Below, piece after piece: positions 1 through 64,000 of a stretch of DNA of 64,000 bases. The DNA is from Polytrichum commune. Taxonomy: Eukaryota > Streptophyta > Polytrichopsida > Polytrichales > Polytrichaceae. Both the position numbers and the translations under genes were made by a program. The notes under the pieces are model-generated. The model ran no database searches. It was not told the DNA's origin and saw only the letters and a program-made list of their open reading frames with translations. The DNA lies in the NCBI GenBank assembly GCA_950295325.1, contig OX485808.1:39454527-39518526 (forward strand). The letters are read 5' to 3'. Each line of letters opens with the position of its first letter. The stretch's first letter is position 1.

Positions 1-900
1 GCTTAGCCCTTCTATAACCGCGGCAAAGTACTTATTCCCATGGCCACTTCCCACTTCAACCTCTTTCCGTTTTTCTTGCATTCTTCTCTTCCTTTAGCAT
101 GCTAACCCTCTCCCCATTCATCTTAGTTGTAGAGTAAATGTGTGTCTCATCACCATTGTAGTCCATGTCTTCAAGCTTGCATATGGGTTGTGGGGACCCT
201 GGGACAATACATGCACTAGAAAAGGACCCCATTAAGATCTAACACCAGGAACCGCATCTTAGGCGGCGAAGGTGGGGTGGGTAAAATTGGGGGGGCCACC
301 ACGTTGTCCTCCACGCTTATGGGAGAAGAGCAGTGGGGAGCCACAACGTTATGCTCCGAGCCTTATGGAGACGATCGAGAGAAACGGGGGGACGGCTATG
401 TCATGCTATGTCCACATAAAACATTACAATTTTTTTGTGTGCAAATACAAATATAATAAAAATCATTGGTGGCAACATAAATATACGAGGGGTAAAAACA
501 CAAAACATACATTTTATCACAAAGACAAACATATAGGGAACAAAAAATGATATTATCATTTTTTACAATGCTCTATGTATATTTATTTTTTTATTTTTTA
601 TTTATTTTTTATTTGGGGGGGGGGGGGGCGCATTAAACGAGTCGTTCACACTATCCTAAATGTACATCTACAAGATAGAGCGACGCCAAGATCGAGCATA
701 GTCGCACGTAAGGAGCCGGAGGGTCGCAGGGGATGAAGGGCGAGAGTGCGGGGGATGGGTGGGGGTTGGGGGGGGAATTCCTCCTAGCTAGGGGGACATG
801 ACCACGCCAACTAGACAATGACCCATGGAATTTGGGTCGATCGTCCCAAACTGAGAGGTCTCAGTGTATTACCTTGTCCTAATCATGCCTGGACGTTGTG
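1..900. other. intergenic, no gene seen
   Basis: No convincing coding region on either strand. It contains an AT-rich low-complexity stretch at about 565-615 that runs into a pure G tract at about 616-628. The rest is unique-looking sequence. Confidence 0.6.
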
Positions 901-1109
901 AAAGCCTCCACCATCTCCGCTACCCCACCTCTCTCGCCACCGCCTTCTCCGACGAGGTCTGCGACGTGCTCCTGCAAAAGCTCAGTATTAGGTCCTTGTC
1001 CTAACCCAACCTCCACATGTGCATCATGCATGGGTTCAGTCATTTGGTTAGGAGTAGAAATATCACCAGGCCCTTGCGGGCCTTCAACATTGGAAGCCCC
1101 CGGGACGCG

Positions 1110-1518
1110 CTAGAGGTTGGGGTCGTCCACTTGCTGGACCACGGTGTACAGACAATTCCGGGGTCGCACCATGTGGTGGAGGTTGAACGACGGTTGCGGC
1201 ACGGATTGTTGAGGGATGCTTTGCGCAAGAAAACTGGGGGGCAAGTGTGGAAATGAGCTCGAGGGAGCCACCACCAAACCTTGTGCCCACATCTCTTGTA
1301 TCACCTACGTGATCAAGTCTGCGTTTGACAAAGGTTGGGCCATCACCCTTAGTCGCTCATGTTCCAATAGGAGATCGAGCCTTCAACTCTGCGATTTTGT
1401 TCCGCACCGAGGGTTCTTCTGTGGCAACCTTCTGCAAGTGGACGCGCTGCTCCTCGTCCCTCAACATCTTTTTCTTAGCCTCCTGCATAGTGTGGACTTT
1501 GGGTTTCACCCTCACCAT
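1110..1518 (-). pseudogene. gag-like fragment of an LTR retrotransposon (tentative)
   Basis: Read on the minus strand, an ATG at 1518 opens a charged, coiled-coil-like frame rich in Lys, Glu and Arg that stops after about 48 codons. A neighbouring frame at about 1304-1110 is Pro/Gln/His-rich. This charged then Pro/Gln-rich composition resembles the N-terminal part of plant Ty3/gypsy gag proteins, but I see no zinc knuckle or other diagnostic motif, and the frame is broken. It points away from the integrase remnant next to it, so the two are either parts of different elements or rearranged. It could be chance open frame. Confidence 0.25.
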
Positions 1519-1529
1519 AACTACCCCAA

Positions 1530-2560
1530 AGCACAAAAGCTTTTAGATGAGCTTCGCAAGAGCAAGGTGCTTAAAGAGGTTAAGTTGGTGGACGGATTGT
1601 TCAAGTGCAAGCAAAGTTGGGTGTATGTGCTACAAGGCAAGTTGAGGCTATCGGTTTTGAAGGAAGAATATGATAGTCCCATTGCCGGCCATAGGGAGGA
1701 AAGGAAAAACCGCCATAGAATGGTGTCAAGGAGGTACCATTGGTGGTGCATAAAGGAGGATATAGCTAACTTCGTGAAGGCTTAAATGAAGTGCCAAGTG
1801 AACTGAGCCTCTTACCAAAAGCAAGGCGGCCTCTTGCAACCGTTGCTTATCCCGCTGGGGCCATGACATAGTATGTGCATGGACTTGATCACAAGTTTGC
1901 CGGAGTCACAAGAATATGATGCCATCTTGTTGATGGTAGAGCAGTTTGCCAAGTTGTCACACATGGTGTTGATTGTGGGAACCACAACTGCGTTGGAGAC
2001 GGCATAGCCTTTTCACAAAAGATGGTTGAGGCATCACGGGTTGCCAAGAATGATTGTGTCGGATCAAGATCCAAAATTCACAAGTGCATTTTGGAGGCAC
2101 TTCTCTAGGGAGGTCGGAATGAAACTAAGGTTTAGCACGGCCTTCCATTCCCAAACGGATGGGAAAACATAGCGTGTGAATGGAGTCTTGAAGCAATACT
2201 TGAGAAACTTGGTGGGAGTGGACCAAGGAGATTGGGTGGACTATGTGGGTCGAGCAGAGTTTAATTACAATGTAGCTACGCACTCGGCAACCAAGGGGTC
2301 GTTTTTTATGGTGGCTTTTGGAGTGCGCTCCAACCTACTAACCTAACTCTCGAGGAGGCACATTCAACACTAGAGTTCAACCAAGATGACGAAGGCTTGG
2401 CCATGAAGCGTGAACAAGTCTTCGAGATGACCAAGTTGTTGGTGAAGAAAGCCCAAAAGTGCTACGAAGAGCAAATCAATGCCAGAAAACACAAAGGGGA
2501 GTATGAGGTGGGCCAAAAATATCGCAACCCTTACTAGCCCACTTAACAATCTGGCCAATT
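1530..2560 (+). pseudogene. Ty3/gypsy retrotransposon integrase, degenerate
   Basis: The plus strand encodes the end of an RNase H/H2C2 linker (ending near 1785 with the zinc-finger motif GHRE...HRM...YHWW) and then an integrase core. A segment reading MDLITSLPESQEYDAILLMV begins at about 1878, the motif VSDQDPKFTSAFW lies near 2060, and HSQTDGKT near 2150. These are hallmarks of the Ty3/gypsy integrase (DDE core; the D of VSDQDPKF is one catalytic residue). In-frame stops occur after the H2C2 part, before PFHKRW, after HSQTDGKT, and repeatedly past 2340, so the gene is dead. The integrase C-terminal part is frameshifted between 2340 and 2560. No LTRs were found, so this is a truncated fragment. 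Confidence 0.85.
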
Positions 2561-2933
2561 TTCATTTCTAGCAAAGGTTACGAGCGCTAACCCTTCGCAT
2601 TCCGCCATGCTAATGGTTAGCTCCTCCTACCCTGGACCTTATAGTTCATAAGAGGGAACCAACCCTCCTACTTTGCTTTCGGGACTCACCCCTTAATCGG
2701 TAACCAATTCCTAGATGTGGACTTCCATCCATGGAAGTCCAATCCTATGTTGATCATCGCGTTGCTGGAGCAACACTACAACAACCCAAACCATATTAGG
2801 CAACTATGGCCTCACATTGGGCCAATGCCCATGGAGGCCGTGCCGTTCGGCCTCGGGTGGGTGAGGCCACACCACCTCAACCATATAAGCCTCTAGGACT
2901 CTACGCGGGGCCCCCACCCCACCGTCAAAAAAC
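2561..2933. other. intergenic between two retroelement remnants
   Basis: No gene is visible. The stretch lies between the decayed Ty3 integrase and the A-rich tail of the minus-strand LINE and may be the leftover 3' part of the Ty3 element. Confidence 0.4.
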
Positions 2934-3223
2934 CTTTATTTTATTTTTATTTTTTTGAGACAAAAGGCCAACCGCCAACGCCAAAATGAATAAAACCAAG
3001 AAAAAGAACATCCCCACGCCCACACCGAGGGGGGGGGGGGGGGCGGGCCCCTCGGGCGCAGGAACACCGCCACGACCGGGACAACAACCCGCACAAGAGA
3101 CCACCATGGACAACCCACCAAACCACCAAGCCAAGGACGACCCCCACCCCACCGGCCAAGGACAACCCCCAAGCCACCAAAAGCCCTCCAAGGGACCTTC
3201 ACCTACCAAGAACCAACTAACCC

Positions 3224-4735
3224 CTACCTAAGATAATTACATTTCTTCCAATTCCACTCAATGTGGAGGTTGTGCCTTCTACAAAGAACGTTCCTAGCTC
3301 CCCAAGTTTTGTGAAAACCTTGAAGTAGCCCTAAAGCCAAAAAGGCACTAATCTTGATGTATTTGAGGACCCGCTCCCAAGCCGTCTTGCCGTATAAGAT
3401 GAGTTCGTCCCAAATGTGGTGCTTGACGCGCGTTTCATGCCAATGTTCTTGGTTAAACACTTTGTCATTCCGTTCAATCCAAATGGCCCAAAGAGTGATA
3501 CCTCTAAGGAGGTGCCAAATTTTGATCTTGGGGCCATACTTCTTTGGAAGTCTTTCCCCGAAAAGGGCTTGTTTCCAATTGAAGCAATCATAGTTCCCTG
3601 ACCTCACCCCGCAAAGTTCATGCATAATGTAGGTGGCCCACCTCCACGCCCTCCTAGTTTGAATGCAATCCCAAAATTTATGCTTGACCGATTCACTAGT
3701 GTTGGGGAGACAAAAAATGCATTGTTTCAAAATGGAAACCGGGGCAATCCGTGCCCTCCATTCATTGACCGCCACCGCCTTGTGCCAAATTGACCAAATG
3801 AAAGTGGCCTCTTTGCTGGAGCGGAGAGGGTCCCAAACTTGAGACCATTGGAATCTATAGTTGCCCGGTAGGTAGCCTTGCCACTTGTCCGCCGCCCGGG
3901 TGGCGCCTTGGCTTCTATTAGAGAGGATTTCTTATCCGTTTTTCGTTGTGTAGTCAAGGAAGCGGCCTCCATCTCCCCATCGCCACCTATCCGGGTCCCA
4001 AGGGAGAGTGGCCACTTTCCCATAGAAAAAGTCACCTCCTCCCTAGTTTCTTCTTCTTCTTTCTTAGGCCCTCTACTAGTGTGTATGATTTTGATTTCGT
4101 GAAAGTGTCCTTCTACCTCCCCTTCCGGGTGTTCCCATTCTCTAAGGCATCTAGAGTACGTGGGTGCCGACGGTGAAACATTGGGCCGGGATAGGTAAAG
4201 TTACCTTGTGTAATTGAAGGCACGGTGGGGTGAATTCCGGCCCGCACCTCACCACGAGCGCGGGGTCCTCCTTCCCATCTTCGTACAAGCCGAGCCACAT
4301 ACCGGGGTAGGTGGCGTCCGTGTCCTCTTCAAGCTTCCCCCTCCACTCTTCCGATAGCTTGTTCGTGATTCCTTCCCAATCGCCGACGTCAGTTGGTTTG
4401 AGTTGAAATTTCCTTTTTGCTTCTTCCCATGATAAGAATTATTTTTTACCCTCGTCCCATACATCATCCACCTCCCTAATGCCTTGGCGGTAGAGTTCCA
4501 AGCCCCTAGAGTAGGAGAAGCCTTTTTTGAGGAGTTCAACCCCATCCGACCACCAAAGGTTGGAATGTAGGAGCTCCATCTTAGTGCGTGGTGGAAGTTG
4601 GTACATGCTTTTTGCCATACTTTTCCACGCCTTGCTTATGTGGCCCCACACCTTGGATCCGGAGAATCCTTGGTGTTGCTTGCAAGTGAACCATTGTAAG
4701 TCCACTCCCCAACTCCGTCCTCGTTGTGGGTTGAA
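3224..4735 (-). pseudogene. LINE ORF2 C-terminal region with zf-RVT zinc-binding domain
   Basis: On the minus strand the region downstream of the RT thumb is split into several frames: 4705-4439, an intermediate segment to about 3727, and 3775-3224. The last contains the pattern C-x2-C, then KHKFWDC, then W-rich residues (VNEWRARIAPVS...CIFC...HKFWDC...AWRWA). This is the reverse-transcriptase zinc-binding domain (zf-RVT) found at the C-terminus of plant LINE ORF2. It is separated from the RT part by frameshifts and stops. The protein would have joined RNA binding and integration in a LINE ribonucleoprotein; here it is non-functional. Confidence 0.8.
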
Positions 4736-6458
4736 TCACGCAAGCCTATACCTAAGCATAATTTGGAGGTTGGATTCCCCCGGCTCCATCGCTTTCACTA
4801 TCCATTTACTTAGAAGACTAGTTTTGGCTTCTTCCGGGTCCACTAGGCCTAAACCCCCATATTTCTTCTTTAGGCAACACTCTTGCCAACTTACTCTAGT
4901 CCGGGTAAGTTGCTCCTTGCCAGACCACATGTAATTGCGGATCGCTCCCCGTATTTTCCGCAAAATTCTATTCAATCCTCCCCACACCGTAATAAAAAAA
5001 CGATAGTGTTGAAAGTAACACTTGGTTACATATTACTATTCTCCCGGCTAATGATAGCCTCATGCTACTCCAATACTCTAGTTTTTTAGCAATTTTGTTG
5101 TATAGAAATTGATCAACATCCCTAGTATTGAAGTTTAGGCCGAATGGGGTACCTAGTAATTTAGAAAGTTCACCCTCCTCCGCCCACTTCCAATTATAAC
5201 CTAGGAGCCATTCGGGCTTGTGCGTGTACTTATAAAACCAATAAGCACACGACTTTTCCCAATTCATTTCCATACCCGAGGCTTGGCTAAAGGTCTCTAG
5301 AATCCTCACTAGCTCATCTACATCTTCCTTGGTGCCCCTTACCATGAAAGATGAGTCATTCGCATATTACGAGATACATTGTTGTTTTTTACCCCCCGGT
5401 AAAAAAACACCTCTTAGCCGCCCTTCCGCCACCGCGTTGTTGATCATATGGGTGAGGATTTTACCCACTATTAGAAACAAATAGGGGGCAAGTGGGCACC
5501 CTTGTCTTACCCCCCTCTCTACCTTGAAATTACCGCCGGGGTTGCCGTTGAGGTTAACTGCCGCGGTTGCGTTGATCAAGAGGAGTTTGACCCTCTCAAT
5601 GAATTCCTCGCATATGTTCAAGGCCCTCATTGCACGGAATAGGAAATGCCATGATACCTTATCATAGGCTTTAGAGAAATCTAGTTTAAAGAATATACTT
5701 GGTTGTTTGGATGTCTTGGCCCAATGGAGGGTTTCTTGTGTGAGTACTATGTTGTCTAATATGAACCTTAGGGATAAGAATGCCGTTTGTTCCGGGCTAA
5801 TTACATCCCTAAGCATGGGTTGTAATTTAATTTGCAAGGCCTTTGCTATTATTTTATATGTTACCGTGAGGAGGGTAATTGGCCTCCAATAGTTAAGGTC
5901 CTTGGAATCACCCTCCTTAGGTATCAAGCTAATTACCCCCTTGGTAACTCCCTCATGCAAGTGCTTCTCCTCAATACTACCTTTAACCATAAGGTGAAAG
6001 TCTTTACCTATGATAGGCCACATTTTTTGGAAGAACTCCACCGGAATGCCGTCGTGCCCCGGTGCCTTCCCCTTCGCCATCGAATTCACTGCTCGCCGTA
6101 ACTCCCTCTCCGTAATTTTTTTGCCGAGGACCTCGTTCATGGCGTTGGTGAAGATGGGCGGGACCCCCTCCATCACCCTCTCTAGTGCCTCCTCCGATAT
6201 GCCTTTATGTGCGTAAAGGTCCTCGTAGAATTCCTTGGTAATTCTCTCCAAGTCTTCCCTCTTGGTGAATCCCCTACCATGTCTATCATTGAATTCCGAA
6301 ATCGTGCCTTGGACGTTTTTAGGTGTCACCGACTTAAAAAACTCCTTAGAACACCTATCCCCTACTTGTTGTCATTTTACCCTTGACCTTAGTGCGGCTC
6401 TTTTAGCTTTTCTAGTCTCTATGCCCCTCATGACCTCCTTTAGTCTACTTACTTCCCC
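4736..6458 (-). pseudogene. LINE reverse transcriptase domain, degenerate
   Basis: The minus strand shows the ordered RT blocks of a non-LTR element: YWRPITLLTVTYKIIAKAL near 5890, the palm motif A FFKLDFSKAYDKVSW near 5670, and GVRQGCPLAPYLF near 5500. The catalytic box then reads YANDSSF near 5365, where functional elements have F/YADD, so the first catalytic aspartate is changed to asparagine. A TAA stop immediately precedes the YAND box and another stop (TGA) lies near 6372. A frameshift near 4987 moves the thumb region into another frame. It is continuous in frame with the endonuclease part upstream. Confidence 0.9.
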
Positions 6459-7493
6459 TTACTTCTCAAAATTGTTGATGTCTTCGTGTAAGTTGGCCGT
6501 GGCTAATTCTAATTTGGCTAGCGTGTCTAACTCTAGTTTCCTATTTAGCATAGCTTTGTGTCTACTTGCTTGCCTATATAATCTAGTGATGTTTCTAAGC
6601 TTGTAGAAAAAGGTTGCGCCTTCCGGCATTGCATTCCATTTCTCATCCATTTTGGTTATTAAGTTTCCTTTGAGATAAGATACATTCCACTTGAATGCGG
6701 ATTTTCTACCTTCCCCACTACCTACGACTAGCTCTAGATGTACCGGGGAGTGGTCCGACCCCACGGAGTAGCCATGAATGTAGTAGGTGCTTAGTTGAAT
6801 GTTGAGATTACTTTGGACCGGGATGTAGAACCTATCTAGCCTAGCTAGCCGTCGGTCTATTTCCTTTTGTTCATTGTCCCACGAAAATCGAGGTCCTCCC
6901 CGATGCACGTATTTGTCGCTTACTTGTAGGGAGTTAAAAAACTCCTTCAAAGTATATTTTTCCAAGTCACTAATGGTTCTTCCACACCCATGTGATTTGT
7001 CCTCCGGCCTTTCGGTCATATTAAAGTCTCCACCAATGATCCATTCACAATCTTTGGGAAATGCGTCTACTATGAGATGTCATAAATGCCTCCTCTCCGT
7101 GGGGATATTAGGCGCATATACACATGCGAGCCCAATATTCTCCCCCTCTACACATTCTAGTTTGATCCATATTACTCTATTTTCGTAAAGCGCGCCGGTA
7201 GCCGTGACTAGCCTAGCGTATTTGTTTGCTAGTAAAATGCCTACTCCTCTTTTCCCGGCTGCGTTTGGGTTAAGCCAATTCCTCTCCCCCGGGGCGGCTT
7301 CTAAGAACCAACTAGCACATCCGGGCATAAGTCTTGGTCCTAGGTTTTCCAAGGCTCTCCTTCTAAGTTTGTGTTCTTGAATCATTACCACATCAGCCTT
7401 AGGTGCTAGTGTACTAAGGAACCCTCTTTCTTTTGCAATACTATCCAGGTCATTAAGTCCCCTAATGTTGTGAGTGATTATGTTCCACTTCAT
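6459..7493 (-). pseudogene. LINE ORF2 apurinic/apyrimidinic-like endonuclease domain
   Basis: ORF2 begins with ATG at 7493 and immediately shows the exonuclease-endonuclease-phosphatase fold motifs used by L1-type LINEs to nick target DNA: the Asn in HNIRGLND, the Glu in MIQEHKL, ACVYAPN, GGDFNM and near the end GSDHSPVHLEL. The frame holds one nonsense codon (TGA at 7080-7082, just before the GGDFNM motif) and a terminating TAA at 6459-6461 before the RT domain. The catalytic residues are otherwise present. The downstream RT is in the same frame. Confidence 0.9.
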
Positions 7494-7622
7494 AAGCTAG
7501 GGTTTTGAATAAAGTGATCCTCCTTTCTTCCTTTAACTAGGATTGGTGCCCGTGCCCCAAAGTCTCCCTTGTCTTGGGGTGATCATTTGTTTACCTAAGG
7601 CCATGAGACTAGAAGCACTATT

Positions 7623-9935
7623 TCAGATAGGTGTGTTAACATGTGATGCTCCTTGGTCATGTTCTCTAGCCCCGTCTCCCCTAGTGTCCATAGAAGTATT
7701 GGGGCTATCTAGGCCAATGCTAGCCATTATGTCTTTGTAGGTGTTACCCTTGTAGTTAGTCTTTTGGGGGGATTGTGTCTCCCAAACTATGTCCGGATGT
7801 CTATTGGTAGGCAAGTTCTCGGTCTCCGGGTATGTGCTACCAATGCGCTCAAAATCATTTTGAAGGTAGGGTCCCGTCCACTTACCAAGTCGTTGGGTCT
7901 TGTTGGTATTCCGGTGACTAGGTGGTCCGTTCTCCCACGTTTGCTTCTGCCATTTGCTTGTCTCCGAGAAAGGTGCTTTACTACCCGTCTCTTCACTCCA
8001 CCTTGGTGGCCTCGTCCCACTGGGTCTTTCTGCTAGGTCTTTGCCTCTTCTTACCACTGTGTTACCATTTTGGTTGCCGTAATCGGCTTCCTCCCTTGGT
8101 AAAACTCCATTTAGGTTGTTTCGTGTGGGGGATTCATGGGTTAGCCGTTGGCTCCCCAAATTGTGAGGGGTCTCCTGCCCCTGCCACGTTGCTGGCATGT
8201 CTTTGCTTACCTCTGTGACGTCCCTTCCTCGACCTCCTTCTCCCCTCACCTCAGTCTGGTGCCGCTCCTTTGTATTGCTCTTCTGTGCTCCCCCAGTTCG
8301 TTGCCGAGCAGTCTCTCCTCTTCTTCCAACAGGGCACTCCGGAGTCTCTTCTCCCCCTCGTCGTCTCTGTCTGCCCTCTTCCCTCTTTTCTCCGATCTCG
8401 TTACTCCTCGGTCTCTCTCGGTGGGCTCACTGCCCCTGCATCTTTTGCCTGCTCCGCTCCACCTTCGTCGCTCTCAATCGCCATGGGCATCGCTGCTGTT
8501 GCGGTGTCCTCCGTCTGAGCCTGGAGCGCCGGTTCTCTCTCCGCATCCTCCCCTTCATCAATCTGCATCAACTCACCTCTCCCATGGTCTGCCTCAGTGG
8601 TTGCTCCTGATCCCTCCTTTGTCCCGTCCGCTTCGGTGTCGGCTGCCGCTGCCCCACCTTCTAGCTCTTCTTCTTCTTTTGACTCCTCCAGATCCTCATG
8701 ATCCAGGGGTTTCGTTTACCCTGCATGTTTCCTTGGTGACCAAAGCATCGTGAATGCTGGATCGCCCCTCCCTTCAACCGGTGTTGCCAGCTCTTCCACA
8801 TCTTCCTCTAGATTTGTATCAACTCCTATCTCCGGCAGTGCACCTTCTCCGTTGGTGTTTTATGGTCTCAGTACATCGGTCCGATCCCTTCGCACTTCAG
8901 CTTGAGTCCCGCTACCTCCCGGCCTTTCCTGGCTCCCAGTTGTCGGGCTTACTCTGGCAGTTTGCCCTCCTCTCGGTCGGTCGGCCTCTTCTCCATGTGG
9001 CTTGGTTCAAAATCTTGCTGCTCTTTCCTCCTCCGCTAGAGCGAAGGCACTTGATCTCCTCTCATCATTAATAATGTTGAAGATGTTTCTTTTGGTGTTT
9101 TTCTTGTTTGTAACTTGTTGGAAGCCGTCCTCATCAACTCTGATGTTTTTCCCTTTATCATTCTGATGCATCTGTGGAACGAATGTAGGTCTCCTCCCTC
9201 CCCTCACGGGTCTCTTCTGAGTTTCATTGCAATCCCTCACTCTATGCTTCCAACTATGGCATGCTTTGCAGCGCATTGGTAGTTTGTCATAGTCTACTAG
9301 CACATTTTGTATTGGAAATGTTCCCTCCTCCGTTTCTAGATCTATGCTTGTCACCCAACCCTTGTTAACCATGAGATTCACACAAAACCTTGGATCTCTT
9401 GCTGATTCATTGGATGTATCAATGCCAATCACTTCCCCTAGCGTTTTCGCTATGGCTAGTGCTTGATCATGATGCTCAAATGGAAGCCTCCTCAAGGCTA
9501 CCCATGTGGGGAATGTAAGGTTGCTAAGGTTGTCCGGATTGAATCCAGGAACCCAGCTTTGGATCATGCATGTTCCCCACTTGGATTTGTAAGGTGACAA
9601 CATTAGTGCTCTATTGAGTGCATCCGAATCCTCTCCTTTGAGAAAAAAATATCCCTTGCCCACATTCATGCAAAATGTCAACACACTGTCACCTATTCTT
9701 TGATTAAGGGCTTGCAACCACCGATCCATGTCTTGGAAGGTGGGTTTGGGCCTACAAACTTTACAATTATGAGTTGGTCTTTCAATAGGGCAATGCGTGC
9801 ATTCACTTTCACTTGATCCACCCTAAAAGTAATGGCATCTTTCCTAACCAAAAAACCGTTAAAGTTCTTCTCGAGATTTGTTGGGAGGATCTCACCAACT
9901 TGTTCCCTAAATGGGTGTGAGGCCAAACCCACCAC
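7623..9935 (-). pseudogene. LINE ORF1 (DUF4283 plus CCHC zinc knuckle), frameshifted
   Basis: The first segment (9935-9693) carries VGLASHPFREQVGEILPTN. The second (9729-9007) continues it in another frame with the DUF4283-like fold and the knuckle CKACHSWKHRVRDC (C-x2-C-x4-H-x4-C). A third, hydrophilic Gly/Arg/Thr/Pro-rich segment (8249-7623) forms the C-terminal tail. In plant L1-type LINEs this protein binds the element RNA. The frameshift near 9725 and several breaks between 9007 and 8249 disable it. Start choice is uncertain: in the frame of the first segment a stop lies just upstream, near 9985. Confidence 0.8.
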
Positions 9936-10047
9936 CCTTAAGCGTCCTAGTCCGGGTGGTGGTTTTGAGAATCACATGTGTCATATCCAAACTCGTGGTA
10001 ACATGGAATGTAACTTCCATCTCAATGAACTCCCAACTTACTTAGAA

Positions 10048-10227
10048 TCATGATGTTTTATTGATGTTAGCCTCTTGAATAGGTAGAGCATTGGCCTTCT
10101 CAAGGGTCCACCCTGCGGCCTTGGCCACACATGCCCTTAAGAATATTCCTCTTGAAACCTTGGCCTTGGCCAATGTTTTCTCATCAGTGCTCTTCACCTC
10201 AGTGAGGCTATGGGTTGCCGACTCCAT
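10048..10227 (-). CDS. short leader ORF upstream of LINE ORF1 (copy A, 59 aa)
   Basis: The minus strand has an ATG at 10227 opening a 59-residue frame that ends with TGA at 10050-10048. Its core reads RGIFLRACVAKAAGWTLEKA and it ends with EANINKTS. A second copy of this ORF (11627-11791) keeps the same core and the same EANINK ending, so the peptide has been conserved while the flanks diverged. It lies directly 5' of LINE ORF1. It may be an upstream ORF of the LINE transcript or the first exon of ORF1; a good donor-like AA|GTAAGT follows the stop. I do not recognise the peptide. Confidence 0.45.
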   Translation of the reverse strand: MESATHSLTEVKSTDEKTLAKAKVSRGIFLRACVAKAAGWTLEKANALPIQEANINKTS

Positions 10228-10230
10228 GAT

Positions 10231-10557
10231 TCAATTAAGTTTCTAGTGTCTTAATTTCCAATTGTCAACCCAAGGACATTCTCCTTGTGTGGGGCCAACA
10301 ACCCAATCTCGTGCTTCACATCCATATTAGCACATCAATTTACTCCATGATGAGAATACAAGTGTTGAAAAACACTTCTCTTTCTTATCACTCTCATGTC
10401 ATCCTCCTCACAAGTTCACTCCCAAGTGTCACTTCCTGCTATACGGGATTTCCTAACTATAACTCTAATCCTAACCCAGCTAACCTCTTAAATCCTAACC
10501 TATCTAGTTACTTAATTCCTAACCCAGCCCCTACTCTTTGATGCAGCCTTTACCCCA
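10231..10557. other. spacer between LINE leader and minisatellite
   Basis: No gene is seen. The sequence near 10,450-10,540 is rich in CTAACC/CCTAAC-like words but is not a regular array. It belongs to the duplicated LINE leader region. Confidence 0.4.
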
Positions 10558-11050
10558 GCAGTCCCGGTCCAGTAGCCCCTTAGATTCAACCAGCAGCTAG
10601 CTGGGCTTGCCGAGACCACCCTCTGCAGTCCCGGTCCAGTAGCCCCTTAGATTCAACCAGCAGCTAGCTGGGCTTGCCGAGACCACCCTCTGCAGTCCCG
10701 GTCCAGTAGCCCCTTAGATTCAACCAGCAGCTAGCTGGGCTTACCGAAACCACCCTCTGTAGTCTCGGTCCAGTAGCCCCTTAGACTCAACCAGCAGCCT
10801 GCTGGGCTTGCCGAAACCACCCTCTGCAGTCTCGGTCCAGTAGCCCCTTAGACTCAACCAGCAGGCTGCTAGGCTTGCCGAAACCACCCTCTGCAGTCTC
10901 GGTCCAGTAGCCCCTTAGACTCAACTAGCAGGCTGCTGGGCTTGCCGAAACCACCCTCTGTAGTCTCGGTCCAGTAGCCCCTTAGACTCAACCAGCAGCC
11001 TGCTGGGCTTGCCGAAACCACCCTTTGCAGTCCCGGTCCAGTAGCTTTGC
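10558..11050. repeat. 67-bp minisatellite, about 7.3 units
   Basis: Starts of successive units at 10558, 10625, 10692, 10759, 10826, 10893, 10960 and 11027 give an exact 67-bp period. Each unit begins GCAGTC(C/T)CGGTCCAGTAGC and ends with CCACCCTCT. Units 1-3 form one sequence subtype and units 4-7 another, so the array grew in at least two steps. It sits between the two copies of the LINE leader ORF. Confidence 0.97.
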
Positions 11051-11489
11051 TGCAGTCTCAGAACCCCAGAGTCGACTAAGCACCAGAATTAAATGCCACG
11101 GCCGAAAATCATAACTGGATGCTACAAATTAAATCTTATGAACTAAGCCCTATAAACTAAATACTACAAACTAAATATTATGAGCTAATCACTATAAAAT
11201 GCCACTAATCCCAACACTATAACTAAGCACTATAAAACTAACCTCACAACCGGTTGGCACCAGTTTCCCCCAAAAGAAACTTGCACTTTCCCGTGCCTCC
11301 TTTCTAATCACACTCTTTTCCTCTAATTCTAAGAACTCAAAAATCCTAGAGAGGAGAGGGAGAGAGAGAGAATGAGAGAGAGAATGAGAGAGAGAATGAT
11401 TTTGAAGAAGAGAGAAGAAAAGGTAAAGAGAGGGAACTTAAGGAGAAGAGAGGATAAGGGAGGAAGAGGAGAGAAAGGGCATCCAATCA
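11051..11489. other. spacer with GA-rich low-complexity tract
   Basis: AT-rich short words of the ACTA(T/C)AAACTAA kind (11,090-11,240) are followed by a purine-rich tract of GAGA and GAGAATGA units (about 11,350-11,490). A similar purine-rich tract follows the next leader copy at about 12,700-12,880, so this is part of the duplicated unit. No gene. Confidence 0.6.
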
Positions 11490-11800
11490 CAACCTCTGTG
11501 AGGCCAATTCCACCACCCTTAAGCGTCCTAGTCCGGGTGATGGTCTTGAGAATCACATGTATCTATTACAACATTGAACCATGTGCAAGGTAATTTTCAT
11601 GTCCAAATGAACATGTATTGTCTCACTCATTGTACTTTATTAATGTTGGCTTCTTGGCTTGTGCTAGAGTTGGCTTTCTCAAGAGTCCAACCCGCGGCCG
11701 TGGCCACACATGCCTTTAAAGACATCCCCCTCGCAACCTTTGGCCTAACCTCCTTTGTCTCGTCATCGCGGGGGTCATCCACCTTCTCCATTAATAATGC
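11490..11800 (-). repeat. second copy of LINE leader, with 54-aa ORF (copy B)
   Basis: The minus strand at 11791-11627 encodes a 54-residue ORF with the core RGMSLKACVATAAGWTLEKA and the ending EANINKVQ, matching copy A at 10048-10227. Downstream of the stop both copies also share the nucleotides that read ACCCGGACTAGGACGCTTAA (complement of 11,515-11,545 and 9,935-9,965). The N-termini differ between the two copies. This is a tandem or truncated second copy of the LINE 5' end. Confidence 0.8.
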
Positions 11801-12125
11801 AAGTGATTTATTTGCACAATAAGATGCGAGTGTTCAAAAACACTGTTCTTAATAGTCCACCCCAATTACATTTACTAGCAAGCCACACCTCACACTACCT
11901 AGCCTAATAAGTCTAAAACTTACATATGCACTAGAATAATCTAAAATGCATAACTTGCCCTATGCTTAGTTTTAGTGATAATGTTCGATTTGGGCTAAGC
12001 TTTAGACCCCTAAACCCATTCCTCGGTAACCCAGCTTAAACCAACCATCCAGGTTCCCTTAAAGTTGACCTTCGCTTTCACCACTTCAATGAGCTGGTCT
12101 CGGCCCTTTCGGCTACTGAGATAAC
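11801..12125. other. spacer, no gene
   Basis: AT-rich spacer between leader copy B and the second minisatellite. Nothing coding is visible. Confidence 0.5.
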
Positions 12126-12468
12126 GAGCCTTGGGAGGCCCCTGGACTAGCAGTCCCGGCAGCAGTTGAGCCTTGGGAAGCCCCTGGACTAAGCAGTCCC
12201 GGCAGCAGTTGAGCCTTGGGAGGCCCCTGGACTAGCAGTCCCGGCAGCAGTTGAGCCTTGGGAGGCCCCTGGACTAAGCAGTCCCGGCAGCAGTTGAGCC
12301 TTGGGAGGCCCCTGGACTAAGCAGTCCCGGCAGCAGTTGAGCCTTGGGAGGCCCCTGGACTAAGCAGTCCCGGCAGCAGTTGAGCCTTGGGAGGCCCCTG
12401 GACTAAGCAGTCCCGGCAGCAGTTGAGCCTTGGGAGGCCCCTGGACTAAGCAGTCCCGGCAGCAGTTG
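12126..12468. repeat. 42/43-bp minisatellite, 8 units
   Basis: Unit starts at 12126, 12168, 12211, 12253, 12296, 12339, 12382 and 12425. Units alternate between 42 and 43 bp at first (GGACTAG versus GGACTAAG) and are then uniformly 43 bp. The unit contains GAGCCTTGGGAGGCCCCTGG and the core CAGTCCCGG, which is also present in the 67-bp minisatellite 1.1 kb away. Confidence 0.97.
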
Positions 12469-13560
12469 ATGAAATCAACACCAAACTAATTTCAACTCTA
12501 GTGCTTAATCAATTGCTCATCTAAGCCTCTTAACTAATGAATGCACACCTCCCACTAAATTAATCCAATCTAACCACTACTCATGAGCTTAGTCCAATGA
12601 CTCTAAGCTTCCCCTACTCATAAGAGGGATTAACTTCCTAACTTCACTATAACTAACTAATCCACACATAAGCCTCAAACTCTAAGAGCTCGCTCCCCTT
12701 GAGAGGATTTGAGAGGGAGAGCTTAACTACTTAACTTCACTAAAACTAATGACCCACACACATGGCTCAAGCTCTTAAGAGCTTGCTTTCTTGAGAGCAC
12801 TTGATGGAGAGAGTTGTAAATGAGAGAGAAAACACCTTAAGTAGCAAAGAGGGAGAGAGGGAGAGAGAGGTGAGGATAGGGTGAGAGGATTAGCACCTCC
12901 AATCACAATCCCTTAACCTTCACCTTCAAAGTAGGGACTAATCCCCTTCCACCAAGCTTCATTCTTCCTAAACTAACAAAGTGGATCCAAAAGTGGGCAT
13001 TTAACCCGCGGAGCTCACCTTGCCTCACCTTACCCCCTACTCACATAATCAAGGCATCCTCTTATTGAATTCAACCTTGAAATAATCACACAACACATTC
13101 TAAAGCCTAAACTTAAATCCAAACCACACTTCACTCTTTTTATGTTTTGTGAATAATCATAGCACATCAAAGTCAAACTAAAATTGGTTTCGAAGAGTTA
13201 ATCACCACATGTGGGCACCATTTTGGGCTCACAACCTCTTAAACCTTCTCCCCCTTAGTAGGACCTCATCCTCTCCGCTAACCCTTCAACCCCTAAACCA
13301 ACAAGAACACGTTTTAATTCAAACAATTAAATCAAAGGCACTTTCCCTTGCCTCATCAAACACTACTCTTCTAATCAAAACACCCCCTAATCTCACTAAG
13401 CTTCTAATTCACCATACAAAATGGCTTAAGGCCTAAACATAAATCCACACCAAGCCTCACTCTTTTTATACTTTTGATTGTTTCAATAACACTCCAATTG
13501 CAATTCTAATTAAATTCTAAATATAAAACAAATATGAGCACTCATTTTGGACTCATATAA
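12469..13560. repeat. duplicated AT-rich leader/spacer sequence
   Basis: No gene. The block at about 13,030-13,200 is repeated with divergence at about 13,340-13,500: both contain GCCTAAAC(T/A)TAAATCCA, then CACTCTTTTTAT. A purine-rich tract lies at 12,690-12,880. The motif CCAATCACAATCCC near 12,900 parallels CCAATCACAACC near 11,480, so this may be a third, older copy of the leader unit. Confidence 0.55.
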
Positions 13561-13671
13561 TTGGCGACCATCGGGGGATGGATCCCGAATCTCTTGCTTC
13601 GAAGGCACGTTGTCTTCAAACTAGATTTCGGTCAACCTTCTTCCGTGATTGGCTTCCAACAACGTGCGAAC

Positions 13672-14268
13672 TCATTGCTTCCTTAGGAGATTCCATTGCA
13701 AATTAGATCGATGTCTAGGCAACCTTTTATCGGAACTAGTAACATATTGGTCGTCCTCTTCATCCTCGGACGTTTCGATATAACATTGTTGGTACCCCAA
13801 TTGAATTCTAACTCCGTTTTGTACCCATAATGTCCAAATTTCACCCCAACATTTATATGGATCGCGAGACGCCCACTCTAGCTTCCGATGTCCAATTTGA
13901 ATTGGAACATCTACATAATTCCAATCTCCTTCGGGTACACAAACTTGCTCTTTTTTGGGTTCATACCAATCCATTGGTACATGAGGATAATCATTGAAAT
14001 CTTATCCAACCACAATCCCCGTTGACGTGGTCTTGAAGTGTAGAGGCTCCTCCAACTTCTCCATTTCCATGATAGCATCCTCATCTTGAGTTCCATCCAC
14101 ATGCACTAAACTCACGTCACACTCTTCCATACTATCTACCCAAGGGGTCAATCCCCCTAAAATCCACTCTTCCTCGGTGAGCACCTCACATGGTTCTAAC
14201 AAAGAATATTCCTCACTCCGTGACTCAAGAATGTCATTGCTCAAGCATGGATGGCGGGACATGATCAT
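13672..14268 (-). pseudogene. unrecognised acidic ORF with one in-frame stop
   Basis: A single minus-strand frame runs from ATG 14268 to a stop at 13672 (199 codons) with one internal TAA at 14004-14002. The protein is acidic in the first half (EEEWILGG, MEMEKLEEP) and has a W-rich second half (GDWNYVDVP, CWGEIWTLWVQNG) followed by an acidic patch SEDEEDD. I do not recognise the family. The neighbourhood and the single premature stop suggest a protein of a mobile element, but no catalytic motif is visible. Confidence 0.4.
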
Positions 14269-14289
14269 GATGTCGAATTACGTAGGCAA

Positions 14290-14350
14290 GACCCTATTGC
14301 TCCGAGCTCTGACCCTACTGCTCCGAGCTCTGACCCTGTTGCTGCCCGGT
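14290..14350. repeat. 21-bp tandem repeat, about 2.7 units
   Basis: Two near-identical 21-bp units of the form ACCCTA(T/C)TGCTCCGAGCTCTG are followed by a partial third. Confidence 0.8.
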
Positions 14351-17092
14351 GCTGGCTCCAAAAGCTTGCTGTGAAAGAAGACATCCTTCGAGAACCTTAA
14401 GCTTCAAGCAACCCTGAGCTTCAACAAGCCTTCACCCATCACCAATTGAACTCCAACATGCCATAAACGTCGCCCTCTGCCCTCACCGATTGAACTCCTT
14501 GGTTTTTTTGTTTTTTTTTTGTAGTGTTTTTTTGGAAACCCTTCCGCTTGGTTACAATTTTCTTGGTTTATTGCTTATCATTGCCATGGATTCACAGGGA
14601 CCTCCGCGAGACGGCATTCCCAACAATAGGATTCACATCCCCACTAGCAACCCTGCACCATTCTTTCCAAGTTTTCCACACCTGGCAATCAAATGCCGTT
14701 TCTCTTCCCTCACACCTTCATGCCTCAGCTTCCGGGTGGTGGGTTTGCACCTCCCATCCAGGGCACGCTCAGCGGCAACGCCGGCTTCTCGCCGGCCTCC
14801 CCGAAGCGGGTTTCACAAGAATGTGGCATAGACCAAACGAAGTCCACCAAGAAGCGGAGAGTGGCTTGGAAAAAACCAGAAATTGTGGAATTGGACGACG
14901 TGAAGGACGACGTCGATGTTCAGAAGAGCGCTTGGCATTTGTCGTAGCACGATGGTGGCGTATTCATTAAATTAACCTGATAAACGCATAACACGTCACA
15001 GCCGCGCCAAGTTCGTTCCCACGAAGAACCTACGGTTGTTTACGACCCTAGAGAGAGGGAATCTTTCACAAACACACACACAAGAAACACCAGAAACTAA
15101 AACAACACAAATCGGATTAAGAAAATCCGGGATATTACGGAAAGTATGGCACGGATATTTCCGCCTTTCCGGTAGTGGACCGAAGTAGGGAACACAACAC
15201 AGGGTATGGACAAGTTCCCACCCTAGAGTAGTAACAACAATAGACTCAGCGTCCTGAATCCATAGTAGAACAACTATATACACTCGATTCTAAGATTCCT
15301 TATTACGGGTCATGACTTCCGGGATAAGGTTTCCGCGATAGAGGTAGCGGATCTTACCTGTATTTCCACTATCCGCTAGATTTTCAACCGTGTCACAAGG
15401 ACCATAATTCTAGTGTTTTAGGCTAGAATGCTCAGAGGGACTTGGTAGTTGTTCATCAGGATTTCACCCTTTGGGTTGATTTCTTAGGGTTGTCTCCCTA
15501 TCTCCACTTCCTCCTTCTAACTACTACCCCCTTAGACTAGTGTTATAATGGGGGCAGCCCTCCCTCGGGAAGGTGTCCCACTCAAGTATCCGACGCGCGC
15601 CACCCCTTTTGACGGGGAAAAAAGTGGAGGTTGTTTTGGATCTACAAAACCAGTTTGATCCGGTTTCCGTGATGGCACAGTTTCCACTATACCACACGCG
15701 GAAACCAAATCCTCCCTCGAGAAAGGTGGAAACACAACATCTTCGCTCCTATCCTCATAATGGGTAGCTTGTGCTGTTCCACAGGGAACACATGATAGGA
15801 TCTAAGGTCTGTTGATTTCCGTGACGGCGGGGCTAACATAGGGATGGGGCTACCACGCCTACCATCTGCGGTGGGAACCAAACGCCAGTCGCGGCAAGTG
15901 CATGAGTGTTCTAGGCCAGTCTGTTACTGCTGATCGGTGTGATCCACCTCCAGGTCACGGCAAGCGGAAGGCGTAAACCAGAACTCTTCCCCTACTATTG
16001 GACAAGTTTATCCACTGCTGCTCATTGTCGGTCCCTAGTTGGACGGAGTAAGTGGGGAAGAACCTACCGTGTGTGTGGAAGTTCCCTTGTCCAACAACCC
16101 CACGGTGGGGTTCTTTCCCCTTGCTCAGCCAATCCTTTCCTCCTTTCCGCGCTTAAGATTCCTCCGCCCATCACCTGCTCACACAGGGGCGTTTCAACCA
16201 CACGCACCTCGGGGTATTACTGTCCCCCTGTCCTATCACGGAATACTAACCTAACCAACCTACACAATGATAGGAAATGGCGGAAAACTCGGAAACCTCA
16301 AGTAGGGGAAGGAGGGACCACTTGCATTACACATGTACTCAAGACTCAACTCAAACCGAAGGTGAAATAAAACATAAGGTCCGAATTGAACAAAAGAACA
16401 TTTGCATTGCAAAATGACGAGGGAAACACCGAAGTGCTTCCCCTCTTAAATCAACTAACACCCACGTGCCATGGTTTCCATGCTGGAAATCGCGGGCCAC
16501 GTGGTAGTCCTGACAATTTACCTCATTGAGAGGTCAAAACCCAAACAAAGAAAATGACGAGGCACACAACTCGGGGCCACCTAACTACTTGCCAAAACAA
16601 CCCAAAATAGAATCCTAACTAAAAACTACTCCCTATCCTTCCGCTTCTTCAGCTTGGCTTCCTTCTTGTTCATGCTTCCGCCCTTGTGACGGTCCGCTTT
16701 GTTCGTTGCCAAAGATGGAGCATGTGGTGGTGGCACTGACACCTCGTGTCCATCGGGTCCGGGAATCACTCCCACGCGGTTCACTGTCTCTACAACGTCC
16801 GGTGCCAGTGGTACGGACAGTTGGTTGTTCGGTGGAAATCCCGGAGCAAGAATTGCAAGTGGCGGCGGATCCTGGGCAACCACTTGGAAGTCCGAGACAA
16901 GGCTCGGCTCGGTGTTATCACCTCGGCCACGTGGCCATCACCCAGGGTTTCCTCTCCAACTGCGGCGGAAACTGGGGTGGCATTGGGAACTAACACCTCA
17001 TTGGTGGAAACCGGCAGGGCCGTGATCGCCGTGATGTCCTCCACCTAGTCCACCTCTTTCGCATGTTGGTTTCCACCTTCTACCGCGGCACC

Positions 17093-17329
17093 CTAAATTT
17101 CCACCATGTCATGAGGGATCAAATTGGAGTAGCTTGATGAGGACTCTTCTTCTTCCGATGACTCAACTACGACGGGGAACAACTCCGTGCAACTAGCAAT
17201 CAGGGCTTTCATTGCTTTCAAAGATGTGTCCATCTTACTCTCTTGATCCATGATGAAGGAACCATATTCGACCCGGAAACGTGGCCCGCATTCTTCAATT
17301 CCGCGTCGAACATTTTGGCTTTCCACCAC
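17093..17329 (-). CDS. unrecognised acidic ORF in the nested element (78 aa)
   Basis: A minus-strand frame from 17329 to 17093 with a Ser/Glu-rich C-terminal part (VVVESSEEEESSSSYSN). It lies just downstream of the larger ORF and in another frame, so it may be a further exon or the frameshifted continuation of that protein. No domain is recognised. Confidence 0.35.
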   Translation of the reverse strand: MVESQNVRRGIEECGPRFRVEYGSFIMDQESKMDTSLKAMKALIASCTELFPVVVESSEEEESSSSYSNLIPHDMVEI

Positions 17330-17364
17330 ACATTTCCCGGGATATCCACCACATCACTCACCTT

Positions 17365-18510
17365 TTATACCGTGAGGATGATATCCTTTACCTGCTTAAA
17401 AAGTTTCTCTCGCTCCGCCTCCAACTTCCGTACTCGCTCCGCGGTCTTCCGCTTTTCCGCAGTAAAGTGGTCCACCTTACGCTCCAGCTTCCGCAACCAG
17501 CGCGGATCTTGGATGGCCTCCTGTATTGCGGCAACCAAACTCTCCCGCGGAGGGTTGCCCATCAATTCCCCTACTTGTTGCATTTGCAGCTCATATTCTG
17601 CAATCCGGGACCGTACTCCCTCCAAGTCGCGGATAATGGAGTCCACCGGATTGTCCTCTAAGGGGAAGGTGGAGGTTCCACCTCCTACGGGCTTGGTGGC
17701 GGACCTGGTCCGTGTCGCACGATTTCCCAACATTAGTTTCCGCTTCTTGGTCACGGGCCACTCTTCGTTGCTCAACTCCACCACATCTTCCTCCTTCGAA
17801 CCCTCATGGCCCATCTCCGGCTCCAAGTCGTTAGTCTGGAGCTCCCGCATAAACTGATGCGATGTCCATTGGGTTTCTTCTTCGTCTGTGAGTAGGTTTC
17901 TGTGTGCGTAAAGGTGGAAGACGAAAGGCCCAATGTAGGAAGGTTGGCCGCGCTTAGTGTTGGTTGCCAACTTGTGTACCAACTCCCCAATGATGCTTCT
18001 CTAATCTACCACCTTCTTCTCGGAGTATGCAAGAAGTAAGGTGGTGGCAAGGGTAAGAGTGATGTTATAGGGCTTCTCCGGGCTAAAAATAGACACTAGA
18101 AAAGCTAACATCCTCCTTTCCCTCTCGTCTTTACAATCCTTCACAAAGTAGCCATACTTTGGGACCAACCTCTGGGAGAATTTGTTCATGGTACAATCCT
18201 CTCTCTTAGTGGCCATACCTTTCCCTCCCCACTTGAACCCGTAAACCCTACTCCACAATTCCGCATTCCACCTATCTGGTCGGCCCCGAATGGTGGAAGC
18301 CTAAACTTGGTCCACCTTCCCAGTGACCAACTTCCTCACCATCTCCTCACAGCGTACTCTCCAAGATTTTTCCCATAACCCGAGGCAGCCCATGCGCCTC
18401 AAGTCTGCCTCCAACTCATTGCTCTCCTCTCGACCAGTGGGGGTGACCACGTGCACCTTGCGAAGGGCTACCGGCTTGTCCGCGATCCTCTTCCGGGTTT
18501 GGGTTGCCAT
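17365..18510 (-). pseudogene. unrecognised protein of the nested element, with coiled coil
   Basis: From ATG 18510 one minus-strand frame runs to 17365 (382 codons) with in-frame TAG codons at about 18301 and 18001. Visible features are a basic N-terminus (MATQTRKRIADKP), a central segment with RWNAELWSRVYGFKW and KPYNITLTLATTLLLAYSE, IGELVHKLA, a basic KKRKLMLGNRATRTRSATKP patch, and a C-terminal coiled coil (WLRKLERKVDHFTAEKRKTA). The W...ILT...I...L architecture loosely resembles the 'putative plant transposon protein' (Transposase_32-type) domain found in plant retroelements, but this is an impression. No protease, RT or integrase motif is visible. Confidence 0.45.
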
Positions 18511-18959
18511 GGTGGTTGCGCCCGCCGTCGCCTATGCGGTCCGCTCCGCTCTAAGGTTTCCGAGTCGAAACGGAATTCCTAACACTAACTTAATTTGATG
18601 TTTTTAACTACTTTAAGGATTCTAATTTTTTTCCTCAATTCTAAATAACCTACCTAATAATTTACCTATAAAGTACTCTACTTATTATGTTTTCCTTGGT
18701 CAAACCTATTCTTTAAACTTAAAACAAGGGTACTTAAGATTTTAAGAAATTCCGGGCCGCTACAACATTGGAAGGACCGTTGGATCATCCAGTTGATTAG
18801 CATTCGTAGAGAAATGCATAGCACTTTCTTCGCAACCCCGAACCAAGTTGATGTTTGCTTCTTTTTTTGTGTATTGTTTTCCAACCCTAAATTGGTGGAA
18901 TTTCCGCATTCCTCTTCCCGTGCGGCCATCTCTTGTAAGATTCCAGATTTTTGAATTAT

Positions 18960-19375
18960 AGTACATTTACAGATTCTTGTTTACAGCTGATTAGAGCAAG
19001 TCTAGGATTTTAAGATTTCACATTGGTACAATTACAGATTTGCAGCAGTTTCACAGATTTCAGGTTGCTGCAGATTTCAGTTTCCAGCGTTCAGATTTAA
19101 GATTTTCAGATTTTCAGATTTCAGCAGATTTACAGGTTTACAGATTCCAGCACATTTACAGACTTCAGATTTCAGCAGATTTACAGGTTTATAGATTCCA
19201 ACAGATTTACAGACTTCAGATTTCAGCAGATTTACAGGTTTAGAGATTCCAGCAGATTTACAGATTTCAGAATTACAGATTTCAGGTTTACAGGAATACA
19301 TCAGTTTTAGGATTTCGGAATGCAGATATACAGATTTACAACAGTTTTACAGATTTCTTGTTGCTGCAGATTGCA
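18960..19375. repeat. CAGATTT-rich array with a 51-bp triplicated core
   Basis: The heptamer CAGATTT and variants recur throughout. Within it, a 51-bp unit beginning CAGATTTCAGCAGATTTACA is repeated exactly at 19115, 19166 and 19217. The array lies in the intron-like gap between two pieces of the Harbinger Myb-like gene. It gives spurious open frames on both strands because 51 is a multiple of three. Confidence 0.9.
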
Positions 19376-20108
19376 GTCTCTGTTTTTTTTTGGTCTTCAA
19401 ATTTCTTGAATTTTGCAACGGTGCTTCATTAATTTGTGTAATGTTATTGTTTCTTTTCGCCTTGCTCAATTTCTGTACATGATATCGGAGTTGTTTAGGC
19501 ATGTGTGTACTTGAAATTGCTTTCATTCAGGATTAGCAAAAAATTGGCGTCAGTTTTTGACTTGGAGAGGCTTCTTGCACTCCGGATTCATGTGTAGGTG
19601 TGGACAATTGGTCGCGGCTACACACGAAACTTGTTTCTATGTGCCCGGATTTTTCGAAAGATAGCGAGGTATGTCGCAAAAAGTGGAGTATCATCTACAA
19701 CGACTACAAGGAGGACAAGGCTTTGAACTTGAAGTCCGGTTCGCAACGTTCAGAGAAATGCCGTTGGTTTCAATTGATTGACGAATTCATATTTGACCGA
19801 GCGAACGTTGTGTCGCATGCGCACGCCAGTGCGGTGGGTGGAGATGGGGTGAAGTACACGACAACATCGGAAACGAATACCACGGAGCAAAATAGTGGGG
19901 AGAGCTCATCCAAATCGCCGGAATCCAAGCGGAAGAAGGACATGTTTATGGAGCGATGCATAGCTGAGATTCGTGAGAGTAGCAAGGATTTAATGGAGAG
20001 CTTGAAGGCCAACGATGACATAAATATGGTTTTACTTATGAGCATGCAAAAATGCATGCAGAAATTGGTAGACAAGCTGTAGGCAGTCACGTACTGCGTG
20101 AAATGTAA

Positions 20109-21398
20109 CTATTCGACGTCCATAGGGAACGTTTCTACTACGCAAGCCTTTGTCTTCGCTAGCCACAAGCTTCTAGCAATGCCATTTCTTCTTGTACACA
20201 ATTCCTTGAATGTCTTGCCATCTGTGCTCATTGAAATTTGAAACTCTCTTGCCGCCTCTTGTGACATGTATTCTAATGTGTCCCTAAAGTTCTTCTCAAT
20301 GCCAGCTAAACTTTGCAGTGTATGGTTGGCAACAGCAAGTCTCTCATGTGATGATGGCCCAAAAACTCTTCCTAGTGTCAATCCATTGTGCACCTCGTCC
20401 GGTGCCTCTTACATCCATTCGGTTTTCCAAAATTCATCTCCAAAAATGATGCATATGTTGTGTAGAACAAAGCATGTACTAACCAGTTCGGGCACATTTT
20501 TCAAATGCACGTCAATCCTCTTTAACATAATTCTCCACCTACCCTTTAGCATCCCGAAAGCCCGCTCAATGCACATGCGGGTGGAGCTCTGGACGAAGTT
20601 CGAATGGTATTCCTCTTGAGTCAACCCGTCCTTGTGTCCCCTATATGGCGCCAACATCTACGGGCGGCAAGGGTATGCGGCATCCCCAACCAAGGCATAT
20701 TGTGATAACTTTCCTGCCTCACAAAACTGACCAATTGCGGTCCTACCCCACAAGTTGGCATCATGCAATGAACCCGCCCAGCCTATGTCAAAATCCCAGA
20801 ACATGCATTTGCTAGACACCACACCCTGCAACAATATTAAATGAAATCCTTTTCGGTTGTAAGAATCTGCCGCGTGGAAGCGAGGTGCAACGATGGGTAT
20901 GTGTGAGCCATCCACTGCCCCAATCACATAAGATATTTGATGCAAGTTTTCAAATTCGCTAGCAAATTTCTCCATGGTAGACGTGGAAAGCCAACGTATG
21001 AATTTCTTCAATAAGACTGTTTTGATTGCACCAGTGAACTGGGTGACTGCCAATTGACTGGTTGAAAGGCCAATTCTATACAAATCGGCAATGGTTTGCA
21101 TGGAATTACCTGTGGCTAATCTGGAGATCGCCACCGCCACCTTTACTTGAACAGGAATTGCTGACCTCATGTTTGTGTCTTGTTTCAACAATGACGGTGC
21201 GAGCGTTGAACACAAATATTCAAATGTGGAGACGTCCATACGCATGCGTGCTTTGAATTCCCTGGCATTAAACGAGCCAAGAAGGTTTTGATAAAAAAAT
21301 CCCGGTTCTCCCATCCCTCTCTCATGAGCCCATAGACGTCGTGGCCGCCTTGCACACATTCTCCTCAATCCCTGCGCCGTGACCGTCACGCAACACAA
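20109..21398 (-). pseudogene. PIF/Harbinger transposase (DDE_4), two nonsense codons
   Basis: One minus-strand frame of 430 codons, from 21398 to 20109, contains a helix-turn-helix-like N-terminal part (GNSMQTIADLYRIGLSTSQL, about residues 97-116) and the DDE_4 nuclease motifs: YVIGAVDGSHIPIV (Asp at residue 163), GWAGSLHDANLWG (Asp 213), YALVGDAAYPCRP (Asp 239) and MCIERAFGMLKGRWRI (Glu 278). The enzyme would cut and paste the element. An in-frame TAG at 20660-20658 sits where a Trp is expected after AYPCRP, and a TAA at 20411-20409 follows EFWKTEWM. All catalytic motifs survive, so inactivation looks recent. Confidence 0.92.
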
Positions 21399-22023
21399 TT
21401 GTTACCAATGCCACAAAGAGATAACACACGCATCTCTCGACAAACTTTCCATCGTGCAAAGCAATGACATTTTAAACACCAACAAAATCACGAGCCTCCG
21501 GACGTCATCGTCCATATTTAGGGACTGTGAATGCAGAGCTAAGCACCCTAAACCCGAAGAATCGCAGCATAGAAAAGAGTTAACCCTGGAATTTCAGCAG
21601 GAACTAGTCTGCTGGCCGACTGCTACAGACCAGCAGAACCTTCCTTGCAGCTGCACAGGGCGGTGACTGTGTGCCTGCTGTGTGGCAGATCCAGCCTGCC
21701 GGCAGTGACGCGGCTGCCTCAGCCTACAGGTGTTTCCTAGCCTGTGCATGAAGTGTCGCTGCCACTCATGTGGCAGGCACCTAAACATACGTGTGCTCCT
21801 TAAATTTAGGGTAGAGTTTGAATTGGACTTAGGAACACTATATTGCTCAGGGTTGGATGAATATCCATATAGAATATTCATAACAAATGTGAGCTTTGTT
21901 GTATTATTATGTTTGGGGTTGAATAAATATGCATTTATTACACAATGTTTTGTAGGTTGTAGTGTCTATATTTTATTGACCATGCTAATAGTAGCCAACA
22001 TTCTAAATGATTTTTTAATGGAG
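21399..22023. other. Harbinger 5' flank and spacer
   Basis: No gene. The stretch 21,590-21,790 is GC-richer with many CTGC/GCAG words and may contain the right end of the Harbinger element, but no terminal inverted repeat could be matched to the left side. Confidence 0.4.
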
Positions 22024-22149
22024 TTGGTTTCAAGTGCTCTATCCAATGTGCTTTTATTGGTGAAGTTGGTCTCAAGTACTCTACCCCATATGCTTTTGTT
22101 GATGATTCTGGTGTCAAGTGCTCTACCCAATGTGCTTATGTCGACCAAC
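22024..22149. repeat. 42-bp tandem triplication
   Basis: Three diverged 42-bp units start at 22024, 22066 and 22108, each of the form (T/C)TGGT.TCAAGT.CTCTA. The period is a multiple of three, giving a 14-residue repeat in the plus frame, but I see no sign that it is translated. A hairpin follows at 22,239-22,268: TAATTTGAGA and TCTCAAATTA flank a 10-base loop. Confidence 0.8.
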
Positions 22150-22439
22150 CATTGATTTTGGGATACTAGGATTGATAATATATTTGAGATTATTGACAAT
22201 ATAGTTTCAGGCGACTTCACGTTATTGTGGTCCATATATTAATTTGAGATAAGAGCAAGTCTCAAATTAATGAATATAGTGTTGTAGTCATTGTTCAAAT
22301 GACAAAACCGGTTGTGCCAAGTCTACAGAGACTTTGTTTTAAGAGCATTGGAGGTTGCTTATGAGTTAGTTAGAAATGCTTGGGATTGTGACAAATGTGA
22401 TGAAGTGCCTCCTACTTATATATTAAGCTTGTCAAGCTT

Positions 22440-23727
22440 ACTAGAGCGATATCCGGTGATGACTTCCATCCTTTTTCATCATTGTCAATGAGACTGCAAT
22501 CATCCCTCTTATATATTGTCATCACGCCTCTATCTGCCGCAACTCCAATTAAGAACAAATTAGTTCGCAGTTTGGGTACATGTAATACTCCTTGTAGGCT
22601 ACCTGGATACCATTGTCTGTCAACTCATCTCTCAATCTGAATTTTACTGACACCTTCTACCCACAATCTTTGATCATTTGCAATAAGAACATATCATTTT
22701 CTTGTTGGAACCTCTCTCATATCCGTGAAATACTCTTTGCAATCACTCATGTGCTTTGGAGCCCCCCGCCCCATTTGCGTACCATGTTTGAGTATTGTGA
22801 TCCGCTAACAAAGCCTTGAAAATTCCTATACACCTTTTAGAAAATTCTATCAGTACAATATTTTTGCTAGCCAATGATTGTGATGGCCCTTCAACTATAG
22901 CCATAAGTGCAACGCCTTTTGTTTTGCTTTTTGTTAAGTGTGCAGTGTTGTCTGTCTTAATAGTTTTCATCTCCTTTGGCAAATCTGGACACTCTCTCTT
23001 CCAGTGCTTTGGTTTGTTGCAATGGTATCATCTCGTCTATGCTTTGATTTTTTTTGATGTAGTCTGGCTCTAGACCACTTTCTCTTTTTATAATATTGAT
23101 TGGATTAGGTCTAGTATAGAACGCGTTGTTCAATCCTGATGATCCATATGTTGATCCAACAATTTTGAACATGATCTCTTCCTCCAAAATCTTAATGATT
23201 AAGGTCTTCCGAATTTTTTGAGCATCCGGCATATTTTTCCACCCTGTTAGTATGTGCCTATACTCATATGACAAACCACTTAAAATCTTGGACATAACAT
23301 GTTCTTCCGAGAACTTCTGTTTAATGTCTTCAAGTCTCTTTGCCATGGCCTCTATCTTCGAAATATGCTTCCCAATGGAGTCACCGCTCTAGTAATTATA
23401 TTTGAAGAATTGTACTGTCAACTAGTAAATACTAACGGCAGAGTATTGTTCATGTATCGTTGTGAGTTTGTCCCACATCTCTTGCGTTGTATTACAGGTG
23501 ATTATTATCTCGAGATGATCGGTGTCCAATGCCGTACTAATTAGCATCTTGGCCAAGTTGTTCTTCTTCTTCCAAACTACTTTGTTTATGGCATTGTTGA
23601 GTGTCTCGGTTGTATCGACTACCTCAAAAGTCTCTCGTCCTTCTAATCCTATTCGCATTTTATATTTCCACAAGTTGAACTTATCCTTTGTGAACTTGAA
23701 AACTTGTCTTGATTGTCTTGATTCCAT
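22440..23727 (-). pseudogene. Ty1/copia gag-protease remnant
   Basis: The minus strand begins at 23727 with MESRQSRQVFKFTKDKFNLW and WKYKMRIGLEG, a gag-polypeptide (UBN2-type) start typical of plant copia elements. It continues at 23346 with KILSGLSYEYRHIL. A zinc knuckle follows near 23040 (YHCNKPKHWKREC), whose first Cys is a stop codon and which is out of frame with the gag before it. The protease region near 22,800 reads WYANGAGGSKAHE where active elements have W-x-x-DSGA. GAG-pre-integrase-like sequence (LQGVLHVPKLRTNLF) lies near 22,580 in a frame with stops. Integrase and RT are missing. No LTRs were identified. Confidence 0.8.
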
Positions 23728-23749
23728 TGTTTCTCTTCTGATTCTCTAT

Positions 23750-24289
23750 ACTAGCTACTTGATTTCAAAAAAACTCACAACATCTTCATTGTAAAACTTT
23801 AGTACATACTAACCTTTGCTACAAATTATCCTTCCACGCGTGTGTGGGCCCATAACCTTTTACAAAAACACAACACTGATTGGAAAACCAACATAAGTTT
23901 ATTGCATAAGAAGAAAGTAATACAACGCCATAGCTTCTCTATCTGCGAACTGAAAAACTCAAAACTAAGTCTAAAGCTCATCTCCGTATATTGATCGGTA
24001 AGAGATCCAAAAAGAGCGGGAATATAGTAATGCAAATCTACTGGCTACTATTGTGATGACGTGTTAATTTATCTCTCACTAAATGGTCACGTGGATGCAA
24101 CAATACTACGTATTGAATCTATAAATCATATGTTCAACACATCGAATCCAAGTAATTAAACATGTAGATAGTGTTGTAGATAGTAATGTCTCTCAATTGA
24201 AACCGACTGTTTGGCTGTGGATGACAAGGCTACAGAACTAGTCACTGCTGGAGTGCAAGGGCATAACACAAATGGATAGAATAACCCTC
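23750..24289. other. intergenic, no gene seen
   Basis: AT-rich sequence flanking the copia remnant. It may include its 5' LTR, but no matching copy exists in the window to prove it. Confidence 0.4.
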
Positions 24290-25340
24290 GCAAGTTTAAG
24301 AACATGTCTATGTCTTGAGTCGTCCTCCTTTAACATAACCATTTTGCACTATTCATGTGAAGCCTTAGTCGAAAGATGGTGAATTTAATTAGATATCATT
24401 AATTTTCACAAATTCTCGGATATTATCTTCATCATTGGCAAGTTGCCAAGGAGGTTCTCGTTATCAAACAAGGTCTCAGCGTCACATGCAACGGTGCCCC
24501 AGAGGTAACCATCATCGGCCACATCAAGAAGATTCTGACATCTCCACAACAACTCAGACTAAATCTGTTCAAAGTGCTAACAAGAATGCGGAGGTGATAC
24601 GTGTAACTTAAAATTATTTTACAATGTAAAGTGGTTCACAACGATAATCAAATCGAAGAGGTTGTCAGTTGGTAGTGCATGTTTTGTTCCTTATTGATTT
24701 CTCAGAACAGGTGTTATATTATCCTCCAACCTTTTCCAAATAATAACATGTCAGAAAGACATCGCATGTCTATCAACGGCTCGATCGAAGAATGGTGACA
24801 AGAATAAATCACAACGATCAGATGTTATCGCCAGAAGCATAACAAAGGGATCAGACTGACGTGCAAATCAAATTTCGTAATTCCGCACATATAGATATAT
24901 TTGGATATAGCGGTATACGTCATCCCTTCCCCTCCCAGTTTTTCTGCTCGTAGAATCAGAGTTTGAAACTGTCGATCCTCGTGGACACATAGGACAGAGG
25001 CGACAATTTCTCCTCATCGCCTTCAACACCACGCAGATAACTCAATAACATCTCAATACCACTTCGATCAAAGAACCCTCAAAGAACCATAGTCTAGACT
25101 TTGAATATCATTGAGATCTGTCAACAGGACAAAAGTAATGGTGAAGGCACATAACCCAACCCACGTCGCGCCTGACCAATTTCTGTCGGCTTTGTTTACG
25201 AGGCACTGAGTTACAACATAAGGCATGCTCACAGCACCAAATACCAGAAGCCTAGATCACATCTCATCATATAACAAACACAAGGCTGTCACAGAAACCT
25301 ATCCCCTAAAAACTCCTCGACGGAGATATCAGTTGCACCA
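24290..25340. repeat. segmental duplication, copy 1 (U2 3'-flank type)
   Basis: This block is repeated with divergence and small indels at about 27,470-28,360. Shared landmarks include AATAATAACATGTCAGAAA, CACATATAGATAT, CGTCATCCCTTCCC, CACGTCGCGCCTGACC and AGCCTAGATCACATCT-like words in the same order. In the other copy the U2 gene follows directly; here the homology ends near 25,360 without a U2 gene. No protein gene is seen. Confidence 0.85.
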
Positions 25341-25639
25341 ATTTCTAAGCAACCTCTCCATCGGCCTCTAATTTTTACCAAATCCTTCTTTTATGTCCAG
25401 GTATTGGGTAGGCCGAATCCACAATAAAGAATGGTATGGTCATTTCACCCTCTACTTCTAGTACCGGTTCTTGTAGAAGGTATGCCAACATCAATGCCCT
25501 ACATAAGTTAACGACGCTGACCTCCAATGCGTGGCGTCATGGGTGCCACTGGGTGCTAGAACTGTGATATCCCAAAACTGCCACCATTTCCACCTCAACG
25601 AACAGGGAGAACCAGCTGCTAGTTACAGATAAAGCGGTT

Positions 25640-25835
25640 GATTTGGAAAGATAACTGGTTGAAGTTCCAGACTTCAGGAGAATTACCCAACATTTTAGAG
25701 GAATTTGTAGAATATACCCCAATTACATACAGAAAAATTGTAAGGTGTCAAACACGTAACCGGTTGGACTTGGAAACACTAGAATTTCAAGTTCTCAACC
25801 GATTATGCCCAAAAATCTCCCTAGATGGTGGATGG
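25640..25835. repeat. dispersed repeat, copy 1
   Basis: Matches 41,340-41,520 in the same orientation: GAAGTTC.., ATTTTAGAG.AATTT..AGAATATACC, and the long shared word CTCAACCGATTATGCCCAAA followed by AATCTCCC. Short matching words also occur near 26,640-26,700 versus 41,225-41,280. Probably an old mobile-element fragment. Confidence 0.7.
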
Positions 25836-26640
25836 AAAATGGGCTTCCAGCCATGTGAGGCAACCTTGTCCATGTATCTCCTGCTGAGACTTGCACTCTC
25901 AAAGCTTAGGGCCACTTCACACAAGAGACTGAAGGTCTGTGACCATTGGGGGACCATTGCATTCTAAGATCTCCCATTGGTTGAAAAGACCGGTACCTCC
26001 AAGTTCAATTCACACCAGAAGATGAAGGCTTAAGGGACCATGGAAATTATCATGGATGAAAAGTTTACATGGATTTTTATATGGCAAATTATGGATAATG
26101 TTTTTCTCTGAAGCCCCACCTCTAAGAGGCAGGCAAATTCTAGTTGGCCATGGTATGGCCTTTGGGTGTGGGTTGAGGGCCCTCACAATTACATGGTCAT
26201 GGCCCTTGGACCAACTTAGAAACAAGGATGACTGGCATGAAGAACAACATGATGGAATTGGATAAAAAAAATTAATGGTGCTTCAATGCTCATATACTCA
26301 CAATTCAACGTGAGGCTTAAATATCCTTCTCCAAGCAAATGATGATATGTTGCATACACAACAAAATTCTAGTAAGGTAGCTGCGGTGTCTTAAAGTAGC
26401 ACCTTCCTTTTGGTGACACCTATTTTTCATTCTTAAACCATCGACAAGTAAGTGCACCAGTGCTATCAAGTAAGTGATTATTAAAAGTGATCAATATTAT
26501 GCAGCATCAAGTACAAAATAGCACCACTTTGACCATTCATAGTAGATGTGTAAGAAGAATGCAAGAGTGCTTAAGAAGAGCCCCAACTTTGGTCACTCAC
26601 AGTTGCTAACCATCTTGTACTAATAATTGCTTGTTTCATA
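25836..26640. repeat. dispersed 'GGGCCACTTCACACA' repeat fragment and spacer
   Basis: At 25,907 the sequence CTTAGGGCCACTTCACACA matches the terminal inverted repeat of the element at 60,983-61,464. Around 26,160-26,220, words like TCACAATTACATGGTCATGG match 49,690-49,720 and (inverted) 61,011-61,035. No gene is visible here. Confidence 0.5.
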
Positions 26641-27469
26641 TCGCAGGTGAAGTGGGTGAGTTGGGAAAAGTAACCATTTACGAGCCATCTACCTTACCTG
26701 TGAAGGTTTAGCACAGAAAGAAGTTGCAATTAATCTAAATTTCTTGTCAGGGCACTAGGTAGTTGTTGTGATCAGGCCTGCTACCAGTCATTCATTCAGA
26801 TGCAAAACTGCACACAGAGTTCAAATTTGACAAGTTGAATTATCTCATCCCAAGTGAGTTATGTTAAGTTGTAGTGGGAGTATTTGACGAGCTTGCAGCA
26901 CATGCTTTTCATGTAGCTTACAAGCAACCTGATCATTAGAATTTGCCTCTGCTGGTTATAGAAGCTTTGTGCTAATTAGAAATGAATCAGCAGCGGCTAT
27001 GACTGCCATCTTGAATGTGTACATGTGTTGCAGTTACAATCCTTCTCTTCTTGTAAGAATAAGAACGTAACTACCTCTAATCTTGATCTGCGATACTTTC
27101 AACCACATGCTATTTGAGATTCTACAATTGCTTGGACAATCAAAGAATGCTGTTGCACATACAGTTTATTCAAGAAGGATGCAACAAATATCACGAATTC
27201 TCAAGGTCCAAATTGATCTTTGTGTGTTGAAAGTAGGGTGGATAAGAAGCTGTAGCAGCAAAGCATCTAGTCCCAAATCAGGGAGGGTCCTCAAATGATT
27301 CGTTCACAACAATGTTCAGAGTCATGAGCTAATGGACTATTTGAGAGCAGGGTCCAGTGTATTGCAAGCAGCTTCAACATAATCCAATCTCAATCAAGAT
27401 AAAGGCAGAAGCTTCAAGCAAGGGTTGGCTGTCAGCTGGTAGTGCATATTCAATTCTCAGAAGTTTTCA
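26641..27469. repeat. U2-locus duplicated flank, copy 1
   Basis: About 26,780-26,990 matches 30,620-30,800: GTTTGACAAGTTGAATT, CATCCCAAGTGAGTT and CATGTAGCTTACAAGCAA-like words recur in order. No protein gene is supported. Confidence 0.6.
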
Positions 27470-28461
27470 GAATAGGTCCGTCTTGAATCATCTTCCTTCT
27501 TTACCTTGCATTTCAACTCTCAATGTGAAGCCTCAGTCGAAGATGGCGAATTTGATTTCACATCAATGATTTCAGATGTTTTGGAAGCCACCAGAATGCG
27601 GCTTCAAGAACTAATTACAAACACTATTTTCAGTAGTTGACAATGATGAGTCCAATTGAAAAGGTCGTCAATTGGTAGTGCATATTTTGTACCTCACTAA
27701 TTTCTCAGAACAGGTCTACGTGTTTAATCATCCTCCGACCTTTTCCAAATAATAACATGTCAGAAAACCTTCACATATCAATACAAGGATCGATCGCAGC
27801 ATGATGGGATCAGATTGACGTGCAACTCATGTTTCGCAAATCCACACATATAGATATGTTCGGGCATGGCGGTATGCGTCATCCCTTCCCTTCCAAGTTT
27901 TTCTGCTACTTTGTGCAGCAGCAGCAGTAGTAGTAGTAGTAGTAGTAGCAGCAAAACAATGATAGTAGTAGCAGAATCAGAATTTCAAAGTGTCAATCCT
28001 CATGGACACTAATAAGTGTTCGCATAGGACTGGGGCGACAATTGCTCCTCATCGCTTTCAACACCACTTAGATAACTCAATAATATTCAGTACGACTTCG
28101 ATCAACAGCCCTAAAGAAAACTATAGTCTAAACTTTGTTGAGATCTGTGAACAGGACAAAGTAACGGTGAAGGAACATGACCCAAACCACGTCGCGCCTG
28201 ACCGATTTCTGTCGGTTTCGTTTGAGGTACTGAGTCGTTACAACAAGGCATGCTCACAGCACCAGATACCAGAAACCTAGATCACATCTTGACATCAAAC
28301 AACACCAAAAGCGTCACTAAAACCTATCTCTACAAACCAGTTATTAAAGTGCAGCAATTTCTGAGCTACCTAAGATTACCACCAGATGCGCAAACTATTC
28401 ACTAATCACTTTCAACACACAAACATCATTGTGCTATTTTGATACCATTGGATTCCCGAAA
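27470..28461. repeat. segmental duplication, copy 2, with AGC/AGT microsatellite
   Basis: Second copy of the 24,290-25,340 block, lying immediately 3' of the first U2 gene (which is on the minus strand). It has gained a trinucleotide repeat, (AGC)n(AGT)n, at about 27,917-27,952 that is absent from the other copy. A smaller internal duplication of about 240 bp (GTAGTGCATATT... at 27,435 and 27,675) is also present. Confidence 0.8.
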
Positions 28462-28657
28462 GGGAGGATTGCGCCTGCCAAGGAAGTAGTGCAATACCAA
28501 GGCGACGCTTGCGGGCTCGGACAGCAAGCTGCCGGATAAGCCCTCACCCGAGAAAAATTAGATTAATATCATGAGACTCGATGAGTCTCGTATCAGATAT
28601 TAAACTGATAAGAACAGATACTACACTTGATCTTAGCCAAAAGGCCGAGAAAGGTAT
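28462..28657 (-). ncRNA. U2: U2 spliceosomal snRNA gene 1
   Basis: The minus strand starting at 28657 reads ATACCTTTCTCGGCCTTTTG, then GGCTAAGATCAAGTGTAGTA, containing the U6-pairing segment and the branch-point-recognition GTAGTA. It is followed by the Sm-site-like AATTTTTC and the two 3' stem-loops; 196 nt brings the end to about 28462. All conserved 5'-domain elements are intact. U2 pairs with the intron branch point and with U6 in the spliceosome. A TATA-like element and an upstream element are correctly placed before it. It is one of two tandem copies 1,318 bp apart. Confidence 0.97.
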
Positions 28658-28681
28658 ACTTCTCTACTCTTCTGCTTGAAA

Positions 28682-28687
28682 TTATAT
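28682..28687 (-). promoter_or_regulatory. TATA box of U2 gene 1
   Basis: ATATAA on the minus strand, 25-30 bp upstream of the U2 start, the position used by plant snRNA genes. Confidence 0.75.
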
Positions 28688-28716
28688 GCCCGCCTCCTGT
28701 GCTCTCCAGCACTCAA

Positions 28717-28727
28717 CACTTAAGGGA
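28717..28727 (-). promoter_or_regulatory. USE-like element of U2 gene 1
   Basis: GTCCCTTAAGT on the minus strand, 60-70 bp upstream of the start and about 30 bp upstream of the TATA box. Plant snRNA promoters carry the upstream sequence element RTCCCACATCG here. This copy keeps the GTCCC half only, and the identical sequence is present before U2 gene 2. The wider spacing to the TATA box fits Pol II rather than Pol III use. Confidence 0.55.
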
Positions 28728-29779
28728 CAATAATCAGGTGCAGCTCTTCACTTCCTCTCCAGATACACCGGTACTTTGATTGCCTCACTATACTTTCACC
28801 GAATAAGAGCTACAGCATACTTGAATTAAAAGTCATCAAGTGTGTTTGTGTGTTCCTTGGTCCATGGAGTTTCCGGAGGCTCAACACAAGACGCCTCTCC
28901 TCCAGTAGCAACAGCAGACTTACAAGATATCTTCAATTCTATAACAAAACATTTCTTTCAGAAAGAACAAACTGTAATGCAGTGACATGAAGTCAACTAG
29001 AAATTCCGAGCGACAAATCCTACAAAGGTGTTGTCTGTTTGTTGCCCTTCCTCACATGGAAGTGACATAAGTTAGACAAAAAATGTTTGAAACTCAAATG
29101 AACTATCGCTATGTCAGATGAATGACCTCTAGTTTCCTTCGCTTGAATGGAGGATTCATCAGTGAATGGCTAGTCTCACATAGATAGAATATGTATTAAT
29201 TGCTTGATTCCCGATCCTTCACGTATTTTCTTTTCTTTTTTGATTTAAGGTGATTGACTAATGAAATGCTTTATTCCATTGTCGTTAGAGGATACCTGTT
29301 TATATTCTGTTCAGCAAATCACCTTAATTCCATCCCGGGAGATTATGGCTAAGAGGTGGAGGCTTTGGCCAGGTATAAGTACTTATATTTGCCCAGTCAA
29401 TGCCCTCCAAAGAGAGGTGCTCTTAGCTATAATCGGTGGGCAATGAGGAATTTTGCTTGGATATGGTGAGACAGCGGATTTTGTCATTCCTTATGTCAAA
29501 GCCTCAAAACCCGATGGTAGCGAGAAAATTTGACCGGTCGCTCTTGAAACCCTAAATCACCCCAAGAGAAATTCTAGTGCAGGCGTAGGATCAATGCACG
29601 TCATGCTCTACGAACAAAGACATCAAAGCCTGGAACTCAATGACAACACAGGAACATACAATAATTCATGCTGCAAACCTTGGCTGCGGGTTCATATTCA
29701 TAAATCCGCAAATCAGGTGGCATTTCACCCAACAAGTAATGGAGCAGAATCCTGTTTTTCATCAATCGGATCCCCAAAG
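28728..29779. other. spacer between the two U2 genes
   Basis: The first 230 bp (to about 28,960) are duplicated upstream of U2 gene 2 (30,048-30,300). The remainder (29,000-29,760) is unique-looking and has no supported gene. Confidence 0.5.
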
Positions 29780-29975
29780 GGGAGGGTTGCGCCAGCCAAG
29801 GAGGTAGTGCAATACCAAGGCGACGCTTGCGGGCTCGGACAGCAAGCTGCCAGATGAGCCCTCACCCGAGAAAAATTAGATTAATATCATGAGACTCGAT
29901 GAGTCTCGTATCAGATATTAAACTGATAAGAACAGATACTACACTTGATATTAGCCAAAAGGCCGAGAAAGGTAT
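29780..29975 (-). ncRNA. U2: U2 spliceosomal snRNA gene 2 (variant)
   Basis: Minus strand from 29975. It is nearly identical to gene 1 over 196 nt. Differences: GGCTAAGATC is GGCTAATATC (G26 to U in plant numbering), and a few changes lie in the 3' stem-loops (for example GCCGGATAAGC versus GCCAGATGAGC, and the terminal GGGAGGATTGC versus GGGAGGGTTGC). G26 belongs to the stretch that forms U2/U6 helix Ia, so this copy may be a weak variant or a pseudogene. Branch-point-recognition GTAGTA, Sm-like site and promoter are intact. Confidence 0.93.
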
Positions 29976-30000
29976 ACTTCTCCTTTCTTCTGCATCAAAC

Positions 30001-30006
30001 TATATA
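30001..30006 (-). promoter_or_regulatory. TATA box of U2 gene 2
   Basis: TATATA, 26-31 bp upstream of the second U2 gene, equivalent in position to the TATA box of gene 1. Confidence 0.75.
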
Positions 30007-30035
30007 CTCGCCTCCTGTGCTCTCCAGCACTCAAC

Positions 30036-30046
30036 ACTTAAGGGAC
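30036..30046 (-). promoter_or_regulatory. USE-like element of U2 gene 2
   Basis: The same GTCCCTTAAGT as before gene 1, at 61-71 bp upstream. The surrounding 60 bp are identical in both promoters while further upstream sequence has diverged. Confidence 0.55.
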
Positions 30047-30047
30047 A

Positions 30048-31431
30048 ATAATCAGGTGCAGCTCTTCACTTCCTCTCCAAAAGAAAAGAAACAAAAAGAC
30101 AAAAGTAGGTATACACCGGCACTTTGAATGCCTCACTTTAATTACTCCGTATAAAAGCTACAGCATACTCAAATTATAAGTCATCAGGTGTGTTTGTGTG
30201 TTCTGGTCTTCCTTGGTCCATGGAGTCTCCGGATATTCAACAGAAGAGCCATCTCCTTCAATAGCAACACCAAACTAACAAGACTTCTTCAATTCTGTGA
30301 CAAACAATTCTCACAGGATGAAACACTGAGAAATATCATGTACTCTCACAGTAGGGAGTCATCTCAAATGATATTGGTAGTTTTATAATCAGGTGGACTG
30401 AATGATTTCCTTGGGGTTCTTATGGTGGCGGATTGATTATGGAAGTGAAGCATGCCAGGTCCTCCAATGCAGGTACTGTAATTTCAATATATTCCTCAAG
30501 TCATGTGAGTTCGTCGAGTTGATGATGTGGCACTTTTCAAGTGAAATCCACTGAACTTTTTCAACGTCTGGCACATACATTAGCCTCCTACATGTGAATC
30601 TCGGTTCGAAGATACTGATAAATTGTTCAGATGTAAAATTGGACACAGGTTTCACGTTTGACAAGTTGAATTTCATCCCAAGTGAGTTCAGTTAGGGGGG
30701 GAGATTTTGATCTTCTTAAAGCACATACTTTCCATCTAGCACAAGTAATGTCATCATTGAACTTGCCTCTGATGGTGTTACATCTGCTGATGTTCGAACG
30801 TTTTGCTAAATGAAAGAGCAGCTATAACAATTGCTCTCATTATGCAAAAAATAGTACAACCTGTAACCCTTGCATTCACATTTAGATGTTCTAAACCCTG
30901 AATTTTAATCTTGAATACTCTTAACCCTGAATCCCTTGCTAGATATGATCTACAACTGCTTGCACAATCAAAAAATGCTGGACTTACAGATGATTTGAGC
31001 ATATTACAATTTTCAAGAACTCTCAAGGTTATAACTCATATATGCGTGCAGAATGCAAGGAAAGACTACCAGCACAGTCAAGGGATAAATTAGGGGGCTC
31101 AAATGATTCATTCACAGCTATGTATACATCATGAACTTATCCCATCTTCATCAGTCTTGGCTTAGTCTTGAGGGCAGCGTTGATTTGGACCTGATTGAGC
31201 TACAGAACTTCAAGCAGGGAAGATGAAATCTGCTGTACACATGCTCAAACTTGTGCTCATCATCTCATGATGACATGAGATGTTTTAAGCTATCACAAAA
31301 CATTGTCTACAACCTCAAGATGTCACGATGGACTGCTGCTTAAACCAAACAATGATTGCATCATTTAAGGTTGAGGTCGGAGTGGAGAATTCTCTTTCAG
31401 AACTGCAGCATTGCGCTTGAAAATAGTGGTG
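30048..31431. repeat. U2-locus duplicated flank, copy 2, and spacer
   Basis: 30,048-30,300 repeats the 28,730-28,960 flank, and 30,620-30,800 repeats 26,780-26,990. No protein gene is supported. The right part is the 3' flank of the PC4-like gene. Confidence 0.6.
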
Positions 31432-32604
31432 TCATTTGAGGCTGTCCACCAGGTTCTGTATATCTTTGAGGTGATCTTGGAGCATCTTCCACTGTACAAA
31501 ACAATCCCACCAGCCAGCCCCAGAGTTTAACAGAAAGCTGGTTGTGATGCTCTACTAAAGGCTTAAATATAATGCTCATGAATCTCGGAAATTTGAACTC
31601 AAAGTCACAATAAACTGCATAATTAGCAGGATGGTGTTTGTACCTGCTCTAGAGGAAGCGAGATTCCTGCAGCCAAAGAAGCAATGGTTAATCGACATGT
31701 AGGTAAACACTAACAATACATATAGCTCCGACATCATCAAGAAAAGATGACACACATGTGTCAGCAGACAATTGAAATGCTCACATCAAGTAAACAGATT
31801 GGAAATACGGTTGCAAAGCACTACAAATGCTTCTGTGGTCCTCAATCTAAGGTAGTCATACCTTTCTTTGATGGTAAATCCTCGCCATCTTTACTCCAGA
31901 ATTCCCTGATGTCCACAAACACCTTTCCTTTAAATTTCTTGACAACCACCTTGCGGGTCCGGGATAGCTGCAATGACATTGGCATGGCGAACAACAAATC
32001 ATTCACAAGAACTCAAATCTTTTAACTCCTGCATCCCACGTGTAGATGAGGGAACTAAACCTCGGTGCTTCGCCGTTTTCTGGTCAAATGTGACCACAAC
32101 AGAATGTGAAGTCATTCATAAAACATTTGCTGCTATACTATGATGATGAGGGAGAGGCTCACTTTGACATGAGAAAATTACAATATTACAATTACCAACG
32201 AGTCAATAATCTTTCACAAGAACTAAAATCTTCTAAACTCCTGCATCCCACATGTAGCTGAGGGAACCAATCCTCGGTGCTTCGCCGTTTTCTGGTCAAA
32301 TGTGACCACAACAGATTGTAAAGAGATTCATAAACCATGTGCTGCTATGCTATGATGATGAGGGATAGGCTAACTTTGACATAAGAAAGTTACAATACTA
32401 CAGTTATCAACGAGCCCTATATTTTGTTACACACTTACATACACAACATGTGCAAGAATCTTGCAAGAAAGAAAGCGAGAAGGAGATTACCTCGCAAGCA
32501 ACCACACCATTCCCATCCCCAGAGGCGACCGCCTTCTTGTTTGGTGGCACTACCTCTTCTTGGTCCGAAGGGTCGGACTCTTCTCCTGCCTTCCGCTTCG
32601 ACAT
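31432..32604 (-). CDS. KIWI: PC4/SUB1-type transcriptional coactivator (KIWI-like)
   Basis: Assembled from four minus-strand exons with GT-AG borders: 32604-32491, 31967-31862, 31666-31644 (only 23 nt) and 31491-31432, giving 100 residues. Exon 1 encodes a Lys/Glu/Ser-rich tail (MSKRKAGEESDPSDQEEV) with a PNKK basic patch. Exons 2-4 encode the PC4 single-stranded-DNA-binding fold: RKVVVKKFKGKVFVDIREFW, KDGEDLPSKKGISLPLEQW, and a final amphipathic helix LQDHLKDIQNLVDSL. The order and length match plant KIWI proteins, nuclear coactivators that join activators to RNA polymerase II. All phases agree. Intron 1 contains a 208-bp tandem duplication. It is divergently oriented to the ABHD11-like gene, about 0.8 kb away. 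Confidence 0.93.
31999..32413. repeat. 208-bp tandem duplication in intron 1 of the PC4-like gene
   Basis: Copy 1 (31,999-32,206) and copy 2 (32,207-32,413) share the words CTCGGTGCTTCGCCGTTTTC, TGGTCAAATGTGACCACAAC and ATGATGATGAGGGA in the same order, with scattered substitutions. Confidence 0.92.
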
Positions 32605-33414
32605 TGCTCAAATTCTCCTTGATTCCCACCTGTACAGGCCCTAACCCTCAAATGGCTGCACTGAATTTCGATCCTAAAGTAAACAGAACCCAACCACCAA
32701 AACCTCGCAAAACCTCTGCGAGAATAAACACGAGACAAACTGCCACGGAAAACAGAGGAAACAGAAGAGAGAACAGGTCTGGCGGCGGGAATGTTGTATG
32801 TAAATACCCACCACACCAGGTTGGCGGAAGGTTACGGAATCTCACGTGCGATGATTAAGTTACTTAAGTACACGCTCTTCTGGAGTTTGGAGGAGGAGCC
32901 CCTGGTGTGCCAACGACAACCTCCCCCCGCGCAAGCCCAAAGTTCGAAGCAAGAGTTATTATTCGTCCACCGGAGGCGGAAGTCGTCCGAAAAGTGGACG
33001 AAATTCCATCAGGCGACGAACTCGGGGGCAACAACGGGTTGGAGGATGAGATGATACTCTTGGGAGAAGGAAAGGGCTAAGTTAAGTTAATAACTTAATC
33101 GGGCTGCTCGCATTCTTCTGTGGGAAGGTGAGTGAAGTAATTGTGGTTTAGGGGGTGGAATTTGTTGGTAATGGATCGACGACAACTTCCCCAGCTCAAG
33201 CCCAAAGTTCGAATAAAGACTGATTCGTCCACCGGAGGCGGAAATCGTCCGAAAAGTGGACGAAATCGTCCATCAGGCGACGAACTTGGGACCAAAAAGG
33301 TTGAAGGTTAGATTGCTCTTGGGAAAAGGAAAGGGCTCATAAGCATTGGGCTGCTCGCATTCTTCCGCTGGGAGGTGAGCAGTGAAGTAATTGTGGAGGT
33401 GGAATTTGTTGGTG
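32605..33414. promoter_or_regulatory. bidirectional promoter region with tandem duplication
   Basis: Shared upstream region of the minus-strand PC4-like gene and the plus-strand ABHD11-like gene. A block of about 250-266 bp is present twice (about 32,911-33,176 and 33,177-33,420): both contain CAAGCCCAAAGTTCGAA, CGTCCACCGGAGGCGGAA, CCGAAAAGTGGACGAAAT, CTGCTCGCATTCTTC and GGTGGAATTTGTTGGT.ATGG. The duplication includes the start-codon context, so an extra ATGGATCGA lies at about 33,171 upstream of the real one. Confidence 0.85.
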
Positions 33415-36400
33415 ATGGATCGAGGCATGGGTAGGTTTGGGAGGTTATGTGTTAGGGTATGGAGTGGGAGAGTTGGAGGAGTGGGGTTGTTGCAGAGATG
33501 TGAGAAATCGACGCTGGCATATGAGGAGTTGGTGGTGCCTGGAAAAGGGAGTGAGGAGGTGAAGACGGCGATGGTTGTTCATGGGTTGATGGGGTCAGGA
33601 CGCAACTGGCGGACTGTTTCGAAGCGCCTGGCGTCTGATATCGTCGACTCCAGTCCTCCAGGATCACCTGGTATGTGATTTTCAAAATCCTCTGCCTAAT
33701 CCTCCATTCCCCATTCACTCGATGGAAGAAAAGGATTCGCTACTTCTGGAGGAGAACAGATTTCAGCACATCTGCGGGAGTTCTGTGTGTCTCATCCAGC
33801 TGCTCAAGGACACCAGTGCAGGAAAACTTGGTACACATGATGTAAATGTTTCTAAAGCTTTTCTGTGATGTGTCTTCATAGTTTATGGATTCATAATTGA
33901 CAAGCAAAGTCCAGTACATTCATTTCTCTATGGTTGTTACGGGGTTTATTCAAATCTTATAACCCCCTGGCGCTCATGTCACATGGGATCCTCATAAACG
34001 GCACAACTGCACATTGAATGTCAGATAGGGTGTAGTTATGAAGCTCGAGAGGTAGGTGATTTTTGCACCTCGAGTTTGCCAGTTCCATTCATCTGATAGA
34101 GATAGAAGAATCTTCATTTTCAAATTCAGCACATCTGTGGAAGTTCTGTGTGTCTCATCCAGCTGCTCAAGGACAACATTGTAGGAAATTCCACTTCCAC
34201 TGTAATTAGTTCCAAAGCTATTCTATAATGTCTCTTCATGTTTATAAATTCATAATTTACAAGGAAAGTCCAGTACATGGTCATTGCTCCATGGTTGTTA
34301 CAGATTTTCTTCAAATCTCAAAACCCCTCTGGAGCCCATGTCCTATGGGGTGTTCATAAACGGCACAAATGAGCATTGAGTGTCAGATAGGGTTATTTAT
34401 GAAGCTTGAGAGATAGGTGGTTTGTGCACCTCGATTCTTGTAATTCCAGGTAGTCTGATAGAGACAAAAGAATCGTCATTTTCTTCCTTGCTGAACCTGA
34501 CGATGAATGCCACCACCGGGGTAGAACAATTTCAGCACATTTCTTCGACTTCTGTGTTTGGTACAATTTGTTAGAATTTCCCACGACCTCGATGTAGGCT
34601 ATCAATGTCTTTAATTCTAGCTGCTCAATGATAACAGTGGGAGAGATATTTCAACCATGATGTAGCTTCTAAGGAACTTTTCTGTATTTTCTCGTGATGG
34701 TTTAAGGAATCGCAATGTGCAAGGAAAAATGCAAGGCTTGGTCATTTCACTGGTTGGGTTAATTATAGTGGTTCAACCCCTCACCTCATGTCAATGTTCA
34801 TGATAGGGTTTATTAAGGTAGATGAGTCTTAAGCGGCATGTTTTCTTTATCAGACCCCTAGATTTGATTGGTATGTGGTTCGGTAAGGATCAAAGAGCAA
34901 ACATCATAAACTCACGTGTTCAAAAGAGACTGGACTGCGTCTTCAAATATTAATAACTATTCTACACTCACTAGTGAACACAATTGAGAGGACCTATGTA
35001 TCCAGCTAAGAAATCAACAAACATGCACTTCCGATAACCATAACTAAATCAGGCGAGGTCCAATTTTCAATCCACTTTTGGCAGATGTGTCATTGCAGAT
35101 TTGCTAATGCAACATGAGTTTTGTTGTGGAAATCTAATTCGTAGAAGTTGGAGAACATGAAAAATGAACCAAATAACACCCACATACCTTATGAAGCCTT
35201 GAGGTGTATTCCTGTCATGAGACTTCATTCAAAGTTTTACTGAAACTGGGAAAAATCAGCAATTCTGATCATCTCCTGTTTGCACTTCGCGTCACACATG
35301 GTCATACTGTTGATGTCAAAGTGACGCTGCAGGGTGGCGCATGGTTTTGGTGGACCTTCGAAACCACGGGCAATCAGCAAGCTTGCCTGCTTTTAAGCCA
35401 CCACACGATATCCCTGCAGCTGCCAGAGACATTGCTGACCTCATCAAAGCTGAGGGTTGGGGTACTCCAGATGCCATGATTGCACACTCTTTAGGAGGAA
35501 AAGTTGTGCTCGAGTTTGCTCAGAAAGCTGCTGCAGGCTCCTACAATGCAATCAGTCTTCCAAAACAGGTAGTTCACCTTCCTCCAGATCTTGCAGCCAT
35601 AGCATTGAAAATGTTAAATGGTTTGGGGCGCTTTTACCCTGAAACTGAGTCAGAGATATGTTACTATCTTATGTCACAGTATAGTTATTATTTGAACTGG
35701 AAGCATTGCATAGCCAATTGGAGAACATCCAGGAAGTTGAGATACTGTAGTTGGAATCTTTCACTGCCATCCCTGGTGAGGTAGAATGAGTAGTATTGAT
35801 TGAAAGTGCGTCAACAGCTTTGGGTTCTGGATTCGGTGCCAGGCGAGGTGCCCATGGAGAACTCAGATGGGGAGGTGGAGCGAGTGTTGGCCACACTAAA
35901 GTCCTTGCCCAAACCGATCCCATCACGCAGGTGTGCTGCTTGTATGTTCCAGAGTGTTTCCACCTCCAGTAGTGCAAGCTGTAATGTTGCTGCAATTGGT
36001 TACTTTCTTGCAAATGTCTCTAAAAGCCCATTCAGGGCCTTGCAATGTGAAACTTCAGATGGTGCAGGAATTTATTCTCCTGATTTGATTTTGAGAGCAG
36101 ATGGCTGGCAGACAATATGGTGAAGCAAGGATTCTCGAAAGGACTCGCTGACTGGCTGGGAAGCAATTTGAGGAGAATTGATACAACCACAGAGGAGATG
36201 GAATGGATCTTCAATGTTGATGGTGCATATGATATGTTTCATTCTTACAGGTATTGATTCTCTTATTCTCTCACTCATCCTGATGCAGACTTGCAAATGC
36301 CTCCAGTCTGTTGTGGTTCAAAAAGATACCTTGTGCACTTACCTTCAGGGTCTGCAATCATGTACAATGAAACTATATTTGAGTGGTCAGTTTCTGTCTT

Positions 36401-36699
36401 CATGGTTTATGGTATTATATCTCTGAACTGTATTTGGTGATTGTTTCGCTCGCAGGAAAACTGATTATTGGTCTGTGTTGGAGCAACCGCCAAAAGGTAT
36501 CCACATCGAAATTGTACGGGCTTCCAAAAGTGACCGCTGGACACCAGATATCATGGCACGCTTGAAAGAGGCAGAGTCAAAAAAACCTGGAAATGTTACG
36601 TATCACCTTCTGGAGAATGCAGGCCACTGGCTTCACACGGACAATCCCAGCGGATTGATTGCCATCATGGCTCCTATTCTAGCCAAGCTTTCAAAGTAG
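33415..36699 (+). CDS. ABHD11-like alpha/beta hydrolase
   Basis: Five exons with consistent phases: 33415-33670, 35333-35568, 35818-35930, 36101-36250 and 36456-36699; 332 residues. An Arg/Gly-rich N-terminus without acids (MDRGMGRFGRLCVRVWSGRV) suggests an organelle presequence. Core motifs: VVHGLMGSGRNW (oxyanion loop, His56-Gly57), WRMVLVDLRNHGQS, the nucleophile elbow AHSLGGKV (Ser138), SKSDRW (Asp278) and ENAGHWLH (His309). These match the ABHD11/plant alpha/beta-hydrolase family of serine esterases; the substrate is unknown. The start is the ATG at 33415 because the upstream frame lacks another. The long first intron holds a triplicated 360-bp repeat. It shares a promoter region with the PC4-like gene. 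Confidence 0.92.
33761..34860. repeat. about 360-bp repeat, three copies in intron 1 of the hydrolase
   Basis: Copies start at about 33,761, 34,125 and 34,531. Each opens TTCAGCACAT and copies 1 and 2 share TCATCCAGCTGCTCAAGGAC, AAAGTCCAGTACAT and ATAAACGGCACAA. The third copy is more diverged. No splice sites or coding frame link it to the hydrolase. Confidence 0.85.
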
Positions 36700-38005
36700 C
36701 AAATTCCTTCTCCCTGCCTCGATTATTTTTAAGCCCTCCATTTCATCCAAGGGGTATCCATTTCATCCAAGGGGTACCCATTTCATCTCTTGTGATATCA
36801 TTGTTTTGAGCACTAAATTGTAGCAATTGGCTCTGCATGACCCTGAGTTTTCAGTTTTGAGTAGGCAGGGTTTAAGTTGCATGCAATAGAAACACATTTA
36901 TGGTAGTGGACAATCCGACATTCTACCTCATGGTAGTCGGCTTCCTGGACTTTAAAATCGATTTCATTTCATTTCATGGTTGTTGAGGCTCATTTGATGC
37001 TGTTGCTCTGCAAACATAGAGAATGTTGTCTCTTATCAGATTCACCATATGTTAAGACTTTGAGAGTACACCTGCTGTATATGTTCATTACCAGTTTACT
37101 TACAAGGTACCCATCAGCCCACTGAGCAGCACATCATGAAGACTGATTTATTAAATTGGAGACAAAATATGCTCTATCCCCAATATAATATATGCAGAGT
37201 ATGCATCCAATTTGTTGCATCATTATTGAAACCGTCCTGGATCATAACATTATATAATATCACTTAACCTTTGCTTCAAATTGGCTTCCAATTCTACTTC
37301 CTTCCGATTCATGTACCTGTCCAGATAGAGCTGGAAAGGTCTTGCTCTTCACTTGGTCCAGATGATATTCACGAGTTGCTGCTATAAAATACCATGAAGA
37401 TAAGCTGAAGTAGGAAAAATGAGAAGTACAGTATCTGTAAGTGCAGATTCTCCCCTTCTTAATACCATTTAAGAAAGGGAACTACGTAGAGGGAGGGCTC
37501 ATTGAATGTTGTGGTTTCTAATGTAGCTCCGGTCATTGTGATCTGTACCAAACAGCCAGTGACAACACATTTGAGAGTGTGGAACAGGTGACAATTGCAC
37601 ATGCATCATTAAAATATGTAGATTTGACTCAAATCCAGTAGACTGTAGAGATCACTGTCGATCAGGAAGCAACAAGTGGCGTAATTCCACTTGGCAATAA
37701 TCCTACTTGGGTGCATCTCGCCTTGCCATGTGGCCTGCTGCATGCACATCTGACCGTGCAATTTAGCCCAGTTCACGAGTCAGTCCTAGCATGCACTGCA
37801 TGCTTCCGCTGCAATATCCAACGCTGCAGTTCGCCAAGAAAAGGGTTGTTTGAGTTCCTTTTGGTTCATCCTTCTCAGTTCACTCCCATTTGAAGTCGCC
37901 GTACATCACCAAACTAAACTTATATAAGGTTCTTCCTTTCGTTTTCATCCATTTGTGAGTGTGTGATGCACATTACCGTACTGTGTCATATGTCACATCA
38001 GGTAA
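36700..38005. other. intergenic 3' of the hydrolase
   Basis: No supported gene. A short duplication (CCATTTCATCCAAGGGGTA twice) lies at 36,735-36,782 in the probable 3' UTR. From about 37,930 the sequence enters the tandem leader array of the decarboxylase locus. Confidence 0.5.
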
Positions 38006-38278
38006 GTTGTACCTATTTCATGCATAGGAATTTGGTTTGATCTTGTTGGGCTTAAAAATCTGGCACATGAGGCTGAACTCCTTGAACTGAATCTTAACAG
38101 AATTCTGGCTGTAGCTGGAGCTAAGTTAAATCCTTCATATGTTGCTGCAACACGGATAGGATCAAACCAGTTCGTGATGGCACTCGCTGCCGGCCATGTC
38201 ACCGTGTTGAACGGTACAATCAGCCTCTCCTCTTCCTCCCGTGGGTTTCTTTTGGTTTCATACTTCATAGCTGTTTGA
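38006..38278 (+). CDS. unrecognised open frame in the first array unit (90 aa)
   Basis: In the leftmost unit the frame is open from 38006 (after a stop at 38003) to TGA at 38276-38278, reading GIWFDLVGLKNLAHEAELLE, later AGAKLNPSYVAATRIGSNQF and VMALAAGHVTVLNGTISL. It has the look of a real exon: an AG precedes GGAATTTGG at 38027. The corresponding frames of units 2 and 3 contain stops, so this may be the ancestral sequence. I do not recognise the family. Its ATGGCACTCGCT is the counterpart of the start codon used by the decarboxylase-like gene in unit 4. Confidence 0.35.
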   Translation, partial: VVPISCIGIWFDLVGLKNLAHEAELLELNLNRILAVAGAKLNPSYVAATRIGSNQFVMALAAGHVTVLNGTISLSSSSRGFLLVSYFIAV

Positions 38279-39210
38279 CATCAGCGCTGCTGAACTTATA
38301 AGTTGTTTTTCTTCTTCTATATCTCCATTATGAGTGTATGACTTGCATTGTTGTACTCTGCCTTGTGTTACTTTGGGTACACAGATTTCATGCGAAAGAG
38401 TAATATGGTTTGATCTTGTTGGGCTTAGAAATCAGGCACTTGAGGCTGAATTTCTTGAACCGAGTCGCAACCCTGGTCTTGGTATTATCGGTACTCCGAC
38501 GATTGGTAGAGCCATTTCTTGGTAATAGCTAAATTCTTCATATTTTGTTGCCAAACTTGCAGTGGGATCAAACCTACTTGTGATGGCACTCCCTGCCGGC
38601 CATGGCACCATGTTTGATGAACGATGGCACAATTAGCCTTTCCTCTTCCTCTCATGGCTGGTCACTCACATTTGAGATCCCTGCTGAACTTTTGTAAGTT
38701 TTTTAGGGGGTTCGACATGTAAGTGTACTCTTGTCATGTGACATAGGGTATACCTATTTCATTTATTATGAGAGTAATATGGTTTGATCTTATTGAGCTT
38801 GGGAAATCAGGCACTCGACGCTGACAATGAACCCTAGTCTTGATGTTATCGGTACTCCAATAAATGTTAAGAGCCAATTCTGGGCCCCACCCTGAATTCT
38901 AATTACTTCGTATCTTGTTGCCAAACTTGCAGTAGGGCCAATCCAAATTTGTGATGGCACTCGCTGCCGGCCATGACATCATGTTGATGAACGATAGCAC
39001 AATTAGCTTCTCCTCTTCCTCTCATCATTTCTTCTGGCTTCATACTTCATAAGCCGGTCACTCACATTTCAAATCACTGCTGACTTTACACTTTAGTCCA
39101 ATTGTAAGTGTGTTTTCCACATTTCTGTACTGCGCGATGTATCACATTGCGTATACCTATTTCATGCACAGGAATAACATGGTTAGATATTGCTGGTACT
39201 ACAACATTTA

Positions 39211-39264
39211 AATCCTAAACCCTAAAACTCTAAACCCTAAAACTCTAAACCCTAAACCCTAATC
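39211..39264 (+). promoter_or_regulatory. telomere-like AAACCCTAA cluster (telo boxes)
   Basis: Five imperfect repeats of CTAAACCCTAAA type lie 45-100 bp upstream of the start codon at 39308. Such telo boxes occur in promoters of many plant growth-related genes. They are present only in array unit 4. Confidence 0.7.
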
Positions 39265-39307
39265 ACATCTTGTTACTAAACTTGCAGTGGGATCACACCA
39301 AATCGCG

Positions 39308-42300
39308 ATGGCACTCGCTCCCGGCCATCATGTAACGGCATCGACGAACAACGATGGCTCAACTAGCCACCAGCTCCGACATTTCTCCGTGTCCAAATCA
39401 TCATCGCCGCAAGACCTCAGGGGAGGAGTGTTGAAGAAGGCCCCAGCGAGTTACCATACGCTAAGAGTGCGAGCGGGGCGTTCGAAGAAATCCACCCCTA
39501 CGAATCATGTGGAGCACCACTGCGAAGAAGGATCGAACACCGACTCCTCCTCCACGTTGAAGCCCCCATCGTTGCCGCCCAAACTGGGGCTTCATTGGCT
39601 GGACAACGGGGCCGAGCTGACGGGGTTGAAGATGGAAGAGCTCGTTCGAGGCGGCCATGGCATGCTGTTGGGCTCGCGCATCCCGAAACATTACTTCATG
39701 GTGAAAGGGTTCGGAGAGTCCGATCAAGGCGACGGATCCGATCCCTGGGAGACAGGCTCCTACGACCTCGCCCTTGAGCATGCTGGTACCAAAGCTAACC
39801 AAACTCCTCCTCCTATCATCTGCCGCCACGTGTCGTGTTGAATTGGCAGTATCAACCAATGCTGAAGTGACACGTGGTCGGTGATAATGGGAGCCTGTGC
39901 TGAGAAAAATGGGTTTCCAAGATATTGAAAAATAAGCAGAGCTAGTGTGGCATCATACTGAGTCACTACACTGATTATCGCGATTAGTGCATGTGATTCT
40001 ATGGAGTTATCCAGTGCAATAACGTCTTACTCAAGAGTGCAATTTTTATCAATGAAGGTTCAATAGGTTGTTCGGGTATTTATAATAGAACATAAATGAC
40101 TTCACTCAGTAAAATATTACGTTCTCGTTAAATAGTTATACCACTGCGTAACTTCGAATAGCAACACGCACCAATTGGGATAATGAGTACACTTTCCCGC
40201 CAAAGCACTCCTCGGAATTTGTGAGGAATTGGTCTTCAAAGGTTGGGTCCATTCTCGAGTTCGAAAGTGAGGTCCATGAAAGGGATGTTTTGGAAACCCC
40301 CCCCCCCCCCCCAAAAAAAAAAAAAAACTTTCTTGGACATGGACCCTAATGCAATCCCATCCTTACTTCCACCTCCAATAAGGTGTCACCACTTGTCTTG
40401 CTTTGGAGTTGGTTGCCTCAATCAATGTAGATGTAGGAATAACACATGACCGAATATGAGGGGTGAAGAAGAGTTCATTCCTCTCAGAATAGAGAGCCAT
40501 GTACGGTATCGAGTCTTCTTCTCACAACTACAATAATCATTTGATTTAGTATGGCCCACACCTACACCATATTCACCAAAGATTCACATTAATTGCCTTG
40601 CAATCATTAGATGGGAACCCGAGAGTGTGTTCTATGAGACTTGGTGTTGTAGGAGTAGTCATGATAACCCACTCTAATTAACACAACACACCAATTTCAA
40701 TGCCACATTCATTCAAATATTATTTAGTGTAACTATGTTTCTAAATGGAGTCTTGTATTTAGAGCAAGCCCACTTGTTGCCGTATTCGTATCCATAATAA
40801 CATGAATGCAGCCATCGACTTAGGAGATGTGGTATGATGAAATTCTAGAGGTATACTCATGTGCAATAAAACCCTCTTGCCGTATTATCCCTAATTTGGT
40901 TACTTTACTTTATTGGACACTTATATTTGAGTGGTATGTGGTTAGGTGTGGCTCCAAGTATGGATATCAAAAAGACATTTGTTTGAAAAAAATTGGACTA
41001 CATACTCAAAATATGATTACCATCTAGGCTCAATAGTCAACATGATTTAGGGGAGAACGCAATGTGACCTTTTTAATGACCCTTTATAGAGCACAAGAAT
41101 CGTCAGTTTGATAATGAGGAAGATATTCATGCGAGCTCCAAAAATTACAAGGAAAGCAGCTGCATCCTCGGTATGGATTTGCTAACCATGTCGTAAGTCC
41201 AAATCATGTGATTCATTTCCTAGGAGAAGTGGGCTAGTCAGAATAAAAGTAACTATTTAAGACCCATCTACCTTGACAGACATAAGGCTCCAATGAACGG
41301 GGGACAACCGACCGCTAAGTTACCAATGAACCGGCTGAGTTTGAGAAACAATCAGTTGAAGTTCACGATTGCAGGAAAATTACCGATTATTTTAGAGAAA
41401 TTTAGAGAATATACCTGAAATTAATAAAGAAAATCCGAACAATGTCAAGATGTAACTGGTTGGACTCGGAAACACTAGGATCTCAACCGATTATGCCCAA
41501 AAATCTCCCCGGACACTCTGAGGAGATGAAGTCGTCGTATGTACAACATAATCCAATGAGCTTGTGTAAATGTTGTTGTTGTTGCTGCTGCTGCAGGGAT
41601 TCAGGATCTGAACATTGTAAAATACACGTCGGTGATTCCGCCTGAGACAATCTCATGAGCTTGTATACATGTTGTTGTTACTGCTGCTGCTGCAGGGATT
41701 CAGGATCTGAACATTGTAAAATACACATCGGTGATTCCGCCTGAGACAATCTCATGGGCTTGTATAAATGATGTAGCTGTTACTGCTGCTGCAGAGATTC
41801 AGGATCTGAACATTAATTGTAAAATACACGTCGGTGATTCCGCCTGAGGCAATCTCATGAGCTTGTGTAAATGTTGTTGTTGCTGCTGCTGCTGCAGGGA
41901 TTCAGGATCTGAACATCATAAAATACACGTCGGTGATTCCGCCTGAGGCGGAGGCCGTGTCGGTGGAGGAGGCGAAGCCCTTCTTGCGACACGGAGCTGT
42001 GCTGGAGTCCATCATGTCTGTAATGCATGGCGTCAAGGGTGACCGCATCACCGCTGGTGTTGGTCGTGTGCAGGTAAGTAGGATCAAAACTTTATTATTA
42101 AATCATGATTCCCAACTACTAAGGTGTATGCGGGTGTGGGTGTTGTTCGGATACTCTTCTGAATTGGATACTTGTACACTCTAAACTCTGTAATATGAAC
42201 CTCCTTGATGTCACTCCTCCTCTTGTATCCTGAAACCCTAAGGACCGGATGTTCTCAGTTTAAATCTCCTCCTTGTTGTCATGTTTTCTATCCCATATAT

Positions 42301-43407
42301 CATGGGTTTTGACATCAAAATAAATCACCAAAGAATTCAAACCACACACTGGCACACATCATGTTGTCGTCATTGTAATTATTGTCAATATTGTGATGTA
42401 GGATTTATTTTATTCCATGATGTCACATGCTCCACTAACAACTTTTATCACGCATCCACGTTAATATTGTAGAACTCCTCGATATCACGTGCACTTTGGT
42501 TGTCACGAGCATGATATTACAGAGTTTTAGAGTGGATTTGATGAAGTGTGTGGTTAGGCGAGGAACAAAGAACGTACACCATAAAGACACATGTTTAATC
42601 GAGGTTGGACTACGTTTTCATCTTCTATGAACTATTCCAGACTCGAAAGTGAACACACTTGAGAGGAGCTATGCATTTTAATTAAGGAAACAACGAGTCT
42701 GCATTTCCGAGAACTCGTGATAAAATTAGAGGAGGTTTGACTACTAAGTGTCATGTGACTCTCTTCAGTTGCCACCCATTGATTGCAAGACAATTAATGT
42801 GGGTCAACGATGAATAGTGTGGACCACATTGTTTTTGGGGGGGCTGTTGTTGTTGAAGTCATTATATGATATAGTTTTTTGGAGACATACATTTCAAATT
42901 GGATAACCATGCATGAAATTTGGAGATTAAGCTATGGGAGGTGATAGACAAATCTCAATACCTGCATATGGGGAAAACAGTTGTTAAATACTTCTATTTT
43001 AGCTAATTCTGATCACGGAGTCGATGTGACAAATTACTGAAGAAAAGAGACGCACACAATCCAGCTGAGTGCTAAAACTTTGGAGGTACAGTTTTATTTT
43101 ATTTTAATTACATTTTGTGACCAAATACGGACTCGTTTTCCATCGGCAGATCCGAAGAAAGAAGGATAAATTCCACATCGGAGGGTATGCGGCAGAGTAT
43201 GAAGGCCACGCAAGCGCGGACAAGGCGAAAAGTATATTGAAGAAGGACTTGGTTGGAATTTTCCAAAGACGCTTTGATGACAAGGAGTACGAGTGCTTTG
43301 AAGAAGACTTCATCATCCAAGAGTCGGAAGTAGACAAAAGCTTTGGCTCCGTGTTAGCCTCAATCTGCTTTGTCACTTACGTGTTACCAACATACACTTG
43401 TGCTTAA
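39308..43407 (+). CDS. pyruvoyl-dependent arginine decarboxylase-like protein
   Basis: Three exons, phases consistent: 39308-39785, 41898-42073 and 43150-43407; 303 residues. Residues 1-57 are Ser/Thr/His-rich without acids before Asp16 and reach LRVRAGRSKK, a plausible plastid transit peptide. From about residue 126 the protein matches archaeal pyruvoyl-dependent ArgDC: PKHYFMVKGFGES, YDLALEHAGIQDLN, then KYTSVIPPEAEAV. Ser171 corresponds to the serine that self-cleaves to give the pyruvoyl cofactor. GYAAEYEGHAS (Glu234-Glu236) contains the conserved catalytic Glu. The enzyme would convert arginine to agmatine for polyamine synthesis without PLP. Exon 2 is preceded by three decoy copies of its own acceptor and first 50-odd bases. 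Product activity is inferred, not shown. Confidence 0.85.
39786..41555. other. intron 1 of the decarboxylase-like gene, left part
   Basis: Contains a C tract followed by an A tract at about 40,299-40,327 and, at 41,340-41,520, a copy of the dispersed repeat also found at 25,640-25,835. Nothing else is recognisable. Confidence 0.6.
41556..41955 (+). repeat. four tandem copies of the exon-2 splice acceptor and exon start
   Basis: Units start at 41556, 41655, 41754 and 41857 (99, 99, 103 bp). Each has ATG(A/G)GCTTGT, a GTTGTT/CTGCTG run ending in CAG, then GGATTCAGGATCTGAACAT and the bases encoding KYTSVIPPE. Exon-like starts are at 41597, 41696, 41795 and 41898. Units 1-3 diverge right after CCGCCTGAG; only unit 4 continues into the full exon. 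Unit 3 has CAG|AG and a 4-base insertion that breaks its frame. Reading in from unit 1 meets TGA after PPETIS. Confidence 0.95.
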
Positions 43408-45150
43408 ATTTGCTTAATCATCATAGTACTGGTAGACACGTGACAGAGCTTTAATGCACAAAGTAAGAACGATTTTTTGGGGGTTGGAAACTTTGGGACT
43501 CCTGTAAGGGAGGCTTTGGAGATTTTTGAGATTTTTACAGCAACCGTCCAAACTAGGTAAACATGTGAGAGCATGTGAAGTACAGACAACATGGATGATC
43601 TAACCTAGGAAAGAATTCGTATTGGAGAATGAAATGAATTCATGACCGACATTGCTTAGACATTGAAACAGATTCCTCTGCACAATCAACAAGGTGCTGG
43701 GGGAATTACCAGTGTTGGACCGGCCGGTATTGTCTTCGTTTTACCATTTGGGTATCTTATATGAGGATGTTACGCTTTTTTGAGACCAGTAGAGTATGGA
43801 ATTTGATGGTATTTGTGTTTTCAATACCACTTGTATCTGTATTCTTCCAAGAACTTTCATGCCTTAGTAAAATCGTCCTGGTATCGATATGCTTTGGAAG
43901 GGTATTGACCTTAATAATAACTTGGGTATACAAAGACTCTCTCTCTCACCTTGACATCCCCACCAAATATCAATACCTGATTAGATCTATTATTTTGATA
44001 CCCACCGGTGGGGTTTCCTTTATACTATAATTGATGTTGTTGAGTATTGATACCATGCATTGACCTACAAGAACAATGTTGGAAATAAGTTCCACAGAAA
44101 TCAGTGGCAACACTTGTTTTACTTGATTTTAGACTCAAGGAGCTCAGATCTCCAAAAGCAAAATGGTGGCACACCCTGCAAGCGATCTGTTGAGTCATGA
44201 AGAGGGCAGGGCACACAAGTGTTTTAAATCCGTAGTCAACAAAACAATTCATATAACATTAATCAGACTCGCAAGTCACGTGTGATGAGGAAGAAGAGGT
44301 ATGACTTTTATATATATACGGATTACACATTATCACATGGATAGTCACAGAACACTCCACAAGGCCAACAACTTATGATGGTAGAATTTCAAAATTATTG
44401 GGTTGGGTCTCAAATTGATGTCAATGTAATTGCAAATGAACTATGTAAGTACATAAATTATCTGCATATTTTAGGTGTCTTAACTCAATTTTTGCGAATA
44501 CACTCATTCCTCACAACTCTCACAATGTTAGAAACTTTGTTTTGAGTCAAATTTTCTTACATGAAACTGAAAATATTGCTTTGACTCAAAACGTTTGCAC
44601 AATTTGACCAACTTGCTTATGTATGAAGTTGGATTCCGTGAAAGACATGTGTAGGATTTTTTTCAGTAGAACAATAGGTATTTTTTCTCACGATGTACAA
44701 GTACAAAACAAGTGTTTTAGCAAATTGCATCAAACATTGATTTCATGCCTTTTACACAATGTCATGCCCTAAACTATCACACTTTAGGTACTAAGACAAC
44801 GATTACCATCACAATATTGAATGTTGTTGTTAGTGCGGCTTGATGATTGGTATTACCATAGAGGGCTCCCTATTTCATCTTTACATGTGTTGGAATGCAC
44901 TTTCTACAAGGCATACACCTAGATCATGGCGAATGTGAGCTTGACACGTGGCAAATTTTGAGGGGACAGTAATTATTTTGTGTTGGAATAGAGGGCCATT
45001 TATAGTACTTGCCATGTTGACTAGTAAGCCACTCAAATTTACAAATTATCGTATTAGTATAATATACATTTTTGACAATAAATAAGCAAATGAAGTAAGG
45101 ATGTACAAAATTTGTCCAAGTGGGTCAGAATCAATTTACCATATGTATAA
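43408..45150. other. intergenic 3' of the decarboxylase-like gene
   Basis: AT-rich, no supported gene and no RNA gene. Open frames here are short and without recognisable domains. Confidence 0.5.
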
Positions 45151-45307
45151 CATAACATTACGCAACACCCATAATTTGTTTTGTGGGCCTTCATGATATA
45201 ACAGTTGGATGCTCAAAAAATTTGAGCCTCCTCCTCATCATTTCGAACATCCAATTGTTATATTTCAAGGGCCCATTGAACAAACAATAGGTGCTAAGTA
45301 ATGTTAT
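45151..45307. repeat. foldback (MITE-like) element
   Basis: Two inverted arms of about 64 bp (45151-45214 and 45245-45307), roughly 78% complementary, are separated by a 30-base loop. The arms begin CATAACATTAC and end GGATG(C/T)TC. This is a hairpin-forming non-autonomous transposon or its remnant. Confidence 0.85.
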
Positions 45308-45599
45308 GAAATTGTATTTCTAGTGCCTATTAGTGAGATCATCCAATATTTTTACATTGTTTAAATGCAACTCATAATAGTTTGATTCAACAATGTGCAT
45401 CATTGAACTTAAAGCTATTATTGTTTCAAGATTTATCATCACATAATATTATTCAACTGCTATCAACCGTTCCATTCTAATAATAGAAATAACAATGCTT
45501 CATTCGAGTTTATCAAACTAATATGCTTCACATAGAGAATAAGCTTAGTATAATTTCAAATGAAATTTGGCTTATTCCTAGCTCCATCTAGCGTACAGT
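45308..45599. other. spacer
   Basis: No feature seen. Confidence 0.4.
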
Positions 45600-45987
45600 T
45601 GCGTTGATCTTTCAAATTGTAAATCTTTCTTCCAATGATGCCCTTTGGGTACCAATAATGAGTGGTTTCATGTTCGATGGACAATCTATCAAATCAATTA
45701 GGTCTTTATGCTCCACCCACCATTTGGCAAACTTCCTTCGGATGCGATAACACCATGTTGGCAAACAAGATTTTCGTAGGAATTGACTTTCTTGACCTAC
45801 CTTGCTTGTCCCCTTTCTAAATGTTTCATGCGTTCATGGAACACACAACACAATCACATAGTGAGATGACACCAACCATGAGTTGGCAGGAATGAGAGAC
45901 ATTTTACCCTTGATCACATTGCAATCACATCCAAGTTACATCATAGTGTCTTTCCAACAAATTTTAGTATATTTTTACATTGTTTTG

Positions 45988-46020
<33 letters not shown>

Positions 46021-46400
46021 ATTTGATTAAATAATGCACATTATTGAGCCTAAGGTAATTAATTTGGTGAGGTTCATCATGAAACTATCACTCAAATTGC
46101 ACATTGCAAATCCAATTTTCACCAATGCCCTTTGGCTACTAACAAAGCATGGATTCCATGTTTCATGGACAATCCATCAAATCAATTAGGTCTCTTTACT
46201 CCACCTATCAATTGGCAATATTTTTGTGCATATGATAAACTAGTGGCCGACAAACAAGACTTTAGTAGGAGTCATCTTTCTTGGCATGCCCATGATCATT
46301 TGTATATTCATGGAACACACAATGTAACCACATTCAAGCTCCATCATAGTGTCCTTTTGACAACAACTACCTTAGGGGATTGCACCCTTATCTCAAATGA
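45600..46400. repeat. diverged tandem duplication with (TA)n
   Basis: About 45,600-45,870 and 46,085-46,340 share the order ATGCCCTTTGG, TTCATG...ATGGACAATC.ATCAAATCAA, TTAGGTCT, CTCCACC and CATGGAACACACAA. A (TA)n tract lies at about 45,990-46,018 between them. An open frame of 159 codons (46132-46611) covers the second copy but has no recognisable domain and I do not call it a gene. Confidence 0.7.
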
Positions 46401-48130
46401 CCCCTATTTGTATAAAATACCCTATTCGCTAGAACAAATGTTTCTAGCTTATAATTATCGTTTGCAAATTTTTATTTATTTTTCCATTCTAACCAAAGAC
46501 GCAATTCTTAATTCCTTCACAATCCTCCCACACAACTACAACTTCCACCTAAAATCTACAAAAGGCCACATTAACATCAATATAGTATATAATATTGTCT
46601 TTAAACTATAGTGCGAAAAATAAACACACCATTTATATATTTTGTACAACAAATCTATGATCAATATTCCTTTTGTGCATTCACCTAAGGATTCACATAC
46701 TTACAATGGTGCATCCCTCAAGAACAAATGGGATTCAAGTGAATGAAAATTCATTTTTTTTAGGTAATTTGTATAGTGTATCTTCAAAGCTTTTTCCTCT
46801 GCTTCCAAGGTTACGTTAGTACTCAAATTTTGAAATTCAAAATAAAAAATGTTCGTGTTACAATCAAAGTTGAATTGCAAAGGAAGTGTTGGGGGAAAAG
46901 GTCATAAAACATGCAATACATGTTCTTCATATTCCAAGTAAAATAGAGTACATATTTGAGTACATCAATACTACAAAAATTGAATAAAGTTTACTCAATT
47001 ATATTGATTTATTGATAGAATAATAATACATAATAGCTAATCATATCATTTTTGACGATTCATTTTAATGATACTAAAATTTTAGATATTGGATTATATT
47101 ATATCATCAAGATTATTCCATGGTAGAATATTATGTAGAACAACATGAATTTGTACAGAACACAAATCATGCTCAAGTACATGTATCCAACAACCTAGGT
47201 TGGAACCATGGATTTCACCTCTCGAGAAAAGACCATCTCACACCAAGCCCAATGGGGATTCAATGTTGGGTCAATGCAACAATTATCGATATTGACATGA
47301 TTGGTTGAATGTTCATTTCCAATTTTTTGGTCAACTAATTCAATCTACTTGATCACATTTGGCTTGATATCCATATTAAAGGATGTTGGGGGGTTACATT
47401 GGCATTGTAGCTACACCAAAAACTTGTGACAACTTGATGAATAGATTCCTAGAGGTGAGGGCACCATCTTTGTTATCACTCGGTGCATTTAACTACTAAG
47501 TAGCATCACATGGTTAGTATCATACTATATTCCCCCCCCCCCTTTCATGGATGATTCATCTGAATGTGGTTGAGGTATGATATTTGGATGTGTTTTTTTT
47601 CTCCTATCATAGTTGTCACTGACACACATAAAGAGTTTGCAAATGCAAAGGAAGTGGTGGGGACTGTGGGTTTCACCATCTAACATCATGTTCAAGGGGA
47701 GGCAATGCAACTCAACATGATTGGTTGCATATTCATTCCAATTATATAGTGAACTTACTCTAATTATTTGATCGCATTTTGATTTTGTCTTCACACCTGC
47801 TATGTGATAGATGGTAAGATACATTTATGCATGGGCATGTGAATCCAATGTACACAAATGAAATCTATGGAAGTGCTACTAAAAAAACATGGATTACTCC
47901 CCAATTACTCACAATAAGTTACAAAACAAAATTTTAACATATTAGAGGTAAACAATGAACACCCTTGTTTGTTTGTTTGTTTGTTTGTTTGTTTATCAAC
48001 TTTTATACCGACTAACAACTATAGATCACTAAAAACAAAGAGGAGTCAACAAGTTCAAGTTATGAAGTTTGTTAAACAAACATTTATCCCCAAATTGTGG
48101 TTTTGAATATATGAGAAGACTTATAGTCAT
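46401..48130. other. AT-rich intergenic with simple repeats
   Basis: No gene. Contains a C tract at about 47,531-47,541 and (GTTT)7 at about 47,966-47,994. Confidence 0.55.
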
Positions 48131-48552
48131 AGGGGGGGGGGGGTCACTCCATTATCAAGTTGAACACCACGTGCGACCAAAAAAATTATACTTTTGGTAA
48201 GTTGCATCACCAAAATGGGTCAAAATTTTATCAGGTTTTTTTTTTTTTTTTTTTTTTCATGAGTAGATATACACGGTATCTATTACCTAGTAGAAAATGA
48301 TAATGAAAGTTGATGATCTTTTTAAAAAAATAAAACATACCTTTTCTAACTAGAATGATGCAAAATTGAACTAAAACAATTACTACATAAATGAAGATGA
48401 CTAGAAATTTAAGAATATATAAAATGTATATTATCAATGGTTATGTATATGTAGAAAAAATATCATAAATTTTCAAATTATCTATGGCATATAATATAGG
48501 GGTAACAAACTTTGTCCGCACGTGTTGTTCAACTTGACAAGGAGTGACCCCC
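48131..48552. repeat. about 420-bp MITE with long terminal inverted repeats
   Basis: The left end GGGGGGTCACTCC...TCAAGTTGAACACCACGTGCG (from 48131) is matched in inverted orientation by CGCACGTGTTGTTCAACTTGA...GGAGTGACCCCCC (48517-48552). The arms are about 45 bp with few mismatches; the interior is AT-rich with a T22 tract at about 48,236. There is no coding capacity. Target duplication is uncertain because of the G/C runs. Confidence 0.85.
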
Positions 48553-48661
48553 CCGTGCATACAGTTGGGTAGTTTTACATCTCAAATACCAATCTCATAT
48601 CATTTTGCCCTATAAATTTATAGTCACCCTTTTAATCGAATGAATTAAAAAGCAATCCCCC

Positions 48662-48716
<55 letters not shown>

Positions 48717-49090
48717 ATCACACATACACATATACACACATACATTTGACAGAATGCAAATGTTGTTCACATACTAATCCCTATTTTCACTCTTGAGGTT
48801 ACAAGATAAAGCTTCTTGAAACGTTGCCACATGGCACTCTTACATTGCATGAGACCCATCCATATCCATGTGAATATAATAGCTTGGCATCAAAAATAAA
48901 ATAAAAAATGAACCAACAAGGACCTTACGATAGTTTTGGCGATCTTGATTTTTTATGTGACTGGTTATCTCAAACCGGTGGATATGTTTGGTACATCATT
49001 CATGTGTGATAACTAGGTTGTTACTTGACCATTACACCAAATAAGCACCCATGACTCGTGATATACAAATTATGTGATTGATCAAGAAGC
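48553..49090. other. intergenic with CT/TA microsatellite
   Basis: (CT)n at about 48,665-48,699 passes directly into (TA)n at 48,700-48,716. No gene is seen. Confidence 0.8.
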
Positions 49091-49800
49091 TAGAGATGGT
49101 CTGATGGTCTAGTTTCACTTTACACTAGACCTTGAAGACTCGAGGACTAGAGAAATTTCTATGGATGAAAAACCTACATGGCATCCTACATGGCAACAAG
49201 TGGATATATAATGTTTAATAATCTTCATGACATTGTGTTAGACCCATCAAAAAGAGGGGGATCTAAAGCAAAACTAGAGACCGTGATAATCAATTGAATT
49301 ATCATTGGGTCCTAGAAATATTTTGCCATAGTGGGGATCCGAACCCTAACACATGTTACAGTCCCTCAAAATGCTTCACTTTTGGTCCGAGACAACCCTA
49401 AAAAACTACACGATGATGGTGGAAAGATACCCAAATCTCAAGGAAGAGGTTGGCGGTTCAATTCCCGGCTATGAAATCTCCTCTCTACTTGACGGAAAAC
49501 TTGCTAGGTGATCACTTGCCTCCTGTACTTTGGCTCTAGTCTATCAACCTTCTGACTCCAAAAAAAAAAGAAAAAAGCATGGTTCATTTTCACTTTAAAA
49601 TTTACATTAAGGTTGAGGGCTTATCAATTGCATAATTGGATTTCTATGTCCCACAGTATGGCATTTGGATGATTTGAAGGGGCCCTTAGAGTTTCATGGT
49701 CATGGCCCTTTAAGGAAAAGAAAAAGAAAAAGAGAAAGAGAAAGTAAAAGGAAAAGGATAAGTAAGCCACCCAATATAATGAGTTCTTGTGAAACCTCTC
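49091..49800. repeat. dispersed repeat fragment
   Basis: ATGGATGAAAAACCTACATGG (near 49,160) and TTTCATGGTCATGGCCCTT (near 49,693) match words at 26,050 and 26,195, and inverted words around 61,010-61,320, marking another member of a dispersed family. A GA-rich tract (AAGAAAAAGAGAAAG units) is at 49,715-49,760. Confidence 0.5.
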
Positions 49801-50039
49801 ATCAGTCAACGCATAAATGGTGAGTCACGGTTCATGGCTTCCTGAGTCCGAATTCAACTCCACGCGCTAACTTACTCTCTCTGTCTGTCTAGGGTTAGGG
49901 TTTCGTCACCAAACACACATGAAGCCATGGCTATGGCTCCGTGACTTCCTCCTCTAACACTCGTTCGTCTCGCTTGGCATCCTCTTTGCCTCATCCTCAC
50001 CGCGTCCACACATTTGGCACTGCCGTTCCAGCGATACGC

Positions 50040-50350
50040 TTGTCTTTGTTTGTCTCGATGTTGTTGCACAGGAATTGGTGCAGGAGAGCATCGTGAGGTT
50101 TGAGCAAACCCTCGTTCCCTCACTTTGTGTTCACCTCGTCATATCAGCAGAGTGCCCACACGTAAGTGTTTGCTAGGATTTTTTCTTTCTGCCATCGATT
50201 TTGTTACACAAGGATTGGTGCGGAAGAGCCTTGTGGTTTGTGAGACAACCCTTGCTCCTTCACTCTGTTTCCTCAGGGGAAGGCAGACGTCTTTGCCAGT
50301 TAAATTGTGAGTGAATTTGTTGCTTAGGAATTGGTGTGTGAATTGTGAGA
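50040..50350 (+). promoter_or_regulatory. duplicated 5' leader of the IWS1 gene
   Basis: A block of about 140 bp is repeated: GTTGTTGCACAGGAATTGGTGCAGGAGAGC (50,060) and TTGTTACACAAGGATTGGTGCGGAAGAGC (50,200), each followed by TTTG(A/T)G and CCTTCACT-like words. A third partial copy, TTGTTGCTTAGGAATTGGTG, ends just before the start codon. AG|G at each copy could serve as alternative acceptors in a 5'-UTR intron. Confidence 0.7.
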
Positions 50351-51760
50351 ATGAGTGATGAGGAGGGTTCCCGGGATGGAGGAAGACCTCAAGAGGAGGA
50401 AGAGGAGGAGGAGGGGATGATTAGGGAGAGAAGCAGTGCAAAAGCCGGAGGGCGGCCACGGAAGCGATTGGTAAAGAAGAGCGTGGCAGTAGAGGAGGAT
50501 GAAGACGAGGACGAAGAAGAAGATGAGGTAGAGAGGAGGCGGAGGTTGAAGAAGGTGAGGAGAGAGGAAACCGCCGTGGTTGGGAAAGGGAAAGGGAAGC
50601 AGCAGAAGAAGATGAAGGGGGAGAAAGAGATGAAAGAGATGTGGGAGTCAGTGGCGGGAGATGGCGATGATGAGGAGGAAGAACGGGGGAGATCAGGGGA
50701 GGACGATGACGAGGGCGTCCCAGATGAGGATGACGATAGGTTCATCGATGACACAGGAGTTCCCGAGGACGAGCGACGTGTGATCAGCGACGGAGATGGG
50801 TCTGAGGAGGATGAAGATCGGGGGAGGGGAGGGGGAAGGAGAAGGGAAGCGCCACCGGAAGCAGAAGAGGCAGAGGAGGGGGAGGAGGAGGAGGAGTTTG
50901 GGAAGAAGAAGAAGAATAAGAAGCTGGAGAGGACGCCAGAGGAGATAGCCATGTTCGTGGAGCAGTTCATGGCGAAGCTGGATGTGGCAGCGGAGCAAGA
51001 CGCGGATTTGAACCGTAGGTCAAAGCCTGCGATTGAGAAGCTGAAGATGCTCGGGGAGCTCTGGAATGTGCTGCAGAAACGGCAGTTGCAGCAGGAATTT
51101 CTGGATCGAGGTGTGTTGTCTTCCCTGAAGAACTGGCTGGAGCCTCTGCCTGATGGGTCTTTGCCTAATATGAACATCCGGACTACTTTGCTTAAGCTCC
51201 TCACGGATCTGCCCATTGACGTGGAGCATTTTGAAAGGCGGGAGCAGTTGAAGAAAAGTGGGTTAGGGAAAGTGGTCATGTTCCTCTCTCGCCTGCCTGA
51301 GGAGACTTCCACTAATAAAAAGTTGGCTAGGGATCTTGTGGATAAGTGGAGTAGACCCATTTTCCAGAAGAGTACTAGGTATGAGGATTTGCGTACGTAT
51401 GATGAGGAGCGTCCAATGCCAAGGAGGACTCCAATGAAGAAGCCTGTGCCAAAGCGCGCCCAATTGGACAGAGGAGGAGATGAATTGGATATGATGCAGC
51501 AGAGTGAGGAGCTGAAGAGAGGGGATGCTGGGTACAGGCAGCATGCCTCCAGGCCTGAAGCGCTTCCTCTCGATTTTGTCAGGCGCCCTCAGTCGAAGGT
51601 GGATCCCCATGAGGTGGAGAACAGGGCACGGCAACAGCGGCAGGAGGAAAAGCGTATGAAGATGAACAAGAAACTTCAGCAATTGAAGACCACGAAGAAG
51701 AATATGCAAGCTTCAAAGATTAGTGTCGAAGGTCGTGGTGTGGTCAATTACCTTGGTTGA
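50351..51760 (+). CDS. IWS1: IWS1/Spn1 transcription elongation factor
   Basis: An uninterrupted 469-residue frame. The ATG at 50351 is chosen because the frame upstream offers only a GTG. Residues 1-190 are low-complexity and highly charged (acidic runs alternating with KR-rich stretches). Residues about 195-340 form the TFIIS N-terminal (LW) domain: ERTPEEIAMFVEQFMAKLDV, KLKMLGELWNVLQKRQLQQ, FLDRGVLSSLKNWLEPLPDG, TTLLKLLTDLPIDVEHFERR and ARDLVDKWSRPIFQKS. The C-terminus is basic (RQQRQEEKRMKMNKKLQQLK) and ends in VEGRGVVNYLG, as in IWS1 proteins. IWS1 works with Spt6 and RNA polymerase II in elongation and, in plants, in brassinosteroid-regulated transcription. The coding region has no intron. 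Confidence 0.93.
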   Translation: MSDEEGSRDGGRPQEEEEEEEGMIRERSSAKAGGRPRKRLVKKSVAVEEDEDEDEEEDEVERRRRLKKVRREETAVVGKGKGKQQKKMKGEKEMKEMWESVAGDGDDEEEERGRSGEDDDEGVPDEDDDRFIDDTGVPEDERRVISDGDGSEEDEDRGRGGGRRREAPPEAEEAEEGEEEEEFGKKKKNKKLERTPEEIAMFVEQFMAKLDVAAEQDADLNRRSKPAIEKLKMLGELWNVLQKRQLQQEFLDRGVLSSLKNWLEPLPDGSLPNMNIRTTLLKLLTDLPIDVEHFERREQLKKSGLGKVVMFLSRLPEETSTNKKLARDLVDKWSRPIFQKSTRYEDLRTYDEERPMPRRTPMKKPVPKRAQLDRGGDELDMMQQSEELKRGDAGYRQHASRPEALPLDFVRRPQSKVDPHEVENRARQQRQEEKRMKMNKKLQQLKTTKKNMQASKISVEGRGVVNYLG

Positions 51761-53330
51761 ATGGCGATACGATGGTGACATCAGGGATTCATTCGACTGC
51801 TCATGGGACATGCGTGATCGCATCAGAATACTTCAGTTCGTGCACTGTAATTCTGTTAGCCAGTTGAAGCTTAATGCAGCCTGCAGGACATGGCATTCCC
51901 CTAACATGTTCATAATTGATGGAAATAGAGGACTAGGATTGTAGACATCCCAGATTGTAAAGCTCAAAAGATTCTTCCATGATACATGTTAGTAATCTTC
52001 AAAGAAGAAATTCTTGCTGGGGAATAGGGTGAAGTATCAAGAGTCTATTCACTCCTGTAACTATGTCAGATAGTTTAATGCTCTATATTTTATCGAGAGT
52101 CAAGCTCATGGGCTTGATTGTACCCATAAAAAGAGAAATTTGTACCTTGAAACTTGTCCAGGATGTTCACTGGCTACGCTGAGAGGTTTTTTGCCCAAGT
52201 TTAGTACCTGGTTTTCAGATTTTTATAGATGATGATGTTGTACTCTCATCAGGATGATTAGAGTATTTGGCACCCTCCTTTTGAAGTTTGGGTGTTGTTC
52301 CCTCGAGTAAGGATGCTTCTCAATAGTGCAGCAACTGATGGAATTCATTGCTGATATCCTATAAAAGAGGCAGGCTGCACAGTTTTTTTTAAAATTATTG
52401 GTTTCTGTGCATCTTGGCTATTCACATTTGGCAGATGGATCTATCACCTGTCATAATGATATTCACCAGATGTCCTTTTGCACGAATCTGCCAACAATTA
52501 TCTGCCAACATGTGCATGTTTCCTCCACAAGTTTTTTTTGTGCTACTTGACAGTTTGCAGTGCAAAATTGGCACAAGGAGGTAGAGACGAAGGGCCAAGG
52601 CAGTGTTTGTTTCTGGTGACAAGATGTAGGTGTTATTATGTTGTAGACTGAAGACTCTCATCCTATTATCTAGAAGTCCGTATTCCATAAAAGGCATCAA
52701 TGAGTGAGTGAGCTTTTGAGATTCAGAAATCAATAATTCTCTTCCTCCTCTGCTGAGCTGTAGAGAGGATGCCTTCCTTATCCTTCTGTAGTGTTGCACT
52801 GTATAACTAGAATTCATCTCTGAGCTGTCTCCAAGTTGTTTCAGCATTATCTATGGGAATTGCGAGGTCTTACCACTACAGTAGTCCTCTTGCACTAAAC
52901 AGAAAATGGGTTTGGAATGGACCATCTTTGTAGATCATGAAACCATCTAGTGGAAAGACCACATGATCCCTGCAGTGATTGCTTTGGAAAATTCCAGTAT
53001 CCTGTTCTTGTTTATCTTATTATCCATGAGTATTCCATTATCATTCTCTTTGAATGTCATAATCGAGTCAATAACTGTCCAGAAATGAGGACTTCCTACA
53101 TGACGGAATTCTGGATAAAAACAGTGCCACAGGAAGAGAATGAGGATCGTAGATGGAATGGATAATGGATCTTAACTTAGCTATAACTTAAAGATTTAGA
53201 ACACGTTATGAAGATGTCAAGCGATGCACTTGGTTCCAGAGTCTGCCATTTCATTGTGATAGTCACAGACACCCAAAGGTCTCAACCAGGTGCCCATTAA
53301 ACTACAGCCAGCCAGCAGAATGAGCCTTCA
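51761..53330. other. 3' flank of IWS1, no gene seen
   Basis: Probable 3' UTR and downstream DNA. A 141-codon minus-strand frame (52847-52422) has no recognisable domain and is not called. Confidence 0.5.
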
Positions 53331-54111
53331 TGGTGCATCTCTATGGCTGTCTGGTTGTACTACACAGTTTATGGTATTTAGTGTCACATGCTTGATAGTG
53401 TCACTTACCCTATTCTGAGGCATATGCTAGGGTACATTGATGAACAACATCTTCATCATTAGTGTCACCTCATGACACTTGGCATTTAAGTGCGTTTATT
53501 AATATCTTGGTAGAAGTATGTTTACTAGTGTCATGAGGTGTATGCCTATGTTACACAATGGCCTACAAGTTGACTAAAGTATACACAAATGACGCTTGGC
53601 ATTAGTATGCTCAATATATATATATATATATATACTATCTTCGCCTTGCATACTAAAACAAAAAACTAATCATCTCAAGTATCCCAATGTGCTATGTCAT
53701 GATGTACATGATGTACATGAATTTCACTTGAAAGAGTTACTTATGTTGATGAATAATATCATATTGGCAACTACATTGATTATTTCAATTAGTGCATGTG
53801 GTACTAATTCTTGAAACACGCACTATTTAGCCAAATCTATATTGAGGGTTGATATTTATATTGAGTGATACTAAATACATTGAATACATGCTCATTAACC
53901 ATAGATTTCAAGAAATTTAGTGTGTGTTCTAAGGTGTTGTAGACTGATGATTTATTCAAATATGCAAACATATTCTTGTCAGCATGACATTACTCAACCC
54001 GATGGTTGAGTTCAGTTTCTATATTTAGTATATGACATGGGCCTCCACTGTCTTATTTTTATGGGAAGAAGCTTAGATAATAAGAAGAAAGTGACACCAA
54101 TATGAATAATG
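53331..54111. other. intergenic rich in TAGTGTCAC words
   Basis: No gene. The words TAGTGTCAC and CATGACAC recur, including an imperfect hairpin between about 53,460-53,490 and 53,522-53,550. They resemble the ends of the CACTA-like elements downstream, so this is probably an eroded relative. A (TA)n tract lies at 53,613-53,633. Confidence 0.5.
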
Positions 54112-54240
54112 CTAGTACTTTTAGTGAATGATGCTGCTATGAATAATATTTTCAGTGAATAATGCCATGAATAATAGTGTCGGTGCTTTTAGTGAATAAT
54201 GTTGTTATAAATAGTATTTTTAGTGAATAGTGTTGGGTTG
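54112..54240. repeat. tandem repeat based on TTTTAGTGAATAATG
   Basis: The motif (T)TTTAGTGAAT(A/G)(A/G)TG recurs four to five times with spacers of variable length that contain ATGAATAAT(A/G)TT. Confidence 0.75.
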
Positions 54241-54920
54241 AGCAATGCTTTCTAGATCTTTTGTTGGCATCAATTTTATAGTGTAGAGAAATTTAGTATC
54301 ACCTTCACTATCTTCCCACACACACTATTAACCCTCCCTCACTAATTGGATAATCAGTGTAGCGAACATGATACTTTGAGATCCATAGGCATCTATTTTA
54401 GGCCCTTTGCAAATAATGTATGTGACCCTAATTATAGTACACGGTGTAGCTTTTGTGTGTACTAACTCAATTGTTTGTCTTAATGTTTCCAACCCGGAAC
54501 CTAAGATTGCCTTCTATGTTAAGGTGCAGTTGGATAGGCTAAGGGATTTAAGTGTGAGGGTTTAGGGTGGAGTTGTAGCCTGGAATGAACGTCTTGTACA
54601 TCTTGCTACTTCAATCACTATATTCATTAATAAGAGACTTTGGAAAGTCTCAAAATAAATACAAATGGTTTAATATCTAGTTCAATTTCTTATTGTGATG
54701 ACATGTATTTGTGCCAAATTGGTTAGTGCCACCCATGCAAATTGCTTTATCAAGTCACATTGAATATATTGCTGTGTTTTTTCTTGATCTTTATTTGAAA
54801 ACCATGTCCTTAAATAATCTCAAAATCATGAAAAAGTCTCCGATTATCAAATATAGTGATTTCAGTTCAAATGCTTGAGATTACTATACTTGATTTGTTT
54901 GGGTCTCCTTGATTTGTAAG
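54241..54920. other. intergenic, no gene seen
   Basis: AT-rich sequence with no recognisable feature. Confidence 0.5.
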
Positions 54921-55324
54921 CACTACACTAAATACAATATTTAGTGTCACCAATTTTATTTGTGTTGCTCAATACTAATCATAAACCGCCCGTGTAGTGT
55001 CACCAACACTAAATGTAAACCTATTATTATTTTTCATTCTTTGTAAATGAATTTTGGTATTATTGATTTACAATGTTGCAATTATTGTCACTTACTAAGT
55101 GATTCATCCAAAATTTCAATCGTATATGACATTATTTCATCGCACAAATGTTAGGATGCATAATAATACAGTGACCAAACTTTGTTCCAATAATTGGTAT
55201 TTGGAATTCACTTTCTAGTGAGTTGTGATGACCGTACTCATAAACTTATTCATAAGAAATGTCACTAGAAAAGTTACCACAGTGACATAAAATACCATAT
55301 GTCACTAAATACAATAAGCGTAGT
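54921..55324. mobile_element. CACTA-like non-autonomous element, copy A
   Basis: Starts CACTACACTAAATACAATAT and runs into TTTAGTGTCACC, a subterminal palindrome-like layout. The right end carries inverted versions (AGTTACCAC AGTGACA ... CACTAAATACAAT ... TAGT), but is eroded. The interior matches copy B (59,973-60,661) in order: AAACCGCCCGTGTAGTGTCA, ACAATGTTGCAATT and CACTTACTAAGTGATT. CACTA termini are the mark of the En/Spm superfamily. There is no coding capacity. Confidence 0.7.
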
Positions 55325-57060
55325 ATCTCTATCCCATTCTCAAAATATATAGCTAAAGGATATATTAAACTAGGGATCCACGTCATGACAAAAAAAAAGT
55401 ATTCCTCGCCACATGGCTCAAGTACAAATTACATGATTTATGATATTCACTGTCACTTATTATTTGAAATTATGCAATATTGTGACTTTTTCGATAAGTA
55501 AAAACATATAGCATGATGCAAGTCCAAATAGTAAGTAACATCTAGTATCATGAACGGTGTAGTGCAAAAAATTACTACTCTCGAAGAAAGTTGTTGGCTT
55601 AACTTATATATGTGCCCAAGGGGTGGACTCTTCATTGGAAGCCTAAATGACGTATGTGGGTCAATATGAAATTAAACCCCTATATACGAGAGGTTATAGA
55701 GAAAAACAAATGTATACATACTAATGGCATACTAGAAAGTGAACCCATGTATTTATACTAAGCTTTTCAATTTGATGTGATAAATGCCTCCACTATATAT
55801 ACAAAATATGAATCATGAATTGGATAGGCCTTTATTGTACATATAAAATCCACTTTCACTTTCCAATGAGAAATTCATTGAAGATTTTCTTCATCCATAA
55901 CATGCAACTCAACGATTACATCAAACAAATGAAAACATGAGCACAATAGCTTAGCCTCAATCCAGAGAGTCAATCTCAAGGGAGCTCGTGAGTGCTCCAA
56001 GAGCCTCTAGTTTGTAACAACCTAACTTAAATGAAAGCACTAAAAGAATGGACATGGTAGTCATTGAGGACTATTACCATATGACAATAATGGATGAAAA
56101 CACAAATTGGATGAAACTAACACAATAATTGTCAATGTTTTCTCTAAAATTTAGGGCCCCCTTTTGTACGTCTACCTTTACTTCAAAATTCTTAATAGGC
56201 TTCATTGATGTACACACTAAAGAAGAACAACACCTCTCCCTTATGTATATTTTGTATGCTAATGCCTCAAAGAATACCCCTTCTTACACTCACGTTAAAT
56301 CGTACATGGTATAAAGTCCACCCCCCGAGCATATCTGAAAATGAATGTGCTAGAATTTGCTTCAACTCTCATACATCTAGGGTATGCATACCCAAACCCT
56401 AACACATGATCTAAAATCAACACCTATAAATCTTTGTACAATAGGCACATATTAGTTATGAATATCTATACCACCTTTGGAGTAAAAGAATTTGAACCTT
56501 TGTCTAGTATCAGTGTCAAAAACACCTCACCTTGCCTCCATTCCACAAGCTAACCAACTGGGGTTCGCCTTCAACCCTTTCAATGGAAGCTATACATAGA
56601 TTTTGACTTCCACTCATTCACATGGTGGTTGGATAAGTTCTATGCCTCACATGGTTTGGAATGTTCTACCATTGGGACTATTATCCTAGCCCACGAATTT
56701 GGCTAGTCATAATAAGGTCAAGTCGCCCGCAAATGAATCTTTTAATCCTTATAACTTTTGCATACAATATCCAAATGATGCACATTCTAATATTTTGAAA
56801 TCCTGTTGATCTTGCTATATATATATATATACTATTAATAGAACATACACTCAACTCTTATTATGTCGACTTTAAGTTTGACCATAAGTGTTGCCATATA
56901 ACCTATTCGATATCTACCTTCCATTCTCAAGCATCTAATTGTTATGGTGACTACCCTACTTGAGTCACTTCTCCTACTTGCTACTATCCACATGTCGATT
57001 CAAATTCAACTGCAAGTGTTACTTCCCTCCTGTGGTTGCATGGTTTAAAAAAACTGACAT
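55325..57060. other. intergenic, no gene seen
   Basis: AT-rich sequence with no recognised feature except a short (TA)n at about 56,815-56,832. Confidence 0.5.
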
Positions 57061-59972
57061 CCGATAAGAGGATTTATTTATGTTTTATGTTTCATTTCAC
57101 TTCTCTCGGCTTTTAATGCCCCCCTCTCACATCAGGACCCCGTGTGGCCACAACTGTGAGAGGAAATATAATTTTTTTGTTTTTAATGCACTGCTGCATT
57201 CTGTATTGATCGACCATGCACATAATATCCTTCACTGACTTGAGAAGCCTCTCACAGGAATTCTTTCTACCTCAATCCGGAAATGGTAGCGTGCCACACT
57301 TCATGAATTGAGGTTACAATGCACAAACATCATGCTTCCTCGAGTTTACATTCAAGAATTGCAACTTTGATCAACGTCGAAACATCTCTTAAATTATCTC
57401 TTGATCAAACCAAGCTACAGTTGGAATCATCTCCCTCTCCTGAAATATAAACGTGGATGTAACAGACAAGCTGCCTGAACACAATCTACATTACTTATTG
57501 CTCCTCTCATACAACGTAGTTGTTGAAGCTTTTGAGGATGTTTGATTGTTTTGAAGGTCCTCTTCTCAAATCCGGAAGAGTGGCAACCTGTGACAGTTTT
57601 CAGTGCCATAGACACATGAAGACAGCTAACCTTAAACAAATGTCAAACACATGTATGTGGGTGTTAAACAGTTCGTTTTTCATGTTCTCCACCTTCCGCC
57701 GATTAAATTTACACAACAAAACTTGTGTTGCATTAGCAAATCTAGAATGAAGAAGCATTAACAAGAATTGGATTAAAACATCGGACTTTCCATGATTTAC
57801 TTGTGGTTATTGGAAGTGCATGTTTGTTGATTTCTTCACGGAAATCAACAAACCGAAATGTGTTCATTATCGAGTGGGAGTAGTTATGATATTTGAAGAT
57901 GCAATCCAACCTCTTTTGAACTTTTGTCTTCATGATGGTTGTTCTTTGATCCCCACCGAATCACACACCAATCAAATATAGGTGTTCACTTAAGATGAGC
58001 ACTTGAATAGCACCTGCATACTTTACGTGCCCAAAAATGAATAAGATGGTAATGGACACATAGTGTGAAATCAATACAATGACTGTAAGAGGGAAAAGGA
58101 AGCAAATCCTTGGGGTATTTATTAGTGCAGGGTTGCGTCCTTTCAATTGGTTTTATAAGGACCAATCAAGAAGACAATGCCCTCTTCAAAATAAAAGAAA
58201 AGTAACGTCGGGGTTTGGTTTACACATTAACGTGAATGGGAGCCCGTTCCTCTATACCATGTTCATGTTTGACCAAGCTTCCAGTGCCCTCTTCACACCT
58301 AGTCCCTCCCACATTACTATCAATTTCGTTGAATTCATCTATTGTCCTGATCACAAATTAGAAGAATCATTGTGGGGATTTCGTGGTCCTAATGCTGGCT
58401 TCCTTTCGCTAATGTAGATGGTGCTAAAACCATCACTTTAATAACATTTTATATCAAATTCGTTTGCAATTGAAAAAGGAATTCCTTAAACAAGTTCCGT
58501 ATTTAGAAGTTTCAAAGGTTCGAAGTTTCATTGGTAAATGATCTAAAATCTACCTAGGAACTTGATCTTAAGGCGGTGGACGTTTTCATAATCAACACGT
58601 ACTCACGATTGTGCTAGATTTTGGGGTGTTGATTTTGAAGCATCTATCTTTAGATGGTTTTGTGAGTAGATTCTAGATCCATAATGTAAGTATTCATGTA
58701 TTTTGTAACCATCTTGTTATAGAGAACCAGTGGTAAGACCAATCACCGCGCAATACTCGAAGTGAATGTATTCAATTAAAGCATGAAAAATACGATCTTC
58801 ATATTTCCATCTTTGAAAAGTGGAGGCTGGAAAGTTGATCCACTGATTGCTATCTCAACAAGAGTGAGAGGCTCTAGACATAAGTTCACCTTATAGGCAG
58901 GATTACTTACTTAAATCATGTGCAACTTAAATCAAGAACATTTTCAGACTTCAAATAGCAAGAGGCGACACCAATTCATCCTATTAGAGGAGGGGTGATG
59001 CCACCTTGACCTAAATTATAAACCTTTTGGCACCTTTTGGACACCACATGGCACTTTAAACCCTTAAAGCCAAAACCCACATGCCAAACAACATCTATAT
59101 AATATCCAAAATTCCAAATTCTATCACACCTACAACATCGATGTGGTATCCAATGTGCTTGGGATTTTAATGGGCATGGTTTCAAAAATGGATGAATTCT
59201 AGAAAAACCCAAAACAATACATCTAAGGTAAGTTGGCCTTTAATCAAACACTTTTCTCACTGCGCCCACTTCTTGTAGGACATGAGACACGTAATCTGTG
59301 TGAGACGATTAGCAAATCCAAATCGTTCCCACAACCATTTGCCTCATAATTCGTTGAGCTCATATGAATACCTCATTCATTTGATCAAAGTGAAGATAAT
59401 CTTGCTCATTAGATGGTCATATAATCATGTTGACTATTGAACCTAGAATGGTTACCATATTTTAAGCACGTACTCTAATCCCTTCTAAACACACGTGCTT
59501 TGAAATCTGTTTTTAGATTCACACCTAACCACAAACCACTCAAAATACACGTGCCCATATCATTACTAATGCCTGCACAAACATACCACTTATTGCTATG
59601 TTCAATATAGGCACGTCTACATTAAAACAAACCATTTTTCTTTCAAAAACTCCCATTCATTTCAATTGCCAAGTGAGAACTCAACATGGTAGGTGGCAAT
59701 CCCAAAGGACCGTGTCAAGCAAGTGCATGTGAACAAATAGAGATGCCACATAACTCTAGCACACTTGACAAAGAATATCCGAGTGCCCTTTGGCGATACC
59801 CAATGTTCCGGACACCACATGGTGGGTAAGCAACCATTAGGAGGACGGGTGGGAGTATGATTTCCATGGCTTTCGTTATCAAAGGAGGACGGGCCTCCTT
59901 GGGTGATTGGCCGCAACTACCAAGCTTGTGGTGGAGGGGCCCCCGTTTGGTGGTCGAGTGAGTGTATAAAAG
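57061..59972. other. intergenic, no supported gene
   Basis: Several open frames of 60-112 codons exist, the longest on the plus strand at 58079-58417, but none has a recognisable domain, supported splice context or family resemblance. I leave them uncalled. Confidence 0.5.
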
Positions 59973-60661
59973 GTACACTAAATGTAATGTTTTAGTGTCA
60001 CCAATTCCCTTTGTCTTGCTCGGTACTAATTGTAAACCGCCCGTGTAGTGTCATCAACACTAAATTATGTAAACTTAACATTGTTTGGTACCCCTCGTAA
60101 AGAATATTTGGGCATTATGTATACACAATGTTGCAATTGTAGTCACTTACTAAGTGATTTTTCTTCCAAATTCCATTCATCCATGGTAATACTTCATTAC
60201 AAATATGTTAGTGTGTAGAGTATACCAAACTAGAAAGTGGATGAACTAAATAAGGTGGGATTGGAGCTTATTATGTACATTGGGTGAAAATTTTGAGACC
60301 TCCTCTTTCCACCTCTCAAACTTTGAGAAAATTCTAAGATTTACAATAGGTTATGCACATGGGACCGTTGTCCTAGATCTTGGATTGACTTACGCAAGGC
60401 TAGCTTGGCCTACCCATTGTAGTGGGACAAACTAGAAAAACTAGTTTTTAATAGCCCGACATCACTCTTTGTGTATGATAATTTAAGCATTAAGATAACT
60501 TGGTCAACGGTTTATTAATTGTTATAAACTGAGGGTTTGGGACTGAACCCATGATTTCATCTACTTTACTTTACAAATAACTCTGATACTTGTAAACTTA
60601 CTCACAAGAAGTGTCATCAAAAGTTACCACAATGACACTAAATAGAATATTTAGTGTAGTA
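59973..60661. mobile_element. CACTA-like non-autonomous element, copy B
   Basis: Left end TACACTAAATGTAATGTTTT then AGTGTCACC; right end GTTACCACAATGACACTAAA then TAGAATATTTAGTGTAGT, i.e. inverted versions of each other and of the left end of copy A. It is longer than copy A because of extra sequence at about 60,220-60,580. No coding capacity. Confidence 0.75.
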
Positions 60662-60982
60662 GGGTGGGAACGCACCGGTGGTGGCTTTTTTAGTGGGTGG
60701 GAATGCACTAGTGGGGGCTTTTTGTCCCCGTATTTCAAAGCCTCCACTTCGCTATCGCACTTCATATTGGAAGAACTCTTTTGGTAAGGCAAAGTGGACA
60801 CCCCACTAATCATGAGTACTTGTGGAAATTCCGGTAAGTTTGGAATGAACATTGGCCCTACTAGTTTGGAACTAGACCACTACTTTTGAGGAGCATCGAA
60901 ATTTTTATAGTGCACACTATTTTGGGCTCATCAAAGCTATTTCATTGGAGGCATTCACATCGGACAATCCTAGTTGAAAATA

Positions 60983-61464
60983 AGGGCCACTTCACACATG
61001 AGCCAGGAGCCGTGACCATGAAATTGTGAGAGCCCAAAAGAAAGTGTCCAAAGGCCGTCCCAATACACCACCAAAATCATTTAGTGTGGTCACAAATCCT
61101 CAAGTGTAGTGTGAAGTCATATGTGAGTGGGCCCACAACCAAATGCTATTTCCATGAATTTTCTATTCATATAGGTCCTCACACATGATAAAATAAAATA
61201 AATCAACGGTTGTGAACATTCAAAGTGCCATGGTCTCCCGGTTCTCCACGAAGTAGTTTTTGAGAATAATCCAAATGACCATGAAACATGATCCATTCAA
61301 TGCCATGTAGGAATCCATGTGGACTTTGCATCCATCTTGCATTCACATACTCCGTTGGTCCCTCAAGCATACTAGTGTGAAGCGAACTTGCCACCAATGA
61401 GATTATGAGAGTGCTTTGAAGTGTAATGGTTACGGGCTCTCAGTCTCATGTGTGAAGTGGCCCT
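60983..61464. mobile_element. 480-bp element with perfect 20-bp terminal inverted repeats
   Basis: AGGGCCACTTCACACATGAG at 60983-61002 is matched exactly by its reverse complement at 61445-61464. The homologous end occurs singly at 25,907. The interior shares GTGACCATGAAATTGTGAGAG and CATGTAGGAATCCATGTGGA-like words with the dispersed family at 26,050-26,220 and 49,160-49,720. No coding capacity; it looks like a non-autonomous DNA transposon. Confidence 0.75.
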
Positions 61465-62379
61465 AAGAGTTTCTAGCATGAGTTTCTAGCTTCCTAGGAC
61501 ACAGGTGGAATTAATATTGGCCACATGACTCAATACAACAAATGATTATTTACATCGATTGAGTTCACAAAACACAATGTTCTAAATGTCAATATATGTC
61601 GCATTCTACGACATTATATAAGTTTTACGTACGTAGAGTGATTGGTGTGACCACACCAATTTGTTTTTATTAATCCTCAAAAGTTGGTGTGGTACACAAA
61701 GTCTCACCTCATTTTAGCAAAGACAATTTTTTTTGACTGTGTTAAGCACTGTGAGACTAGATACGTGATTGTTATGAATTGCAAATGTCTATTATGTTTC
61801 CTTTGCATATTTATTGGTATACACGAGAAGATGAATGAAGTTGACCTTCCTTCAATATACATGTGTCCAAGGACAAAATTGTGATTCAATCAAAGATTTT
61901 TGGTACAATTGTTATTTGTCGATTGTGTACAATGAGTTTGATAGATGGTTCAATTAAATGTTAACGCTCAACATTGGTTGTCTCCTATATTGAATTCAAC
62001 AATACTCTGTCCCCCTCATACCCACCTATGCATGCATGCAACAAATCTACTTAATAGCCACCAAATATTTCACCATACTCATGCTCAATAAAAGAAGGTT
62101 TGAAAATCCACCAACTCTCATCGTATCCACCTACTCATCACACTAGAACCATACACCCAAGTAGCAAAAGTGCCAAGATTGAATACTACAACAAGATGTC
62201 CAAACCAACCCATAAGCTTAGTTAAAGGAATAGATGGTAGACACCCAACTTGAGGCTTAGTGGTCAAACCTTGGGAATCTAACACAACGCACATTGAAAC
62301 TAGCATAGACACCTTGCCACCATAACACCCAATCTCAGGGTACCCACATAAACACACAACATTCTAATTACTATACAAC
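61465..62379. other. intergenic, no gene seen
   Basis: No feature recognised. A 79-codon minus-strand frame (62357-62118) lies directly downstream of the RT fragment and may be eroded retroelement sequence. Confidence 0.4.
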
Positions 62380-62500
62380 TTTAGACGACCATGGTGCCCT
62401 CGAACTTCCATGATGGCAAATAGATGGGCATGGTCAATACAACTGAAGACATTTTTGTAGTCAAAGTAGAGTAGGAGGATGTCCTGGTGTAAGTTTTTGA
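62380..62500 (-). pseudogene. reverse transcriptase fragment of a second LINE
   Basis: On the minus strand a short frame reads DILLLYFDYKNVFSCIDHAH followed by LFAIMEV. It resembles motif A of non-LTR reverse transcriptases, where the Asp of FDYKN is catalytic and is followed by AFdsidh. No other RT block was found in frame, so this is a small scrap. It is not the same family as the LINE at 3-10 kb, whose motif A reads KLDFSKAYDKVSW. Confidence 0.5.
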
Positions 62501-62979
62501 CACCTTCCTACTAGGTGGCTATCATGCTTTAAGGTTGTCAAGTGGTGCTTTGTTCACAACAAGAGCCTTCTTGGAGAGGGTCGAGGACGCTGCTTCACAT
62601 TAAGGTATGTTGGGTATATCATGGGCACCTCCAACTCCACATATAATTCTGGGCTGTGGGATCGAATTAAGAATTGTCCCATTTGGTTAGCAGTTGCAAA
62701 TAACTAAAATTACCATTTCAAGTTTCATAATCAGAGTTGAGATACAAATGTTATAAAATAATGTTCTTTGCAAAAACAATCAATACATAGACAATCATGC
62801 CGATTGTGATGAGTAATAAACCTTGAATGGTGTCTATATTTTGTGTAAGTCCAATCTCATTGTAACACATATCTTTCAAGTGTATATGTTCTTAACAACA
62901 AGCCTTGTTGTATACCACACACATATAGATAGATGCCCAGTTAAGAAGAGTGTAAGGGCCAGAATCAGGGTTGTCTATT
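62501..62979. other. intergenic, no gene seen
   Basis: No recognised feature. Confidence 0.4.
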
Positions 62980-62982
62980 GTG

Positions 62983-63052
62983 TCGTGACGGAGGGTAATC
63001 CCGGCATAATGTCGTGCCGTCATGACACGTATCCGTCACGACATTATGCCGG
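62983..63052. repeat. nested perfect inverted repeats
   Basis: CCGGCATAATGTCGTG (63001-63016) and CACGACATTATGCCGG (63037-63052) are perfect inverted copies around a 20-base loop. GTCGTGACGGA (62983-62993) is also the exact inverse of TCCGTCACGAC (63033-63043), so two alternative hairpins compete for the same bases. Confidence 0.95.
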
Positions 63053-63200
63053 ATGCTGTCTTTATCCTGACGGACTTGAATTTTACCGATTTTTTTGTGT
63101 AATTACATTAACCCAATTCAGACACGTAGGATTTACAATGTCCACGTGTGATGACATGTCAGCAAAGTAAAGGTAAAGTGGGGAAAAATTTACTAGAGCC
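63053..63200. other. spacer before the satellite
   Basis: No feature seen. Confidence 0.4.
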
Positions 63201-63790
63201 CGTCCGCCCCTGTTCCCGACCCCGTCCGCTCCGTTCCCAACCCCGTACGCCCCGTTCCCCCCCCGTCCGCGCCCTGTTCCCCCCCGTCCGCGCCCCGTTC
63301 CCCCCCGTCCGCGCCCCGTTCCCCCCGTCCGCGCCCCGTTCCCCCCGTCCGCGCCCCGTTCCCCCCGTCCGCGCCCCGTTCCCCCCGTCCGCGCCCCGTT
63401 CCCCCCGTCCGCGCCCCGTTCCCCCCGTCCGCGCCCCGTTCCCCCCGTCCGCGCCCCGTTCCCCCCGTCCGCGCCCCGTTCCCCCCGTCCGCGCCCCGTT
63501 CCCCCCGTCCGCGCCCCGTTCCCCCCGTCCGCGCCCCGTTCCCCCCGTCCGCGCCCCGTTCCCCCCGTCCGCGCCCCGTTCCCCCCGTCCGCGCCCCGTT
63601 CCCCCCGTCCGCGCCCCGTTCCCCCCGTCCGCGCCCCGTTCCCCCCGTCCGCGCCCCGTTCCCCCCGTCCGCGCCCCGTTCCCCCCGTCCGCGCCCCGTT
63701 CCCCCCGTCCGCGCCCCGTTCCCCCCGTCCGCGCCCCGTTCCCCCCGTCCGCGCCCCGTTCCCCCCGTCCGCGCCCCGTTCCCCCCCGTC
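63201..63790. repeat. 20-bp GC-rich satellite, 24 perfect units plus diverged edge
   Basis: From 63301 to 63780 the 20-mer CCCCCCGTCCGCGCCCCGTT repeats 24 times without change. Units to the left (63,200-63,300) are variant in sequence and length. The array is open in reading frames on both strands (giving PPVRAPFPPSAPRSPRPR-type peptides) simply because it lacks stops; I do not call a gene. The minus strand has frequent G5-G6 runs and could form G-quadruplexes. Confidence 0.97.
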
Positions 63791-64000
63791 CGCCCCAGTT
63801 TTTTTTTTTTTTTTTTTTTTTTCCCCCCCCCTTCCCCGTCAGCCCCATTTAAAAAAAAAAAATTCCCCCCCCTCCGTCCGCTCCCGTTCCCCCCCGTCCG
63901 CCCCAGTTTTTTTTTTTTTTTTTTCCCCCCCCCCCTTCCCTGTCCGCCCCATTTAAAAAAATAAAATTTCCCCCCCCTCCGTCCGCTCCCGTTCCCCCCC
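63781..64000. repeat. 105-108-bp higher-order repeat, running off the window
   Basis: The unit consists of CCCCCCCGTCCGCCCCAG, a T tract (18-24), a C tract with CTTCCC(C/T)GTC, CCCCATTT, an A tract, then CCCCCCCCTCCGTCCGCTCC. It starts at 63781, at about 63889 and again at about 63994. It is built on the same CCCCGTCCGC word as the 20-bp satellite. Confidence 0.9.

Follow-up and report, generated by a model that had tools for sequence, protein, structure and literature searches.

The first intron of a gene in Polytrichum commune ends in four nearly identical splice acceptors, and the last of them alone opens a complete exon. How did this array arise, which acceptor is used, and what becomes of transcripts spliced to one of the other three? 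We examined the locus within a 64,000-nt stretch of contig OX485808.1 (positions 39,454,527 to 39,518,526), hereafter the window, in whose numbering all coordinates are given.

Gene structure and predicted protein

The array lies in a three-exon coding region for a protein of 303 amino acids at 39308-43407 on the + strand, with the following parts:

39308..39785, + strand: coding part of exon 1, with the ATG at 39308
39786..41897, + strand: intron 1 with acceptor 4 in use, 2112 nt, GT-AG
41898..42073, + strand: exon 2, 176 nt; encodes the presumed Thr-Ser self-cleavage pair and the conserved Asn; donor CAG/GTAAGT
43150..43407, + strand: exon 3, reading frame up to the stop codon

The 303-residue protein matches the profile PF01862 (E 2.6e-31, 109.1 bits against a cut-off of 22.7) over all of its positions (1-161 of 161), the domain occupying residues 125-293. 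By this match the predicted protein is a member of the pyruvoyl-dependent arginine decarboxylase (PvlArgDC) family. It falls below the NCBIfam cut-offs of TIGR00286 (58.1 versus 106.95 bits) and PRK12398 (52.4 versus 207 bits), and since both matched NCBIfam models score it under their cut-offs, we assign it to the family and leave its substrate unspecified. The motif NIIKYTSVIPPE lines up with PDB entries 1n2m and 2qqd, and the self-processing Ser, the conserved Asn and the Glu, positions which we take to be catalytic in this family, are all present in the alignment. Among the 77 other aligned homologues, Ser is kept in 75, Asn in 76, a count that is partly built in as one of the two homologue search patterns contained Asn, and Glu in 69 (5 Gln, 1 Leu and 2 gaps in the remainder). 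These three residues, conserved in the alignments, are what the protein shares with the family as represented by 1n2m and 2qqd; it differs in having a gene with introns, an N-terminal extension of about 120 residues and a presumed Thr-Ser cleavage pair. The N-terminus is rich in Ser/Thr and in Lys/Arg, with 2 acidic residues among the first 65, a composition that may be that of a plastid transit sequence.

The two donors differ in strength. The donor of exon 1, between 39785 and 39786 (CTG/GTACCA), is weak, with CTGGTACCA agreeing with the consensus at 5 of 9 positions, and that of exon 2 agrees at 9 of 9. At the joint of exons 1 and 2, the spliced protein aligns without gaps to two bacterial relatives.

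Relatives and genomic surroundings

A protein search at E ≤ 0.001 found one gene of this family in the 408-Mb genome (407.8 Mb in 64 contigs), and among the eight candidates scored in that search none was a paralogue that could serve for a single-copy comparison. The same genome also encodes an ordinary PLP-type arginine decarboxylase (TIGR01273, 702.7 bits against a cut-off of 624.1). PF02784 matches the genome in 8 pieces at 4 places, of which examination covered one, L082. No close protein relative was confirmed in the genome contigs, viral contigs or phages searched. A plasmid search returned two distant homologues, and a wider scan of genome contigs gave 75 homologous loci, bacterial or archaeal by title, the nearest of the 75 fetched being from a gammaproteobacterial MAG at 46% identity. 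Gene transfer is a possible origin of the gene. Among the titles and abstracts listed in a literature search, none dealt with the PvlArgDC family in land plants; in the available text of a duckweed paper (PMC8545783), the word 'pyruvoyl' appears a single time, among the references.

Just upstream of the gene start is a telomere-like run of CCCTAAA type (39209-39262). Elsewhere, the window contains two U2 snRNA genes, at 28464-28657 (−) and 29782-29975 (−), identical at 188 of 194 bases and with about 100 bp of upstream sequence in common; beside them, no sequence within one mismatch of the plant snRNA upstream element, in what we take to be its consensus, was found. The U2 sequence and the gene content of the window suggest a plant. 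It also matches two C/D snoRNA families and encodes a DDE transposase domain and a reverse transcriptase, presumably LINE-like. At 50345-51760 (+), a 471-residue open frame, intronless within the frame, carries a TFIIS-helical-bundle (Med26) domain and is, we assume, IWS1-like. Other tandem arrays lie at 10558-11045 (67-bp unit), 12126-12469 (43 bp), 31997-32414 (212 bp), 33762-34483 (362 bp) and 63248-63800 (about 20 bp).

Anatomy of the four-acceptor array

The array spans 41556-41955 and consists of four units of 99, 99, 103 and 99 bp, each carrying a copy of the final 41 nt of intron 1, the acceptor CTGCAG included, followed by some 50 nt of exon 2. Tandem Repeats Finder reports it at 41556-41947, with a period of 99, 3.9 copies, 88% matches and a score of 636.

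41556..41654, + strand: unit 1, decoy; acceptor ends at 41596, exon-like part 41597-41646; 179 amino acids, stop at 41656-41658
41655..41753, + strand: unit 2, decoy; acceptor ends at 41695; 209 amino acids, stop at 41845-41847
41754..41856, + strand: unit 3, decoy; acceptor ends at 41794, 4-nt insertion; 176 amino acids, stop at 41845-41847
41857..41955, + strand: unit 4; acceptor ends at 41897; the sole copy running on into the complete exon

An earlier note on this DNA had described four near-identical tandem acceptors, three of them decoys, each unit with the codons of the active-site serine. This anatomy is confirmed, and the exon starts that it gave (41597, 41696, 41795 and 41898) match the AG ends exactly. 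The last 12 nt are identical in all four acceptors; further upstream, the tract of unit 3 is altered and contains an additional AG at −20. Within the 64-kb window, blastn (E 1e-3) found no further copy of the array, of exon 1 or of exon 3, and a DNA search of the whole genome, with simple repeats skipped, placed the 400-bp array at a single locus. Recursive (ratcheting) splice sites were considered and rejected: the junctions read CAG/GG in units 1, 2 and 4 and CAG/AG in unit 3, with AG/GT in none.

Predicted products of the four acceptors

Measured to the common donor downstream, the exons opened by acceptors 1-4 would be 477, 378, 279 and 176 nt long. Acceptor 4 alone yields the complete 303-residue protein, with a stop codon ending at 43407; the note had likewise seen only the fourth unit continue into the full exon. 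It also read two of the other frames correctly: acceptor 1 leads to a TGA directly after PPETIS, and acceptor 3 shifts the frame and stops, through the 4-nt insertion of unit 3. The frame of acceptor 2, ending after 209 residues, is added here. The truncated chains would be without most of the alpha chain, the conserved Glu included.

Nonsense-mediated decay acts on messages in which more than about 50 nt separate the stop codon from the final exon junction downstream. In the acceptor 1, 2 and 3 isoforms, the stops precede the exon 2/3 junction by 415, 226 and 226 nt, so that decay, rather than a stable truncated enzyme, would be expected. The truncated products carrying the active-site serine that the earlier note had envisaged are therefore unlikely to accumulate.

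Which acceptor is used

The acceptor site itself gives the fourth copy no advantage, as its last 12 nt are those of the other three. Branch points follow the consensus YTNAY, and a sequence of this form stands at −41 of acceptors 2, 3 and 4 alike and so sets acceptor 4 apart from neither of the other two; the 70 nt preceding acceptor 1 contain none. Base composition favours acceptor 4 at one scale. With 100 nt compared on each side, acceptor 4 shows a GC rise of 0.14 and a U fall of 0.14, versus a GC change of −0.02 to 0.00 and a U fall of −0.04 to 0.02 at acceptors 1-3; the acceptor of intron 2, for comparison, shows a GC rise of 0.10 and a U fall of 0.20. Over ±50 nt, acceptor 4 has no such advantage, with U falls of 0.12, 0.10, 0.04 and 0.12 and GC changes of 0.04, 0.00, −0.04 and −0.02 at acceptors 1-4, and at ±200 nt a GC rise is also found at acceptor 3 (0.07 versus 0.11 at acceptor 4).

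Acceptor 4 is probably favoured because it alone defines a short (176-nt) exon with a strong donor, and because the sequence changes there from AU-richer to GC-richer. A survey of competing 3′ splice sites (PMC9225289) reports, in the portion available, an overall preference for upstream sites that is reduced for equal sites between long introns; a reversal is not stated in that section. These published competition data allow for leakage into acceptors 1-3. We thus expect acceptor 4 to be mostly used, with some leakage into the other three, bearing in mind that the rules of the survey may not be those of this organism.

Copy relations and a proposed stepwise origin

The units were compared over 91 sites (41 intron, 50 exon), leaving out 8 tail columns. 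Thirteen of the 91 vary among the four copies, 10 of them by transition, in addition to the 4-nt indel. The outermost copies, units 1 and 4, differ at 3 of 91 sites (1 of 41 in the intron parts, 2 of 50 in the exon parts), and units 3 and 4 at 10 of 91 plus the indel. Exon parts 1-3 carry TG where copy 4 carries CA, GTATA is common to intron parts 2 and 3, GAGA to copies 1 and 2, and CAATCTC to all three inner junctions.

These relations fit a stepwise duplication model. In a first step, a segment reaching from about 41 nt or further before the end of intron 1 to about 50 nt into exon 2 would have been duplicated in tandem, giving the order intron-exon-intron-exon; in a second, the inner exon-intron segment would have been copied twice more to give four acceptors. 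The TG and CA variants may both derive from a single ancestral CpG, lost independently on each side through one change. If substitutions occur at about 7e-9 per site per year, the divergence of units 1 and 4 would correspond to an age of, roughly, a few million years. Of the two ideas in the earlier note, recent slippage, taken to include duplication, is the better one; expansion of the (GTT/CTG)n run by itself does not account for the array, as the duplicated unit is a 3′-intron/5′-exon segment.

Among the three decoys, variable sites are scarcer in the exon-like part than in the intron part (2/50 versus 9/41 sites, Fisher p=0.02), and among all four copies the difference is 4/50 versus 9/41 (Fisher p=0.07), in both cases leaving out the 4-nt indel and the 8 tail columns. 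Six of the 9 variable intron sites fall within the GTT/CTG run and the copies, having a common history, are non-independent, so we do not read the difference as selection. The lower variation of the decoy exon parts could nonetheless hint at constraint, and to that extent counts against a purely passive reading.

Weighing the explanations

We consider it likely that the array is a leftover of passive duplication, neutral or slightly harmful, in which acceptor 4 is productive and leakage is decayed. Acceptor 4 would make the working mRNA, and splicing into acceptors 1-3 would give early-stop messages that enter nonsense-mediated decay, so that yield would be lowered a little and no new proteins made. 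The presence of other tandem arrays in the window is counted in favour of this explanation. The decoys might instead serve regulated unproductive splicing, absorbing a share of the transcripts so that the decayed fraction sets the enzyme dose, perhaps in response to polyamines. This agrees with the CTGCAG kept in all three decoy acceptors (3/3), with the distance of the decoy stops from the exon 2/3 junction, each beyond the roughly 50 nt of the decay rule, with the lower variation of the decoy exon parts (p=0.02) and with the weak exon 1 donor CTGGTACCA; the frequent preference for upstream 3′ sites, in the part of the survey available (PMC9225289), also suits decoy use. Any frame-breaking duplicate would, however, give the same picture, and the altered tract of unit 3, with its extra AG, counts against maintained function. 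The decoy acceptors bear no clear sign of selection and nothing positive speaks for the splicing-based dosage control proposed in the earlier note, which we regard as unlikely.

A different possibility is that an intron is being gained, a donor in each decoy unit being spliced to the next acceptor. The candidate donors are:

41617..41622, + strand: weak donor-like GTAAAA of unit 1; also at 41716 (unit 2) and 41819 (unit 3)

They lie 20, 20 and 24 nt into the exon parts of units 1-3 and would delimit micro-exons of these lengths and introns of 79 nt. Unit 4 has CATAAAA in place of GTAAAA and so is without the GT, which is counted in favour of the idea, and inclusion of the unit 3 micro-exon alone keeps the frame, giving 311 residues with 8 added just before the cleavage site. 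The layout resembles an intron gain in a potato RdRp gene through a cryptic GTAAG donor, as described in the available text of PMC4974935. Against it, GTAAAA agrees with the donor consensus at 4 of 9 positions, a score that 55% of all + strand GTs of the window (3584 in total) equal or exceed, and of the seven patterns of micro-exon inclusion one is in frame, the other six stopping at 170 residues. Micro-exons of 20-24 nt are, moreover, presumably hard to define. Intron gain under way is accordingly an improbable reading, and we give equally little credence to its fuller version, an intron birth in progress in which a single acceptor duplication gave rise to three 79-nt proto-introns and proto-micro-exons of 20, 20 and 24 nt, the 4-nt insertion brought the unit 3 micro-exon into frame, allowing the 8 extra residues next to the self-cleavage site, and the remaining patterns act as a splicing brake on dose. 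Least probable of all is an artefact in which one acceptor was expanded through mis-joined reads. Errors are generally frequent in short tandem arrays that contain a (GTT/CTG)n run, but the differences between the copies, at 13 of 91 sites and in the 4-nt indel, speak against a simple assembly duplication, as do the preponderance of transitions (10/13), the nested pattern of the differences and the size of the contig, 44.7 Mb in a 64-contig assembly.

Comparison with known systems

Duplication across an intron-exon boundary is already known in print. In the potato RdRp gene PGSC0003DMG402000361.L, the boundary of intron 1 and exon 2 was duplicated in tandem, as far as the available text of the report goes (PMC4974935). 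As in our case, the gene is that of a plant, the duplicated stretch runs from the 3′ part of intron 1 into the 5′ part of exon 2, and the acceptor was copied along with its upstream signals. The potato gene has two duplicates, and RNA-seq reads support a new intron there with a cryptic GTAAG donor, whereas here there are four copies with a weak GTAAAA, and the frame would be kept only by acceptor 4, directly or with the unit 3 micro-exon. The alternative 3′ sites at least 20 nt apart in the available part of PMC9225289 are similar in offering several near-equal acceptors for one exon with long flanking introns; those are annotated alternative exons, whereas the present acceptors are tandem copies of which one choice is productive. 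PMC549713 was considered as a precedent and set aside, as its available text concerns a different case, duplicated exons of Cenpc in grasses and, in Arabidopsis, a shift by one codon from one acceptor to its neighbour.

The locus is a natural competition test, with four near-identical acceptors about 100 nt apart in one intron and the last alone productive. As such it could tell the effect of proximity from that of exon definition in acceptor choice, and it bears on acceptor duplication as a starting point of new introns, as described for potato in the part of PMC4974935 available.
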